Assembly (NCBI GenBank): GCA_903952205.1
Contig: CAJBEZ010000009.1
Location: 1-64,000 of the forward strand
Source of the DNA: an uncultured Desulfomonile sp.
GTDB taxonomy: Bacteria > Desulfobacterota > Desulfomonilia > Desulfomonilales > Desulfomonilaceae
DNA: 64,000 nt
Direction: 5' to 3'
The number at the start of each line of letters is the position of its first letter. Within the stretch, counting starts at the first letter, position 1. Below are positions 1-64,000 of the stretch, piece after piece. Under the pieces are notes generated by a model. It was not told where the DNA came from and did not search any database. It was given only the letters and a program-made list of their open reading frames with translations. The translations under genes were made by a program, and so were the position numbers.

Positions 1-356
1 CGGTCTTTCCTGGCATGCTTTGCGGCGGTTTCGGGAAAGTTGGTCAATTCCAGTACCTGGACACCTTTGGGAAGACGAAACATCTGCTGCAACCCAAAGG
101 GCAGTATAAAAGTCAAACCCGCATCATAAACTTCTTTATGAACGCCGGTGTTTATGCCGACTCTAACCACCTTAATTCCGTATTCATTGGGCCTCACGTA
201 AACGAAAAAAAGATTATAGAAGATAATAACCAGCACTGACACAGCAAGCAATAATTTCAATGGCGTCCCCAGTCTGAAACTAATCGGCGGGAGCCTGAAG
301 CGCTCCTTCAATTTATCTACGAATCGCAGTTCCGGACGCATTGGGTAGTTATCCAT
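1..356 (-). CDS. SPFH/band-7 (prohibitin-like) membrane protein, 5' part only
   Basis: The reading frame is open from an ATG at 356 down to the window edge, so only about 118 N-terminal residues are present. After a polar N-terminus of some 30 residues comes one hydrophobic segment (about residues 36-55), followed by VRPNEYGIKVVR and DAGLTFILPF. That order, a membrane anchor and then a beta-rich start with NEYG and a 'G-hxhxxPF' turn, is typical of SPFH/band-7 proteins, which form membrane-anchored oligomeric rings and often regulate membrane proteases. The specific subgroup cannot be told from this fragment. Transcription points leftward, so any partners lie outside the window. Confidence 0.75.
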   Translation of the reverse strand, partial: MDNYPMRPELRFVDKLKERFRLPPISFRLGTPLKLLLAVSVLVIIFYNLFFVYVRPNEYGIKVVRVGINTGVHKEVYDAGLTFILPFGLQQMFRLPKGVQVLELTNFPETAAKHARKD

Positions 357-982
357 GGTTTCAGTTTCCTTCCAAAGCTTTTCACCATCCGCGGCGAAGT
401 CTACATATCTGTTGTTGCTTTCCCCGACACTCCCAACGACAATATACCTTTATCCGATTTGTTAACAGGGAGTTGAGCAAATAGAATACAAAGACATACC
501 GGTGTCGTGAGGCTATGTTGCTGCGTGAATATGGGGCACCAATAAATATCGTGCTCTTACAATCCACCAGTGATGATTATAGCAGCCTTTCCCTTGATTT
601 GGTGTAGGTGGACATGCCGGATTCTTCAGATCAATCTTTGCCGGTTTATTCAGACTGTATAAGCTCGACAGACGAGCGTCAACCAGGCTACCTGATACCG
701 GGGCATCCCTGATTTTGGACACGGAATGTCTAACTGCCTGTAATGTGAATCCTGTATTTGGTGAGCATCTGCAATAGCCGTGCGCGGCGAAAAACCAAGC
801 GACGGGCAGCGGTGAACGCCTGAACGTTAAGAGGGTGACTCGATCACAGGGACTTCATGAATTCTAGAAAAAATAGTCCCCAACAAAAAAATATCCAACA
901 TATGTCCTCGTTTGACACACATCACAATTATCATTCGGGAAGGCTACCTTTGTGAGCCAGGAAGGTATGAAGGGAGGCTTTT
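357..982. other. Gene-free stretch
   Basis: No convincing gene is seen in these 626 bases. Short frames on the minus strand (382-567, 513-722) lack a ribosome binding site, resemble no family and have no coding-like composition. The stretch presumably carries the promoters of the leftward SPFH gene and of the rightward repeat-protein gene. No tRNA-like cloverleaf or clear terminator was recognised. Confidence 0.5.
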
Positions 983-1264
983 ATGAGTAAGAAAAATGTT
1001 ACAAATCGTGTTATGACTGTTGTATCATCAGTCTCGTCTAACTGGGGAAAATCAGAGCTGGAAATATGTATCCGTAAGAAACGGGGGTTTAAGGTGAACT
1101 TTTTCCTTATCGGCATTATTCTGGCGCTACTACCAGTAGTCAGTTCGGCCTCTGATCGAGGCGTAATCGTGCGGGACCGTTACGGAAATATCGTAGAAAC
1201 AAAAGACCGGTATGGGGATGACACGACGGTTCGTGACCGGTACGGGAATATCACCCGGACCTAG
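983..1264 (+). CDS. Small secreted protein with DRYGN repeats, interrupted by UAG
   Basis: This gene of unknown function starts at an ATG preceded by a strong AGGGAGG ribosome binding site. Residues 1-37 are polar. A hydrophobic stretch then ends in SSA-SDRG, which looks like a signal peptide. An internal GTG at 1094 would give a more normal signal peptide length, but the ribosome binding site favours 983. The mature part consists of repeats of the form [VI]RDRYGNI. A TAG at 1262-1264 ends the frame, yet the same frame continues with 24 more codons, including a further RDRYGNI copy, to a TAA at 1337-1339. The gene is therefore either recently broken by a nonsense change or read through. The repeat recalls YD-type repeats but is too short to assign. 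Confidence 0.55.
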   Translation: MSKKNVTNRVMTVVSSVSSNWGKSELEICIRKKRGFKVNFFLIGIILALLPVVSSASDRGVIVRDRYGNIVETKDRYGDDTTVRDRYGNITRT

Positions 1265-1339
1265 GAATACGACCGTCATGGCCAAAAAACCATACGGGAC
1301 CGGTATGGGAATATTATCGGGACGGAAAACAGAGATTAA
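1169..1339 (+). repeat. Tandem coding repeat, 2.7 units of 60-63 bp
   Basis: Unit 1 (1169-1228, 20 codons) and unit 2 (1229-1291, 21 codons including the TAG) both begin with V-R-D-R-Y-G-N-I. Unit 3 (from 1292) begins I-R-D-R-Y-G-N-I and is cut short at the TAA. The second half of each unit carries a weaker D-R-[YH]-G copy. The DNA of the unit starts is also similar (cgggaccg-tac-gg-aatat), so the array grew by recent duplication. Confidence 0.75.
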
Positions 1340-1609
1340 GAAACTGATGCAATTTGATTTAAAAAGTTTTTGATTACCGAAAAGATCGTGGCAATCCTGG
1401 TTCAGGTAGAGATGGTCAGCCTAATGTTCCTGATCAGCTCCTTCTTGACGCTCAATGACCGCATCAGATAACGATACGACAATGCCATCTTGTTCTAAGA
1501 TTAAGCAAATGGTAGCAATCTAGACATTTGACCCGACATCAAACACACGGTAGATTCGTTTGGAAATTGAGGCTGTCCCAGCACGGATATCATAGGGAGG
1601 CGCAGAACG
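1340..1609. other. Non-coding gap before the cyclase gene
   Basis: Together with the readthrough tail of the repeat gene, this makes 345 bases without an intact gene. No known RNA or clear promoter was recognised. A GGGAGG ribosome binding site for the next gene lies at its right end. Confidence 0.4.
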
Positions 1610-2434
1610 ATGAAAAAGAAATTCACATTCTTCTCCATAGTATTCATCATGGCTCTATCATTAAATGCGGGAGCCGAATCTCCTGCGACTTTATGGCCAG
1701 TATTGGACATGTTGCGATCCAGGGAATTCGTCGATCTGACTCATGCGTTTCATCCGGGTATCCCTCAGTGGCCGGGTTTTGACAATGAAGTCAGGGTCAC
1801 TACGTATCATTACGACGAGGGAATAGGAACGAAGGGCAAGGGGTTTCTAGCTCATAAATACGAGATACCTGGGCAGTGGGGGACTCACGTGGACCCGCCG
1901 GCGCATTTTGCAAGAGGAAAAAGATTTCTCGACGAAATCTCTGTTAGGGAAATGATTCTCCCTCTTGTAGTCATCGATGTGAACGCTAAGGTAGCGTCCA
2001 ATCCGGACTACCAGATCTCCATGGATGATGTCAGGGCCTGGGAAGCTAAACACGGTCCAGTACCGAAGGACGCATTTGTGGCCATGAGGACCGACTGGTC
2101 AAAGAAATGGCCAAACGGAGAAGCGATGCGTAACCAGGACGACAAAGGCGTTGCCCATTATCCAGGCTGGAGCAAGGAGGTCCTTGCCTACCTCTACGAA
2201 GAGCGCAATATTACAGCGTCAGGGCACGAAACCACCGACACGGACCCTGGTATCGCCACCAGCAAAGGAGACTATTCCCTTGAATCTTACATTCTTTCAC
2301 GAGACAAGTTTCAGATCGAGCTTCTTGCCGGTCTGGATAAAGTTCCCGAATACGGGGCTATTGTAGTGGTGGCGTTTCCAAAGCCAAAGAGGGGCTCCGG
2401 TTTTCCGGCGAGGGTATTTGCTATTCTACCGTAG
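1610..2434 (+). CDS. Secreted cyclase-family metal-dependent hydrolase
   Basis: This 274-residue protein belongs to the cyclase/kynurenine formamidase-like family (PF04199). Family members use a divalent metal to hydrolyse amide or lactone bonds. Visible signatures are DLTHAFHPGIPQWPG near residue 44, the metal-binding core GTHVDPPAHF near residue 87 and ETTDTDPG near residue 203. The first 22 residues form a signal peptide ending in NAGAES, so the enzyme should act in the periplasm, unlike cytoplasmic kynurenine formamidase. An ATG start with GGGAGG upstream supports the chosen start. It stands alone, convergent with dnaB, so the substrate cannot be inferred from context. Confidence 0.8.
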   Translation: MKKKFTFFSIVFIMALSLNAGAESPATLWPVLDMLRSREFVDLTHAFHPGIPQWPGFDNEVRVTTYHYDEGIGTKGKGFLAHKYEIPGQWGTHVDPPAHFARGKRFLDEISVREMILPLVVIDVNAKVASNPDYQISMDDVRAWEAKHGPVPKDAFVAMRTDWSKKWPNGEAMRNQDDKGVAHYPGWSKEVLAYLYEERNITASGHETTDTDPGIATSKGDYSLESYILSRDKFQIELLAGLDKVPEYGAIVVVAFPKPKRGSGFPARVFAILP

Positions 2435-2470
2435 GAGGGCGCTGCAAAGCCGTGATCAGTAAATTAAAGT

Positions 2471-3856
2471 TCAGATGTTTGATAATATGGCTGAATCATC
2501 GACAGGACCATCATCTCGGGAAGAATATGGCCTGAAAGTGGAATACTTCGCGTCAAAGAAGGCTGTGATCATCCCTATAGGGCCATTACGCTGCTTGCCG
2601 ATGATGATTTCAGCCTCACCTTTTTTGGGATTGTCCTCACTCTTGTTATAAACTTCGTCCCTGTAAATGAAAATGATTACGTCGGCATCCTGTTCAATAG
2701 CGCCGGATTCTCTCAAGTCCGCGAGCTGGGGGCGCTTGTTGGGACGTTCTTCAACCTTTCTGTTCAACTGTGACAGGGCAATGACCGGAATATTGAGTTC
2801 TTTAGCCAAGGCCTTTAAAGACCTGGAGATTTCCGATATCTCCTTCTCTCTGGAATCACCCCTCCCCGGCCCCTTCATAAGTTGTAGATAGTCGACAACA
2901 ATTAACCCGAGATCCGTTTCCTTTTTAAGCCGTCTGGCCTTGGCCCGAATTTCCAGTGTGCTTATCGCCGGCGTGTCATCCACATATAAAGGGGAATCCG
3001 AGATGTTTCCCACCGCCAGAGTCAATCTTCCCCAGTCCTCTGGAGTCAGATAACCGGTCCTGAGACTTTTTAGATTTACCTTGGCTTTTGCGCAAAGTAT
3101 TCTGAGAGCGATCTGCTCCTTGCTCATTTCGAGGGAAAAAATTGCTGTCGGGCGCCCATATTCGGTCGCTGCGTTCATCCCCACATTCAGGGCAAAGGAA
3201 GTCTTCCCCATTGATGGCCGTCCAGCCACAATAATGAGGTCCGAGTTCTGGAAGCCGGCGGTCATAGCGTCTAAGTCCTTAAAACCTGACGCCACCCCTG
3301 TTATGTTTTCTTTTCGCTCATACAGTCTCTCAATTGTCTCGAAGCTGCTTTTCATGAGTTCCGAGATGTGGCTGAAAGCCGTACCAATGCGAGACTCGCC
3401 CACTTTGAAAAGGATCTGCTCCGCTTCGTCCAGAAATTCTCCCACGTCCTGCTGGTCTTCGTAGCACCGCGTGGATATTTCGGTTGCGGCCGATATCAAC
3501 TGTCTCAGAATCGCCTTTTCTTTGACTACCTTTGTGTAATGAAGAATGTTTGCAGCGCTTGGCACGGCATCGATCAGCTCCATCAGGAAAACGGCTCCGC
3601 CGACGTTTTCAAAAACGCCTTTTTCCTTCAGCCCCGAGGTCAGAGTAATAAGATCAACAGGTTCGTTCTTGTTGAAGAGATCAAAAATAGCTCTAAAAAT
3701 GTTTCGGTGAGCTTCCCGGTAGAAATCATCCGAGGTGAGTATAGCAAGGACTTTGGGGAGAGCTTCGTTATCGATGAGGAGCCCCCCCAGTATGGCTCGT
3801 TCGCCTTCAAGGAACTGGGGGGGGATCCTAATTTGCGCGTTACTGTCCTGCGCCAT
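2471..3856 (-). CDS. dnaB: Replicative DNA helicase DnaB
   Basis: DnaB is the hexameric 5'-3' helicase that unwinds DNA at the replication fork and binds primase through its N-terminal domain. The 461-residue length is normal. The N-terminal domain covers roughly residues 12-110. The RecA-like motor has Walker A (GRPSMGKTS, about residues 212-220), a SLEMSKEQ motif, Walker B (IVVDYLQLM) and the LSQLNR...DLRESGAIEQDAD region. No intein or insertion is present. Its first codons overlap the end of rplI by 17 bases, so it is the last gene of the rpsF-rpsR-rplI-dnaB operon and is probably translationally coupled, a common order in many bacteria. Confidence 0.97.
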   Translation of the reverse strand: MAQDSNAQIRIPPQFLEGERAILGGLLIDNEALPKVLAILTSDDFYREAHRNIFRAIFDLFNKNEPVDLITLTSGLKEKGVFENVGGAVFLMELIDAVPSAANILHYTKVVKEKAILRQLISAATEISTRCYEDQQDVGEFLDEAEQILFKVGESRIGTAFSHISELMKSSFETIERLYERKENITGVASGFKDLDAMTAGFQNSDLIIVAGRPSMGKTSFALNVGMNAATEYGRPTAIFSLEMSKEQIALRILCAKAKVNLKSLRTGYLTPEDWGRLTLAVGNISDSPLYVDDTPAISTLEIRAKARRLKKETDLGLIVVDYLQLMKGPGRGDSREKEISEISRSLKALAKELNIPVIALSQLNRKVEERPNKRPQLADLRESGAIEQDADVIIFIYRDEVYNKSEDNPKKGEAEIIIGKQRNGPIGMITAFFDAKYSTFRPYSSRDDGPVDDSAILSNI

Positions 3857-4313
3857 CCTTCGACGATACCTCCGGGTCCACTACAATCTTAATTGTAGCA
3901 GTCACTTCGGGATGGACTTTTATGGTCGCTTTGTATTCCCCAAGACGCTTGATTGGCTCAGAGAGCGACACTTTTCTCCGATCAAACTCGTATCCCTTGG
4001 ACGCAAGGGCTTCCGCAACGTCCGCGTTGGTTACTGAACCAAACAAACGAGCGTCCTGATCCCTCGACTTTCTGACAAAAATCAACTCAACCGAAGAAAG
4101 TTCACTCGCCTGAATCTCCGCGGCGCCTCTGGCTTTTGCGAGTTTCCTCTGTTTGGCTTCAATCAGTCCCTTGTAAAAGTTCAGATTTTTCTGAGTAGCC
4201 AGGCAAGCCAGTTTACGCGGCAACAGGTAATTCCTGGCATAACCGTTTTTCACTTTCACGGTCTGACCCACAAGGCCCAATTCTTCAATATGATCAAGTA
4301 ATATGACATCCAT
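3840..4313 (-). CDS. rplI: 50S ribosomal protein L9
   Basis: L9 binds 23S rRNA near the L1 stalk and helps keep the reading frame. The N-terminal domain begins MDVILLDHIEELG and has the family signature GYARNYLLPRKLA. A long central helix (residues about 40-75) and a C-terminal domain rich in SV and LG motifs follow. The frame extends upstream to a GTG at 4322, but the ATG at 4313 is preceded by GGAG at an ideal distance and gives the standard N-terminus, so 157 residues are expected. It lies 22 bases downstream of rpsR and overlaps dnaB. Confidence 0.95.
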   Translation of the reverse strand: MDVILLDHIEELGLVGQTVKVKNGYARNYLLPRKLACLATQKNLNFYKGLIEAKQRKLAKARGAAEIQASELSSVELIFVRKSRDQDARLFGSVTNADVAEALASKGYEFDRRKVSLSEPIKRLGEYKATIKVHPEVTATIKIVVDPEVSSKDGAGQ

Positions 4314-4343
4314 GGCAATCACTCCGTATTGTGTAAATCTATA

Positions 4344-4589
4344 CTAGCGTCTGGGCACCGTGAAGGGCAAAAGCGCTATGTTTCTGGCTCTCTTAATTGC
4401 TGTGGTCAATTGTCTCTGATGTTTGGCGCAATTTCCAGAGATCCTCCTCGGAACAATTTTACCACGTTCAGTAATGAAGATCCTGAGAAGATTAGGGTCC
4501 TTGTAATCCATGCGCAAGCCCGAGTCCGCGCAGAACCTGCAAACCTTGCTCCTCGGGAATGGACGACGTCTCTGCGGCTTGTTATTCAT
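4344..4589 (-). CDS. rpsR: 30S ribosomal protein S18
   Basis: The 81-residue S18 forms a heterodimer with S6 on the platform of the small subunit. The sequence has the basic N-terminus [14 protein letters not shown], the core [18 protein letters not shown] and [24 protein letters not shown], all diagnostic. Three cysteines (CRFC and NCAKH) are consistent with the Zn-binding type of S18. Its ATG overlaps the rpsF stop codon as ATGA, giving tight translational coupling and equal synthesis of the two partners. Confidence 0.97.
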
Positions 4590-5080
4590 TGTCCTTCCTC
4601 CTTGGTGGAGCTTTCTGCAGACTCAGGTTGAGTCGGGGGCGTGTCGTTTTCCTCATGTATTTCGTCAGTCTGAGGCTCAGGTTCGGCTTTTTCAACTGTT
4701 TCAACCGCTTCAGAAATCTCTTCAGCCTGTTCAGATGCTTGCGCTTCTACGGCTTCCTTTTCCGCCTTTGCCTTGAATGCCTCCAGATCAACGTCGTCAT
4801 CAAGCTTGACACTCAAATATTTCATAACATCTTCAGTAATCTTGAACTGTCGCTCAAGTTCGCTGATGAGCTTTGGGCCGCTGACAAAATCAAACAGAAT
4901 GTAGCGGCCTTTGTCTTTCTTGCGAACCAGATACGCCAGTTTCTTGGTTCCCCAGTCTTCGATCTTGATGATTTCTCCGGCATGATCTTTGATGATTCCG
5001 CTGAACTTCTCCTTTAAGGCTTTAACGTCGTCATCAAGCATGTCGGGATCGAGGACTATCAGTGCCTCATACCTTCTCAT
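4586..5080 (-). CDS. rpsF: 30S ribosomal protein S6 with acidic C-terminal tail
   Basis: The S6 core (residues 1-about 100) starts [13 protein letters not shown] and contains [21 protein letters not shown], as expected for S6. About 60 further residues form a low-complexity tail rich in Glu, Ala, Thr and Pro, ending TKEEGQ. E. coli S6 also carries an acidic tail that is extended by RimK, but this one is longer than usual. The start has GGAG seven bases upstream. That GGAG lies in a hairpin that fits the S6:S18 autoregulatory leader, so expression of the operon is probably controlled by the protein pair. Confidence 0.95.
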
Positions 5081-5085
5081 AAACT

Positions 5086-5122
5086 CTCCTTTCGGCTATC
5101 AAGCCCTTAACAGGGCAAGGAG
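5086..5122 (-). promoter_or_regulatory. S6:S18-binding leader of the rpsF mRNA
   Basis: Read on the minus strand, the leader folds as CUCCUU (5122-5117) pairing with AAGGAG (5091-5086), stacked directly on GCCCU (5116-5112) pairing with AGGGC (5107-5103), with a GUUA tetraloop. The 3' side has an 11-base bulge (5102-5092) that contains CCG. A two-stem hairpin with a CCG-bearing asymmetric bulge is the published S6:S18 recognition motif found upstream of rpsF in many bacteria. Here the outer stem also buries the AAGGAG ribosome binding site, so binding of surplus S6:S18 would block translation. The fold was derived by eye. Confidence 0.7.
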
Positions 5123-5141
5123 CTATAAAAATGAATTTTTT

Positions 5142-5170
5142 ATATTACATCAGATGGCAGGATAGCGCAA
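5142..5170 (-). promoter_or_regulatory. Likely sigma-70 promoter of the rpsF operon
   Basis: On the minus strand, TTGCGC (5170-5165) and TAATAT (5147-5142) are separated by 17 bases. A transcript would start near 5135, just upstream of the S6:S18 leader hairpin. The match to consensus is moderate. Confidence 0.5.
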
Positions 5171-5239
5171 ACTTTTTCGCATCGGAATTCCGGATACCGA
5201 CACTTCTTCGAGGATGTCCCATCAATTCCCTGTACCTTA

Positions 5240-5527
5240 TCAACGCTTGGTCATTTCCTTGCAATCAACACATTGCCACACATTTTCCCTGACGAAGAAA
5301 AACACAAAACCCACCCCGATCAGGATTGATCCAATATAGTACATCGCAGGCAGGGCAAACCTCATAAACCATGGAGCCTGATAGAAGTTTGTAAAAAACC
5401 CATATCCGGCCATCAAGAGAACGCCCAGAATTATGAGGACTATCCCTGCGGGCACAGACAGAACCCTTCGCGATGATTTCGTCATCACGCCGCCACAAAC
5501 TCCACACAATTTGACTCGGCTTGACAT
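5240..5527 (-). CDS. Small two-helix membrane protein with CxxC pairs at both ends
   Basis: The 95-residue protein has no recognised family. Near the N-terminus it has LCGVCGG and near the C-terminus QCVDCKE. Each is one half of a possible zinc ribbon. The two halves are separated by two hydrophobic segments (about residues 26-46 and 60-80), so both ends would face the same side of the membrane and could close one metal site. The region between the helices is aromatic (NFYQAPWFMRF). It lies between the rpsF leader and the ATP synthase genes in the same direction, with its own short gaps. The function is unknown. Confidence 0.6.
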   Translation of the reverse strand: MSSRVKLCGVCGGVMTKSSRRVLSVPAGIVLIILGVLLMAGYGFFTNFYQAPWFMRFALPAMYYIGSILIGVGFVFFFVRENVWQCVDCKEMTKR

Positions 5528-5678
5528 CTATAATTCCTGCCGGTTAGGCCGCATATTTTGCCTTAAAATCAGAAGAAACGCTGAAGAAAGCAGGCTACAT
5601 TCCATTGAGGGGCAATCTTCGGTATGACAAAAAGGAAGTGTCTTCGGTCCTCGTTGAGATGTTTTGGAGGGGGACAAA

Positions 5679-5697
5679 GGGGGCCAATGAGGCCCCC
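5679..5697 (-). terminator. Possible terminator after atpE
   Basis: A seven-base-pair GC-only stem (GGGGGCC / GGCCCCC) with a five-base loop lies 9 bases downstream of the atpE stop. On the minus strand it is followed by a short and imperfect U-rich run (CTTTGT), so termination may be partial. Confidence 0.55.
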
Positions 5698-5705
5698 CGT
5701 AAACA

Positions 5706-6068
<363 letters not shown>

Positions 6069-6080
6069 TTATTTGGAATA

Positions 6081-6803
6081 TCAGTGAGCTTCTTCCAGTG
6101 ACCCGGATATGTACATCATGGTCAGCATGATAAACACGAGAGTCTGTATGAAAGAAGTGAACACTTGCAGAAACATCATAGGTAACGGAACCAGGTAAGG
6201 CACCAACATGGTAAGGATTATTATGGCAAGATCCTCACCCATTATGTTTCCAAAAAGTCGAAAGCTCAGTGAAAGTATCCTGCTGAGGTGTCCTATTATC
6301 TCGATAGGGAGCATCAGAGGAATCAACCATGGCACCGGTCCAAGAAAATGTTTAATGTAATGCGTGCCGTGATGCTTAAGACCAACAATATGCGTGGTAA
6401 AAAACGCTATTAGCGCCAAGGACAGCGTGGTGTTCAAGTTGTTGGTCGAAGACTGGAACCATGGGAGTATCCCAATGAGGTTACACGTCAGAATAAAGAG
6501 CCCTAGAGTAGCTATAAGCGGGAAGTAGGGACGCCCTCGTTCACCCATGGTCTGAACAACTATGTCATCGAGGGTTGAAATAACGACTTCCCAAAAGTTC
6601 TGGCCACCCTTTGGAACCATTTCCAATTTGTTTTTTACAAGAATGGCGGCTATGACAAGAACGATCATTACCACCCAGGTGTTGAGAACATTGTTGATAT
6701 CCGCGTGTTCGATACTGTGCTTTTCAAAGAACTCGCCCATCGAATGCAATAAAGGATTCGCTATGGCGTCAGTAAACACAGGCGGGTGAATGCTGGCTGA
6801 CAT
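6081..6803 (-). CDS. atpB: F0F1 ATP synthase subunit a
   Basis: Subunit a provides the two ion half-channels against the c-ring. The 240-residue protein has five to six hydrophobic helices and the essential arginine in LSLSFRLFGNIMGE (around residue 180), followed by a long C-terminal helix pair ending SGSLEEAH. LIGILPWF in the first half is also typical. It follows atpI by 3 bases and precedes atpE by 30. Subunits b, delta, alpha, gamma, beta and epsilon are not in the window, so the F-ATPase genes are split into at least two loci, as in many Desulfobacterota. Confidence 0.96.
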   Translation of the reverse strand: MSASIHPPVFTDAIANPLLHSMGEFFEKHSIEHADINNVLNTWVVMIVLVIAAILVKNKLEMVPKGGQNFWEVVISTLDDIVVQTMGERGRPYFPLIATLGLFILTCNLIGILPWFQSSTNNLNTTLSLALIAFFTTHIVGLKHHGTHYIKHFLGPVPWLIPLMLPIEIIGHLSRILSLSFRLFGNIMGEDLAIIILTMLVPYLVPLPMMFLQVFTSFIQTLVFIMLTMMYISGSLEEAH

Positions 6804-6806
6804 TTA

Positions 6807-7190
6807 TTAGACCTCCTTCGGCCTTCGATTAGATATATATATTAAGGTTAACATGACAAAAAGACCTGCAGGTACCACAGATAGCCCTGTCACCAGTCCT
6901 ATCGGATCAACCTTGGTAAATCTTACCAAAACAAACAGGCATAAGCCAAGAAAAATCAGTCTCAAATAGAAACCGCCCAGTAAAGCCACGATAGACCGGC
7001 CTTTGTTCTGGAAATCCGCTTTTCTTGTTTTCCATGAGGAAGCCCACGCGTTCAACAGAACCAGCGCCCCACCAGAAACAAATCCGAGGGTGAACTGACC
7101 GGAAGCGCATAAGGAACTCGTTACCAACCCAACTACAAAAACAATCCCTGAAAGGAATAACCAAATCCTCGGGATTTTTTCAAAGTCCAT
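6807..7190 (-). CDS. atpI: ATP synthase subunit I (AtpI-like)
   Basis: The 127-residue protein has four hydrophobic segments with little polar sequence between them, fitting the ATP synthase I-chain family (PF03899). These proteins are thought to help c-ring assembly or Mg2+ uptake and are not part of the mature enzyme. Recognition rests mainly on position (directly before atpB, after atpZ) and topology, since the family is poorly conserved. Its ATG overlaps the end of atpZ by 11 bases. Confidence 0.75.
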   Translation of the reverse strand: MDFEKIPRIWLFLSGIVFVVGLVTSSLCASGQFTLGFVSGGALVLLNAWASSWKTRKADFQNKGRSIVALLGGFYLRLIFLGLCLFVLVRFTKVDPIGLVTGLSVVPAGLFVMLTLIYISNRRPKEV

Positions 7191-7632
7191 TCTTCGGCCC
7201 CGAATATTCTGACCGACGCTGCTTTCTAAGCTCTATCATAACATTTCGGCCCGCAGCCGCTATTCCAAAGAAAAAAAATATAATGCTTAAATATGGAGAC
7301 GTGTCGAGCTTACCGTCCAACCAGTATCCGATACCAAACCCGATCAGGATTGCGAATGGTATCGACGATCCTAATTGTAGTCCATCTCCGACGAGTTTCC
7401 AGGTGGTCTGTACATTTTTCACTAGAGTTATCTTGGTTAGCAGAGAAATGCGGTCTTTGTCAACAAAGTTATGATTCCGGCGGCTGAAAAACAACTCATC
7501 CCAATACATCCATTCGGCGTCAGCCTTTCGCCAATCAGCAATTATGCGATCATCCGGAAGGGCTAGGCAAAACACGTTATGGTCGCCCGCCAGGTTGACG
7601 CTTTTTACAACCGGTGGTAAGCTCTGTGACAT
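7180..7632 (-). CDS. atpZ: AtpZ/AtpI-type assembly factor with long N-terminal extension
   Basis: Residues about 80-140 match the AtpZ family (PF09527): two helices, the first with GLQLGSSIPFAILIGFGIGY, then the short loop WLDGKLDTSPY and a second helix ending in a basic tail. AtpZ forms a membrane complex with AtpI that aids F0 assembly. The preceding 70 or so residues are hydrophilic, including DWRKADAEWMYWDELFF, and are not usual for the family. No good internal start with a ribosome binding site was found, so the long form is kept. It heads the atpZIBE cluster. Confidence 0.7.
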   Translation of the reverse strand: MSQSLPPVVKSVNLAGDHNVFCLALPDDRIIADWRKADAEWMYWDELFFSRRNHNFVDKDRISLLTKITLVKNVQTTWKLVGDGLQLGSSIPFAILIGFGIGYWLDGKLDTSPYLSIIFFFFGIAAAGRNVMIELRKQRRSEYSGPKNGL

Positions 7633-7685
7633 AATCGCTTCATCCGGGCTTCGATCTTCTTCCTTCTAAACATTGGGCAAAACCA

Positions 7686-7714
7686 ATTTCAGGTCAGGGT
7701 TGCCATCAGTTCAA
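7686..7714 (-). promoter_or_regulatory. Possible promoter of atpZIBE
   Basis: On the minus strand TTGAAC (7714-7709) and TGAAAT (7691-7686) are 17 bases apart in the 81-base gap between the divergent atpZ and RND genes. The -10 match is only four of six. Confidence 0.35.
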
Positions 7715-10700
7715 TGAGTTTATCAGACAAATACAAACTTGGAGTTACAGGGAAGATAGTTGAGGCGTTTCTCACTTCAAAGCTTCCCATTGTATTCATT
7801 ATAGCGTCTTTAATGGCCGGTGTGGCGGCCCTCATCGCAACCCCGAGAGAAGAAGAACCCCAGATAGTCGTCCCTGTTGTTGAAGTAATGATCAATTTTC
7901 CGGGAGCTTCGGCAGCGGAAGTCCAAAATCTCGTAACCATAAACCTCGAACGTAAACTCTGGGAAATCGACGGAGTTGAATACATATATTCCACCTCCCG
8001 GCCCGGAGGAGCTGTTGTAACTGCCCGTTTCTATGTTGGCCAGGAACGGGAAAACAGTATCCTCAAAGTGTACAGCAAGATTATGGCGTACGCTCCGGAT
8101 GCGCCTCCAGGCGTTACTGGATGGGTTGTGCGTCCAATAGAAATTGATGATGTGCCCATTGTGACTTTTGCAATGTATAGCGCTATCTACTCGGACTATG
8201 AGCTGAAGAGGGTCGCCAATGAAATTGCGCACAGAATTCAGAGTATACCTGACACAGGAAAAACATATATCGCAGGGGGAAGAGAAAGACAAATCAGGGT
8301 CCTTATTAAACCCGAGACGCTGGCCGCAAGAAATGTGGCGGTTCTGGATCTTGTCAACGCACTAAAAGGCGCTGACATAAACTTGCGCGCCGGCGCCATG
8401 GACATACTCAACCGAGAGATAATAGTGGACGCTGGGCCTTTCCTAAAATCGGCAAGTGATGTCCGGGATCTGATAATAGGGGTTTACCAGGATAAACCGG
8501 TTTATTTTCGGGACGTGGCCGAAATCTTTGACGGTCCTGAGGAGGTGGGCGCTTATACGAGATTAACCTTCGGAGTCGGAGTTTCTTCTGATCATGAGAC
8601 AAAAGACATTCCGAACGCCACACCTGGGAAGTCCTACAATCAGGTCACGATAGCCGTAGCCAAGCGAAAAGGGACGAATGCGGTCAAGGTCGCCGAAGGT
8701 CTTATTGACAGATTCGAAGAATTGAAGAAGACAGTGCTGCCATCAGATATTGGCGTTCTGGTTACTCGGAATTACGGCAAGACCGCTGATGACAAGGTCA
8801 ACGAACTAGTCAAGCACCTGCTGATTGCGATAGTCAGCATCGTAGTGTTGCTCAGCCTTATGCTCGGCTGGCGTGAGGCCCTGATCGTCGCTCTGGCGGT
8901 TCCCATGACCCTGTCGGTAACCTTGCTTGCCAACTATCTTTTTGGATACACAATAAACCGGGTCACGCTGTTCGCCTTGATACTTTCTCTTGGTTTACTC
9001 GTGGATGACCCGATTGTGGATGTCGAGAACATACACAGGCACTTCAAACTCCGAACTCATCCCCCTCTGGACGCAACCTTGCTGGCCGTCGATGAGGTTC
9101 GTCCACCCACGATTCTTGCTACCCTGGCGGTTATTGCCTCGTTTCTACCAATGTTTTTCATAACAGGCATGATGGGACCATACATGAGACCCATGGCCAT
9201 AAATGTGCCTGTGGCAATGCTGATGTCTCTGGTCATAGCCTTCACTGTGACGCCCTGGGCAACCTATCACGCTCTGCGAAAAGAATATGACAGGGAATCG
9301 CATGCGTATGATTTTAAATCCGGGGCAATTTACAGGACCTACAGAAGAATAACGCTTCCTTTCCTGGAAAGCAGAAGAAAAAGCTATCTCTTGATCGCAA
9401 CAACGGTATTGGCGTTGGTGGGGTCTGTGTCCCTGGTTGCGCTGAATCTCGTTCCCGTTAAAATGCTGCCTTTCGACAACAAAAATGAGTTTTTAATCCT
9501 TGTGGATATGCCCGAGGGAACTACTCTTGAAACTACCGATAAGGTTGTCCGGGACCTCGAATATTATCTGGCCACTGTCAACGAAGTTCGGGACGTTGAG
9601 TCCTTTGTAGGCATAGGCTCCCCAATAGACTTCAACGGAATGGTAAGGCAGTATTATCTGCGTAAAGGCAGTAACCTGGCTGACGTCAGGGTCAACCTGA
9701 TAGATAAGGAAGAGAGAAGCTACCAGTCTCACGGTATTGCGCTGCGTATAAGACCGGCGATAGATGAAATAGCCCGGCGGTGGAACGCGAACGTCAAATT
9801 GGTCGAAGTTCCGCCCGGCCCGCCGGTGTTTTCCACCATTGTCGCTGAAGTCTACGGACCTCCCCAGGCCTCGTACGAGGATGTTGTAGTACAGGCGAAA
9901 CGAATTAGAAAACTTATGGAAAACACCGGCCATGTTGTCGATGTCGACGACTCGGTTACATCTCCCCAGATCCAGTACAATTTTATTGTTGATCGAACAA
10001 AGGCCGGACAGCACCATCTGACACAGGATGAAATAGCAAGGTCGGCGAAAATTCTGTTAGGCGGGGAATCTCCAGCCATAGCGCATTCAGATAAAGAACG
10101 AAATCCACTTGAAATAAATCTTCGGCTTCCCCGGGAATCACGATCCAGGCTGCAGGATATGGGCCCGATCAAGCTGAGAGGTTCCGATGGGTCCATGACT
10201 CCATTCGCCGAGTTAGGAACTATTCAGGAAACTGTTCTGGACAAGACAATTTTCCGTAAGAATCTTCACCAGGTAGTTTTTGTTACGGGCGAAACCGCTG
10301 GTTTGAGCCCGGTCAACGCGATTCTGGAACTGCAGTCCGCCGTAAAACAACTGGATCTTCCAAAGGGTTACGAAGTGAATTGGGCGGGAGAAGGCGAGTG
10401 GAAAATAACACTCGACGTTTTCCGTGACCTGGGTCTGGCTTTTCTTGTAGCTTTGGCGCTGATCTACGTGCTTCTAGTCCAACAAACGGAGTCGTTCTTA
10501 GTGCCACTGGTGATCATGGTGGCAATTCCACTGACACTGATAGGGATTATGCCGGGATTCGCAATCCTGAACCTGCTTAAGGCTCAACAGATAGGTCCTT
10601 ATTCTGATTCAATTTTCTTTACAGCGACAGCGATGATAGGCATGATAGCCTTAGCTGGAATAGTAGTTCGCAACTCAATAATCCTGATAGATTTTATCCA

Positions 10701-10971
10701 CGTCAAGGTGGGACAAGGTGTTGACCTCAAAGAGGCGATAATTGATTCAGGGGCGGTAAGATTCACTCCAATACTGTTGACCGCCGGAGCCGCTATCTTC
10801 GGGGCCTGGGTAATTACTCTCGACCCGGTATTTTCAGGACTGGCGTGGTCTTTTATTTTTGGAGCTTTCGCGTCAACCGTATTCTCTTTAATCATAGTTC
10901 CTGTAATATATTTCATGATCTATGGAAATCGTCGGACGATCGATTCTCAGACCGCCTCAACTAAAGATTAA
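7714..10971 (+). CDS. RND-family efflux pump, inner-membrane subunit
   Basis: This 1085-residue protein has the two-fold RND layout: a helix, a large periplasmic loop, six helices, then the same again. It starts with the usual PREEEPQIVVPVVEV after TM1 and has GLLVDDPIVDVENIHRH in TM4, where the Asp pair serves as proton relay. The second half has NSIILIDF in the position of TM10. The family is proton-driven efflux of lipophilic or metal substrates (AcrB/HAE type); the substrate cannot be read from sequence. Neither a membrane-fusion protein nor a TolC-type channel flanks it, which is unusual. The ribosome binding site is weak. It is divergent from atpZ. Confidence 0.9.
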   Translation: MSLSDKYKLGVTGKIVEAFLTSKLPIVFIIASLMAGVAALIATPREEEPQIVVPVVEVMINFPGASAAEVQNLVTINLERKLWEIDGVEYIYSTSRPGGAVVTARFYVGQERENSILKVYSKIMAYAPDAPPGVTGWVVRPIEIDDVPIVTFAMYSAIYSDYELKRVANEIAHRIQSIPDTGKTYIAGGRERQIRVLIKPETLAARNVAVLDLVNALKGADINLRAGAMDILNREIIVDAGPFLKSASDVRDLIIGVYQDKPVYFRDVAEIFDGPEEVGAYTRLTFGVGVSSDHETKDIPNATPGKSYNQVTIAVAKRKGTNAVKVAEGLIDRFEELKKTVLPSDIGVLVTRNYGKTADDKVNELVKHLLIAIVSIVVLLSLMLGWREALIVALAVPMTLSVTLLANYLFGYTINRVTLFALILSLGLLVDDPIVDVENIHRHFKLRTHPPLDATLLAVDEVRPPTILATLAVIASFLPMFFITGMMGPYMRPMAINVPVAMLMSLVIAFTVTPWATYHALRKEYDRESHAYDFKSGAIYRTYRRITLPFLESRRKSYLLIATTVLALVGSVSLVALNLVPVKMLPFDNKNEFLILVDMPEGTTLETTDKVVRDLEYYLATVNEVRDVESFVGIGSPIDFNGMVRQYYLRKGSNLADVRVNLIDKEERSYQSHGIALRIRPAIDEIARRWNANVKLVEVPPGPPVFSTIVAEVYGPPQASYEDVVVQAKRIRKLMENTGHVVDVDDSVTSPQIQYNFIVDRTKAGQHHLTQDEIARSAKILLGGESPAIAHSDKERNPLEINLRLPRESRSRLQDMGPIKLRGSDGSMTPFAELGTIQETVLDKTIFRKNLHQVVFVTGETAGLSPVNAILELQSAVKQLDLPKGYEVNWAGEGEWKITLDVFRDLGLAFLVALALIYVLLVQQTESFLVPLVIMVAIPLTLIGIMPGFAILNLLKAQQIGPYSDSIFFTATAMIGMIALAGIVVRNSIILIDFIHVKVGQGVDLKEAIIDSGAVRFTPILLTAGAAIFGAWVITLDPVFSGLAWSFIFGAFASTVFSLIIVPVIYFMIYGNRRTIDSQTASTKD

Positions 10972-11095
10972 TTCGCATCAAAATTCGGATCTGACAGCGC
11001 ATTAGTATGATAAACATGAATCCAGGAAATGTATAAGGCATCAAATAAATAGTAGCTCGAAATAAGCTTTTAAAAAAAATAGAAAGGCGCCAAAA

Positions 11096-11614
11096 ATGAT
11101 CAATAAAAACATACAGAACGCCATTAATGACCAGATAAACGCAGAAACCTATTCGTCATATCTGTACCTGTCCATGTCGGCGTATTTTAATTCGATCAAT
11201 CTCCCCGGTTTTGCAAACTGGATGAAGTGCCAAGCGCAAGAGGAACTCATACATGCCATGAAGTTCTTTGATTTCGTGAATGAACGAGGTGGAGACGTAA
11301 CTCTCAAAGCTATCGATGGTCCTCCAACATCGTGGGATTCGCCCGCTCACGCGTTTGAAGAGGCCTACAAACATGAACAGAAGGTTACATCGCTGATCAA
11401 TGCGCTCGTGGACCTTGCCATCGCTGAGAGGGACCACGCTTCATCGAGTTTCCTTCAATGGTTTGTTAATGAACAGGTTGAAGAAGAAGCGTCCGCCAAT
11501 GATGTGGTTCAAAGGTTGAAGTTAGCTGGGGACAAAGGCGGAGGGCTGTTCATGATAGACAGGGAACTTGCTACCAGGACATTTGTTTATCCTACAGCGA
11601 CACAGACAGCTTAG
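11096..11614 (+). CDS. ftnA: Non-heme ferritin
   Basis: Ferritin oxidises Fe(II) at a diiron centre and stores Fe(III) in a 24-subunit shell in the cytoplasm. The 172-residue length fits. Ferroxidase ligands are visible as NAETYSSYLYLSM (Glu 17), QAQEELIHAMKFFDF (Glu and His near residues 50-53), a Glu in AERDHASSSF and the Gln of NEQVEEE. An AAAGGCG ribosome binding site precedes the ATG. The neighbouring rubrerythrin-like gene suggests an iron and oxidative-stress pair, as expected in an anaerobe. It has its own 125-base upstream gap. Confidence 0.95.
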   Translation: MINKNIQNAINDQINAETYSSYLYLSMSAYFNSINLPGFANWMKCQAQEELIHAMKFFDFVNERGGDVTLKAIDGPPTSWDSPAHAFEEAYKHEQKVTSLINALVDLAIAERDHASSSFLQWFVNEQVEEEASANDVVQRLKLAGDKGGGLFMIDRELATRTFVYPTATQTA

Positions 11615-11702
11615 AAGAATTTTACAACTAATAAATTCTTAGCTAAGTCACATGATTATTGGCGAGGAAAAAAAGCCCAATCTATAGTTTGAGGAGGAAC
11701 TG

Positions 11703-12233
11703 ATGAGTCACCATGACAATAAGGCGCTGTCGATGTTATCCGCAGCTCTTGAAAAAGAACAAAAAGGCCAGGAATTTTACAAACAGGCCTCTGAAAAATG
11801 TGTGAACCCTCTTGGCCGGGAAATATTCAGAACACTTATGGCCGATGAAGGCTCACATATAAAAAGGATCAAGGAAATTTTTGAAGCTCTGTCCAAGGGA
11901 CAAAAATGGGACGCTCACTGGAAAGAGTACAAAGTCCAAAATGATGACCTTGCCAAACTGTTTCGCAAGAGGATTGAAACCGTTGGATCCAGGGTGGATG
12001 GAGACAACTCGGACATTGAAGCTCTATCCATAGGAGTGGACATGGAACAGGGAGCGATAACATTTTATGAGGACCAGCTTAAGAAAGCCACCGACCCTTT
12101 GGAAAAAGAATTCGTAGGTCTCATGATAAGCGAAGAGCGTGGACACTACACCGCTTTGAAAGACCTCAAGATGTACCTCGAAAATCCCGAATCCTGGTTC
12201 GAGGAAAAGGAACGCGGATTACTCGATGGATGA
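11703..12233 (+). CDS. Rubrerythrin-like diiron protein without rubredoxin domain
   Basis: The 176-residue four-helix protein carries the paired carboxylate and ExxH motifs of ferritin-like diiron proteins: EKEQKGQEFY, DEGSHIKRI, DMEQGAITFYED and SEERGHYTAL. The C-terminal rubredoxin CxxC pairs of classical rubrerythrin are absent. Such proteins usually reduce peroxide or handle iron, but electron supply would need a separate partner. A strong GAGGAGG ribosome binding site lies before the ATG. It is 88 bases downstream of ferritin in the same direction. Confidence 0.85.
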   Translation: MSHHDNKALSMLSAALEKEQKGQEFYKQASEKCVNPLGREIFRTLMADEGSHIKRIKEIFEALSKGQKWDAHWKEYKVQNDDLAKLFRKRIETVGSRVDGDNSDIEALSIGVDMEQGAITFYEDQLKKATDPLEKEFVGLMISEERGHYTALKDLKMYLENPESWFEEKERGLLDG

Positions 12234-12274
12234 CTTGTTGTATTTGATGAATATGGCGAGGCCTCGGCATTAAA

Positions 12275-12832
12275 TTGAAATCGGATCGGAAAAAGTGGGA
12301 TCGCCGATACTCCAGGGAGATATCAGATTCACTTTCTCCTGATCCATTGTTGCTTGAGTTTAGAGGATTGTTCAGTTCGGGTCGCGCTCTGGATCTGGCT
12401 TGCGGACTTGGATCAACCTCAGTATTCCTTGCCCGATGCGGTTACTGGGTTGACGCTTTTGACACCAGCCTGGTCGCTTTGCAAAATCTGATGAAACGAT
12501 CCACACGTGAGAATCTGTCCATCGGAGTCGCCGTTGTAGACTTAGACTATTATCCCCTTCCAACAAATACCTACGATGTTGTGACTGTCTTCTATTTCTT
12601 TTCTCAAAACCTTCTCACTTCAATCAGGGCTGCCTTGAAACCCGGTGGCGTACTAGTTTATTCAACGTTCAATTACCATCACGTGAACGAACACCCCAAT
12701 TTCTGCAGTGATTATCTGGTTCCTCTGGGAGGAATGGGTCGTTTCTTTCCTGATCTTCAGGTAATTGCAGACAGGGAATCATCCGGAGAAAATCCTGCAA
12801 TAAGCCAGTTTATAGGAACAAATTCTGCGTGA
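12275..12832 (+). CDS. Class I SAM-dependent methyltransferase
   Basis: The 185-residue protein has the SAM-binding glycine motif ALDLACGLGSTSVFLA near residue 39, an acidic residue at the end of beta-2 (DAFDTS), DLDYYPLPTNTYDVV for motif IV and LKPGGVLVYSTF. It resembles the short TehB-like methyltransferases. The start is a TTG (12275); no in-frame ATG lies before the SAM motif. The substrate is unknown. It sits downstream of the rubrerythrin gene with a 41-base gap, so it may share that transcript. Confidence 0.75.
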   Translation: MKSDRKKWDRRYSREISDSLSPDPLLLEFRGLFSSGRALDLACGLGSTSVFLARCGYWVDAFDTSLVALQNLMKRSTRENLSIGVAVVDLDYYPLPTNTYDVVTVFYFFSQNLLTSIRAALKPGGVLVYSTFNYHHVNEHPNFCSDYLVPLGGMGRFFPDLQVIADRESSGENPAISQFIGTNSA

Positions 12833-12978
12833 CGAAGTCCTGCCCTGACAGGCTATTTTGACATTTCTTTAATTAATATATTGATCGTTACAGTTATGTG
12901 ATTTTTGATTCTTCATCTTTATCAATGTTTAAGGTATAGTCTTTGTATTAAAACATACGTCATGCGAGGCGTTAAGTC

Positions 12979-13497
12979 GTGGCTATGAATCATTATGTAA
13001 TGTTGAAACTTTCCGGCCGTTCCTTTAGTATAGTGTCACTGGTATCCTGGATTGCGTTTGTGACTGTAAATCTTATCTTTCTGGCTGTTCCGCCTCTTTC
13101 AGAAACGCAAGGGTTCCCGAAGAGCTTTTCACTCATGGAAGCCGCTCAGAAAGGAAACAAGAAAGAGGTTGAGAAGCTGCTTGCTCAGGGCACAAACGTA
13201 GACTTTCAGGATGAATACGGTGATTCAGCTCTTCTTTCAGCGTCCAGAAGAGGATTTGTCGAGATAGTCAAGATTTTGTTGGATGCAGGCGCCCAGGTTA
13301 ACCTAACTGACTCGGATGGTGGCACTCCTCTTATCGAGTCGTCCAAAATGGGTCATGCGGATGTGGTGAAGTTATTGTTATCTCGAGGCGCTGATGTTTC
13401 CGCAAAGGACAAAGATAATGAAACAGCCATTTCTTACGCCACTCAAAATGATTTGAAGGAGATAACGGAAATCTTGATCAAACATGGCGCTCAGTAA
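12979..13497 (+). CDS. Membrane-anchored or secreted ankyrin-repeat protein
   Basis: After an N-terminal hydrophobic segment (about residues 16-38) that serves as signal or anchor, the protein holds four ankyrin repeats of 33 residues. The typical turns are GNKKEVEKLLAQGTNV, GFVEIVKILLDAGAQV, GHADVVKLLLSRGADV and a final DLKEITEILIKHGAQ. Ankyrin repeats bind proteins, here presumably outside the cytoplasm. A GTG (12979) has GAGG nine bases upstream; an ATG follows two codons later. The gene stands alone just before the hox operon. A role in hydrogenase function is not shown. Confidence 0.8.
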   Translation: MAMNHYVMLKLSGRSFSIVSLVSWIAFVTVNLIFLAVPPLSETQGFPKSFSLMEAAQKGNKKEVEKLLAQGTNVDFQDEYGDSALLSASRRGFVEIVKILLDAGAQVNLTDSDGGTPLIESSKMGHADVVKLLLSRGADVSAKDKDNETAISYATQNDLKEITEILIKHGAQ

Positions 13498-13570
13498 AGA
13501 TTGATCCAAATGCTATATTTAATAACTGCATTGGGGTTTATTTCGTTCAGTAAATATTCCAGAGGAAAAA

Positions 13571-14077
13571 ATGGAAGCAAAAGAAGCCGAAAGAGTGAAA
13601 GTTGATGAAGATCGAAGATGGCGACTGGTTAACCGTACCATGCGTCTTCATGGGCACCAACCTGACGCCTTGATTGAAACCCTTCACGCGGTTCAGGAAT
13701 CGTTTGGCTTTCTGGATTTGGACTCTTTGAAATACGTTGCGGATTCGTTACATTTACCTCTTAGTCTGGTGTATGGCGTCGCAACTTTTTACCACTTTTT
13801 TACTCTTAAGCCCCCTGGGGAGCATACCTGCGTAATTTGCCTCGGCACGGCGTGTTACATCGCAGGATCAACAAACATGCTAAAGGCTGTCGAGAAAGAG
13901 GTTGGAATAAAGCCGGGGGAAACTACTTCAGACGGAAAACTCTCCCTTTTGACGGCCCGTTGTATGGGATCCTGCGGGTTGGCCCCGGCTGTAGTCTTTG
14001 ATGGAGCCATCCATGGCAAGATGTCTTCCACCGCCGTACTCCAGAACATCAGGAGGCTCCTGAATCATGACGATTGA
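13571..14077 (+). CDS. hoxE: Hydrogenase diaphorase subunit HoxE (NuoE-like)
   Basis: HoxE is a thioredoxin-fold [2Fe-2S] subunit homologous to NuoE. The four cluster cysteines are visible in [10 protein letters not shown] and [11 protein letters not shown], and the N-terminal helical part has [16 protein letters not shown] and [12 protein letters not shown] as in the family. The ATG has GAGG six bases upstream and begins a five-gene cluster hoxEFUYH whose members overlap or nearly touch. It is likely part of the electron bridge between the NAD(P)-binding HoxF and the [NiFe] module. Confidence 0.93.
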
Positions 14078-15713
14078 AGAGCTGCAGGAAATTGGAAAAA
14101 TTGAGAAAGAAAAACAGGATGGCTTTAAACACCGAATCCATGTTTGTGTAGCCGCCGGATGTCTTTCCTGTCAAAGTGGTCAGGTAAAAGAGGCCCTCGA
14201 AAAGGAAGTTTCCAGAAGGGGGCAGGAAAGCTGGACTTCGGTCAAAGGAGTCGGATGCCTCGGACTTTGCACTGCGGGTCCAATGGTTGCCATCGAGCCG
14301 GATGGAATCCTATATCAGGGCGTTTCGGTTTCCGACGCGTCCGACATCCTGGAAGCATTGGGGGGACCAGCCGTCAGCCGACTGGATTGTTCCGCCCACA
14401 TGCCTTTTTTCACTAAACAAAAAAAGATAGTCCTCGAAAACTGCGGCAAAATTGATCCGGAAAGCATCGAGGATTACATAGCCGAGGGAGGATATGAAGG
14501 CCTGTACAACGCTCTTAGGATAATGACTCCGACGGGAGTCATCGAACAGATTTCCAAAGGTGGCCTTAGAGGGCGCGGGGGAGCCGGGTTCCCCACCGGT
14601 TTGAAATGGACTGCGGTGTCCAAGACTAAAAGTAACATCAAGTTTGTTGTTTGTAACGCTGATGAAGGAGATCCAGGAGCTTTCATGGATAGAAGCGTCC
14701 TTGAAAGTGACCCTCACCGGGTACTCGAAGGAATGGCTATAGCAGGGTTTGCTGTCGGAGCGAATTACGGTTTCATTTATGTTCGGGCAGAATACCCGCT
14801 TGCTGTGAAAAGAGTTAGAACCGCAATAGCCAGAGCCGAACGACTTGGAGTTCTTGGACGAAACATTTTTAACACCACGTTCAATTTTGACATTACTGTT
14901 CGTTTAGGCGCCGGAGCTTTTGTCTGCGGTGAGGAGACGGCGTTAATAGCAAGTATAGAAGGCAGGAGGGGAAGCCCGAGACCAAGACCGCCGTTCCCAT
15001 CAGAATTGGGCCTTTGGGGTTATCCAACACTGATCAACAATGTTGAAACCTTCGCCAATGTTCCCCCGATCATTCGAAAAGGTGGAGATTGGTTTGCCGC
15101 CACAGGGACAGATAAGAGCAAGGGAACCAAAGTATTCGCTCTTGCCGGCAGAGTTAACAACACGGGATTAATCGAAGCTCCGATGGGAACGAAGTTGCGA
15201 GAAATCGTGTTTGATATTGGTGGGGGAATCCTTGAAGGGCGTAAATTCAAAGCGGTTCAGACAGGGGGACCATCTGGAGGCTGCATTCCGGAGCAGTTTC
15301 TGGACATGAGCATGGATTACGAATCCCTGGCCAAGGTTGGCTCAATCATGGGATCTGGAGGCCTCATTGTAATGGACGAGACTTCCTGCATGGTTGACGT
15401 GGCTAAATTCTTCATAGAGTTCTGCATGAGCGAGTCATGTGGGAAATGCGTACCATGTAGAGTGGGAACAGTTCAGATCTATAATGTGCTAAAAAGAATC
15501 ACAGAGGGAAAAGGTAAGCCGACCGACATCGGATTACTGGAAGAACTTTGTGACCTTGTAAAAAACACAAGTCTTTGCGGCCTGGGTCAGACCGCCCCTA
15601 ATCCTGTTTTAAGCACTTTGAATTATTTCATGGATGAGTACAGGGCGCACATTGACGACAAAGTTTGCCCCGCAGGAACATGCCACTTCAATCATACGGA
15701 GGAATCACAATGA
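14067..15713 (+). CDS. hoxF: Hydrogenase diaphorase subunit HoxF (NuoF-like, NAD and FMN binding)
   Basis: HoxF reduces NAD(P)+ or oxidises NAD(P)H. The N-terminal 100 residues form a second thioredoxin-like [2Fe-2S] domain ([11 protein letters not shown] and [10 protein letters not shown]). The main domain carries the NADH/FMN signature [26 protein letters not shown] and [13 protein letters not shown]. The C-terminal [4Fe-4S] site is in [12 protein letters not shown] and SLCGLGQ. The 548-residue length fits HoxF. The start overlaps hoxE by 11 bases, with AGGAGG a little far upstream. Confidence 0.95.
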
Positions 15714-16474
15714 GATATCCCTCCTTCTTACAGAGAACAGCGGATAGAGCAGATGTTCAGCCGGTCAGGGTACTTACATTTTCAATAAATGGCGTTACGG
15801 TAAGCGCCAGAGAAGACGAAACGATTCTGACTGTAGCCAGACAAAACGGTATTTCAATCCCCACATTGTGTCATCTTGACGGTCTATCGGAAAGGGGGGC
15901 ATGCAGACTCTGCATAGTGGAAATCAAAGGGTCCCCCAAACTTAGCCCCGCCTGTGTAACTCTGCCCCGACAGGACATGGAGATCATTACACATTCAGAT
16001 AGAGTCATGGACTATCGAAGAAAAATACTTGAACTGCTCTTCACTGAGAGAAATCATGTCTGTTCAGTTTGCGTGTCAAATGGTCATTGCGACCTTCAAG
16101 CGCTCACAGTTGAACTGGGCATGACTCATGTGCATTATGACTATCTCCATCCCCAACAGATGGTGGACGCTTCGCACGAGCGATTTTCAGTCGATCACAA
16201 CAGGTGTGTTCTCTGTCAAAGATGTGTAAGAGTTTGCGATGAGATTGAGGGAGCGCATACGTGGGACGTCATGGGAAGGGGTCATTTGGCAAAAGTGATC
16301 ACAGATCTCAATGAGCCATGGGGAGAATCCACAACATGCACAGGTTGTGGAAAATGTGTCCAGGTGTGTCCTACCGGAGCGCTTTCAGAGAAGGGAAAAT
16401 CAGTAGCGGAAATGACTAAAAAGAGACTGTTTTTACCGTATCTCAAATTGATGCGGGGAGAGGAAGAGAGATGA
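15710..16474 (+). CDS. hoxU: Hydrogenase electron-transfer subunit HoxU (NuoG N-terminus-like)
   Basis: HoxU carries a plant-type [2Fe-2S] domain ([26 protein letters not shown]), a His/Cys-ligated [4Fe-4S] motif ([15 protein letters not shown]) and two ferredoxin-like [4Fe-4S] sites ([11 protein letters not shown] and [14 protein letters not shown]). It links HoxF with HoxY. The frame is open upstream to 15665, but the ATG at 15710 forms an ATGA overlap with the hoxF stop and has GGAGG seven bases upstream, giving a standard 254-residue protein. Confidence 0.94.
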
Positions 16475-17004
16475 GCCGGTTAAAAATAGCTACTACCTGG
16501 CTTGATGGGTGCTCTGGGTGCCATATGTCATTTCTCGATATCGATGAGAGACTGCTTGAACTTTCAGACAAAATAGAACTCGTGTATAGTCCTCTGGTTG
16601 ATATGAAGACAATTCCAGAAGGTATCGATCTGGCCTTGATCGAGGGTGCGGTCAGCTCTGAAGCGGACAAAAATGAATTACTAAAATTAAGGGCTAATAG
16701 TAAGATTTTGATTTCTTTTGGCGATTGCGCCGTGACCGCCAATGTTCCTGGGATGCGGAATCATTTCTCGGTAAATGACACCCTTTCCAGGGCGTATGTC
16801 GAAAATTCCGACTCTGGAAAATGTTTGCCATCAGTATCTGTTCCTAAACTGATTGAATTTGCCAGACCGGTCCACGAGTATGTTCTTGTAGATTTTTTTC
16901 TCCCGGGCTGCCCCCCTCCTGCAGATGTAATCTTTTCAACCCTCTGTGAGTTGCTCGAAGGAAAAACGCCGTCGCCTATCACAAAAACACGTTTTGGAGC
17001 CTGA
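16471..17004 (+). CDS. hoxY: [NiFe]-hydrogenase small subunit HoxY
   Basis: HoxY holds the proximal [4Fe-4S] cluster next to the Ni-Fe site. Its ligands are seen in [29 protein letters not shown] and [11 protein letters not shown]. The 177-residue size and the lack of a Tat signal and of the C-terminal extra-cluster domain mark the cytoplasmic group 3d type. Its ATG overlaps the hoxU stop as ATGA. Confidence 0.95.
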
Positions 17005-17022
17005 TCTTCTGGAGTGAGAAAC

Positions 17023-18444
17023 ATGACGCGAACGATTGAAATTAAACCAGTCACACGAATAGAGGGACATGGGAAGATAACGATTACTCTTGATGATTCC
17101 GGCTCTGTAACAGACGCCAAATTGCATGTGACGCAGTTTCGAGGATTTGAAAAATTCTGTGAAGGGCGTCCATTCTATGAAATGCCATCACTGGTCGAAC
17201 GGATCTGTGGAATCTGCCCTGTGAGTCATTCACTCGCGTCTGCCAAAGCCTGTGATTCAATTTTGGGGGTCAGAATTCCGAAGCCCGCAAAAAAACTTCG
17301 CCGACTATTGAATTGTGGAGAATTTATTGAATCCCACGCATTGAGTTTTTTTCATCTTTCCGGACCTGATTTGGCAATGGGTTTTGATTCCGATCCAGCC
17401 GAAAGAAATATCTTTGGACTTGCAAAAAAAGCGCCTTCAATTGCGATGGACGGTATTCGGCTCCGTAAAATTGGTCAGCAAATTATTGAATTCTGCACGG
17501 GAAAACGCATCCATCCCGCATGGGTGGTCCCTGGCGGTGTGAATAAACCCCTGACTGAAGAAATTCGTGATTCCCTTCTTGCGATTGTGCCTGAAGGCTA
17601 TTCGATTATTCGTAGAACTCTGGACTGGTTCAAGGGATCACTAGAGAATTATAGAGAAGAGATCAGGAGTTTCGGAAACTTTCCGACGTTGTTTGTGGGC
17701 CTCGTCAACGGCGACGGAAATCTTGAACACGTGGAAGGGAATTTGCGTTTCATAGATTCCAAGGGTTCGATAATTCTGGATCAAGCCAACTGTGAAAATT
17801 ATCACGACTATATCTGTGAAAAAACCGAGGATTGGTCTTATCTCAAATCCCCTTATTTCAAGTCTCTTGGTTACCCGGATGGAATTTACCGGTCAGGTCC
17901 CGCCGCTCGATTAAACGTCTGCAATGGCTGTGGAACTTCACAGGCTGATCAGGAATGGGCGGAATTCCGGGAACTTGAAAGAGGCCCGGTTCTGAGTTCC
18001 TTTTACAACCACTACGCAAGGTTGGTGGAGATTCTCTATTGCCTGGAAATTGTCGAAAGTCTTTTGAATGATCCGGACATCCTGAGTCCACATATCAGAT
18101 CTTTCGCCAGAAATAATGAGTTCGAAGGAGTTGGGGTAGTTGAAGCGCCAAGAGGACTGTTGATCCACCATTATCGTGTCAATGACCAGGGATTAATAAC
18201 ATGGGCCAACATGATCGTGGCGACAGGAAACAATAATCTGGCCATGAATAGGGGCATCCTGCAGGTAGCGAGGCGTTTTATCAAAGGAGACAAAATATCA
18301 GATCACTCGCTGAACAGAATGGAAGGATTGATTCGTGCTTTTGATCCATGTTTGAGTTGTTCAACTCATGCGATATCAGGTCCGGGCCTAAAGGTTGAAC
18401 TCCTGAATCACGAGGGAATAGTTCTTGACGAGACTTTTTTCTGA
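17023..18444 (+). CDS. hoxH: [NiFe]-hydrogenase large subunit HoxH
   Basis: HoxH carries the Ni-Fe active site. The N-terminal L1 motif is RICGICPVSHS and the C-terminal L2 motif is DPCLSCSTH, together giving the four metal-binding cysteines. About 24 residues follow L2 (starting AISGPGLKV), the usual length of the tail removed by a maturation protease after metal insertion. The ATG at 17023 has GGAG at a good distance and is preferred over the GTG at 17014. With hoxEFUY it forms a bidirectional, NAD(P)-linked group 3d hydrogenase. No hyp genes or hoxW-type protease are in the window. Confidence 0.95.
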   Translation: MTRTIEIKPVTRIEGHGKITITLDDSGSVTDAKLHVTQFRGFEKFCEGRPFYEMPSLVERICGICPVSHSLASAKACDSILGVRIPKPAKKLRRLLNCGEFIESHALSFFHLSGPDLAMGFDSDPAERNIFGLAKKAPSIAMDGIRLRKIGQQIIEFCTGKRIHPAWVVPGGVNKPLTEEIRDSLLAIVPEGYSIIRRTLDWFKGSLENYREEIRSFGNFPTLFVGLVNGDGNLEHVEGNLRFIDSKGSIILDQANCENYHDYICEKTEDWSYLKSPYFKSLGYPDGIYRSGPAARLNVCNGCGTSQADQEWAEFRELERGPVLSSFYNHYARLVEILYCLEIVESLLNDPDILSPHIRSFARNNEFEGVGVVEAPRGLLIHHYRVNDQGLITWANMIVATGNNNLAMNRGILQVARRFIKGDKISDHSLNRMEGLIRAFDPCLSCSTHAISGPGLKVELLNHEGIVLDETFF

Positions 18445-18446
18445 GA

Positions 18447-18462
18447 TCTCCGACTCCGGAGA
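18447..18462 (+). promoter_or_regulatory. Hairpin between hoxH and the SUMF1-like gene
   Basis: A six-base-pair stem (TCTCCG / CGGAGA) with a four-base loop starts two bases after the hoxH stop. No U-run follows, so it is not a standard terminator. The only GGAG near the next start lies inside its 3' arm, so it might mark an mRNA processing site or tune translation of the next gene. Confidence 0.3.
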
Positions 18463-18475
18463 CATATACTAATTT

Positions 18476-19468
18476 ATGAGAGCATGGATAATATTAGTCA
18501 CACTGGTATTTGTTCTCCCGTGCGCAGCAAATCCCGGAGTCGTCCACGAACAATCCAATCCTGACGAACGAACATCTTCCGACGGTGGTTTCGGCCCCAG
18601 AAATTCGCTTTTGATGGCTCCCGCCTATCAAGATGAAGGGTTTTCCTGTCCGTTGCTTCCAGGCTGTCCTTTAGGCCCGTCCGTTCCACTCCCCCCGGTT
18701 CCCCTGTCTACGGAACCAACAAGACAGGGTGAAATTGTTTCCAACCCAAGCAACCTGGCTGAAGGCGCAGGCAAGTATAAAGGTATGATACTGATACCAG
18801 CGGGACCTTTTGAAATGGGGAGCCCCGACGGAGTAGGCAGGCCGGATGAAAGGCCATGGCATACAGTGTATCTTGCCGATTTTTACATATCGAAACATGA
18901 GGTCACCAATGCTGAATTCTGCAAATTCCTCAACAAGCAGGGGGAGATTTCCAGCGATGGGCTCCCGAGTGTTAGAATCGACGACGCAAGTTCCCCGATA
19001 ATTAAGGTGAACGGAGCGTTTCAACCTCGACCCGGTTTCGCAGACAGGCCAGTTACCCATGTTTCCTGGTTCGGGGCTTCTGACTACGCCCAATGGGCCG
19101 GCGGTCGCTTGCCTACTTCGGCGCAATGGGAAAAAGCGGCTCTTTACACGACAATTGCCGCCTCAAAAGACAACGTGGCACTTTCAACCGAAGAACAGTC
19201 CAGTCCGGTTTATACATCTGATTCAGGGGCCTTTGGGATTACAGGCATGTTTGGAGGCGTTTGGGAATGGTGTTCAGATTGGTATAGTAGAGATTATTAC
19301 GCTTTGAGTCCTTCACAGAACCCTCTTGGACCATCATTGGGTCAGGAGAAAGTCATAAGAAGTGGGTCATGGGCCTCTTCTGTTTCATCAAGAAGGATTC
19401 AGAATGTTCACAAGGCTGTACCGAGAGGTTATTATCGAACAGTAGGTTTAAGGATTGTCAAGGACTGA
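18476..19468 (+). CDS. Secreted SUMF1/FGE-fold protein without the catalytic cysteines
   Basis: After a signal peptide (MRAWIILVTLVFVLPCAA) and a Pro-rich linker, residues about 100-330 form a formylglycine-generating-enzyme-fold domain (PF03781): MILIPAGPFEMGS, HEVTNAEFCKFLN, PVTHVSWFGASDYAQW, GGRLPTSAQWEKAA and GVWEWCSDWY. True FGE uses two cysteines after GGSW. Here that stretch reads RSGSWASSVSSRRIQNVHK and has none, so sulfatase activation is unlikely. Such domains also serve as binding or structural modules. It sits 31 bases after hoxH and 88 bases before a cytochrome b-like gene, which suggests a periplasmic part of an electron-transfer complex. Confidence 0.8.
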   Translation: MRAWIILVTLVFVLPCAANPGVVHEQSNPDERTSSDGGFGPRNSLLMAPAYQDEGFSCPLLPGCPLGPSVPLPPVPLSTEPTRQGEIVSNPSNLAEGAGKYKGMILIPAGPFEMGSPDGVGRPDERPWHTVYLADFYISKHEVTNAEFCKFLNKQGEISSDGLPSVRIDDASSPIIKVNGAFQPRPGFADRPVTHVSWFGASDYAQWAGGRLPTSAQWEKAALYTTIAASKDNVALSTEEQSSPVYTSDSGAFGITGMFGGVWEWCSDWYSRDYYALSPSQNPLGPSLGQEKVIRSGSWASSVSSRRIQNVHKAVPRGYYRTVGLRIVKD

Positions 19469-19556
19469 GTCTTCGGGCAATGAGTAATTTCTAGACCTCA
19501 GTAAGGTATTCCAGATTGTTGGACCCATCTCCAAAAAAATATTTGAACTCAATTTG

Positions 19557-19915
19557 ATGACAAAGATTTCAAAGATCAGAACTGTGCCTCACCTGGTAAG
19601 AAAGGAGCTTGTCGCTTTGTTGGCCGGGTGCGCTGTTCTGATTTTATTCTCTTCATCTCTCGACGCTCCAATGGGAGGAGCGGCCAACCCCAGTGGTGTT
19701 CCTGTCGAAAACGTCAAGGCGCCTTGGATTTTTGTTGGCATTCAAGAAATGCTGAAGACACTGTCCCCTGAATTGGCCGGTTTGATTATCCCTCTTGTTA
19801 CTTTATCGCTTGTGAGCGCCATACCGTTCCTCCGTATGCGCAGGTCAATCGAATTCATGATGTTTACCCTAATTCTTGGAATGGCTTCCTTGTTGACGTT
19901 GTGGGGATATGTGAG

Positions 19916-19919
<4 letters not shown>
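19557..19919 (+). CDS. Cytochrome b C-terminal (subunit IV-like) membrane protein
   Basis: The 120-residue protein has three hydrophobic segments (about residues 19-36, 70-93 and 97-119). Between the first and second lies PMGGAANPSGVPVENVKAPW followed by IFVGIQEML, the pattern of the loop before helix F in cytochrome b C-terminal domains and b6f subunit IV. The quinol-site PEWY motif reads APWI here. The heme-binding N-terminal half of cytochrome b and a Rieske protein are not encoded nearby. TTG at 19554 is an alternative start. The 3' end overlaps the next gene by four bases. Assignment to the family is by motif order and size, so it is tentative. Confidence 0.6.
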
Positions 19920-23367
<3,448 letters not shown>

Positions 23368-23441
23368 TTAATAAACCTCCTTGGTCGTACAATCAAAACT
23401 TATCGGGGAATAAATTGCCTGTCGAGGCCACTAGTGTTACT

Positions 23442-23450
23442 ATTGTAGCA
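23442..23450 (-). promoter_or_regulatory. Extended -10 promoter of eno
   Basis: On the minus strand TGCTACAAT (TGn plus TACAAT, five of six to TATAAT) lies about 75 bases upstream of the eno start. No good -35 box is seen at the right distance, which is usual for extended -10 promoters. Confidence 0.5.
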
Positions 23451-23527
23451 TAACACTTCTTTAAAAGTTTACTACTCTATGGGAATACTACGCTTGAGTG
23501 GGTTTCATTTTAAAGGGGGCCTTTCTG

Positions 23528-24520
23528 GTGAAACTTTCCAAAATTCTTGTAATAGGCGGCGCTGGATATGTAGGTTCGCATTTCTGTCTATTGGCCTCGA
23601 ACAGTGACATAAGGGTAACAGTGATGGACAATTTGTCAAAAGGTCACAGATCGGCGTTACGCTGTTCGGAATTTGTCCAGGCCGACCTACTCGACTATGA
23701 AGCGTTATTGACCCACTTATCGCATAACCGGTACGACATGATATTCCACTTTGCGGCTAGCTGTCTTGTCGGAGAATCTGTTCAGGATCCAGCCCTATAT
23801 TACAGAAATAATCTGTTGGCGGCGTTCAACATGGCTGAAGCTATGCGACATTCAGGTCACGACAGGATAGTTTTCTCTTCCTCATGCGCAGTTTATGGAT
23901 ACCCACAGAGATTGCCAATAGACGAAAACCATCCCAAAAATCCGATTTCTCCTTATGGACGGACGAAATTGGCCATTGAGTGGATGCTTGAAGATTACAA
24001 CGTAGCTTACGGTATCAGGTCAGCCCAGTTGAGGTATTTCAACGCGGCCGGATGTGAGCCTGATTTTGGCCTCGGTGAAGATCACAGGCCGGAGTCTCAT
24101 CTGATTCCCAATGTGGTCAAATTTGCGTTAAACCTCTCAGATGGGTTGACAATATTCGGAACAGACTACCCGACTCCCGATGGTACCTGCGTTAGAGATT
24201 ATATTCATGTAACCGACCTGGCCGACGCCCACATCAAGGCGTCCGAAAAACTTGATGAATTACCGCTTATAAGACTCAATCTGGGGACCGGCCATGGTTT
24301 TTCCAACATGGAGATTGTCGACGGCGTTCGAAGAATTGCGGGTGTGAACATATCTCCCGAATTTGGACCACGAAGGCCGGGAGACCCGGCGGAGTTGGTG
24401 GCTGACGCGTTAATGGCAAAAAAGACTCTGGACTGGACGCCGACCCGCTCGGACCTGGATTCAATGGTAGCCGAAGTAATACGATGGTTTTCTTTTAATC
24501 CGAAAGGATACTCCAACTAG
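23528..24520 (+). CDS. galE: UDP-glucose 4-epimerase
   Basis: GalE interconverts UDP-glucose and UDP-galactose. The 330-residue short-chain dehydrogenase fold starts with the NAD-binding GGAGYVGSH, has HFAASCLVGESV, SSSCAVYG and the catalytic tyrosine/lysine in SPYGRTK, then RYFNAAGCEPD and VRDYIHVTDLADAH as in GalE. The frame is open upstream to 23498, but the GTG at 23528 with GGGGG eight bases upstream gives the standard N-terminus. It is followed after 15 bases by a second epimerase gene, so the pair likely supplies sugars for the cell envelope. Confidence 0.92.
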   Translation: MKLSKILVIGGAGYVGSHFCLLASNSDIRVTVMDNLSKGHRSALRCSEFVQADLLDYEALLTHLSHNRYDMIFHFAASCLVGESVQDPALYYRNNLLAAFNMAEAMRHSGHDRIVFSSSCAVYGYPQRLPIDENHPKNPISPYGRTKLAIEWMLEDYNVAYGIRSAQLRYFNAAGCEPDFGLGEDHRPESHLIPNVVKFALNLSDGLTIFGTDYPTPDGTCVRDYIHVTDLADAHIKASEKLDELPLIRLNLGTGHGFSNMEIVDGVRRIAGVNISPEFGPRRPGDPAELVADALMAKKTLDWTPTRSDLDSMVAEVIRWFSFNPKGYSN

Positions 24521-24535
24521 TTTCAAGGGCTTAAT

Positions 24536-25540
24536 ATGTCAACAATAATGGTTACCGGAGCCGCTGGTTTTATAGGTTTTTATGTAGCTCAGGCTTTACT
24601 TGATCGAGGAGAAACGGTAGTAGGCCTTGATGACTTCAATTCTTATTACGATCCTCGCCTCAAGGTCGCCAGGGAGGAAATCCTAAAAAGACACTCCAGC
24701 TTTGTCTCAATCAACGTGGATATCTCAGACCTGGGTCCGCTTGAAACAATATTCAGAAATTACAGTCCCTCCGTTGTTTGTCATCTGGCGGCCCAGGCCG
24801 GTGTCAGGTATTCTCTCAGGAATCCATACGCTTATCAGAAATCTAATTTGGAAGGGTTCGTGAATCTGATTGAACAGGCAAAACAGCATTCAGTGGACAG
24901 ATTTGTATACGCCTCCAGTTCCAGCGTCTATGGTGGAAACACCAAACTCCCGTACAGTGAAGATGACCCCGTTGAAACTCCAGTCAGTCTCTACGCAGCG
25001 ACCAAAAGGTCGAATGAACTCATAGCCTACACTTATACTCACCTATGGGACATGCAAACGATCGGCCTGAGATTTTTTACGGTTTATGGCCCGTGGGGCA
25101 GGCCTGACATGGCTTATTGGAGTTTTCTAGAGGCTATGCAATACAGGGAGCCCATCAAGGTCTTTAATTATGGTAGGAACAGAAGGGATTTCACCTATAT
25201 TGATGATGTCACGACAGGTGTTTTGGCCGCATTGACGGTCGATAAACTCGACAAATATGAAATCATTAATCTGGGGAACAATCAACCTGTTGAACTCATG
25301 GATTTTATAAACTCGCTTGAAGATCTGAGCGGACTCAAGGCAATTAAGGAAATGGTACCCGCACAACCTGGAGATGTTGTGGCGACTTTCGCCAGTATTG
25401 ATAGAGCATCCAGGAAACTTGGATTCAAACCTTCAACTCCGTTAAAGGATGGGCTCCGTCAATTCATCAGATGGTATGAAGATCAGTCATCACTCGTTAA
25501 ATCAGTCAGGGACTTTAGGCTTTCACAGTCTAGAGAATAA
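24536..25540 (+). CDS. NAD-dependent epimerase, probably UDP-glucuronate 4-epimerase
   Basis: The 334-residue extended short-chain dehydrogenase has GAAGFIGFYVAQALL, LDDFNSYYDPRLK, HLAAQAGVRYS, SSSVYGG, the catalytic YAATKRSNE and RFFTVYGPWGRPDMA, then NYGRNRRDFTYIDDV. The N[DS]YYD-LK and YG--RRDFTYIDD motifs are those of UDP-glucuronate 4-epimerases (CapI/LpsL type), which make UDP-galacturonate for capsule or LPS. AAGGG precedes the ATG. The activity is inferred from motifs only. Confidence 0.82.
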   Translation: MSTIMVTGAAGFIGFYVAQALLDRGETVVGLDDFNSYYDPRLKVAREEILKRHSSFVSINVDISDLGPLETIFRNYSPSVVCHLAAQAGVRYSLRNPYAYQKSNLEGFVNLIEQAKQHSVDRFVYASSSSVYGGNTKLPYSEDDPVETPVSLYAATKRSNELIAYTYTHLWDMQTIGLRFFTVYGPWGRPDMAYWSFLEAMQYREPIKVFNYGRNRRDFTYIDDVTTGVLAALTVDKLDKYEIINLGNNQPVELMDFINSLEDLSGLKAIKEMVPAQPGDVVATFASIDRASRKLGFKPSTPLKDGLRQFIRWYEDQSSLVKSVRDFRLSQSRE

Positions 25541-25628
25541 AGAATGCGCCAAGAAACCTGGAATGGCCTTTTTATAAGGCTTCTTCCATGAATTTCAACA
25601 CGCCGGCTTATTGAAAGGTTGTTGTTCC

Positions 25629-27731
25629 GTGAAAAAACTATTTAATCCATCTTCGGTGGTTGTATTCGGAGTATCTACCGATCTCAGAAATCTCGGGAAG
25701 GAAATAGCCCGAAACCTGTTTGAATTCAGATACAACGGGGTCATCCATCTTGTAGGCATCGATGAGGGTATATTGTTTGGCCGAAGGATACACAAGTCAC
25801 TCGATGAAATCGACGAACCGATTGATTTGGCTATTATCCTGACCCCGGCCCGCACGGTACCGGAAATACTTGAGCAGTGCGGTAAAAAAGGGATCACGCG
25901 AGCTGTAATAGAAAGTGGTGGTTTCGGTGAGTTTGGCGGAAAAGGATCTGAATGGAGCCAATCTCTAAGAGACATAGCCGCCCGTTACGGAATGAGGTTC
26001 ATAGGACCAAACTGCATTGGTATTATTAACGCTTCGAATGGTTTGGCGACCCCCTTTCCAAGACTCCTCAACATATTCAGGGTTGGAGAGGTTGGGATTA
26101 TTGCCCAAAGTGGCGGAGTGGGTTTGTCTTTTCTGAACATGTTCGACAGCGAACAGTTAGGGTTCAGCAAGTTTGCGTCCATAGGCAACAAACTGAACAT
26201 AGATGAAAATGATTTACTTGAGTATTACATCGAGGATCCCGACACATCCATAATTTGCATGTATCTGGAATCCATCCGTGACGGGAAGCGATTCACGGAA
26301 ATTGCGAAAAAATCATCCAAGCCCATAGTTGTACACAAGGCCAATATTGGTGGACAAAGCCGGACCATCGCTCAGTCGCACACTGACGCTCTGGCCAATG
26401 ACGACATGGTCGTAGACGCAGCCTTGACACAGTCCGGTATGATACGTTTTCGTGACATGCATAGTTATGTAGACTTTCTGAAGATTTTGAAGATCCCCGA
26501 GATGAAGGGGCGAAACCTCGCTATTATCTCTAGGTCCGGTGGTCACGCGGTAATTGCAGCGGATGCGGCTTATACTTACGGGTTTGAGCTTCCGCCTTTC
26601 AACGAAGATTTCCTCGACCAGATCCGGCAAAGACTCAGGGCCAATGTAATCAAGCTGGCCAATCCACTGGATCTTGGCGATCTTTTTGACTTTGATGTTT
26701 ATGTCAAGATAGTAGAGCACACTCTCCAACAACCAAATGTAGATGGAATTCTTCTGCTTCAAACCTATTTCGCTGTAGTTGAGGGCGACGCATCCCGCAA
26801 ATTTCTTCGTTCAGCCGCCGCTTTGTCCCAGCAATATAGAAAACCCGTCGCTTTATGCGTTTCCACAGAACAAGTCGAAATTTCAAGACTCTTGAAAGAA
26901 TTTGACTTCCCTATTTTTATTTCTCCGGAACGGGCGGTCAGCGCCCTCGATACAGCTATAAGATTTCAGAGACGGCGTGAATTAATAAGACTGGAAAGCT
27001 CCGAAATACCAAAATCCCTGGAAATCGACAATCCGGCCATATCAGGAATTCTGAAGAGATGCGTTTCCGAAGGACGTTCACCTCTGTTACATGAGGCCCT
27101 TGACATATTGAGACTATCAAAGCTCAATGTCCCAGACTATTCCCTCGTAATGCCAAATCACAACGCCCTGACTAATCTTCCAGATTTTCCTGGACCTTAC
27201 GCGGTCAAAGTCATCGCCCGTGAAATATCTCACAAGTCTGACAGACAGGGCGTTGTCCTGGGACTTCAGGACTTGAACCAGTTGCGGAGGGCGATTGACG
27301 AAATGTGGAGGCGATTTGTCCAGGACCCAAACATTGGCCTCTACGGATGTATGATCCAACAGATGGCGCACAGGGAAGCGGGAACCTACGAGCTTATCGT
27401 GGGAGGAAAACGCGATCCCCATTTCGGTCCAATAGTGCTTGTGGGTTATGGAGGGATCTTGGTAGAGGTGTTTGCTAAGGCCTCTCTCAGGATGGCGCCG
27501 CCATCTGAAAGAGAAATCGATGAGATGATCGACGAGTTGCCTGGTTCTGAGATCTTTAGGGGTGTTAGAGGTAGGGCGCCGATAGACAGAAATAGCCTAA
27601 AAACAGCGATTTCAGTTGTTTCCACTCTAATGCTCAAATTTCCAGTCATAGAACAAATAGATATCAATCCCGTATGGACATCGCACTCCGGGTCTATAGC
27701 CCTTGATTCAAGGATCTTTCTTAAAGTATAG
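25629..27731 (+). CDS. ADP-forming acyl-CoA synthetase (acetyl-CoA synthetase type)
   Basis: This roughly 700-residue fused enzyme makes acyl-CoA from acid, CoA and ATP, or the reverse with ATP gain. In order it has a CoA-binding Rossmann domain (SSVVVFGVSTDLRN), a flavodoxin-like ligase domain with IGPNCIGIIN and IAQSGGVGLSF, the phosphohistidine region IAQSHTDALANDD, and a C-terminal ATP-grasp domain (AVKVIAREISHKSDRQGVVL to EQIDINPVW). The GTG at 25629 with AAAGG upstream is preferred to the TTG at 25611. No GNAT domain is fused. The substrate is open. Confidence 0.88.
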   Translation: MKKLFNPSSVVVFGVSTDLRNLGKEIARNLFEFRYNGVIHLVGIDEGILFGRRIHKSLDEIDEPIDLAIILTPARTVPEILEQCGKKGITRAVIESGGFGEFGGKGSEWSQSLRDIAARYGMRFIGPNCIGIINASNGLATPFPRLLNIFRVGEVGIIAQSGGVGLSFLNMFDSEQLGFSKFASIGNKLNIDENDLLEYYIEDPDTSIICMYLESIRDGKRFTEIAKKSSKPIVVHKANIGGQSRTIAQSHTDALANDDMVVDAALTQSGMIRFRDMHSYVDFLKILKIPEMKGRNLAIISRSGGHAVIAADAAYTYGFELPPFNEDFLDQIRQRLRANVIKLANPLDLGDLFDFDVYVKIVEHTLQQPNVDGILLLQTYFAVVEGDASRKFLRSAAALSQQYRKPVALCVSTEQVEISRLLKEFDFPIFISPERAVSALDTAIRFQRRRELIRLESSEIPKSLEIDNPAISGILKRCVSEGRSPLLHEALDILRLSKLNVPDYSLVMPNHNALTNLPDFPGPYAVKVIAREISHKSDRQGVVLGLQDLNQLRRAIDEMWRRFVQDPNIGLYGCMIQQMAHREAGTYELIVGGKRDPHFGPIVLVGYGGILVEVFAKASLRMAPPSEREIDEMIDELPGSEIFRGVRGRAPIDRNSLKTAISVVSTLMLKFPVIEQIDINPVWTSHSGSIALDSRIFLKV

Positions 27732-27775
27732 GGTCATTTTACGCAGCAACCTATTTAAATACTCAGGAATATTGC

Positions 27776-30742
27776 ATGACACACAGAATAGATGTTTGTT
27801 TGAAGCAAGTGATGACGGACCCTGCCGGCAGGCGTATTGCAGCCAGAATCGAGTCGGATCTCGGATTCAAACTAGATGAACTCAGGGTCGCTGACAGCTT
27901 TATAATCGACATGGACCTTGAACGATCGGAACTGGAACTTCTGGCTAAAGAAGTCTTTGTTGATCCGGTGATTCAGGAAGCAGCTATCGATGAACCCTTA
28001 AACCTTCCGTTTGACTGGATTGTTGAAGTCGGATACCGGCCGGGCGTCACAGACAATGTAGGTCGCACCGCCAGAGAAGCGGTTGAACGAACCCTGAACA
28101 TAAGTAAAAGATCCGGAGGCGGTGTATACAGTCGAAAAATCTATTTCTTCAGGTGTCAACTCGAACGAGATCAGATTTCGGCGATAGCCAGGGACATCTT
28201 GGCCAATGATCTCATCCAGACTTCCCAGGTTTTTTCGCCGACGGACCATCGCTACTCAATCGTAGCTCCGGTCATAACCTCCAGGGCTGAAATCAAAGTC
28301 AATGAAATCGATCTGGACCAATCTGATAAGGAATTGTTGCGCATAAGTCAGAGCGGAGTGCTGGCGCTCAATATCGAAGAAATGAAGGCGATTCAGGCAT
28401 TTTTTAGAGACGATTCCTATATTGAGCGGAGGAAAAAATATCGACTGTCCCAAAAGATCACTGACTGCGAACTGGAAGTGCTTGCCCAAACCTGGTCTGA
28501 ACACTGCAAGCACAAGATTTTTAATGCGATTATCGACTACGAAGAAGACGGCGCAAAATCTCAGATTAATAGTCTGTTCAAATCCTACGTTCAGAGATCG
28601 ACTGAAGATATTCGAAAGAAGCTCGGGCAACATGACTATTGCCTCTCGGTGTTCAAGGATAACGCCGGAGTAATAAAGTTTGATGACGACTGGAACCTTG
28701 TCATCAAAGTTGAGACCCATAATTCGCCGTCCGCTTTGGACCCTTACGGTGGCGCTCTTACTGGAATAGTCGGGGTAAACCGTGACCCCTTTGGCACTGG
28801 TCTCGGATGTCGCCTGATTTTCAATACGGATGTGTTCTGTTTTGCGCCGCCAGACTACAGTGGGTCTATACCACCTCGTCTTCTCCATCCAAAGAGAGTC
28901 TTCGAGGGGGTTAGAGAAGGAGTCGAACATGGAGGCAACAAAAGTGGCATACCGACGGTGAATGGAGCGGTGGTCTTTGACGAACGCTACCTTGGGAAAC
29001 CTTTGGTATATTGTGGCACCGGCGGACTGATGCCGGCGAAGATTAATGGAAAACCGGCGCACATCAAAAAAGCGAATCCGGGCGACCGTATTGTCATGAC
29101 TGGTGGCCGAATCGGCAAAGATGGCATTCATGGGGCCACTTTCTCATCCGAAGAGTTGCACGAAGGTTCACCTGCCACGGCCGTTCAGATTGGGGACCCA
29201 ATAACTCAGAAACGGATGACGGATTTTCTTCTTGTCGCAAGAGACAGAGGACTCTACAGTTCTATCACTGACAACGGCGCCGGTGGCTTGTCTTCGTCCG
29301 TAGGTGAAATGGCCCAGGAATCGGGTGGAGCTAGACTACTTCTCGACAGGGCCCCATTAAAATATCCGGGATTGCAGCCTTGGGAAATCCTTCTGTCTGA
29401 GGCTCAGGAGAGAATGACAGTGGCTGTGCCTCCGGAGAAACTGGGGGAATTCCTGAATCTCGCCGAAAAGTTGGACGTTGAGGCCACGGATCTCGGGGAA
29501 TTCAGTGATGACGGCTCATTTACCGTGCTGTGGAAAGACTCAACCGTGGTTCTTCTCCCACTGGATTTCCTGCACAATGGCGTTCCCCAGATGCGTCTCA
29601 AAGCCACCTGGAAAGCCCCGTCGCTAAATGAGCCTGTATTCGAATGTCCCTCAAACCTGAATCACGAATTGCTTGGGCTAATGTCGCGCTGGAACATCTG
29701 TTCCAAGGAACGGTTGATCCGGCAATACGACCATGAGGTTCAGGCCGGCTCCGTAGTCAAACCTCTTGTGGGCGTTGATAATGACGGTCCCTCTGACGCC
29801 GCTGTACAGCGACCCATGCTTGACAGGTATGTTGGAGTGGCTATTGGTTGTGGAATTGCCCCCAGGTATTCCGATATTGACACTTACTGGATGATGGCCG
29901 CGGTAATTGACGAGGCTGTAAGAAATATCGTCTCCGTAGGGGCGAATCCAGATCACATGGCGGGTCTTGACAATTTCTGCTGGTGTGACCCCGTCAAATC
30001 AGAAAAGACCCCTGATGGTGAATATAAACTGGCTCAGCTCGTCCGTGCCAATAAGGCGCTGTACGATTTCTGCGTCGCCTATCAAGTGCCTTGCATTTCC
30101 GGTAAAGACAGCATGAAGAACGACTATTCGATCGGCGGGTCTAAGATTTCTATTCCTCCGACGGTTCTTTTTACCGCAGTGGGTGTAGTCCCGGATGTCA
30201 GACAAGCTGTGACTGCCGACTTCAAAAAACCCGGAGACCTTATATACGTGCTTGGTGTCACCAGGGATGAAATCGGGGCGTCGGAATATCTGGCATCGAA
30301 AGGTTTCATCGGATCCAACGTGCCGAAAGTATTGGACCCTGAAAAGGCCATAAAGTCATACAGGGCGCTATATCAGGCAGTTCGCACGGGGCTGGCGCAA
30401 TCAATTCACGACCTTTCGGATGGTGGACTTGGCGTGGCCCTGGCCGAAAGTTCATTCTCCGGAGGCTTGGGCGCAAGAATTGACCTGGGAAAATTGTCGT
30501 ATCATGGGGTTGAACGTGATGACTTCGTTCTCTTTTCCGAGACGCCGTGTCGTTTCCTGGTCAGCGTAAAGCCTGCTAATGGAGAATTCTTCGAAAAATG
30601 CATGGAGGGCTTTGAATTGTCCCGGATTGGCGAAACCAGTTCTGATTTCAGTTTGTTGGTTAAAGGACTGAGCGGATCGACTATTGTCGACATTGATGTA
30701 CGGGAACTAAAAAAAGCCTGGCAGGCTCCACTTGGAACTTGA
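27776..30742 (+). CDS. purL: Phosphoribosylformylglycinamidine synthase, PurS-PurL fusion
   Basis: This enzyme performs the fourth step of purine synthesis, converting FGAR to FGAM with ATP and ammonia. Residues 1-about 175 contain two PurS-like units (KQVMTDPAGRRI and RPGVTDNVGRTAREAVE). The PurL body follows with WSEHCKHKIF, THNSPSALDPYGGALTG, DNGAGGLSSSVGEMA, SDAAVQRP and SIHDLSDGGLGVALAE. At 988 residues it lacks the C-terminal glutaminase domain of the 1300-residue proteobacterial enzyme, so a separate PurQ must supply ammonia; none is in this window. It follows the acyl-CoA synthetase by 44 bases. Confidence 0.94.
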   Translation: MTHRIDVCLKQVMTDPAGRRIAARIESDLGFKLDELRVADSFIIDMDLERSELELLAKEVFVDPVIQEAAIDEPLNLPFDWIVEVGYRPGVTDNVGRTAREAVERTLNISKRSGGGVYSRKIYFFRCQLERDQISAIARDILANDLIQTSQVFSPTDHRYSIVAPVITSRAEIKVNEIDLDQSDKELLRISQSGVLALNIEEMKAIQAFFRDDSYIERRKKYRLSQKITDCELEVLAQTWSEHCKHKIFNAIIDYEEDGAKSQINSLFKSYVQRSTEDIRKKLGQHDYCLSVFKDNAGVIKFDDDWNLVIKVETHNSPSALDPYGGALTGIVGVNRDPFGTGLGCRLIFNTDVFCFAPPDYSGSIPPRLLHPKRVFEGVREGVEHGGNKSGIPTVNGAVVFDERYLGKPLVYCGTGGLMPAKINGKPAHIKKANPGDRIVMTGGRIGKDGIHGATFSSEELHEGSPATAVQIGDPITQKRMTDFLLVARDRGLYSSITDNGAGGLSSSVGEMAQESGGARLLLDRAPLKYPGLQPWEILLSEAQERMTVAVPPEKLGEFLNLAEKLDVEATDLGEFSDDGSFTVLWKDSTVVLLPLDFLHNGVPQMRLKATWKAPSLNEPVFECPSNLNHELLGLMSRWNICSKERLIRQYDHEVQAGSVVKPLVGVDNDGPSDAAVQRPMLDRYVGVAIGCGIAPRYSDIDTYWMMAAVIDEAVRNIVSVGANPDHMAGLDNFCWCDPVKSEKTPDGEYKLAQLVRANKALYDFCVAYQVPCISGKDSMKNDYSIGGSKISIPPTVLFTAVGVVPDVRQAVTADFKKPGDLIYVLGVTRDEIGASEYLASKGFIGSNVPKVLDPEKAIKSYRALYQAVRTGLAQSIHDLSDGGLGVALAESSFSGGLGARIDLGKLSYHGVERDDFVLFSETPCRFLVSVKPANGEFFEKCMEGFELSRIGETSSDFSLLVKGLSGSTIVDIDVRELKKAWQAPLGT

Positions 30743-30823
30743 CGACTCGGCAATCTTTTACCCAAAGGTTCGAGAGATCTATGATCCATTCTGAGCAATT
30801 AATCAAAAATGAAGGAAATGGTC

Positions 30824-33325
30824 ATGAAGGCTCTTAGAGAAGCGTTTTCTAGACCAAGTATTCTCTCCAAACTCCTCGTCTCGTTTGTGGTCCTTTCAGC
30901 CGTGCCGCTAATTGTACTTGCTTACCTGGCAAACAGAAACCTCCACGAGACCGGGGTAGAAGCTCTCTTGAATATTGAAGAGATGGGGCATATCAACTTG
31001 AGCCTCATCGAACAACTGCGTAAAAGGGTTATTCAGGACACTGTTGAGGCATTGGACGCAAAATCTACGGAAGCCATCGAGGTGAGAACTGTTGATTTGG
31101 CGAATGCTATAGCCGCTTTCTTGTATGAAAGGGACAATGACGCAAGAACCCTGGCAACAATCCTGCCATCCGACAACGACTATTTAAGTTTTTTCCAATG
31201 TCACTACCGAACGGTAATAGAACCTCCGTCGACTATTGAAGAGATTAGAACCGAAAAAAAATCTTCAACAATTGTCGTTTCCGGTAATCCTGAAAATGGT
31301 CAGTCCTGGAGAAATCTCTCCCCTTATGATTTTAAGAAAAAGAGCATCCCTATTTATCGAGAGATAAGTTTTGTGGATCTCGAAGGTAACGAAAAAATAA
31401 AAATCACATCTCACGGCGCGTCAAAAGATCTCAGAAATATTTCATCCAAAAGAAATACGTACTGTCAGGCTGAGGACTATTTTCAACACCTGGGGTCACT
31501 ACGTGACAACGAGATTTACGTTTCGAGGGTCATCGGAGAACATGTTCCAGGCTGGCTTCAGGCTTCTGACGGTAAAGTAACTGTGGATCCCGCCAGCGCT
31601 TACGCAGGTAAAGAGAACCTAGCCGGGAAAAAGTTCGAAGGAATTATCCGTTGGGCAATCCCTATTGTGGAAAGAGGCAAACGAATAGGATACTGCACTC
31701 TTGCGCTGGATCATGAACACATTATGCAGTTTACTGATCATCTCGTTCCCACGGAAGAACGTTTCTCCAACATTTCAGATGCGGGAGAAGGGAATTACGC
31801 ATGGTTGTGGGACAGCGAAGACCGATGCATATCCCATCCAAGAGATTTTTTTATCATGGGTTTCGACGGTAACACCGGGCGAGAGGTTCCAGGTTGGATT
31901 AGTGAAACCACTTACAGTGAGTATCTCGCTTCCGGCAAATTTTTGGAGGAATTCGTTCGGGAGTTACCGAGTTTCAGAGAATTCACACAAAAAAAGAAGG
32001 GCGCAAAAGATCAAACAAGAATAGGAAGAATAGCTCTCGACTGTAAGACATTGGACATGGCCCCCCAGTGCCAGGGATGGCACGATGGAACAGATGACGG
32101 TGGTTCAGGATCTTTCGTGATACTTTGGAGTGGTCTCTGGAAATTGACCAGTTATGCCGCAGTCCCCTACTTTACCGGCCAATATTCTAAAACCAAGAGA
32201 GGTTTTGGATATGTCACTTTTGGCGCCAATGTTGATGACTTCCACAAAGCCGCCAATGACACTAAACTATACATTCAGAAGACCCTTGAAGAACAAAAAG
32301 ATAGTATCGAGAAGGTGAATTTAAAAACAGGCTCCACCATCAGGGAAAGGGAAGCCGACAACAGGAACCTGCTGTTGGCTATAGGGCTGGTTTCGATAAT
32401 GGCTGTGGTAGGCGCTTCGATTATCATCAGTTATGGGATTACAAAACCCATCAAGAACCTGACCGCCGGGGCATTGGCTATGCGACGGGGAGAACTTAAC
32501 CAAAGAATAAATGTCCAAAGCAGGGATGAAATCGGGGAGTTAGCCACCTCTTTTAATGAAATGGCGAGCACTGTAGCAGAACTCGATCACATGAAATCGG
32601 AGTTTGTCACGATTGCTTCTCACGAACTCAGGACACCAATCCATTCCATCCTACTAAGTGTAACCGGAATACTTGGGGGTTATTCAGGTGAAATCAATGA
32701 CGAAGTTAGAGAAGACCTGGAAACCGTCAGGCTTGAAATAGATAGGTTGATGAGACTGGTGAACGACCTGCTTGACTTGTCCAGAATTGAGGCCAGAAAG
32801 ATTCAACTTCAAATAACTCCAGCGACTATTAGCGCCATAGTAAGTCAAGCGGTGGAGCGAATATCGGAATTGGCTGCAACCCATGATCATTCTTTAGAAA
32901 ATCGACTAGAAGCTGAACAAACCATTGTAAATGTGGATGTTGACCGCATAGTGCAGGTTTTGATAAATCTCCTGGGGAATTCCATAAAATATAACCCTGA
33001 CGGAGGTAAAATCATTATTGATGGATCAGCTTATGATAACGTTTTCTCAATATTAATAATAGACAATGGTTACGGAATTCCTGATTGGGCTCAGAAAAAG
33101 GTATTTGACAAGTTTTTCCAGGCTGACACATACATGTCACAAAAAGTCGGCGGCACCGGCCTGGGCTTGAGTATCAGCAAGCACATCATTGAGGAGCATG
33201 GGGGCTCCATTCAATGTGTGAGTCCTGCCCCCAAAAACAATTATCCTGACCTTCTTTTGAATTTTGAACGAAAAGGCGCCGTCTTTACTTTAACAGTCCC
33301 TATAAACCAAAAATCTTTAGGTTAA
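30824..33325 (+). CDS. Sensor histidine kinase with large periplasmic domain
   Basis: The protein has a first helix (about residues 15-37), an extracytoplasmic region of roughly 470 residues, a second helix (LLLAIGLVSIMAVVGASIII), a HAMP domain (KPIKNLTAGALAMRRGELN and DEIGELATSFNEMA), the phosphoacceptor SHELRTP and an ATPase domain with GNSIKYNPDGG, DNGYGIP and GGTGLGLSISKHI. The sensor part holds several cysteines and is probably Cache-like, but the ligand is unknown. The ATG at 30824 with AAGGAA is preferred; 30809 is possible. The response regulator gene starts six bases after its stop. Confidence 0.9.
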   Translation: MKALREAFSRPSILSKLLVSFVVLSAVPLIVLAYLANRNLHETGVEALLNIEEMGHINLSLIEQLRKRVIQDTVEALDAKSTEAIEVRTVDLANAIAAFLYERDNDARTLATILPSDNDYLSFFQCHYRTVIEPPSTIEEIRTEKKSSTIVVSGNPENGQSWRNLSPYDFKKKSIPIYREISFVDLEGNEKIKITSHGASKDLRNISSKRNTYCQAEDYFQHLGSLRDNEIYVSRVIGEHVPGWLQASDGKVTVDPASAYAGKENLAGKKFEGIIRWAIPIVERGKRIGYCTLALDHEHIMQFTDHLVPTEERFSNISDAGEGNYAWLWDSEDRCISHPRDFFIMGFDGNTGREVPGWISETTYSEYLASGKFLEEFVRELPSFREFTQKKKGAKDQTRIGRIALDCKTLDMAPQCQGWHDGTDDGGSGSFVILWSGLWKLTSYAAVPYFTGQYSKTKRGFGYVTFGANVDDFHKAANDTKLYIQKTLEEQKDSIEKVNLKTGSTIREREADNRNLLLAIGLVSIMAVVGASIIISYGITKPIKNLTAGALAMRRGELNQRINVQSRDEIGELATSFNEMASTVAELDHMKSEFVTIASHELRTPIHSILLSVTGILGGYSGEINDEVREDLETVRLEIDRLMRLVNDLLDLSRIEARKIQLQITPATISAIVSQAVERISELAATHDHSLENRLEAEQTIVNVDVDRIVQVLINLLGNSIKYNPDGGKIIIDGSAYDNVFSILIIDNGYGIPDWAQKKVFDKFFQADTYMSQKVGGTGLGLSISKHIIEEHGGSIQCVSPAPKNNYPDLLLNFERKGAVFTLTVPINQKSLG

Positions 33326-33331
33326 CTGACT

Positions 33332-33700
33332 ATGAAAATTAATAAAATACTTGTTGTCGATGACGAGGATAACATCAGTTCTTATCTCAGCCGTAAATTG
33401 AGTAAACTCGGATACGAGGTTTTTGTGGCCAGTGACGGCGAAACGGCAATCGACATAACTTTTTCAAGATTACCGGATATTGTGTTGTTGGACGTGAAAC
33501 TTCCCAAGATGAATGGTTATGAAGTATGCCATAAAATAAAATCCAACGACCAGACTCGCTTGACTCCGGTTATCATGCTTTCGGCAAAGACTCAAGGTAA
33601 CGAGATTCAACAGGGTTTGGATGCCGGTTGTGATCTTTATCTGACTAAGCCCATAGGATTTCCTGATATATTGCAACATATCAGGTCCTTTGAGAAATAG
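33332..33700 (+). CDS. Single-domain response regulator (receiver only)
   Basis: The 122-residue protein is a bare receiver: acidic pair VVDDEDN near the N-terminus, phospho-acceptor Asp 54 in DIVLLDVKLPKMNGYEV, VIMLSAK for the conserved Ser/Thr position and YLTKPIG for the lysine. It has no output domain, so it signals through protein contact or passes phosphate onward. It is almost certainly the partner of the kinase six bases upstream. Confidence 0.92.
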   Translation: MKINKILVVDDEDNISSYLSRKLSKLGYEVFVASDGETAIDITFSRLPDIVLLDVKLPKMNGYEVCHKIKSNDQTRLTPVIMLSAKTQGNEIQQGLDAGCDLYLTKPIGFPDILQHIRSFEK

Positions 33701-33843
33701 TTCTTTTCTCCCCTTTGTGGAAGCCTTCTCTTTCCATGTTTACGCAGGAGACACCCACAGATGGTAACAAAATTTAGCGCTCACATAGCTGCCGATTTTT
33801 TTATGACGCCGATCTTGTTGGTTCAAGTTACAGGACCTGACTG

Positions 33844-35526
33844 ATGTCAAAAGATATTCAACACTATGATGAAGATGAACGACGTCGTCTCCAGGAGTAC
33901 ATCTTTGGACTGGAAGACGCCAACGAGAAGATTGAGGCGCTTGCCAACGAACACGAGGCCTTAAAAAATTCGTTGGAGTTGTTCCTGGCAGTTCTGGGGG
34001 GAACTATTCAGGGGATCGCATTGATCCGGGACGAAAGATTTCTATGGCTTAACCAGGGATTCATAGACATCTTGGGATGGGATTTTGAGGAGTTATGCGG
34101 GGCTGGAGTGGAAATAGTTTTTAGTGACCCACAGGAGTTTCAAAGAGTCAAGGAGCAAATAGGCACCGCATTCCGCACTCAAGGGCAAATAAACATTCAA
34201 TATGATTTTCCCCATAAAGACGGTCACCGAGTCCCGTGTTTGTTGACCGGTCGTCCGGTGGACGCTAATGACAGATCCAAGGGAATGGTATTCTCTCTGA
34301 CCGATTTTACGGAGCAGGAAAGAATCAATCGAGAACTCAAGCTGGAAATTGAAAAACGGATTCGGGCCCAGGAAGAGTCGGCAATGGCTAGAGAAGAAGC
34401 AGAGAAGGCCAACATGGCCAAGAGCGACTTCCTGGCTAAGATGAGTCACGAATTGAGGACTCCGCTGAACGCGATTGAGGGAATTGCCCAATTGATAAGA
34501 GACAGAGTCGATGATCCACAATCAATCGAGTTGATCGAACATCTGGAGCAAGCCTCAAGGCACCTTGTGGCTTTGATAGGAGATATACTCGACTTCTCAA
34601 AAATAGAATCGGGCAAGATGGAACTTGAGTATGTGAGATTCGATTTGTGGAAGTTATTTGACGAAGTGTTTTCCACGTTGGGCTACAGGGCTAAGGATCG
34701 AGATATTTGTCTCAAGTTGAATCTTGATCCCAGGACAGCTCGTTACAGATTTGGAGATCCGGTAAGACTCAAACAGATAGTATTCAACTTGCTTGGTAAC
34801 AGTCTCAAATTTTTGGATAGAGGCAATATTACTGTCGATGTCAGGCCATTGGGGGCTCATCAAAACCAGGAAGACATTCTTGAAATTGTGGTAACCGACA
34901 CTGGTCCGGGTATCCCCGCCGAGGCATTGAAGAAAATCTTCGGTAAATTTGAACAGGGAACCGAGGGTGTTAGGAAAGGGGGCACAGGTCTAGGGTTGGC
35001 AATTACCAACGAATTGACCAAACTGATGGGCGGAAATATTCAAGTCTCAAGTAATATAGGTAGAGGTACTGTTTTCACCGTGCACGTGAAACTGGACGAA
35101 GCGCCGGCAGCTATAGAGGAACAACCTGAACTTGTTGTAGAACCGGTGAGAAACCGCCGGGCTCTCATTGCAGATGACGTACCGGTCAATCGCATGGTTC
35201 TGAGACTGCTGCTCAAGAAAAACGGTTGGGATGTAGTGGAGGCTCAGAACGGTTTGGAAGTATTGCAAATTCTACAAGGAGACGTCAATTTTGACGTGAT
35301 CTTAATGGACATAAGTATGCCGGTCATGGATGGTGAAATGGCCAACCAGAAGATCAAAGAGTCCGTCTCTCCCATCAAAGAGATACCGGTCCTAGCGTTA
35401 ACAGCCCATGCTTTTTCTTCAGACAGAGAAAGGTTCCTCAAAGGTGGTATGCAAGGCTACGTTTCAAAACCTGTTAGACCTGTGGATTTATGGGGGGAAC
35501 TAAATCGGGTCCTCAAGATAAGGTAG
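33844..35526 (+). CDS. Soluble hybrid histidine kinase (PAS-HisKA-HATPase-REC)
   Basis: No membrane helix is seen. A short N-terminal coiled coil is followed by a PAS domain (residues about 45-160), a linker helix, HisKA with MSHELRTPLNAIEG (His near residue 203), the ATPase domain (GNSLKFLD, DTGPGIP, GGTGLGLAITNEL) and a C-terminal receiver with ALIADDVPVNR, DVILMDISMPVMDG and YVSKPV. It senses a cytoplasmic signal, possibly heme- or redox-linked through PAS, and can phosphorylate its own receiver. AGGA lies before the ATG. A relic of another receiver lies just downstream. Confidence 0.92.
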   Translation: MSKDIQHYDEDERRRLQEYIFGLEDANEKIEALANEHEALKNSLELFLAVLGGTIQGIALIRDERFLWLNQGFIDILGWDFEELCGAGVEIVFSDPQEFQRVKEQIGTAFRTQGQINIQYDFPHKDGHRVPCLLTGRPVDANDRSKGMVFSLTDFTEQERINRELKLEIEKRIRAQEESAMAREEAEKANMAKSDFLAKMSHELRTPLNAIEGIAQLIRDRVDDPQSIELIEHLEQASRHLVALIGDILDFSKIESGKMELEYVRFDLWKLFDEVFSTLGYRAKDRDICLKLNLDPRTARYRFGDPVRLKQIVFNLLGNSLKFLDRGNITVDVRPLGAHQNQEDILEIVVTDTGPGIPAEALKKIFGKFEQGTEGVRKGGTGLGLAITNELTKLMGGNIQVSSNIGRGTVFTVHVKLDEAPAAIEEQPELVVEPVRNRRALIADDVPVNRMVLRLLLKKNGWDVVEAQNGLEVLQILQGDVNFDVILMDISMPVMDGEMANQKIKESVSPIKEIPVLALTAHAFSSDRERFLKGGMQGYVSKPVRPVDLWGELNRVLKIR

Positions 35527-35581
35527 CCAGCAGACAGGGATTGAAATCTTGAAATCAAACCAGATCGAGCTGATACAGTGA

Positions 35582-35638
35582 GACCTCGGAATACCCGGCG
35601 TTAACGGAATTCAGGCGGCCAACGGTATGTCAGGATAA
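35582..35638 (+). pseudogene. Relic of a receiver domain
   Basis: Directly after the hybrid kinase, one frame reads DLGIPGVNGIQAANG and ends at a TAA. This resembles the phosphorylation-site segment of receivers (D-x-x-M-P-G-x-N-G-I-x-A-A). It is preceded in frame by a stop and no other receiver motifs remain. The match is short, so a chance origin is possible. Confidence 0.35.
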
Positions 35639-36352
35639 TTTCCGGGTTCGATAGCTTTTTTGGCCCAACAACTCCGCAGCGGGGGCGTCGGCATAGACAA
35701 TTGCGCTATCACTATTCACCCTGCCCGCGGGAATGGACTCATCGCCCAGTGTCAAACGCAAGAGCATTTCTGATTTTTCGCTGCCCGTCACCAGCCATAG
35801 AATTCTACGGGAACGATTGATGATCGGATATGTGAGCGTCATTCTTCTCCTCTGTTGATAAAGTCCTGTCAGCGCAACATCCCCACCGGTAATGTCTAGG
35901 ACCGGGTCACCCGGAATCAGTGACGCCGTGTGCCCATCAGTCCCAAGACCGAGGTGGACAAGGTCAATGACAGGCGGAGACCCGGCTACCTGACATAACG
36001 TGTTTTCGTATTGAATGGCGGCGGAGAAAAGGTCTTGACCCTCAACCGGCATTGCGTAAACATGTTTATGGACTAATAGGACCTTATCCAAAATGGTTTC
36101 TCGCAGAAGCTCAATATTTCGGTCAGGATGTCCATGCGGGGCCACTCTCTCGTCTACCTGGACAAAATGCGTTTTATTCCACGGCATATCTTCATTAACT
36201 AGCTCATTCAACATAGGTTTGGGTGTGCTTCCTCCGCTCACAGCCATAATGAAACGCCCTCGTTCGGCGCAAGCCACCCTCGCCTCCTCAGCGATCATCC
36301 CGGCGGCGCTTACCGCCAGTGAATTGATATCGTCAAAAACCCTGATCTCCAT
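35630..36352 (-). CDS. pgl: 6-phosphogluconolactonase
   Basis: The enzyme hydrolyses 6-phosphogluconolactone in the oxidative pentose phosphate pathway. The 240-residue DevB/Pgl-type protein has AVSGGSTPKPMLNEL, HFVQVDERVAPHGHPDRN, LGLGTDGHTASLIPG and VTGSEKSEML, which are family marks. The start ATG gives a normal N-terminus. It follows gnd by 216 bases in the same direction, in line with a pgi-gnd-pgl group. zwf is absent from the window. Confidence 0.93.
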   Translation of the reverse strand: MEIRVFDDINSLAVSAAGMIAEEARVACAERGRFIMAVSGGSTPKPMLNELVNEDMPWNKTHFVQVDERVAPHGHPDRNIELLRETILDKVLLVHKHVYAMPVEGQDLFSAAIQYENTLCQVAGSPPVIDLVHLGLGTDGHTASLIPGDPVLDITGGDVALTGLYQQRRRMTLTYPIINRSRRILWLVTGSEKSEMLLRLTLGDESIPAGRVNSDSAIVYADAPAAELLGQKSYRTRKLS

Positions 36353-36568
36353 ACTTTATGTCCATTCCGTCTAATACCATTTCGCTTACGAATAAGTCAC
36401 ATTTCGCCATGACGGTGGGCCTGAACGAAGATTTGACGGCCTCGCGTCGCTCGCAGTGAAGGGCCACCAACATGGCGGGTTTGCATAGTTACCGGTTCAA
36501 ACGCGAATCGGTATAACGCATGCTACATCAATGGTTACTCCTGACGAGAATCTCGTCCGGCGCCCTTT

Positions 36569-37588
36569 TCATTTGGCATATTTCTCTTGATGTCCACCAA
36601 ACTCGAATCGCATGGCTGATATCAACTTATCTGCAAACTCCGCTCCTGCACGAGAGTTGAACCTCTCGAACAGCGCCGCGGTGAGAACTGGGGCCGGGAC
36701 ATCCTCGTCAATTGCGGCCTTGATTGTCCAGCGTCCTTCACCCGAATCTGAAACCCTGCCACCGAATCCGACAAGATCCGGGTCATTTAGCAGTGCCTTA
36801 GCTGTCAAATCGAGAAGCCAGGAAGAAATGACGCTGCCGCGCCTCCAGACTTCCGCTATGTCTCTCAAATCCAGTTCATATTGATATTCCTCTGGATTGC
36901 GAAGTGGTGTTGTCTCTGCGTCTACCGCCCGTTCAAGCCTGCCAGCGTTTGCGTGTCGCAAAATGTTGAAACCCTCAGCATAGGCCTGCATGAGTCCGTA
37001 TTCAATGCCGTTGTGAACCATCTTCACAAAATGGCCCGCCCCATGAGAACCGCAATACAAATACCCGAGTTCCGCGGTCCCGGCCATCTTCTCACGCCCA
37101 GGGAGACGGGGCGCAGCGTCAATACCCGGAGCGAGGGCGCTAAAAATGGGATCGAGGCGCCCAACAGTAGCTTCCTCACCCCCGATCATCAGGCAGTAAC
37201 CCCTTTCCAAACCCCATACCCCACCACTTGTGCCGCAATCGACAAAATGGATCCCCATCGGTTTCAGTTCTTTGGCTCTTCGAATATCATCAACATAATA
37301 TGAATTGCCACCGTCTACGATTATGTCTCCCTTTTCAAGATATGCGCAAAGATTGTTCAGTGTTTCATCCACTACAGCAGCCGGAATCATCAACCATATC
37401 AAGCGAGGCGGGATCAGAGTAGAAACGAACTCGTTCAGTGATGAAGCAGCAACAGCGCCGGTCTCCTTCGCAAAAGCATCCCTAGTTTTTAAGGTGGTAG
37501 CGTATCCAATGACCTCATGCCCCGTTTTGATTAAACGTCTGGCCATGTTTCCACCCATCCTGCCCAGACCGATCATCCCCAGTTGCAT
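36569..37588 (-). CDS. gnd: 6-phosphogluconate dehydrogenase, short (YqeC/GndA-like) type
   Basis: The enzyme oxidatively decarboxylates 6-phosphogluconate to ribulose 5-phosphate. The Rossmann start is MIGLGRMGGNMARRL, followed by VDGGNSYYVDD, the substrate-binding DCGTSGGVWGLERGYCLMIGG (written here in parts as DCGTSGGVWGLE and RGYCLMIGG) and the catalytic HGAGHFVKMVHNGIEYG. At 339 residues it is the short form found in many Gram-positives and anaerobes, and not the 470-residue E. coli form. Short forms often prefer NAD. It lies 70 bases downstream of pgi. Confidence 0.93.
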   Translation of the reverse strand: MQLGMIGLGRMGGNMARRLIKTGHEVIGYATTLKTRDAFAKETGAVAASSLNEFVSTLIPPRLIWLMIPAAVVDETLNNLCAYLEKGDIIVDGGNSYYVDDIRRAKELKPMGIHFVDCGTSGGVWGLERGYCLMIGGEEATVGRLDPIFSALAPGIDAAPRLPGREKMAGTAELGYLYCGSHGAGHFVKMVHNGIEYGLMQAYAEGFNILRHANAGRLERAVDAETTPLRNPEEYQYELDLRDIAEVWRRGSVISSWLLDLTAKALLNDPDLVGFGGRVSDSGEGRWTIKAAIDEDVPAPVLTAALFERFNSRAGAEFADKLISAMRFEFGGHQEKYAK

Positions 37589-37658
37589 GTTTAATTCCTT
37601 TCAGCCGATCATCGATGATCCGATGGCCCACCGGGTAAAACTCAGTTCATGAAAAAAG

Positions 37659-39302
37659 CTAGAAAAGTCTCTTGAATTTCCTGCAGCGCTCTATCAGGTT
37701 GTTTGTCGAACTATCGTGATCCAGCTCAGGCTCAAGATCGCTCTCAAGCTGAGGTATTATCTTCTGGGCAAGCGCTTTTCCAAGCTCAACGCCCCACTGA
37801 TCAAACGAGTCAATTCGCCAGAGGATACCCTGTGTAAAAACACTATGCTCATACAGGGCGACAAGCTTGCCCAGAGTCCCTGGAGTGAGCCGTTCGGCAA
37901 GGATCACGCTGGATGGCCTGTTCCCTTCAAAAACCTTGTGCGGCGCCAGCCAGTCAGGGACTCCATCCGCCTTTACTTCTTCGAGTGTTTTACCAAAAGC
38001 CAATGCCTCAGCCTGGGCTATGACATTTGCCAGCAGCATTTCGTGATGCCGCCCCAAGGGGTTGAGTGACCGGGCGAACAATATGAAATCGCACGGGATG
38101 CGCCTGGTCCCCTGGTGGATCAACTGGTAAAAGGAATGCTGTCCGTTGGTTCCTGGTTCCCCCCAGTATATTGGACTCGTCTGATAATCAATTCTCTCCC
38201 CATCAACAGTTACACATTTACCGTTGCTCTCCATTGTCAACTGTTGCAGGTACGCAGGGAGACGCTTCAGATATTGATCGTACGGCAGAACGGCGACGGT
38301 GTCGGCTCCGAAAAAATTATTGCGCCATATCGCCAAAAGACCCATTAGAATCGGGAGGTTCCGGTCGAACGGGGTTGTTCGGAAATGTTCGTCCATCTGG
38401 TGAAAACCATCCAGAAGTTCGAGAAAGTTTTTCGGGCCTATCGAAATCATTGTTGACAGCCCTATCGCTGAGTCCATTGAGTAACGTCCGCCAACCCAAT
38501 CCCAAAACTCGAACATGTTGGCGGTGTCAATTCCAAAATCCGCTACTTCTTTCGAATTTGTCGAGACGGCTACAAAATGCCGCGCCACCGCTTTTTCATC
38601 CCCGTCAAAAGCTTGAATCAACCAGGAACGCGCCGTCTGTGCGTTTGTCATGGTTTCAAGAGTGGTGAAGGTCTTTGAAGACACGATGAAGAGTGTTTCC
38701 GAAGGATCCAGATCCTGTGAGGCCTCGGCAAAGTCGGTTCCATCAATGTTGGAAACGAACCGGAATGTCATCGTGCGTTCGCTGAAATATTTCAAGGCTT
38801 CGTAGGCCATTACCGGCCCCAAATCTGATCCACCGATTCCGATGTTGATCACATTGCGAATACGCTTGCCGGAATAACCCTTCCATTGACCGCCTCTCAC
38901 CCTGTTCGCAAAGTCGGCCATTTTATCGAGTACAGCATGGACCATGGGTACCACATCCACACCATCGACCATTATCGATGAACCCCTGGGAGCGCGTAAA
39001 GCGACATGCAATACTGATCTATTCTCTGTAATATTGATCTTGTCCCCTCGAAACATTGCGTCAATCATGCTTCGCAACCCGGATTCCTCGGCCAGTTCCA
39101 ACAAAAGAGCGATTGTCTCGTACGTAATGATATTTTTCGAATAATCGAGATGAACGCCGACCGCCTCGGCTGTCATTCGCTCACCTCTCTCCGGGTCATC
39201 AGCAAACAGGTCACGCAGGCATGTTCCCCGTATTTTCTCATAATGGACCTTGAGATCCTTCCAGGCGTTGAGTTCCGTAATTGATTTGACCTTTCCTTCC
39301 AT
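37659..39302 (-). CDS. pgi: Glucose-6-phosphate isomerase
   Basis: Pgi interconverts glucose 6-phosphate and fructose 6-phosphate. The 547-residue length and motifs fit the classical family: [65 protein letters not shown] and the C-terminal [13 protein letters not shown]. The start ATG is followed by a normal N-terminal helix. It is the first gene of the pgi-gnd-pgl group on the minus strand and sits divergent from the PutA remnant. Confidence 0.97.
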
Positions 39303-39491
39303 GTTCCCACTCCCTAATCATCTTGTTGGTTTTCAGTAGCGTCACTCACAAAGACCTCGCCGAAGCCGATAAGCATTCATGGGGGTCTCAATCCTGACTG
39401 CCTATCCTCAATGGCCTAAATTGTCGGGATAATGTATCATTGGCAGCGTCAGGTCATGCTCTTTCTGAATTAGCCTCATACAGGATATCCT

Positions 39492-40697
39492 ATGAATGAC
39501 ATCCTCGAAAACAAAATAAGAGAGATCGGACGCGAAAAATATTCGCTTATGGGACATGAAGTTCCCTCCCTGTTTGACAGAAAAAGCTGGAATGGTAGGC
39601 TGACCGAGTGGGTTATGAAGGATGAGCCCCTCAAGGTCCGACTCTTCCGGTTTGTTGATGTCCTCCCCTGCCTAAAAACTGATTCCATGGTCACAAAAGT
39701 GCTCAATGAATATTTCTCGGACCTTTCGGAAAATCCCTTCATTAAGGGAATAGGAGCTGTTTCTGGACTGGCTCCATTCCTCGCCGCAAGAGCGGTGCGT
39801 ACAGGTGTCCAATCCATGGCGGCGCAATTTGTCGCGGGACGCGATGAATATGACGCCATGAAGGTATTCCTGAAACTCCGGAAGCAGGCTATAGCATTCA
39901 GCGCTGAACTTTTAGGTGAAGTCGTACTCAGTGACAAAGAAGCTTCAGAGTATGCCGAACGATATAAAAAACTGATTTCTTGCTTGAGCGAAGAAACGTC
40001 AAACTGGCATGAGGACCCTACTCTGGATTTTGACACTCATGGTCCCATACCTATGTTTGACGTGTCGTTGAAGATTTCTTCTTTCTGTCCGCATATTGAT
40101 CCGATGGACTGGGAAGATTCGATTGAAAATGCCATAGCCGGCCTTTCTTCGGTAGTCATTATGGCAACCAAACTCGGCGGATCCATTACGCTGGACATAG
40201 ATGAAGGCGCAGTTCACAAGATCCAAGTCTACATCGAGTTGGGCAAAAATGAGGCCAAAACCCTGTTAGTAAGAAATGTTGACCTTGGCGATGGTCACTT
40301 CGTGGGACCGGTGATATTTACGGAGGTTGAACCCGATTCGAGGCTTGCCCAAGAGGAGATATTTGGACCGGTCCTAGTCGTCATGAGAACACCGAACCTG
40401 GACGGTGCGCTGGAAATAGCGAATGATACACCCTATGCGCTTACAGGCGGAATGTTTTCAAGGAGCCCAGCGAATATTGAGAAGGCTAAGGATAATTTCA
40501 GGGTCGGCAACCTATACATAAATCGGAAGATAACAGGTACGCTGGTAGGGCGGCAACCCTTCGGCGGCTTCGGAATGTCCGGAATAGGCTACAAAGCCGG
40601 TGGTCCCGATTACCTGCCTCAATTCATGAATGCCAAGAGCGTCAGTGAAAATACTCTAAGGCGAGGCTTTGCCCCCAGCGGGCCTGAAGATAATTAA
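39492..40697 (+). pseudogene. putA: PutA (proline dehydrogenase/P5C dehydrogenase) with large in-frame internal deletion
   Basis: Residues 1-about 238 match the start of a PutA-type proline dehydrogenase, including MKDEPLKVRLFRFVDVLPCL and the first barrel strands VSLKISSF and SITLDIDE. From about residue 243 the sequence is the C-terminal end of the aldehyde dehydrogenase half: KIQVYIELGKNEAKTLLV, QEEIFGPVLVVMR, NDTPYALTGG and GRQPFGGFGMSGIG. Normal PutA is near 1000 residues, so some 600 are missing. Lost are most of the FAD barrel and the NAD site and catalytic Cys/Glu of the dehydrogenase. The frame is intact across the junction (near 40205-40225). The product should be inactive, unless this is an assembly error. 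Confidence 0.85.
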
Positions 40698-40732
40698 AGA
40701 ACAGCCGCAGAGCAAATGGAGGATCACGTCAG

Positions 40733-41422
40733 ATGACCAACGAAAGAAAAACAGTCGCTCCGGAATGCGCCACTTGCCCGAACCAGATGCCGGACATGGC
40801 GTGCATGCGTGAAGGCGGTTCAACTCATAAAGGCTGTCCCACCGTAAGCTGCAAAGAGCTACTGGCAAAGGCCAACCGGCAGTATGCAGACCCTGAAATT
40901 GGTAATTTTGCGCATAATGCGTCTGTGCAGGAATCCGCATGCTATGCGAACAGGCAGGAAAGCCCGTATGTCATGCAACCCACCAAGACACGGATAACCG
41001 AGATCTGCGAATTTGCCAAACGCATGGGGTACAAGCGGATTGGTCTTGTTTTCTGTGTCGGCCTGAAAAATGAGGCTGCCATTGTGGACCGGATATTGAG
41101 GAAAAATGATTTTGATGTGGTTTCAGTTTGTTGCAAAGCCGGCAAGACCTCAAAAGACCTTATCGGTATAGAGGACAAAGACAAGATCTTTCAGGGAACT
41201 GATGAAGCGATGTGCAACCCAGTTTTCCAGGCCATGGCGCTTAACGAGGAAAAGACCGATTTTAACGTGCTGCTCGGGCTATGTGTGGGGCATGATTCCT
41301 TATTTTTTAAACATGCGGAGGCATACACCACTGTCCTGGCGGTTAAGGACCGTGTAACGGGCCACAACCCATTGGCCCCGATTTATCTACATGGTTCGTA
41401 TTACAGGAAACTGCTCTCCTAA
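40733..41422 (+). CDS. DUF1847 cysteine-rich protein
   Basis: The 229-residue protein matches the DUF1847 family, whose biochemical role is unknown. The N-terminus has CATCPNQMPDMACMREGG and GCPTVSC, a likely metal or cluster site. A Rossmann-like core then contains MGYKRIGLVFCVGL, FDVVSVCCKAGK, EAMCNPVFQA and LLGLCVGHDSLFFKH, ending with LAVKDRVTGHNPLAPIY, as in the family. A GGAGG-like site precedes the ATG. It lies 35 bases after the PutA remnant and may share its transcript. Confidence 0.82.
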   Translation: MTNERKTVAPECATCPNQMPDMACMREGGSTHKGCPTVSCKELLAKANRQYADPEIGNFAHNASVQESACYANRQESPYVMQPTKTRITEICEFAKRMGYKRIGLVFCVGLKNEAAIVDRILRKNDFDVVSVCCKAGKTSKDLIGIEDKDKIFQGTDEAMCNPVFQAMALNEEKTDFNVLLGLCVGHDSLFFKHAEAYTTVLAVKDRVTGHNPLAPIYLHGSYYRKLLS

Positions 41423-41570
41423 CGAAGCTTTGCTTGAAGATCGGAGCGCAATAAACGCATTTGAAGGAACAATGGAAATTTCTTTCTGAATTTATTCCGG
41501 ACATCATGAGGAAATGGGTAACTTTAATGTTAGAAGTGCGGTTCCCGTCTGTATGCATTGTGGCAAGGAT

Positions 41571-42017
41571 CTAGAAGCAGCGATTGGTGTCAACGTCTTC
41601 ATTTGCCAGAGCCGCCAAGATGTCCCCATGACAGGGCTTAGGATAACACCAGCACACCAACAGTTTCCCCCGCAACTCAGGTATCCTGTCCATTAGGGCT
41701 TTATCCAACAATAGATACTGACGGTAACTAGCCATAATCTCTTCATCCTGTCCGGATTTAAACGGGTTATGCCAGATTGACCTGTCTTCCTTTGCATGAT
41801 GATTCTCGCGGCCGATGTAGAGATAAAGGTTTTGAGATCGAGCCCACGCCACTAGTTCCTTGTCCGTTTTCCAATTAGCCACCACCGCCAGCCCAGATTC
41901 GAGTCGATCCCGGCGGTTGTCAAAATGGATCAGGCGCATATTCAACAGCCTGAAAGTTGGAGAGGAGCTGGTCGCTTCGCCGACTGAAGAAACATATTCC
42001 GGATTTATTTTTCTCAT
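41571..42017 (-). CDS. DUF4326 protein fused behind a hotdog-thioesterase N-terminus
   Basis: Residues from about 46 on match DUF4326: VVANWKTDKELVAWARSQ, LYIGREN, HNPF, MASYRQYLLL and the signature CWCYPKPCHGDILA. Its role is unknown. Residues 1-45 (MRKINPEYVSSVGEAT, FRLLNMRLIHFD) do not belong to that family. They match the start of the thioesterase encoded at 55289 (MLKVNPEYMSKIMEAT, FRLQNMRLLNFD). The gene is thus a chimera in which the 5' end of a thioesterase gene, perhaps with its promoter, was joined in frame to a DUF4326 gene. Whether the protein works is unknown. Confidence 0.75.
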   Translation of the reverse strand: MRKINPEYVSSVGEATSSSPTFRLLNMRLIHFDNRRDRLESGLAVVANWKTDKELVAWARSQNLYLYIGRENHHAKEDRSIWHNPFKSGQDEEIMASYRQYLLLDKALMDRIPELRGKLLVCWCYPKPCHGDILAALANEDVDTNRCF

Positions 42018-42167
42018 CGTTTCGCCCTTGCGCTGATTGATAGAGTTCCTTCTGTCTCTTTACACTAATACGATCAATGTGTAAAACTGCTGCATAATTC
42101 CGGATTATAGTAGCCGTATTTAATAATATAGGAGATTTGCTGTTCATCAATACGCCAAAGGGCAACT

Positions 42168-42635
42168 ATGAACGAACAAGGGATATCCAAAGAGCGAGAA
42201 AGTTTTCTTAAACAGGATTTTGACCGTGGTTTCATCAATTTCTGCGGTTTTAAGGCTGAACTTGCGCAATGGGGCCGGTTTCACTCCCGGCTGGAAATTG
42301 ACTACAATCATCGCCAGCAAGACGGGTTTATCCATGCAGGCGTTATGGCTACAATGGCAGACCACACGGCGGGTTATTCGGCATTTACCACAGTAACCGA
42401 GGACATGCAGATTCTAACAATAGAGTTTAAGATTAATTTCCTTCGTCCGGCATTCGGCCAACTTCTAGTTTGCAGATCACATGTCATCAGGGACGGTCGT
42501 CAAATAATTGTTTCAGAGTCCGAAGTCTTTGATGTCGGTGACCAAGGGAAAGAAACGGCTGTGGCAAAGGCTATAGTTACCCTGATGGCAGTGTCTCGAT
42601 CCAAGCTTTTGAAAGGGCCCTTGAATTCCGAATAA
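42168..42635 (+). CDS. PaaI-type hotdog thioesterase
   Basis: The 155-residue protein has the hotdog helix segment GFIHAGVMATMADHTAGYSAF with the catalytic Asp region, then strands LTIEFKINFLRPA and VCRSHVIRDGRQIIVSESEV. Such enzymes hydrolyse acyl- or aryl-CoA. It is divergent from the DUF4326 chimera. It is complete and differs from the thioesterase at 55289, so it is not the missing part of the chimera. Confidence 0.85.
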   Translation: MNEQGISKERESFLKQDFDRGFINFCGFKAELAQWGRFHSRLEIDYNHRQQDGFIHAGVMATMADHTAGYSAFTTVTEDMQILTIEFKINFLRPAFGQLLVCRSHVIRDGRQIIVSESEVFDVGDQGKETAVAKAIVTLMAVSRSKLLKGPLNSE

Positions 42636-42746
42636 ACCTTAAACGTAATTCCTGATTTAATAGCGTTTTAGTCTTAATGGATTGTGAACTGATCTGTATG
42701 TAAACATCCTGGTAACGATATTTGATTCCCTTCCGTTGTCCGCACA

Positions 42747-44699
42747 TCAGTTATCGGTCGTGTCAGCATCCGTATCCGCTGGAGCGTCATCCAGCATGAG
42801 CACCGATCTGGCCTCTCCTATAGGTAGTTCCTGAACGTCTTTAAGTTTCCTACCGATTACCCTAGTGCGTGTCTGCGCTTTTTCGATCTGTTTGGAGGCG
42901 CTTTCCAGCTTATCTTTGACCTTGTCGAGGATTCCTCCATATTGGGCCCACTCTGTCTTGATGGCCGACAACAAATTCCATACTTCGCTGGACCGCTTTT
43001 GAATGGCCAGTGTCCGGAAACCCATCTGGAGGCTGTTCAGTAGGGACCATAAGGTCGTCGGCCCTGCAATCAAAACCCTGTATTCCCGCTGTATGTATTC
43101 GGCTAAACCGTCTCGCCTGATCACTTCAGCGAACAATCCCTCGGTAGGCAGGAATAAGATGCCAAAGTCAGTTGTCTTTGGTGGGTTCAAATACTTGCGG
43201 GAGATGTCGTTGGCGCACTGTTTTATACGGATCTCCAACTGTTTCGCCGCAGATTCCGACGCTGAGGCGTCCGCGTTCTCCTGGGCCTCGATAAGCCGCT
43301 GATAGTCCTCAACAGGGAACTTTGCGTCAATAGGCAACCAAACAACGTCGCTAAGATCTTCATTTCTCCCCGGAAGCTTGATGGCGAATTCCACTCTCTC
43401 ACCGCCGTCTTTGGTCCCAACATTCTTGGCGTACTGATCAGGCGCCAGGACCTGTTCCAGCAGCACCCCAAGCTGGACTTCACCCCAGGTGCCTCGCGTC
43501 TTTATGTTCGTAAGAACTTTCTTTAGGTCTCCCACACCGGTGGCAAGAAGCTGCATCTCTCCAAGCCCTTTGTGGACTTGCTCCAGCCGTTCACTGACTT
43601 GCTTGAACGACTCGCCGAGCCTCTTTTCCAGCGTCCCTTGAAGTTTTTCATCTACAGTCGCCCGCATCTGATCGAGTTGTTTGTTGTTATCCTGCTGTAT
43701 AGATTGAAGTTTGTCCTGCACCGCAACCTTTAGTTCGTCGAGCTTCTTCTGGTTCGATTCCGTCAGACCTATCAACTGCCTTGAGAACAAATCCATCTGC
43801 TTCTGTTGCGAATCCGCCATGCCGGTCATTCCCTTGAGCATCGAATCATTGAGGTCCTTCAGGGATCCGCCAACATCTTCACGCATAGCCTTGGCGGCAG
43901 TTGTATTTTCGGTCTGGATCTGCTTCAAACGCTCGTCTATGGCATTCCTCTGGGCCTCCAGTTTGGCTTCTGTGGCATTGGTAAGTTTCGCAAGCTGATC
44001 CAGGACATCGCTAAGCTGATTACGCTGATTCAATCCTATATCGTTGAGTGTCCTCACTAACATCTCACTGAAATCCTTAAGGGCGGCGCCAACTTCCTCA
44101 CGGGTTTTCTGAGACGCGTTGGCAAATTCTTCACGCATTTGGTCGAGTTTCTTGCCGCTATTGTCCTGCATCGATGTAAGCCTAACTTCGATCGTTTCAC
44201 GCATGACGGCAAGTTTTTCATCATTTGTCTGGGTGAGCTTGTCGAGTCGATCTGAAAAAACATCCAGGTATGATTTTTGGGAGTTTGCCATTTGCGCCAT
44301 GTTCATTACGAGTGAATCGTTAAATCCCTTGAGCGTGGTTCCGGTCTCTTCGCGCAAACTCTTGGCGCTTGCTATCAAATCCTGACGCACCTGATCCAGT
44401 TTATCCTCGGTAGTCTTTGTAAGGTCCACCATTTGTCTGTAAATAGTGTCGGTATTGCTTTTCAGCGTTCCAGCAAGCTCTTGCCGCGATTGCCTCAACA
44501 GGTTGGCCAATTCTTCGCGATTGTGCGTAATCTCCTCCCTAACCGCCCGTTCCACTCTTTCGTAAGATTTTTCAATGGATTGCAAGGCCTGTTCAACCGG
44601 ACCAAGGTCGATGGGCGCTTTACGAAAAAGCTGGACGATCTGAATGATGATTGTCACTCCTAATAACGCTATGACAACGAAAAGTGTGAGATTCTCCAT
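42747..44699 (-). CDS. rmuC: RmuC-family DNA recombination protein with triplicated coiled coil
   Basis: RmuC proteins limit recombination at inverted repeats and carry a nuclease-like C-terminal domain. An N-terminal helix (LTLFVVIALLGVTIIIQIVQ) anchors it. Residues about 30-400 are coiled coil. The C-terminal domain has TRGTWGEVQLGVLLEQVL, LPIDAKFPVEDYQRL, KYLNPPKTTDFGILFLPTEG and LIAGPTTLWSLLNSLQMGFR, all RmuC signatures. At 650 residues it is longer than usual (about 450) because of three similar coiled-coil units. It is convergent with the thioesterase gene. Confidence 0.93.
   Translation of the reverse strand: MENLTLFVVIALLGVTIIIQIVQLFRKAPIDLGPVEQALQSIEKSYERVERAVREEITHNREELANLLRQSRQELAGTLKSNTDTIYRQMVDLTKTTEDKLDQVRQDLIASAKSLREETGTTLKGFNDSLVMNMAQMANSQKSYLDVFSDRLDKLTQTNDEKLAVMRETIEVRLTSMQDNSGKKLDQMREEFANASQKTREEVGAALKDFSEMLVRTLNDIGLNQRNQLSDVLDQLAKLTNATEAKLEAQRNAIDERLKQIQTENTTAAKAMREDVGGSLKDLNDSMLKGMTGMADSQQKQMDLFSRQLIGLTESNQKKLDELKVAVQDKLQSIQQDNNKQLDQMRATVDEKLQGTLEKRLGESFKQVSERLEQVHKGLGEMQLLATGVGDLKKVLTNIKTRGTWGEVQLGVLLEQVLAPDQYAKNVGTKDGGERVEFAIKLPGRNEDLSDVVWLPIDAKFPVEDYQRLIEAQENADASASESAAKQLEIRIKQCANDISRKYLNPPKTTDFGILFLPTEGLFAEVIRRDGLAEYIQREYRVLIAGPTTLWSLLNSLQMGFRTLAIQKRSSEVWNLLSAIKTEWAQYGGILDKVKDKLESASKQIEKAQTRTRVIGRKLKDVQELPIGEARSVLMLDDAPADTDADTTDN
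43695..44354 (-). repeat. Three coiled-coil repeats inside RmuC
   Basis: Units start near residues 116, 200 and 273 with REETGTTLKGFNDSL, REEVGAALKDFSEML and REDVGGSLKDLNDSM. Each continues with an N-Q/S-Q, a LDKLT / LAKLT / LIGLT segment and an RL-SMQ / RLKQIQ / KLQSIQ end. Unit length is 73-84 residues. Confidence 0.7.
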
Positions 44700-44880
44700 T
44701 GTTCTTTGACCATTTCCTCCATATCAACAGAGACGGATTATCTTTTCAGTTTTGGCTTCCCTCTGGCTTCGCCTGCCGGATGAGACCAATGGTATAATAT
44801 ACGTGCATGCATTCATATCATTTTCCTTGTTTGGCAGGGACATGACGTAGTTATTCTCCTGGATACATGGGAATCTGGAC

Positions 44881-44900
44881 TTTCTCTTCGTTTCTCTTCG
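44881..44900. repeat. 10-bp unit TTTCTCTTCG in two tandem copies
   Basis: Two perfect adjacent copies lie in the 278-base gap between rmuC and the barrel protein. The gap otherwise holds no gene. A TGGTATAAT extended -10 match on the plus strand lies at 44790-44798. Confidence 0.6.
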
Positions 44901-44977
44901 TTAATGAAGCGGGCGAGGAATTATTGGGCTAATAACACACGAATAGTGTTCAAATCCGCATCAGGCGGCGAAAAACT

Positions 44978-46624
44978 CTATAATCGGGCGTCGAGGTAGA
45001 GTTCAAATCCCATAATGGGGGCTATGGTTCTGTTGGGGTTCGTTCCGAAGTTGTTTGAGGTTGGGGGTTCCGAGTCCCAGCCTGGTACAGATTTGTCTAC
45101 ACAGGCGTAGTTGAACCACTTGCCTGGCTGCCAATAAGCCCCGCGTGCATAAATCCGCCAATTTTCGAGAAGCTTCCAGACAAATCCTGCATTGAATTCC
45201 CAACCAAGGTCATCATCCGGAACTGATGGGACAGGGGAATTGAAACTTCCTCTGTTGCCGAAATTCAAGTACCCAAAATTAGAGGGGTCCGGCCTTACGT
45301 AACCCCAACTGTAACCCTTCGAGGATCGGTTGGCCTTCATGACGCAACCGAATATGTTCAGGTTACTTGCGATCATACGGTCAAAGCGCAATGCGGCGGC
45401 ATTTGAAGCTGACATGTCACGGTAAGAATCGACGCCGGCCATGTAATATTTTCCCATGAGTATTGAGTAGGGGTAGAATACCCCGTAGGCGCTTCGCTCA
45501 GCGTCCTGAATGTAAGGCTGTCGATCAATGAGGACTCCGTGCCGCCTGTCAGGACCCGGCATGTGGGTCAGGAGAAAACTTAGTCTGTTCGGTCCTGACA
45601 ACGCCCCGAATTCCATCATATAACGCCATGATTCAGTATAGGGTGGAAGAAATAAATTCTCGGACTCACCAGGAAGGAGTACCGGAGGATTCATTCTATA
45701 TTGTTCCGGTGTGGGAAGCGTATCATTCATTGAGGGCAGGTAATTTATCGCCCGATAATACCAATCAGCCTCCGTGTTGAAGAAAACGCGACCATTGTTG
45801 TACTTCAGATATATCCACCCCTCACTGGCCGAGGTGTTACGAGGCGGAAACTCTCTCCTTTCCGTAACGGTTTTCAGAGCCTCCGGTCCTTCATGAAAGG
45901 CGAAATAGAAACCTCCTGCGCCGGTTTCAACAGGACCAGCCGAGTATTTTATATATCCCAGCACATGAATTGATCTAGCTGCGTTCTGATCCTCTATGTT
46001 CCAGTAGCGTGTCGAACCCAGCCGCCACGGATAAAACCCCGCTCCTATCGTAAAAGGTCCCCAGAAACTCTCCAACTGAAAAAGATCCACGGTCCTGCGT
46101 CCACTTTCGAAAATGTCTTCCGCTGTGTCGGCGCTGCTGAACTGTAAACCGCAACCCTGCTGGAAACCCCGTCGTCCATAATAGATGTTCCCTAACGGGC
46201 TCTTGACCATGACCCATAACCGGGTCCATCTACCATAAGAAATGGATGTCTCAATGTCTGGATTCTCAATCGCGGCCAAATCGGTTGTAAGATCAGAGTT
46301 TATCCTGTAAGTCCCTTGAATTGACACCGCCTGGTTAAGTTTCAGTGTCGTGAAAATGGCAAAGCGGGTGAACGAGGTCATGGCAGTCGTTCCGGATATC
46401 ATCTTCCTCTGGAACCATCCGTTTAACGGGGCCAGGTCACCTGGAGACCTCATGTCGACGTTGAAAGGGCCAAAAAAACCCTCAGGCCCCGCCTGGGAAG
46501 CGTAAACGTATCGGAAACTTAACTGGGCTGAATCGATTTTGAATTCCCAGGCTTCACACTGGGCCGGAGCGCCCAGAAGCGCAAAGATCCCCAGGAGTGT
46601 GAGGAAACCGAAACGCAGTTTCAT
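44978..46624 (-). CDS. Outer-membrane beta-barrel protein of unknown function
   Basis: A signal peptide (MKLRFGFLTLLGIFALLGAP to QCEA-WEF) precedes about 525 residues dense in alternating aromatic and small residues (YWNIEDQ, FYFAFHEG, WYYRAINY, SWGYVRPDP), typical of a transmembrane barrel. The chain ends FELYLDARL. No conserved porin family could be named, although IYYGRRGFQQGCGLQF resembles barrel proteins seen in Desulfobacterota. The frame is open to 46729, but the ATG at 46624 starts a proper signal peptide and lies seven bases after the crotonase stop. It likely forms a channel or receptor. Confidence 0.7.
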   Translation of the reverse strand: MKLRFGFLTLLGIFALLGAPAQCEAWEFKIDSAQLSFRYVYASQAGPEGFFGPFNVDMRSPGDLAPLNGWFQRKMISGTTAMTSFTRFAIFTTLKLNQAVSIQGTYRINSDLTTDLAAIENPDIETSISYGRWTRLWVMVKSPLGNIYYGRRGFQQGCGLQFSSADTAEDIFESGRRTVDLFQLESFWGPFTIGAGFYPWRLGSTRYWNIEDQNAARSIHVLGYIKYSAGPVETGAGGFYFAFHEGPEALKTVTERREFPPRNTSASEGWIYLKYNNGRVFFNTEADWYYRAINYLPSMNDTLPTPEQYRMNPPVLLPGESENLFLPPYTESWRYMMEFGALSGPNRLSFLLTHMPGPDRRHGVLIDRQPYIQDAERSAYGVFYPYSILMGKYYMAGVDSYRDMSASNAAALRFDRMIASNLNIFGCVMKANRSSKGYSWGYVRPDPSNFGYLNFGNRGSFNSPVPSVPDDDLGWEFNAGFVWKLLENWRIYARGAYWQPGKWFNYACVDKSVPGWDSEPPTSNNFGTNPNRTIAPIMGFELYLDARL

Positions 46625-46631
46625 AAAACGT

Positions 46632-47378
46632 TTAAAACTTTTTTGCGGCTTCACTGAGAAGTTCCTGAGTTTCGGAACTGAACCAGCAGTCGAGAAACTC
46701 TTCATTCTTCGTCCTAAAACTGTTTTCATATCTGGATCGTATGGCTTCTACACGGTTGGCTTTGGAGGCCTGAAAAGCTTTGGCTGGAAGCCTGGCGATT
46801 CTGGCTAAGATTTCCAGGGCTCTGTCCTCGACATCCGATTTGGGAAACATCGAGGTGACAATCCCTTTTTTCGCGGCATTCGATGAATCTATGAACTCTC
46901 CGAGGTAAAGCATTTCAGAAGCGGCGACGTCTCCGGCTATCCGGCGGAGTATCAAATCAGGCAGGTATGGGGCAGGCACACCCAACTTGATTTCATTCAG
47001 GCCGATCAAGACCTTACCTGATGCGGCCACACGGTAATCGCACGCCAGTAGGAGAATAGTTCCCCCCGCTATTGCGTGAGCCTTTATCGCCGCGGCTGTA
47101 GGAACTGGAATCGTCAGGATCTCAAAGACAACCTGGTTGAAAAAATAGAAGAACTCCGTCATGCTTGAGCGATCCAGTAACAACAGTTTAGGAAGATCAA
47201 AGCCCATGGAGAAGAATTTCTCTCCGCCCGCAAGGACCATACCCGCGCAATTTTTTTTAACTTGAGCCATGACACTGGAAAGCTCCTCCACCAGATCAGG
47301 GCTGATAGCATTGGTAACCCCGTTGGAAAGCCTTACTAAGGCGAGTTCTTCTTTGCTTTCAAGTGTTACAAGTAACAA
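46632..47378 (-). CDS. Crotonase-fold protein (enoyl-CoA hydratase/isomerase family)
   Basis: The 248-residue protein has the oxyanion-hole segments MVLAGGEKFFSMGFDL and AHAIAGGTILLLACDYRVA and then GLNEIKLGVPAP. The hydratase Glu normally found after AGGG (CEL) is replaced by hydrophobic residues, while the second Glu (LNEIKLG) is kept. One Glu is the pattern of delta3-delta2 enoyl-CoA isomerases, so isomerase activity is more likely than hydration. It sits between a SIS isomerase and the barrel protein in one minus-strand group. Confidence 0.8.
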   Translation of the reverse strand: MLLVTLESKEELALVRLSNGVTNAISPDLVEELSSVMAQVKKNCAGMVLAGGEKFFSMGFDLPKLLLLDRSSMTEFFYFFNQVVFEILTIPVPTAAAIKAHAIAGGTILLLACDYRVAASGKVLIGLNEIKLGVPAPYLPDLILRRIAGDVAASEMLYLGEFIDSSNAAKKGIVTSMFPKSDVEDRALEILARIARLPAKAFQASKANRVEAIRSRYENSFRTKNEEFLDCWFSSETQELLSEAAKKF

Positions 47379-47434
47379 TGCTGTCTCCTTTCCTGAATCG
47401 CCGTAGAAACTTCAGGGCGTTCTGATGTGGTGTT

Positions 47435-48025
47435 TCATGCCCGCGCCAGGTATGTGGAAATAAGATGATCAAGGACCATGTGCACGTCTTCAACTGGACC
47501 ATATTCACCCTTTTCGGACTTAACGTGAATGACGAATTTCGCCTTGGTCGCCATAACGCCGCCGTCAAAACCCACTACGGCCACAGATGTGGCATGGTTC
47601 AAGTTGGCGTAATCGAGCGCATTCACTGCGTTCGGTGAATTCCCGCTCGCGGAAATCCCTACCACTACATCGCCGGGTCTCATCAGGTTTCGCAGTTGAC
47701 CAGTGAAAATGTTCTCATAACCTGTGTCATTTCCAAGACAAGTGACATGCGCCATGTTTGCGGCCACGCTGATCGCTCGAAAAGGTTTCTTTCCCTCAGG
47801 GGAAGCGCATACGCTCATGTCGTTCGCAAAGTGACACGCCGTAGCAGCGCTTCCTCCGTTTCCCAGAAAGAAGATTGTCGAATCCCTCACCCTCGCGTCA
47901 AGAAACAGCTCAATCACCCGTTCAATTTCCTGATGATTCAAATTGTTCAACAAATCTATTAATCGTTTTATGTAATTGCCGGCATAAGTCAGTGGCGGCT
48001 GACAACCATCATCCATGTTTTTCAT
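47435..48025 (-). CDS. SIS-domain sugar-phosphate isomerase (GmhA-like)
   Basis: The roughly 196-residue single SIS domain has FFLGNGGSAATACHFANDM, GISASGNSPNAVNALDYA and VEDVHMVLDHLI. It is close in length and motif to sedoheptulose 7-phosphate isomerase GmhA, which feeds LPS heptose synthesis, and to DiaA. The glutamate that GmhA uses after HFA is N-D here, so the exact reaction is uncertain. The second ATG (48025) has a GGGGG upstream and is preferred over 48037. It is followed by the crotonase gene after 56 bases. Confidence 0.75.
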   Translation of the reverse strand: MKNMDDGCQPPLTYAGNYIKRLIDLLNNLNHQEIERVIELFLDARVRDSTIFFLGNGGSAATACHFANDMSVCASPEGKKPFRAISVAANMAHVTCLGNDTGYENIFTGQLRNLMRPGDVVVGISASGNSPNAVNALDYANLNHATSVAVVGFDGGVMATKAKFVIHVKSEKGEYGPVEDVHMVLDHLISTYLARA

Positions 48026-48037
48026 GGCGGCCCCCAT

Positions 48038-48363
48038 AAATTCTTAAATTTGCCACTAGAATCTAGTTTATTTGAAAACGTCTTACAACCCGGTTTTTAG
48101 TCTGCCTAAAGAAAAATCTTGAATTAAGCCGGTTTTTGGTCTATCAATTATTGGCTCAAGCTATTCGTGGATAAATTCAGTGTACTCCCGATGAGCGGCG
48201 TTCGCCGATTTCTTGATTCATTGTCAATCCTACTGGATTATTTATACATGCAGAGTCCATTGCTTGATCAGATTTTGTAAGTTATTGAGCTCACCCCTTT
48301 CGTTAATTATTGCCTATTGCCCAATGTTGATTTGACTGCGAATCGCTCCACCAGGAGGAGAAA
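48038..48363. other. Intergenic region with a 17-bp direct repeat before the liv operon
   Basis: The 326 bases lie between the divergent SIS and livH genes and should contain both promoters. Two copies of AA-CCGGTTTTT-GTCT (48087-48103 and 48126-48142, two mismatches) are spaced 39 bases apart and could be operator sites. No gene or known RNA is visible. A strong AGGAGGAG ribosome binding site for livH closes the region. Confidence 0.5.
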
Positions 48364-49248
48364 GTGGACATAATTCCTCAGATTCTTGTCAGCGGAATAG
48401 CCGCGGGCGGGGTTTACGGTCTTATAGCTCTTGGTTTTGTTCTTATCTACAAGGCCACCAGTGTGCTGAACCTGGCTACAGGTGAATTTATGACACTTGG
48501 GGCATTCGTTTGCCTCACAGTCCTGATCGAACTTTCGGCGCCTTTCGGGATAGCTCTTCTGGTCACCATAGTTTTTGCCGCCTGCCTGGGAGCGCTTACA
48601 GAAAAGATCATTCTGCGACCATTGATTGGGGAACCAATCATATCCGTCATCATGGTTACAATAGGACTGGCGAGCGTTCTGAAGGGCCTGACACACATGT
48701 TTTGGACTTCCCAGTTCAAGTCGTTTCCTCCGGTTTTTCCCCCTCAACCCCTCGATCTGGGATTTGCAATAGTACCCTCCGGACTATTGTGGGGATTCAT
48801 CTTCGCAGTAATTTGCACGGTCATCTTCACAATCATTTTCAGATACACGAGGATCGGTTTGGCTATGCGGGCTACAGCGTCGCACCAGCAAGCTGCGCTG
48901 TCAATGGGAATCAGCGTAAAGAGGATCTTTGCTATCTCCTGGAGTTTCGCTGCGATCACAGCGGCATTGGGCGGAATAATTATCGGTAACATAAGTGGAG
49001 TAAGCATACATCTTGGAGGTATAGGTTTGAAAGTCCTTTCGGTGATCATCCTTGGGGGATTGGACAGCATTATCGGAGCGATCATAGGAGGATTCATCAT
49101 AGGGATACTGGAAAACTTCGCTGGTGTATATCTTGACTCCTTTTTTGGTGGCGGAGTCAAAGAAGTCGCTCCTTTTGTAATATTGGTTTTGATCTTGATG
49201 ATAAGGCCATACGGCATCTTTGGTAAACCTTTGATAGAAAGAGTTTGA
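48364..49248 (+). CDS. livH: Branched-chain amino acid-type ABC permease LivH
   Basis: The 294-residue membrane protein begins IIPQILVSGIAAGGVYGLIA and has LATGEFMTLGAFV, LGALTEKIILRPL, RYTRIGLAMRATASHQQAA and VIILGGLDSIIGAIIGG, the LivH signatures. It has about eight helices and forms a heterodimeric channel with LivM. The GTG start with AGGAGG upstream is clear. It is the first gene of livHMK-fadD-like-livGF. Confidence 0.95.
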   Translation: MDIIPQILVSGIAAGGVYGLIALGFVLIYKATSVLNLATGEFMTLGAFVCLTVLIELSAPFGIALLVTIVFAACLGALTEKIILRPLIGEPIISVIMVTIGLASVLKGLTHMFWTSQFKSFPPVFPPQPLDLGFAIVPSGLLWGFIFAVICTVIFTIIFRYTRIGLAMRATASHQQAALSMGISVKRIFAISWSFAAITAALGGIIIGNISGVSIHLGGIGLKVLSVIILGGLDSIIGAIIGGFIIGILENFAGVYLDSFFGGGVKEVAPFVILVLILMIRPYGIFGKPLIERV

Positions 49249-49279
49249 TCATAGCTCTCCCTTGGGCTTGGGGTCCGGT

Positions 49280-50323
49280 ATGCGGTGCGGTGATCTAAAA
49301 GAATCCTATCTTGAAGACGAAAAGATTTTCCAGAGTCTATTTGTAAAAATCTGCCTCGGGATTTTCTTTGTGGTACTGCTAATAGTGCCTTTTGTGGCCG
49401 GACCGTACGTCCTGTACATAATGAATCTGATAGGTTTTTCCATAATCGCCGCTGTCGGGTTGAATTTGCTGACAGGATTCACTGGACAAATCTCACTGGG
49501 GCACGCCGCCTTTGTTGGAGTTGGGGGTTATACCACGGCCATTCTTGTGACTCGCCTGGGTTTTCCTTTCTGGGTCGCTTTGCCGTGCGCTGGATTCGTG
49601 TCGGCCGGAATGGGACTGATCATTGGGATTCCATCTCTCAGGGTTAAAGGGCTCTATTTATGCATTGCCACGCTTGCGGCCCAGTTCATTCTGGAATTCG
49701 TGTTCGTGCACTGGGAATCTATGACCAAGGGAATTCGGGGGATAAATGTGCCTCCTCCCAGGATTGGAAGCTTCGAATTCAACACTGAGAAAAGTTATTA
49801 TTTCATTACGTTTATACTTGTGATTCTAGTGGTGGGCTTTGCCAGAAACCTTGTTAGAACAAAATGGGGCAGAGCTTTTTTAGCTATAAGGGACAGAGAT
49901 CTCTCGGCGGAAATCATAGGAATAAACCTGTTTCGATACAAACTGGCGGCTTTTGCCATCAGCTCTTTCTTTGCGGGCATTGCGGGCGGGTTGTGGGTTG
50001 GTTTCATAAAAGTAGTCACACCTGAGCATTTTCCGTTTTCTCTCTCGATACAATATCTGGCTATGGTTATTGTAGGAGGTATGGGCAGTATCCTGGGCTC
50101 TATATTCGGCGCTATTTTCATGACGCTGACACCTGAGCTTCTCAACATGTTAGTGGGTTCAAGCAAGGAGATGTTTCCTGGGCTGGACCAGTTTTTCATA
50201 CCATTGAAAGATATTATTTTTGGAGGTCTGATTGTGGGGTTTCTGGTGTTCGAGCCCCACGGATTGGCGGAAATATGGCATCGAATAAAAACTTTTTTCA
50301 CTCTGTGGCCTTTTTCTTATTGA
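49280..50323 (+). CDS. livM: Branched-chain amino acid-type ABC permease LivM
   Basis: LivM is the second permease. Motifs are GFSIIAAVGLNLLTGFTGQI, SLGHAAFVGVGGYTTA, LRVKGLYLCIATLAAQF, TKWGRAFLAIRDRDLSAE and VIVGGMGSILGS. The frame is open to a TTG at 49262, but the ATG at 49280 has GGGG at a suitable distance. It follows livH by about 30 bases. Confidence 0.94.
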   Translation: MRCGDLKESYLEDEKIFQSLFVKICLGIFFVVLLIVPFVAGPYVLYIMNLIGFSIIAAVGLNLLTGFTGQISLGHAAFVGVGGYTTAILVTRLGFPFWVALPCAGFVSAGMGLIIGIPSLRVKGLYLCIATLAAQFILEFVFVHWESMTKGIRGINVPPPRIGSFEFNTEKSYYFITFILVILVVGFARNLVRTKWGRAFLAIRDRDLSAEIIGINLFRYKLAAFAISSFFAGIAGGLWVGFIKVVTPEHFPFSLSIQYLAMVIVGGMGSILGSIFGAIFMTLTPELLNMLVGSSKEMFPGLDQFFIPLKDIIFGGLIVGFLVFEPHGLAEIWHRIKTFFTLWPFSY

Positions 50324-50388
50324 ATCTGGGATCGTGGGACACACATTTCGGCCGGAGATAGAAAAGTATTGGGCCATTAAAGTGGCTA

Positions 50389-50400
50389 TTAGGCGCCTAA
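50389..50400. promoter_or_regulatory. 12-bp perfect palindrome upstream of livK
   Basis: TTAGGCGCCTAA lies in the 144-base gap between livM and livK, 68 bases before the livK start. It could be a regulator site or part of a small mRNA hairpin. Only its symmetry supports it. Confidence 0.3.
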
Positions 50401-50467
50401 AATAAATGTTGATGATTTGTCAGGGCTTCTCAAATTTAACCTTACAACTGAGGAAGGAGAGCAACGA

Positions 50468-51637
50468 ATGAAGATCAGACAACTTTGTGTCCCGGCAATT
50501 GTTCTGGCCGTTTTGGTCCTACTGTCCGGCATGGTTTGGGCCCAGGAAGAAATCAAGGTAGGAGCGGTTCAACCAATTACGGGCCGATTTGCGTTCGCTG
50601 GTGTAAATATCAACGCGGGACTTGAAGACGCCTTGATGATGGCCAACGAGGACGGCGGAATCAATGGCAAAAAGATCAAGTACATCATGGAGGATGGTCA
50701 ATACCAGTTGGATGTGGCAATCGCGGCGTTCAAGAGGATAATGACCAGAGACAACCCTCTCGTGATGTATGGAGAGAGTACCGGACTCGGTAAAGCAATG
50801 TCTCCCGACATCAAGGATAGGCTCAAGATCCTGTATAGTTCAACGTCTTTTTCCAGTGAACTGGCCAACCCGGCCGACAATCCCTTCATATTTGTGCCGG
50901 GCCCCACTTACGCTGATATGTTCGGTGTTCTTTTGAAATACATAGCCAAAGAAAACCCTAAGGCAAAAGTTGCGTTTTTCTACAGTGACACAGAGTTTGG
51001 GAAAGACCCCATTGAAGCGGCACGGGTCATGACTAAGAAATTGGGTCTTGAGTTGGTCGCGGAAGAAGTCGCTCAAGTTGGAGCCGTTGACGTCACCTCT
51101 CAGGTTTTGGACCTGAAACGAAAGAACCCTGATTTTGTAATTTTCCAGGGATTTGTTGTAGCGCCGATCACCTCAGTCATAAAACAGTGCAGGGATTTTG
51201 GCATGAAGACACAGTTTATGGGTACTTTCTGGGGCGCGTCCAAGATGGTGTTGGAGAATCTCGGCCCGGTAGCCGAAGGCTATTTGGCGGTCAACCCATA
51301 CATGTATTGGTGGAATGACGATGTTCCCATGATCAAAAAGATCAAGGCGTATACTGCGAAGACTCACCCCAAGGTAACTTACAGGGACAATTCATACATG
51401 CAGGGTTTCATGACGGGATTGATCTTTATAGAATGCATGAAACGCGCGGACAAGGCCGGACAGTTGAACGGGCTTGGCCTCGTAAAAGCTCTCGAGTCTC
51501 TCAAGGATTTTGATAGCGGCGGTCTTTCGGCTCCATTTACAAACAAGGACAACAAGTTCCCGGTAGCCAGAGTTTGGAAAGCAAACGTAGAGAAGCAAAT
51601 ATTCGAACCGGCTTCCGATTGGATGACAGTAGAGTAG
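50468..51637 (+). CDS. livK: Periplasmic ligand-binding protein of the Liv ABC transporter
   Basis: The protein captures the substrate in the periplasm for LivHM-GF. A signal peptide ends MVWA-QEE with no lipobox, so it should be soluble. The mature chain starts IKVGAVQPITGRFAFAG and has EDGGINGKKIKYIMEDGQ, which are standard for the type I periplasmic-binding fold. The ATG at 50468 with GGAAGGAGA upstream is chosen over an in-frame start at 50417. The ligand may be an amino acid, an amide or an aromatic acid; the adjacent acyl-CoA synthetase hints at an acid. Confidence 0.92.
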   Translation: MKIRQLCVPAIVLAVLVLLSGMVWAQEEIKVGAVQPITGRFAFAGVNINAGLEDALMMANEDGGINGKKIKYIMEDGQYQLDVAIAAFKRIMTRDNPLVMYGESTGLGKAMSPDIKDRLKILYSSTSFSSELANPADNPFIFVPGPTYADMFGVLLKYIAKENPKAKVAFFYSDTEFGKDPIEAARVMTKKLGLELVAEEVAQVGAVDVTSQVLDLKRKNPDFVIFQGFVVAPITSVIKQCRDFGMKTQFMGTFWGASKMVLENLGPVAEGYLAVNPYMYWWNDDVPMIKKIKAYTAKTHPKVTYRDNSYMQGFMTGLIFIECMKRADKAGQLNGLGLVKALESLKDFDSGGLSAPFTNKDNKFPVARVWKANVEKQIFEPASDWMTVE

Positions 51638-51644
51638 GATAACA

Positions 51645-53546
51645 ATGTCACTGACCTTACCCGGACTCCTGGCGCAAAACGCGGAAAAGTATGGTAATTC
51701 CAGGGTCGCTTTGCGCGAAAAGGAGTTCGGGATCTGGCAGTCTGTTACATGGGCCGCTTATTTCGAAAACGTCGGCAAAGTTGCTCTAGGTCTGCTGGAA
51801 CTTGGATATGAGCCAGGGGATAAGATGGCTATCCTGGGAGATAATCGGCCGGAATGGCTCTATTGTGAACTGGCCATCCAATCTCTTGGGGGCGCGGCAG
51901 TCGGGATATTCCCGGACAGCCACGTAACTCAGATCAAATATATCCTTAATCATTCCGACGCTGTCTTTCTTGTGGTGGAAGATCAGGAACAGGCCGACAA
52001 ATTTCTGGAGATTCGGGACGAATGTCCCCGCGTCAAAAAGATTATAGTCGATGATCCCACTGGCATGCGTGAATACGATTGGTCAGTTTTCGTCCGTTTG
52101 TCGGATGTTCTGGAAATGGGAGCCAAACGCGGAGATAAGAATCGTGAGGAATTTGAGAACAGGCTCTCTCAGATTGATGAGAACACTATCGCACTCATAG
52201 CCTACACTTCTGGCACGACAGGCCTGCCCAAAGGGGCCATGCTAGCCCACCGCAACATGGTCAGGATGGCCCAGAGCCAGGATTCCATAGATCCGGCCTA
52301 CCCCGATGACAACCATGTTTCTTTTCTGCCTCTCCCGTGGATTGGTGAACAGATGACAGCCGTCTCGTGGAACCTTCTGAAAGGGTTCACCGTAAATTTC
52401 CCCGAAAAACCTGAGACAGTCGCGGAAAACATCCGGGAGGTTGGACCGAACATACTATTTGCTCCCCCTAGATTCTGGGAAAAAATCTGTTCTGATATTC
52501 AGGTAAAAATTCAGGACGCTGTTTGGATCAAGAGGTTGTTTTACAAGCTTTGTATGCCCGTTGGATTCAGGATGGCCGAATGCCGTCTGGCGAACAGAAA
52601 ACCGTCATTGTTTTTGAAATTGTCTTACAGAGCTTCCTACCTGTGTATGTTCCGATCATTGAAAAATTATCTTGGGTTGGGACACCTGCGAAACGTTTAT
52701 ACAGGAGGGGCCGCATTAGGTCCGGAGATCTTCAATCTCTTTCAGGCGCTGGGGGTTAACATCAAGCAGCTATACGGCCAGACGGAGACTTCAGGCATCA
52801 GCGTAGGCCACAGAAATGGAGAAATCAAGCTCAGCACTGTGGGTAAACCGATACCCGGTGTCGAAATACAGATCTCGGATTCCGGAGAAATCCTCACTCG
52901 AGGGGACACTGTTTTTGTGGGCTACTACAAGGACGAAGAAGCAACAAGAAGGACCCTTATTGATGGATGGCTACATTCGGGTGACCATGGACTACTCGAT
53001 GAAGACGGTCATCTCATAGTCGTCGATCGAATGAAGGACGTCATGCAGTTGGCCGATGGTTCAAAATTCTCGCCGCAACTAATAGAAAATAAATTGAAAT
53101 TCAGTATTTACATATCTGAAGCCGTGGTTGTCGGCAAAGACCAGCCTTTTGTCGCGGCCATGATAAACATTGACATGAATAATGTCGGCAAATGGGCCGA
53201 AAGCAGAAAGATGACGTACACGACCTACACCGATCTGTCTCAAAAGCCGGAGGTCTATGAGCTTATCGCCGGCGAAATTACAGCAATTAACAAATCGTTG
53301 CCAAAGGCGGCGTGGGTAAGAAAATTCGTCAATTTGCATAAAGAACTGGATGCGGACGACGATGAAATGACTCGAACCAGGAAGGTTAGACGGTCCGTAG
53401 TTGAAGAACGATATTCCATGCTCATTGACGCGCTTTATGGGGACAGGGACATCCTGGACGTCTCTTCAGACATAAAGTATCGCGACGGCAAGGGTTTTCG
53501 TATGCAGACATCAGTTCAAATCAAGACAGTTCCTGATCCAAGATAG
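51645..53546 (+). CDS. Long-chain-type AMP-forming acyl-CoA synthetase
   Basis: The 633-residue adenylate-forming enzyme has the ATP-binding YTSGTTGLPKGAML, LPLPWIGEQ, the adenylation motif YGQTETSG, GYYKDEEAT, the conserved DGWLHSGDHG and VVDRMKDVMQLADGSKFSP. It activates a carboxylic acid with ATP and CoA. The length and an insert of basic residues near 290 fit the long-chain class. It lies inside the liv operon, seven bases after livK, so it probably acts on the imported compound, an arrangement often seen in Desulfobacterota. Confidence 0.92.
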   Translation: MSLTLPGLLAQNAEKYGNSRVALREKEFGIWQSVTWAAYFENVGKVALGLLELGYEPGDKMAILGDNRPEWLYCELAIQSLGGAAVGIFPDSHVTQIKYILNHSDAVFLVVEDQEQADKFLEIRDECPRVKKIIVDDPTGMREYDWSVFVRLSDVLEMGAKRGDKNREEFENRLSQIDENTIALIAYTSGTTGLPKGAMLAHRNMVRMAQSQDSIDPAYPDDNHVSFLPLPWIGEQMTAVSWNLLKGFTVNFPEKPETVAENIREVGPNILFAPPRFWEKICSDIQVKIQDAVWIKRLFYKLCMPVGFRMAECRLANRKPSLFLKLSYRASYLCMFRSLKNYLGLGHLRNVYTGGAALGPEIFNLFQALGVNIKQLYGQTETSGISVGHRNGEIKLSTVGKPIPGVEIQISDSGEILTRGDTVFVGYYKDEEATRRTLIDGWLHSGDHGLLDEDGHLIVVDRMKDVMQLADGSKFSPQLIENKLKFSIYISEAVVVGKDQPFVAAMINIDMNNVGKWAESRKMTYTTYTDLSQKPEVYELIAGEITAINKSLPKAAWVRKFVNLHKELDADDDEMTRTRKVRRSVVEERYSMLIDALYGDRDILDVSSDIKYRDGKGFRMQTSVQIKTVPDPR

Positions 53547-53563
53547 TAAACAGGGAATCAACG

Positions 53564-54385
53564 ATGATCAGCGCTACAGCGGCGACCGCAAAAACTCCCC
53601 TGCTGAAACTTGAAGGCTTATTTCTTAAGTTTGGCGGTGTGCTCGTTCTGTCGGATGTGTCACTGGAGGTTTACGATGGAGAAATTTTCTCCATCATCGG
53701 GCCAAACGGAGCAGGCAAAACATGTTTGTTGAACTGTGTAAACCGATTTTATCATCCTGAAAGGGGAAAGATATTTTTTCAGGGACGTGAAATAACACAT
53801 TGTAAGACGCACGAAATTGCATCCTTCGGCATTGCCAGGACTTTTCAGAATGTTGAACTTTTCAAGGGGATGACGGTCATCGACAACATTAAGCTGGGAC
53901 ATCATGTTCACTTGAACACGGGGATTCTGTCGGCCGGCTATTACTTTGGAAGCGCTCGACGGACCGAGCTTAAGCTTAGGAAAGAAATTGAAGAGACAAT
54001 TATTGACCTTCTGGAGATAGAAAGTATTCGTAAGAAAAAGGTCGGGACGCTTCCCTATGGTCTCCAGAAAAGGGTTGAACTTGCCCGCGCCCTCGCCATG
54101 AAACCAAAGCTACTTCTCCTTGATGAACCTGTTACAGGAATGAATCTTGAAGAAACAGAGGACATGGCCAGGTTCATCCTGGATATTCATGAAGAATGGG
54201 GGGTCACAATAATATTGATTGAACATGATATGGGCGTTGTCATGGACATTTCGAACCGTGTATGCGTCCTGGATTTTGGCGTGAAGATAGCCGAAGGGGA
54301 ACCTGTAGACATAAGAACGAATGATCGGGTGATCAGCGCTTATCTTGGAACAAAAGATCTTGCCTATTCCAGGTTAGGAGGCTAG
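53564..54385 (+). CDS. livG: Liv ABC transporter ATPase LivG
   Basis: Walker A is GPNGAGKTCLLN, the Q-loop is ARTFQNVELF, the signature is LPYGLQKRVELARAL (as in LivG, not a classical LSGGQ) and Walker B is LLLLDEPVTGMN. A switch His lies in LIEHDMGVVM. LivG pairs with LivF to power uptake. It starts 17 bases after the synthetase stop. Confidence 0.94.
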   Translation: MISATAATAKTPLLKLEGLFLKFGGVLVLSDVSLEVYDGEIFSIIGPNGAGKTCLLNCVNRFYHPERGKIFFQGREITHCKTHEIASFGIARTFQNVELFKGMTVIDNIKLGHHVHLNTGILSAGYYFGSARRTELKLRKEIEETIIDLLEIESIRKKKVGTLPYGLQKRVELARALAMKPKLLLLDEPVTGMNLEETEDMARFILDIHEEWGVTIILIEHDMGVVMDISNRVCVLDFGVKIAEGEPVDIRTNDRVISAYLGTKDLAYSRLGG

Positions 54386-54390
54386 AGCAA

Positions 54391-55194
54391 ATGTCTCCTT
54401 TACTTGAGGTCAACAACCTGGAAGTGACATATAATCAGGTGATCCTCGTACTCAAGGGTATGTCCCTTAATGTTGATGAGGGACGTATCGTCACGATACT
54501 TGGGAACAACGGCGCGGGTAAAAGCACTACTCTAAAGGCCATATCCGGATTGCTCAAATCAGAAGACGGAGAGATAACAGACGGGTCAGTGTCGTTCGGA
54601 GGCGAGCGTATAGACAGGATGGACCCCGAAAAAATTGTCAGAAAAGGCTTGTTTCAAGTCATGGAGGGACGAAAGGCATTTGAGGATCTTACAGTCGAGG
54701 AAAACCTCCTGGTTGCGGCTCATACCATAAGAGACAGGAAACAGATCAAGCGCGACATTGAAAGAGTGTACCATTATTTCCCGAGGCTGACCCAAAGAAC
54801 AAAAGTCGCTGCGGGCTATATCAGTGGTGGTGAACAACAGATGCTGGTAATAGGACGGGGGTTGATGTCCCATCCTAAACTTTTGCTGCTGGATGAGCCA
54901 TCGATGGGGCTTAGCCCTATGCTGGTAGGAGAAATCTTTGAAATTATCCAGCGCATCAACCGCAGTGAGGCGGTCACCATTCTCCTGGTCGAGCAGAACG
55001 CTCACATGGCCTTGAGCATTGCCGATCACGGATACGTTATGGAGAATGGTCGAATAGTCCTCGACGACACCGTAGAAAAGCTCAGGGAAAATGAGGATAT
55101 CAAGGAATTTTACCTTGGGATCACAGAGCATGGCGCTCGAAAAAGTTACCGTAATGTGAAGCACTACAGAAGAAGGAAGAGGTGGCTTACTTAA
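54391..55194 (+). CDS. livF: Liv ABC transporter ATPase LivF
   Basis: Walker A is GNNGAGKSTTLKAISG, followed by QVMEGRKAFEDLTVEENL, signature ISGGEQQMLVIGRGLM and Walker B LLLLDEPSMGLSP, with LLVEQNAHMAL as switch region. These are LivF marks. The C-terminus has a short basic tail (RRRKRW) not usual for LivF. It starts five bases after livG. Confidence 0.94.
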   Translation: MSPLLEVNNLEVTYNQVILVLKGMSLNVDEGRIVTILGNNGAGKSTTLKAISGLLKSEDGEITDGSVSFGGERIDRMDPEKIVRKGLFQVMEGRKAFEDLTVEENLLVAAHTIRDRKQIKRDIERVYHYFPRLTQRTKVAAGYISGGEQQMLVIGRGLMSHPKLLLLDEPSMGLSPMLVGEIFEIIQRINRSEAVTILLVEQNAHMALSIADHGYVMENGRIVLDDTVEKLRENEDIKEFYLGITEHGARKSYRNVKHYRRRKRWLT

Positions 55195-55288
55195 TGTGTG
55201 GATAAAATTCCCGGTGTGTTTTTAGAATGAAATTCAACAACATTCCATTCACAAGAAACGAATGGTGAATTCTGAGAAGGCAATATCA

Positions 55289-55753
55289 ATGTTGAAGGTT
55301 AATCCTGAATACATGAGTAAAATAATGGAGGCTACGAATAATTGTCCATATTTCAGGCTTCAGAACATGCGTCTCCTTAATTTTGACGCTGGAATCTCCA
55401 AACTTGAGATCGATATCGACCCTGGCAAACATTATCAGCCCTTCGGCATAACGCATGGCGGCGTAGTTTGTTCAATTATAGACGCCGCTGCGTTCTGGGC
55501 GGTATACGGTCAGGCCCCGGAGAATGTAGGGATGACATCGGTAGATCTCAAGTTGAACTATCTCGCTCCCGCCAGTGGAACCAAACTGGTCGCTCAGGGG
55601 AAGATGGTCAAACTCGGAAGAACACTCGGGTATGGCCAGGCGGAAGTCCTTGACGAAAATGGGAAAATCCTGGCTGCAGGGGCATCCACGTTGATGGTAA
55701 TCCCCGAACTTCCTTTCAAATATGCTGGACAGTTGCCTCCAAAGTTCCTATAA
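55289..55753 (+). CDS. PaaI-type hotdog thioesterase
   Basis: The protein of about 154 residues has GITHGGVVCSIIDAAAFWAV with the family HGG and Asp, then SVDLKLNYLAPA and LVAQGKMVKLGRTLGYGQAEV. It hydrolyses short or aryl acyl-CoA esters. An upstream ATG at 55262 is possible, but the ATG at 55289 has GAGAAGG eight bases upstream and gives the same start as the homologous piece in the DUF4326 chimera. It likely ends the liv operon and may reverse CoA trapping by the operon's acyl-CoA synthetase. Confidence 0.87.
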   Translation: MLKVNPEYMSKIMEATNNCPYFRLQNMRLLNFDAGISKLEIDIDPGKHYQPFGITHGGVVCSIIDAAAFWAVYGQAPENVGMTSVDLKLNYLAPASGTKLVAQGKMVKLGRTLGYGQAEVLDENGKILAAGASTLMVIPELPFKYAGQLPPKFL

Positions 55754-55808
55754 AAAGGACGACTTTGTTCGTTTGTTTTTTAAAAGGGGGTACATCGAGC
55801 CTCCGAGC

Positions 55809-55838
55809 TTGACTAAATGGGTAATTTTCTGCTATTTT
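55809..55838 (+). promoter_or_regulatory. Possible promoter of the SRP RNA gene
   Basis: TTGACT (55809) and TATTTT (55833) are 18 bases apart. Transcription would begin near 55845, about 50 bases before the RNA core, so 5' processing or another promoter is also possible. Confidence 0.35.
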
Positions 55839-55893
55839 TATAAAGTATGGCTCTTTAGTCCCCCCTTGAGATTGTCTTGCGTCATCAACTAGC

Positions 55894-56001
55894 GGCGCTG
55901 GTTCTCCGGTGAGGGCGACCTGGAGTTACTGAACCCGTCAGGTCTGGAAGGAAGCAGCGGAAGTAATCTCGGGGGTCGGCCCTCTCCAGAGGATCGGCGC
56001 T
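55894..56001 (+). ncRNA. ffs: Signal recognition particle 4.5S-type RNA
   Basis: The core GTCAGGTCTGGAAGGAAGCA near 55937-55958 is the conserved apical region of bacterial SRP RNA that binds Ffh, including the GGAA tetraloop. Flanking arms pair as a long hairpin, ending GCGC at 55895-55898 with GCGC at 55997-56000. TTTTTATTT follows and should serve as terminator. The small size without an Alu domain fits Gram-negative bacteria. Next to dnaX is a common place for ffs. The exact ends are estimated. Confidence 0.9.
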
Positions 56002-56034
56002 TTTTATTTCATCTTTATGGACTTTTCTTAAAAT

Positions 56035-57801
56035 ATGTCCTCTTATTTGGTGCTTGCGCGTAAATATAGACCAACAACTTTCACCGAAGTGGTGGGGCAG
56101 GACCACGTCATTACGACTCTAAAAAATGCGATATTATCCGGCAGGGTCGCTCACGCATTTCTTTTCTGTGGTGTGCGGGGTGTAGGAAAAACTACCGTCG
56201 CCAGAGTTCTGGCAAAATCGCTGAATTGTACCGGCAGAGCGCCGGGCTCAGCGGACCCGTGTTGTGTTTGCACGTCCTGCAAAGAGATCGCCGCCGGGTA
56301 TTCGGTAGATGTAAGGGAAATAGACGGAGCGTCACATACGTCAGTAGATAATATAAGGGATATTAATGAGAATATTAAATATCCGCCAGTTTCATCAAAT
56401 TACAAAATTATTATCATTGATGAAGTTCACATGATTTCCATGAATGCCTTCAACGCGTTGTTGAAGACTCTGGAAGAGCCTCCCCCTCATGCCAAGTTTA
56501 TTTTTGCCACGACCGAATCTCACAAGGTGCCCGCAACAATCAATTCAAGGTGTCAGAGATTCAACTTTAGAACAATTTCTGTAAGGGATATATCACTTGG
56601 CATGGCTGATATCATGAGGAAAGAAGAGATAGAGTCATCTCCCGAAGCGCTTGATATGATCGCGAGAGAAGCCCAGGGATCTTTTCGAGACGCCTTGAGC
56701 CTGCTCGACCAGGTAATTGCTTTTGCAGACAGCGGAATTGAGATTGCCACTGTTCAGAGCATACTTGGAATAGGATCCAGGGAGATTTTTTTTCACATTC
56801 TTGAGGCTATGATAAACCGCAAACCTTCCGCTGCTCTTGAAGCCCTGCATCAGGTCTTCGATCAGGGATACGACCCCGAGCAGTTTACTTTGGACTTAAT
56901 CCGATTTCTCAGGAATCTTATACTTGTTTCCCACGACACAAATGATGATCATCTATTAGAGATGATTGATGTAACCGAATCGGAACTCGATTCTCTGAGG
57001 AAAATGGTCGGAGCAACCACGCCGGAGGACCTGAGCAATCTTTTCTCCATTCTCTTGAAAAGCGAGGCGGAAATAAAAAAATCCAGTATTCCGGTGGTTG
57101 CTCTGGAAATGACCATTATCAAAATGTGCATGGCTCCAAGGCTGGTAGATCTTTCGAGTCTTCTCAACAGGATCAATTCACGAGGTAGCGGGCACAGTCC
57201 TGGCATAGATAGCGGCAGAGGGAAAATCCCAACCCTTCCCGTTTCAAGGATGAAGACCCTGGAAAAGACGGATTCGGACCTCTGCTCAGATTCAATCCTG
57301 GTTCGGTCATCGGAACATGGCAATCATCCCAGACCTGAGACCAAAGCCGAGCGGTTCACGATAACGGATATAAGACCTGTCCCGTCAGGCGCTCCTGGCG
57401 AAGTCTGGGAAACTCTTAAAAAAACCATGCAAGAAAGGGGACTTGATGGTTTAGTCCTCTCCATGCTGGACCATGGAGCACTTATTTCTTACGGACCTAA
57501 TGAAGTTGAGATTGGATTCACCAAGAGCTTTTACAGAGACCAGTTTGAGTCCTATCTCAAGACGAAGCCTGAGTTGAATGCTGTTATAGAGAGTATTTTT
57601 GGCGCCGTTCAAACAAAAGTTCTGGTTCTTTCTACAAAAACCTCCCTGAAGGAGGAAAAACACTATTCCGAGACTCTTGATGGGCAATCGGATATGCATC
57701 GAGCAATGCGTAAAGAAGCCATGGAAAATTTAATCGTTCGTGAAGCTTTGAAGGTATTTGAAAACAGTTCTATAGAAGAAGTCCGTATCATAAGTAACTG
57801 A
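56035..57801 (+). CDS. dnaX: DNA polymerase III subunit gamma/tau
   Basis: DnaX is the clamp-loader ATPase and, as tau, links polymerase cores. The N-terminus is YLVLARKYRPTTFTEVVGQ, with Walker A GVRGVGKTTVA, a zinc module CTGRAP...CCVCTSC, Walker B IIIDEVHM and FNALLKTLEEPPPH. Domain III ends near residue 370. The remaining 220 residues are variable, as in tau. At codons 347-349 (57075-57081) an A AAA AAA heptamer is in the phase for -1 slippage; a slipped product would end at 57188 and have a gamma-like size of about 383 residues. Confidence 0.95.
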   Translation: MSSYLVLARKYRPTTFTEVVGQDHVITTLKNAILSGRVAHAFLFCGVRGVGKTTVARVLAKSLNCTGRAPGSADPCCVCTSCKEIAAGYSVDVREIDGASHTSVDNIRDINENIKYPPVSSNYKIIIIDEVHMISMNAFNALLKTLEEPPPHAKFIFATTESHKVPATINSRCQRFNFRTISVRDISLGMADIMRKEEIESSPEALDMIAREAQGSFRDALSLLDQVIAFADSGIEIATVQSILGIGSREIFFHILEAMINRKPSAALEALHQVFDQGYDPEQFTLDLIRFLRNLILVSHDTNDDHLLEMIDVTESELDSLRKMVGATTPEDLSNLFSILLKSEAEIKKSSIPVVALEMTIIKMCMAPRLVDLSSLLNRINSRGSGHSPGIDSGRGKIPTLPVSRMKTLEKTDSDLCSDSILVRSSEHGNHPRPETKAERFTITDIRPVPSGAPGEVWETLKKTMQERGLDGLVLSMLDHGALISYGPNEVEIGFTKSFYRDQFESYLKTKPELNAVIESIFGAVQTKVLVLSTKTSLKEEKHYSETLDGQSDMHRAMRKEAMENLIVREALKVFENSSIEEVRIISN

Positions 57802-57853
57802 AATATAAACCATTGCCATTAAGGAATATAAATCTCATACTTAGGAGTCTTTC

Positions 57854-58177
57854 ATGTCAGGATGCAAAAGTTGCTCAGGATGCCGTCCCGAGTCTACCTT
57901 CAAGCCAATTGAAAAATTGGAAAAGCTATCTAAAGAAAAACGTTCAGGTAATCCTCGCTATCCGCATATCGTTCCCGGCTGTCAGGCAATATTGACAGAC
58001 GAATCGAAACAACTGATCGTAGAAGTTCTCTCCGATGAGTGTGATGAAACAACCGACCGATTCACGCTGAAGATTGAAAGAGTTCTCCGCAGTTCGGAAG
58101 AAAGTGATGCCTCACCTACGATTAGAATTGACCAGTCTGCGGGAAAAAGCAGATGGAATTTGCAGGCGCTTATCTAA
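57854..58177 (+). CDS. Small protein with N-terminal Cys cluster, unknown function
   Basis: The 107-residue protein starts MSGCKSCSGCRPES, with three cysteines spaced C-x2-C-x2-C, a possible metal or cluster site. Two more cysteines occur near residues 43 and 63 (VPGCQAIL and SDECDE). The rest is charged, with no membrane helix. AGGAG before the ATG supports translation. It ends 10 bases before the cytochrome b5/DUF2231 gene and so is probably cotranscribed with it. No family was recognised. Confidence 0.6.
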   Translation: MSGCKSCSGCRPESTFKPIEKLEKLSKEKRSGNPRYPHIVPGCQAILTDESKQLIVEVLSDECDETTDRFTLKIERVLRSSEESDASPTIRIDQSAGKSRWNLQALI

Positions 58178-58187
58178 GAGTCGGCGT

Positions 58188-58901
58188 ATGAAAACTTTTT
58201 CATCAACGGACATAAAAGTTTGTGACGGCAAAGATGGAGCCGCCTCCTATGTAGCGGTAGAAGGCAAGGTTTACGATGTTTCCGGTAGTTTGAAATGGAA
58301 GCAAGGGAATCATATGAGACGTCACCAGGCGGGAAATGATCTCACCGCAGACATCAAATCCGCCCCTCATGGGCTCGACGTTCTCAGCAGGGTCACTCTG
58401 ATCGGGCAATTGAAGACAGAAACAAAAATCTACCGGTCAACAGCGCGGGCAAAAACCGAAGCGATTCTAGAAAAGCATCCTTTTTTCAGAAGACACCCTC
58501 ATCCGGCAGTTGTTCATTTTCCTTTGGCTTTGCTCATGATGAGTTCCTTTCTTGAAATTTCAGCAATTTTAATGGCGTCCGCCAGGACTGAATGGGCCGC
58601 TTATTTATCTTTGATTGTTGGAATAATCACTGTGCCGGCTGCAATTGTAACGGGTTATTTTACATGGTGGATAAATTATGAAGCAAAGGGGTCGCCGATC
58701 ATCAACACCAAGAAAAAATTAGCGTGGCTGGCTTTTATAGTTGGTTTAGTGGCTTTTATGATCAGAACTTTTGCAGTAGCCTCCCCTGTTGAACTGGGGG
58801 AAACCATGTTGCTGATCTACGTTGGAACTTTACTGATACTGTCAGGATTGGTTGCGGCCATTGGTTTCCTGGGAGGTAAGTTGACTTTCCCTTATGACTG
58901 A
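58188..58901 (+). CDS. Cytochrome b5-like domain fused to a DUF2231 membrane domain
   Basis: Residues 1-about 80 match bacterial cytochrome b5-like domains: CDGKDGAASYVAVEGKVYDV, SLKWKQGNHMRRHQAGNDLT and SAPHGLDVL, with two histidines as likely axial heme ligands. Residues 100-237 form a DUF2231 domain starting RHPHPAVVHFPLALLM with four helices. The two halves suggest a membrane redox protein whose heme domain faces the cytoplasm unless exported. The frame is open upstream, but the ATG at 58188 gives the usual b5 start. The function is unknown. Confidence 0.8.
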   Translation: MKTFSSTDIKVCDGKDGAASYVAVEGKVYDVSGSLKWKQGNHMRRHQAGNDLTADIKSAPHGLDVLSRVTLIGQLKTETKIYRSTARAKTEAILEKHPFFRRHPHPAVVHFPLALLMMSSFLEISAILMASARTEWAAYLSLIVGIITVPAAIVTGYFTWWINYEAKGSPIINTKKKLAWLAFIVGLVAFMIRTFAVASPVELGETMLLIYVGTLLILSGLVAAIGFLGGKLTFPYD

Positions 58902-58971
58902 TTGTAACGGGGCACGTAGTTGACCCAAAGAACTCAATTGACATGAGAATGAGGACATTGGCATTTATAAC

Positions 58972-59913
58972 ATGTTAAGAGAAAGACTTTCGAACTTAAA
59001 GATCTTTCTGGGCCTTTCTCGCACACCCCACGGACTCTTGGATGTAGCTACACCGGCTATGGCAGCCATGCTTCAACTTGGCCATTTTCCTCCATTATTC
59101 ACGATAATTCTTGGTTTGATCACCGCATTCGCCGGCTACACGGCAGTGTATGCGATGAACGATCTTATTGACGTAAAGGTGGATAGGGAAAGGCTGGCTT
59201 TAAAGAAAAAATCCGAGGCCGTATTTCATGTCGATGAAGTTATGGAGGCACACCCTGTCGCCCAGGGATTGATACCTTTTACCAAGGGACTTCAGTGGGT
59301 AGGGCTGTGGGCTCTGTTAGCAATGATTGGGGCCTTTATTCTCAATCCTTTTTGCGCAGTTCTGTTTGTTCTTTCGGCCCTATGTGAATTCATTTACTGC
59401 AAACTTTTAAAGATAACCCATCTAAAGATAATTGCCTCGGCTATTGTTAAAGCTACAGGTGGTTTAGCGGGAATTTACGCTGTAAACCCTACTCCTCCAA
59501 TCGGTTTTGTCATTTTTGTCTTTTTCTGGTTAGCCTGTTGGGAAATTGGAGGCCAGAATATAGCCAATGACATAGTCGACATGGAAGACGACAAGCGAGT
59601 TGGCGCTAGGACCACGCTTACAGTAATGGGACTGAACACTTCCGTATTTGTCCTTATCGCAACCGTCTCGATGGCGTTCTTTGGGGGCGTAACCGTCTTT
59701 ATTGTGGCCGGTTCAGGAGTTGGTTTGCTCTACCCGATAGGAGCTACATTACTCGGATACTTTCTTCTATTGAAACCGGCAAAGGTTGTTTACGAATCGC
59801 CAGGCCCTGGAGAAGCCGCTTCACTATTTAACAGGGCTAGTTACATGCCTTTAAGTTTTCTTCTCCTTACCGTTATTTCAATCCTTTTGAATCAGTGGAA
59901 ATTTTATTCTTGA
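58972..59913 (+). CDS. UbiA-family prenyltransferase
   Basis: The 313-residue membrane protein has the two Asp-rich motifs that bind the prenyl diphosphate through Mg2+: NDLIDVKVDRE near residue 63 and NDIVDMEDDKRVG near residue 200, with about eight helices around them. UbiA enzymes attach prenyl chains to quinone precursors, heme or lipids. The substrate is not clear; the neighbouring b5 protein, methyltransferase and glycosyltransferase suggest a lipid or quinone-like product. The ATG lies 70 bases after the upstream gene. Confidence 0.87.
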   Translation: MLRERLSNLKIFLGLSRTPHGLLDVATPAMAAMLQLGHFPPLFTIILGLITAFAGYTAVYAMNDLIDVKVDRERLALKKKSEAVFHVDEVMEAHPVAQGLIPFTKGLQWVGLWALLAMIGAFILNPFCAVLFVLSALCEFIYCKLLKITHLKIIASAIVKATGGLAGIYAVNPTPPIGFVIFVFFWLACWEIGGQNIANDIVDMEDDKRVGARTTLTVMGLNTSVFVLIATVSMAFFGGVTVFIVAGSGVGLLYPIGATLLGYFLLLKPAKVVYESPGPGEAASLFNRASYMPLSFLLLTVISILLNQWKFYS

Positions 59914-59927
59914 TTGGAAATAAATTG

Positions 59928-60545
59928 GTGTCCCAGCAAAACAAGCAAATGCTGATGAATTGGCCGGAGAGGGTTTGGATTTATAGTCCATTGAGGCTTA
60001 TCTTTCAGAAGAGAGAGATGCGCAAATGGATACGAATCGGCCTTCCGCCAAATCGGCAAATTGCGCTGGAGATCGGTTGTGGACTCGGGAGGGGCGCAAA
60101 GCTAATTTCTGACAGCATGGGATTCCAGGACGTGATAGCGTTCGATCTTGAAACCAATCTCGTGCGCAAGTCCCGTAACGGGTTAGGGAAGACATCCGTA
60201 AAGAACTTGCATTTTCTAACAGCCGACGCGCAGAATTTACCCTTCCCCGATCAATCATTTGACGCAGTATTCAACTATGGAATTATTCATCATGTGTTGG
60301 ATTGGAGGCAGTGTCTTGCTGAAATTCATAGGGTGATGAAGCCACTCTCTATTTTCTATTTCGAAGAAATTTACCCTCCGCTGTACGCAAACTGGCTCTT
60401 TAAAAAAATGCTTAGACATCCCAAAGAAGACAGATTTTATGAATCTGATTTTCTAGGGCAGTTATCAGGTTTGGGTATGAAAGTTCGGGACGGAACGAAA
60501 ACAGGATCACGATTTGGTGTGATCGGCGCGGCGCAAAAACATTAG
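59928..60545 (+). CDS. Class I SAM-dependent methyltransferase
   Basis: The protein has ALEIGCGLGRGAKLISD (SAM motif I), IAFDLETNLV (motif II), LTADAQNLPFPDQSFDAVFN (motif III region) and IHRVMKPLSIFYFEE, typical of UbiE/COQ5-like small-molecule methyltransferases. The start is uncertain: GTG at 59928 (with GGA upstream), GTG at 59895 overlapping the UbiA gene by 19 bases, or ATG at 59949. The close link to ubiA suggests methylation of the prenylated product. Confidence 0.8.
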   Translation: MSQQNKQMLMNWPERVWIYSPLRLIFQKREMRKWIRIGLPPNRQIALEIGCGLGRGAKLISDSMGFQDVIAFDLETNLVRKSRNGLGKTSVKNLHFLTADAQNLPFPDQSFDAVFNYGIIHHVLDWRQCLAEIHRVMKPLSIFYFEEIYPPLYANWLFKKMLRHPKEDRFYESDFLGQLSGLGMKVRDGTKTGSRFGVIGAAQKH

Positions 60546-60622
60546 AAAAACCTCGAAATGAACCGTATTATCGAATAAAGTCATATTCGGCGTTTCATTA
60601 GCTACTCACCAAGGATTTTAAT

Positions 60623-61918
60623 TTGAATTACATTTCACTTGTAATGGGAACAGCCATTCTGACGTTCATTATGTTTTTTTGGTCAGCGCGTATGCGCGAC
60701 ATCTCGGACAACGCGAGATGGGTCCCTGTTCTGGCGCCTGACAAACCCACGGCTATCCCAGAGATTCCTCCCCTGATTTCCATAATAGTCCCGGCCCACA
60801 ATGAAGAGATCATGATCAGGTCATGTCTTGAGTCCGTAATTGCGCAGGATTATGCGGACTTGGAGATAATTTGTGTTAATGACAGATCAACGGACAGGAC
60901 TGCAGAGATAGTGGCTGAATTATTCCAGGGCAGATCTAATTGCAGGATCATAACAATCAACGACAGACCGTCCGGCTGGACAGGGAAATGTAATGCCCTT
61001 CATGAAGGAGTTAAATATTCTTCAGGGGATTGGCTTGCATTTCTTGACGCAGATAGTCGTCTCCATAGTTCAGCTTTAAGACAGTGCCTGGACGAGGCTT
61101 TGAAACGAAAAATAAATCTAGTGACGCTTTCGCCAAAATTCGAACTCGACACATTCTGGGAAAAAGCCCTTGTTCCTACTTTTGCAGCCATGGCGGCAAT
61201 AATATTTCCGCTGGCAAAGGTCAACAACCCCAAAAGTCCTGTCGCCACTGCTAATGGCATGTTTTTTATCATAAACCGCTCGGCGTATGAAAAAATAGGC
61301 GGGCATTGCAATGTGAGAGACCTCGCAGTGGAAGATATAGGAATAGGGAAAAGGATCAAAGCCGCCGGAATGGGGTTATTATTTGCAAATGGCAAGAATC
61401 TCTTGAGTACGAGAATGTATTCCGATTTTAAGCAGTGCATGCACGGCTGGACTAGAATCCTCTGCGCTGCTATGAATTACAAAATCACAACGGTCCTCAG
61501 ATATCTGGCCATGCACGTACTGGTAAGTCTCCCATCATTTATCCTTGCAGCCTACCTCTTTTCCCAACCCGCTATGGAGTTCTGGCCAGATTTCTGGTTT
61601 CTTCTTCCCTTGGCGGTTGGCGTGCAGATGACCTTAATCCCATGCTTATTCGCCGATCAGTTGGGAGCTCCCAGGAAATATTCAGTTTACATCATACTTG
61701 GGAACCTTATGCTGGTATGGATGTTTCTTGTTATGCTAAAAAAGATAGGTTTCAGAGACGCTTTACAATGGAGAGGGACTACATACTGTTACACGCGTTA
61801 TCAGCCCAAACGGCTTGATCCTTCACAGGTAGAGATTTCAGAGGCTCCGAACGGTTTCGGATCATTTCAGACCGTCAATGAATCTGAAACTTTTGAGAGA
61901 CCATCAAGTTCTTCATAA
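60623..61918 (+). CDS. Membrane glycosyltransferase, family 2
   Basis: An N-terminal helix is followed by a GT-A domain: ISIIVPAHNEEIMIRSCLES, VNDRSTDRTAEI, the DxD region FLDADSRLHSS, a catalytic-base region VEDIGIGKRIKAAG and the acceptor motif RMYSDFKQCMHGWTR. Three to four C-terminal helices (PSFILAAYLFS, FLLPLAVGVQM, LGNLMLVWMFLVML) embed it in the membrane. The layout recalls HpnB-like and carotenoid glycosyltransferases. The start is a TTG with AAGGA seven bases upstream. The acceptor lipid is unknown. Confidence 0.85.
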   Translation: MNYISLVMGTAILTFIMFFWSARMRDISDNARWVPVLAPDKPTAIPEIPPLISIIVPAHNEEIMIRSCLESVIAQDYADLEIICVNDRSTDRTAEIVAELFQGRSNCRIITINDRPSGWTGKCNALHEGVKYSSGDWLAFLDADSRLHSSALRQCLDEALKRKINLVTLSPKFELDTFWEKALVPTFAAMAAIIFPLAKVNNPKSPVATANGMFFIINRSAYEKIGGHCNVRDLAVEDIGIGKRIKAAGMGLLFANGKNLLSTRMYSDFKQCMHGWTRILCAAMNYKITTVLRYLAMHVLVSLPSFILAAYLFSQPAMEFWPDFWFLLPLAVGVQMTLIPCLFADQLGAPRKYSVYIILGNLMLVWMFLVMLKKIGFRDALQWRGTTYCYTRYQPKRLDPSQVEISEAPNGFGSFQTVNESETFERPSSSS

Positions 61919-61945
61919 CCATATCCATAAATAGTTCACTCAGGG

Positions 61946-62416
61946 TCATCCTAAATCAATTTCAAACGCTTTGTTTATGATTTCCATTGCCATATCGGGC
62001 AAACCATAATCATCCAGCCTTTCCAGTGGCGCCCAACGGGCCTCACATGCGTCACTACCAGCCACTAGTTCGCCGTCAATCAGCAAACATCGGTAGTCTG
62101 CTATAACGTAATGATATTTAACCCGATCTTTTGAATCCGAAATAATGCGTTCCACCAGTTGAACCATCGGTCCTTGGCGCACTCTCAATCCGGTCTCCTC
62201 CCATGCCTCGCGCGTCACGGCCTCTGAGAGGGTCTCGCCCACTTGAACCAATCCGCCGGGAATGCTCCATTCCCCAATGGACGGATCTTTGGAGCGACGG
62301 ACGAGAACAACCGATAGCCCTTTGATAATTATGGCCCCTACTCCGATTAGGGGCCTTTGTGGATATTCTCTGGAAATCTTTCTTTCACAAATTGTGATTT
62401 TGTTCACCAATTTCAT
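61946..62416 (-). CDS. Nudix hydrolase
   Basis: The 156-residue protein has the full Nudix box (GGLVQVGETLSEAVTREAWEETGL), with the metal-binding REAWEE core, and an N-terminal VGAIIIKGLSVVLVRRS strand. These enzymes cleave nucleoside diphosphate derivatives; the ADP-ribose or NADH type is plausible. Its ATG overlaps the RNase G/E stop as ATGA, so it is translationally coupled to that gene. The C-terminus is convergent with the glycosyltransferase, 27 bases away. Confidence 0.9.
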   Translation of the reverse strand: MKLVNKITICERKISREYPQRPLIGVGAIIIKGLSVVLVRRSKDPSIGEWSIPGGLVQVGETLSEAVTREAWEETGLRVRQGPMVQLVERIISDSKDRVKYHYVIADYRCLLIDGELVAGSDACEARWAPLERLDDYGLPDMAMEIINKAFEIDLG

Positions 62417-64000
62417 GAAAAAGGCAGATAATCCTGAAGGGTAGCTTTTCTGCGAGGTCTATCCTTGCTCAGTATTTCTTCTTTAGATTCCTGACCGTGG
62501 ACATCTGAATCACTTTCAACAGCTTCTGTTGAATTATTCTCCGCATTGGACAATGTATTTGGTTCAAGCTCCGTCTTCGAATTAATTGAAACCTCGAGCG
62601 TTTCAGAAACAAGCTCCAAAGATTCGTCTCTTTCTTCCAACAACGATATCTTTTCCTCAATTGGCTTGGCTTTTTTCCGACTCCTGCGCCTTTTTTTGGG
62701 CGCCTTTATCTCTGTTTCTTCAGGATTCGCAGCAATTACTGTCTCCTGAAGAACCGGCTGCTCTTCCGCTGGTTCAGTGATGTCCGGCGGTGGAGGTTCG
62801 AGCAGTTCAATAACCCGTGTTGTGGCAGTGGGGTGAGCCTCATCTTCCTTGACTGATTCTACTGTCATCTGGCTATCAGGGAGATTGCTCTTTCCCAAAA
62901 TTACTATCCTGGATCCATGCTGAGATTCGAGCTCAAAAAGTTCCGCTCTCATGAAGTTGAGCAAGTGATCCGCAACCTGGGATGGCACCGTGGCCCTGAC
63001 TTCCCTGATGTCTCCTTTGGCCAGGATTGCCTTGATTTTTCTGAAAGCGTACAGAGAAGTTGTTTCAGGAGCTCTTAGCCTTCCAGTCCCTTCACAGAGA
63101 GGACAGTCATGAAATTCACCTTCCCCGAGCGAAGGTCTCAACCGTTGTCGCGAAAGCTCGAGTAACCCCAAAAGAGACATTCTGGAGACTTTAGTTCGTG
63201 CTCTGTCCCTCTTCATAGCCGCCTTAAGGGTTCTTTCAACATCCTGAATATGCTTCTTGTTTATCATATCAATGAAATCAATCACTATGATTCCACCCAA
63301 GTCCCTTAGTCGAAGTTGACGCGCTATTTCAGTGGCGGCTTCCATGTTCACTACGTATGCGGTGTCTTCTACTTCCTTTTCACGCGTAGCCTTGCCGGAG
63401 TTCACATCTATAGTGACCATCGCTTCAGTTGACTCAATTATGATATAACCACCTGATTTCAATCTGATTTTACGGCTATAAACTTTTTCAATCTGCTCTT
63501 CGAGTTGGTACTTGTTGAAAAGTGGGCGCTTTTCCTGATAGTGTTTTACAAGCTTCTCGTACTTGGGCATCACCTGTCTGAAGAAATCGCTGGCCTTCTT
63601 GTATACTTCTCTATCGTCTACGAGAATTTCGGTTATGTCATTGGAGAAATGTTCTCTAATGGCACGCACTACGAGGTCATGTTCCTTGTGTAGCAGACAG
63701 GGGGCCTGTTCCGACGCCATACTCTTTTCTATGGTCTTCCAAAGACGCAACAGATAGTTCAGGTCTCTGGATAGTTCAGTCTTGGTTCTCCCCAGACCTG
63801 CCGTCCTTATAATGAACCCCATGTTTTCGGGCGGGGCCAATTGTTTGAGAATTTCCTTGAGCTCTCTTCTTTCGGCTTCTTCCTCTATTTTCCTCGAGAC
63901 ACCGTATAGATCGGCCCCCGGCATCAAGACCAGATATCTACCCGCGAGAGAAATGTTGGTGGTCAGGGCGGCCCCTTTATTTCCCCTCTCCTCTTTAACT
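62413..64000 (-). CDS. rng: Ribonuclease G/E family endonuclease, 3' part
   Basis: RNase G/E cuts single-stranded A/U-rich RNA during rRNA and mRNA processing. The frame enters from the right edge as VKEERGNKGAALTTNISLAG, part of the S1-like region, so the N-terminus is missing. The catalytic domain has the metal-binding aspartates in MVTIDVNSG and IIVIDFIDM and the zinc-link DCPLCEGTG. The last 130 residues are variable and Glu/Ser rich with a KKRRRSRKK patch, possibly an RNA-binding or scaffolding tail. The stop overlaps the Nudix start. Confidence 0.94.
   Translation of the reverse strand, partial: VKEERGNKGAALTTNISLAGRYLVLMPGADLYGVSRKIEEEAERRELKEILKQLAPPENMGFIIRTAGLGRTKTELSRDLNYLLRLWKTIEKSMASEQAPCLLHKEHDLVVRAIREHFSNDITEILVDDREVYKKASDFFRQVMPKYEKLVKHYQEKRPLFNKYQLEEQIEKVYSRKIRLKSGGYIIIESTEAMVTIDVNSGKATREKEVEDTAYVVNMEAATEIARQLRLRDLGGIIVIDFIDMINKKHIQDVERTLKAAMKRDRARTKVSRMSLLGLLELSRQRLRPSLGEGEFHDCPLCEGTGRLRAPETTSLYAFRKIKAILAKGDIREVRATVPSQVADHLLNFMRAELFELESQHGSRIVILGKSNLPDSQMTVESVKEDEAHPTATTRVIELLEPPPPDITEPAEEQPVLQETVIAANPEETEIKAPKKRRRSRKKAKPIEEKISLLEERDESLELVSETLEVSINSKTELEPNTLSNAENNSTEAVESDSDVHGQESKEEILSKDRPRRKATLQDYLPFS

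Follow-up and report, generated by a model that had tools for sequence, protein, structure and literature searches.

A composite gene with a thioesterase start and a DUF4326 domain in an uncultured Desulfomonile

Composite genes, also called chimeric or remodelled genes, have been described in prokaryotes and viruses (PMC6769587, PMC4202312). As far as the available text of these papers goes, they bring two unrelated families into one reading frame with one part mobile, as would the gene described here, and in the available text of PMC6769587 they account for 18.57% of over a million genes. DUF4326 (PF14216) has been predicted to be an enzyme of the rhodanese-phosphatase superfamily that works on ADP-ribose (PMC9503650, available portion). 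A fusion of a thioesterase start to this domain is not mentioned in those portions of the DUF4326 literature that a full-text search returned. We analysed a window of 64,000 nucleotides (contig CAJBEZ010000009.1, assembly GCA_903952205.1) in which the original prediction had seen a chimeric gene, a hotdog thioesterase start captured by a DUF4326 gene (Table 1). Below, G000 is this genome, G001-G006 include its genus-mates and G016 is another relative.

The two ancestries are plain at the protein level. The composite protein matches the protein encoded at 55262-55753 at 22 of 40 positions (residues 1-40; BLASTP E 3e-13), and a profile of six thioesterase relatives matches the same residues (E 2.2e-13). 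A profile of six DUF4326 relatives matches residues 34-141 (E 1e-28; database size set to 1000 for both profiles), and the Pfam DUF4326 match reaches 65.8 bits against a curated cut-off of 25 (E 5.7e-18). Given these BLASTP, Pfam and two-profile values, both halves lie far beyond chance, so the in-frame join and the complete DUF4326 domain that had been proposed both hold. The 4HBT domain (PF03061) was not found in the composite protein by Pfam, and thioesterase homology stops at codon 33, without the HGG-containing loop that goes with the domain in 4HBT thioesterases. Codons 1-33 presumably correspond to the helix and first strand of the hotdog N-terminus, and the HGG active-site loop is absent. 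With partial, non-overlapping homology to two unrelated families, the ORF is, on these comparisons, a real composite gene of a thioesterase 5' end and DUF4326.

Table 1. Features of the composite locus and related genes, in window coordinates.
Feature	Position	Strand	Remarks
Composite ORF	41571..42017	-	148 aa, ATG start
Leader common to type B thioesterase genes	42018..42042	-	probable ribosome binding site; upstream end uncertain
Thioesterase-derived codons 1-33	41919..42017	-	DNA identity to type B; blastn ends in 4/4
Junction, codon 33/34	41918..41919	-	uncertain by a few bases; blastn ends, profiles, identity step
Long-type DUF4326 N-terminal extension, residues 34-59	41841..41918	-	NRRDRLESGLAVVANWKTDKELVAWA; matches C3 copy, KBS-S-2A, Geminocystis plasmid
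DUF4326 domain (PF14216), residues 60-135	41613..41840	-	Pfam profile
Cys/His motif CWCYPKPCH, residues 122-130	41628..41654	-	intact
Hotdog thioesterase of another subfamily, complete, divergent neighbour	42168..42635	+	starts 150 bp from composite
DUF1847 gene, convergent neighbour	40733..41422	+	Pfam
PutA with in-frame internal deletion	39492..40697	+	401 aa, join near 40200
Intact type A thioesterase paralogue	55289..55753	+	between branched-chain-type ABC ATPase and dnaX-like gene

The two halves meet at a sharply defined position. Blastn matches to G006, G003, G004 and G001 end at 41918, 41918, 41918 and 41920, respectively, and identity to three thioesterase genes of type B (see below) is 7-12 per 12 bases through codon 32, then 5-6 and 2-6. 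On the DUF4326 side, translated similarity to a second DUF4326 copy of this genome, on contig C3, begins at 41918, the same base where thioesterase identity stops. A stretch similar to residues 34-44 (NRRDRLESGLA) occurs in the C3 copy, in cyanophage KBS-S-2A and on a Geminocystis plasmid; since the DUF4326 match begins at 41918 and the profile at residue 34, these residues are part of the DUF4326 half. Residues 34-40 are covered by both profiles, since L-E occurs there in either family by chance or shared convergence, and the position of the join may thus be off by a few bases. The original prediction had taken the first 45 codons as thioesterase-like and put the junction near 41880. The thioesterase match is real but covers only 33 codons; codon 45 marks the beginning of the VVAN strand, and the join lies about 11 codons upstream of it.

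We compared the 5' piece with the thioesterases of related genomes. Full-length relatives with at least 61% identity occur in seven of nine genomes (our own and eight relatives, the 55289 copy counted); with a genus-mate thioesterase as query, G002 and G016 gave distant matches only. Two kinds exist within the genus. In G000 and G005, type A is flanked by an ABC-transporter ATPase and a dnaX-like gene; type B is present in G003, G004 and G006, adjoining a cupin gene in G003 and G004. In G001 the position of type A is taken by a B-like protein. Of the 99 bases in codons 1-33, 79-81 are identical between the composite and type B, 75 between the composite and G001, and 58-60 between the composite and type A. 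The paralogue at 55289, with which the start had first been matched, shares 60 of 99 and is thereby ruled out as donor.

Similarity to the type B genes continues upstream of the composite ATG for about 20-25 bp, and the G003 blastn match reaches 42038. Against 2000 mononucleotide shuffles, the fractions for the last 25 leader bp were 0.0045 (G006), 0.01 (G004) and 0.001 (G003), compared with 0.64 (G001), 0.06 (G005) and 0.27 (the 55289 gene); with so short a stretch and so simple a shuffle as control, these statistics are modest. For some genomes the test was weaker over longer leaders (0.006-0.025 at 40 bases; 0, 0.02 and 0.04 at 60). About 25 bp of shared leader would likely be enough for a putative ribosome binding site. 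Because both codons 1-33 and the leader bases resemble type B, and the other genes less, the 5' piece is, as far as sequence resemblance can tell, a relic of a type B gene. A search of G000 with a genus-mate thioesterase found no other type B piece, and the cupin gene that adjoins type B in G003 and G004 was not found in G000 either. The absence of a thioesterase body nearby, part of the original prediction, is thus true of this subfamily; it is not true of hotdog thioesterases in general, as one of another subfamily, with a 70% identical relative in G016, lies beside the composite.

Measured against type B, the 33 codons have a dN of 0.142-0.174, compared with 0.060-0.081 among type B genes, and for this reason constraint on the piece is probably relaxed. 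Relaxation is expected under start capture, in which the piece needs only to start translation, although the raised dN would fit a new role as well as a loss of constraint. Elsewhere, a 43-residue fragment of a type B C-terminus (L024, G003:C386:21614-21742; 72% identical) lies in a genome that also has an intact copy, and forms a second relic of this gene family. Six distant thioesterase matches (L027, L030, L036, L037, L038 and L039, in G002, G003, G004 and G006) each carry one in-frame stop.

The DUF4326 half retains the features of its family. In an alignment of the composite with 28 distinct viral DUF4326 sequences, Cys 122, 124 and 129 and His 130 are invariant in 29 of 29 rows, forming the C-x-C...CH pattern. 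The C3 copy (L058:9797-10954) is C-terminal in a protein of 385-391 aa and is without the conserved cysteines (GEHYPKPSH). It lies near an integrase, a primase-like protein, DUF5131 and an ERCC4 nuclease, in what appears from these neighbours to be a prophage-like or integrative element. DUF4326 is scarce among the host's relatives, with 1 genome of 18 in the family and 7 of 395 in the phylum (our own counted in both), and common in phages (363 of 50,697 records), which fits the expectation for a mobile gene. A mobile donor for this half is the natural supposition; no close donor was found, the best viral-contig match being about 53% identical over part of the domain.

The join appears to be private to this locus. 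A match spanning both halves was found only there among 60 relatives and among 42 class genomes (a set overlapping the 60 relatives; our own genome counted in each), and none of the 363 phage records or 19 plasmid records covered 80% of the query. The thioesterase N-terminus is absent from all 28 viral rows. One pattern scan of genome contigs gave no relatives among 12 matches; a second gave six among 48, all plain thioesterases, at least five of them on contigs of the same genus-mates and so not independent. For the phylum DUF4326 genes (seven genomes, our own included), the other ORFs inspected were L069 and L072, both from one genome, those at L065-L068 and L070 not being recovered by the pattern used. 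A join that is general to DUF4326 proteins or to thioesterases is ruled out by its occurrence, in the sets searched, at this locus only. Thus, the search proposed earlier, for other proteins with the same join, ended without a match in the genomes, phages and plasmids covered, and this N-terminus is not a general property of DUF4326 proteins. The thioesterase match is not a chance one.

The original prediction had also described the region as rearranged, with a PutA deletion about 1 kb away, and both points were borne out. PutA, 0.9 kb beyond the composite locus, has 401 aa here and 995 in G002: its residues 1-237 align with G002 residues 20-256 and its residues 236-395 with 834-992, an in-frame loss of about 577 residues that takes away the greater part of its catalytic regions and leaves partial Pro_dh and Aldedh matches. 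In the sister genome G005, inspected by eye, only about 30 codons of the PutA start are left, between PGI and DUF1847. The composite lies between RmuC and DUF1847. The pair recurs in G006, where other small genes fill the roughly 830 bp between the two. Next after RmuC in G005 comes a relative of the gene at window 2474-3880; next after DUF1847 in G002 comes a relative of the ORF at window 3-449. Since contents and flanks differ among G000, G002, G005 and G006, the RmuC-DUF1847 spot is variable. At 42750-44699, the gene after RmuC differs among G000, G005 and G006, which suggests a site of gene turnover. The decay of PutA and the fusion are thus separate events in an eroding region. A promoter scan gave three promoter-like sites, no real excess over the 2.0 expected in shuffles, and a terminator scan at the locus led nowhere. 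We found no island-like step in composition, and a repeat search turned up nothing at the junction suggestive of an att site or an insertion sequence.

We favour, with a probability of roughly 0.8, an origin of the composite gene by start capture, the in-frame joining of a type B start to DUF4326 from a mobile element. A second thioesterase gene, of type B, would once have sat in the variable RmuC-DUF1847 spot. Long-type DUF4326 DNA from a phage or integrative element would have been joined in by illegitimate recombination, and the thioesterase body lost from a decaying type B gene. With the join in frame at codon 33/34, DUF4326 would be translated from the thioesterase ATG and leader, the 33-residue piece supplying a start and a short N-terminal tail and no thioesterase activity. 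We infer this order of events, as we do the mobile-element donor and the translation of the composite. The two-sided breakpoint at one base, the identity step and the profiles meeting at residue 34-40 count for start capture; the cupin gene adjoining type B in G003 and G004, missing from G000, counts against it, together with the failure to find a close DUF4326 donor, the raised dN of the 33 codons and the low AlphaFold confidence of the N-terminal residues.

The genome is in 120 contigs and the genus-mates named in the second contig scan are metagenome-assembled genomes, so that two unrelated sequences might have been joined at 41918 in assembly. This is very unlikely, because such an artefact would need both flanks to be right and the join to be in frame on the same strand (one in six by chance). 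Synteny with G005 contigs holds both for the left flank (PGI, DUF1847) and for the right (RmuC with the genes beyond it), and the recurrence of the RmuC-DUF1847 adjacency in G006 indicates that, at the gene level, the assembly on either side of the insert is correct. If the join is real, the ORF might still be a by-product of gene erosion that yields no useful protein. The erosion of PutA in the same lineage, the raised dN of the 33 codons and the lack of an orthologue, among the relatives and class genomes searched, to show conservation make this a possibility to be taken seriously, if an unlikely one; against it, the 115 DUF4326 codons are still open and every residue invariant across the 29 rows is kept, in contrast to the C3 copy and its lost cysteines.

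It is also conceivable that a short mobile DUF4326 is still translated from its own start, the thioesterase codons being incidental: codons 45 and 46 are both GTG, just upstream of VVAN, and in many DUF4326 proteins the start lies a few residues ahead of VVH or VVN. We think this improbable, as long-type homology begins eleven codons earlier, at residue 34, and the ATG at 42017 has the leader common to working thioesterase genes.

We compared the predicted fold of the DUF4326 part with known structures. In the AlphaFold model, the core (residues 61-140) has good confidence and the N-terminal 60 residues low confidence; alignment rows were trimmed before folding, as the untrimmed form set viral VVH strands under thioesterase residues. 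The composite protein had no sequence match among solved structures, and the DUF4326 model had no Foldseek match at E <= 0.001. The best VIA rows were NADAR 8bat (Z 4.4, 104 aligned, rmsd 4.4) and NADAR at Z 3.6, with the DUF442 putative phosphatase 3gxh at Z 2.1, all weak and at best middling on the program's own scale; such comparisons of a model neither support nor exclude the rhodanese-phosphatase-superfamily reading. Following the published prediction, the domain may target phosphates on ADP-ribose-type molecules. A Photobacterium plasmid DUF4326 gene (L145:517-1488) is directly upstream of a Sir2-family gene, and one phage DUF4326 gene adjoins a DprA-like gene, neighbours that would fit the published NAD/ADP-ribose theme. 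A search for defence families found none. More speculatively, and with little probability, a phage-type nucleotide-handling enzyme may have been domesticated under the thioesterase start, perhaps with its promoter, the 33-residue hotdog piece serving as a docking or stabilising element; an anti-conflict or NAD-signalling activity would then be expressed with host metabolism.

Compared with its parents, the composite gene has the full domain, the invariant Cys/His motif and the pre-VVAN extension of long-type, phrog_464-like DUF4326, from which it differs in that the N-terminus is replaced by a thioesterase start. With the type B gene of the genus, a TIGR00369-type 4HBT hotdog thioesterase, it has the leader and first 33 codons in common, and it differs in that the whole catalytic hotdog domain is missing. 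The intact parent is still present in genus-mates, which makes it possible to date and test the join. The composite provides a base-resolved example of how a mobile-element gene may become expressible when its insertion sets it in frame after the start of a host gene that can be spared. Unlike the composites in the available text of PMC6769587 and PMC4202312, one parent here gives 33 codons and no functional domain, making this a start capture and not a two-domain fusion. Within the sets searched the join is peculiar to this locus, but composite genes are already well known as a kind; as an instance of a known route to new genes it is genuine but minor, and it reveals no new system.
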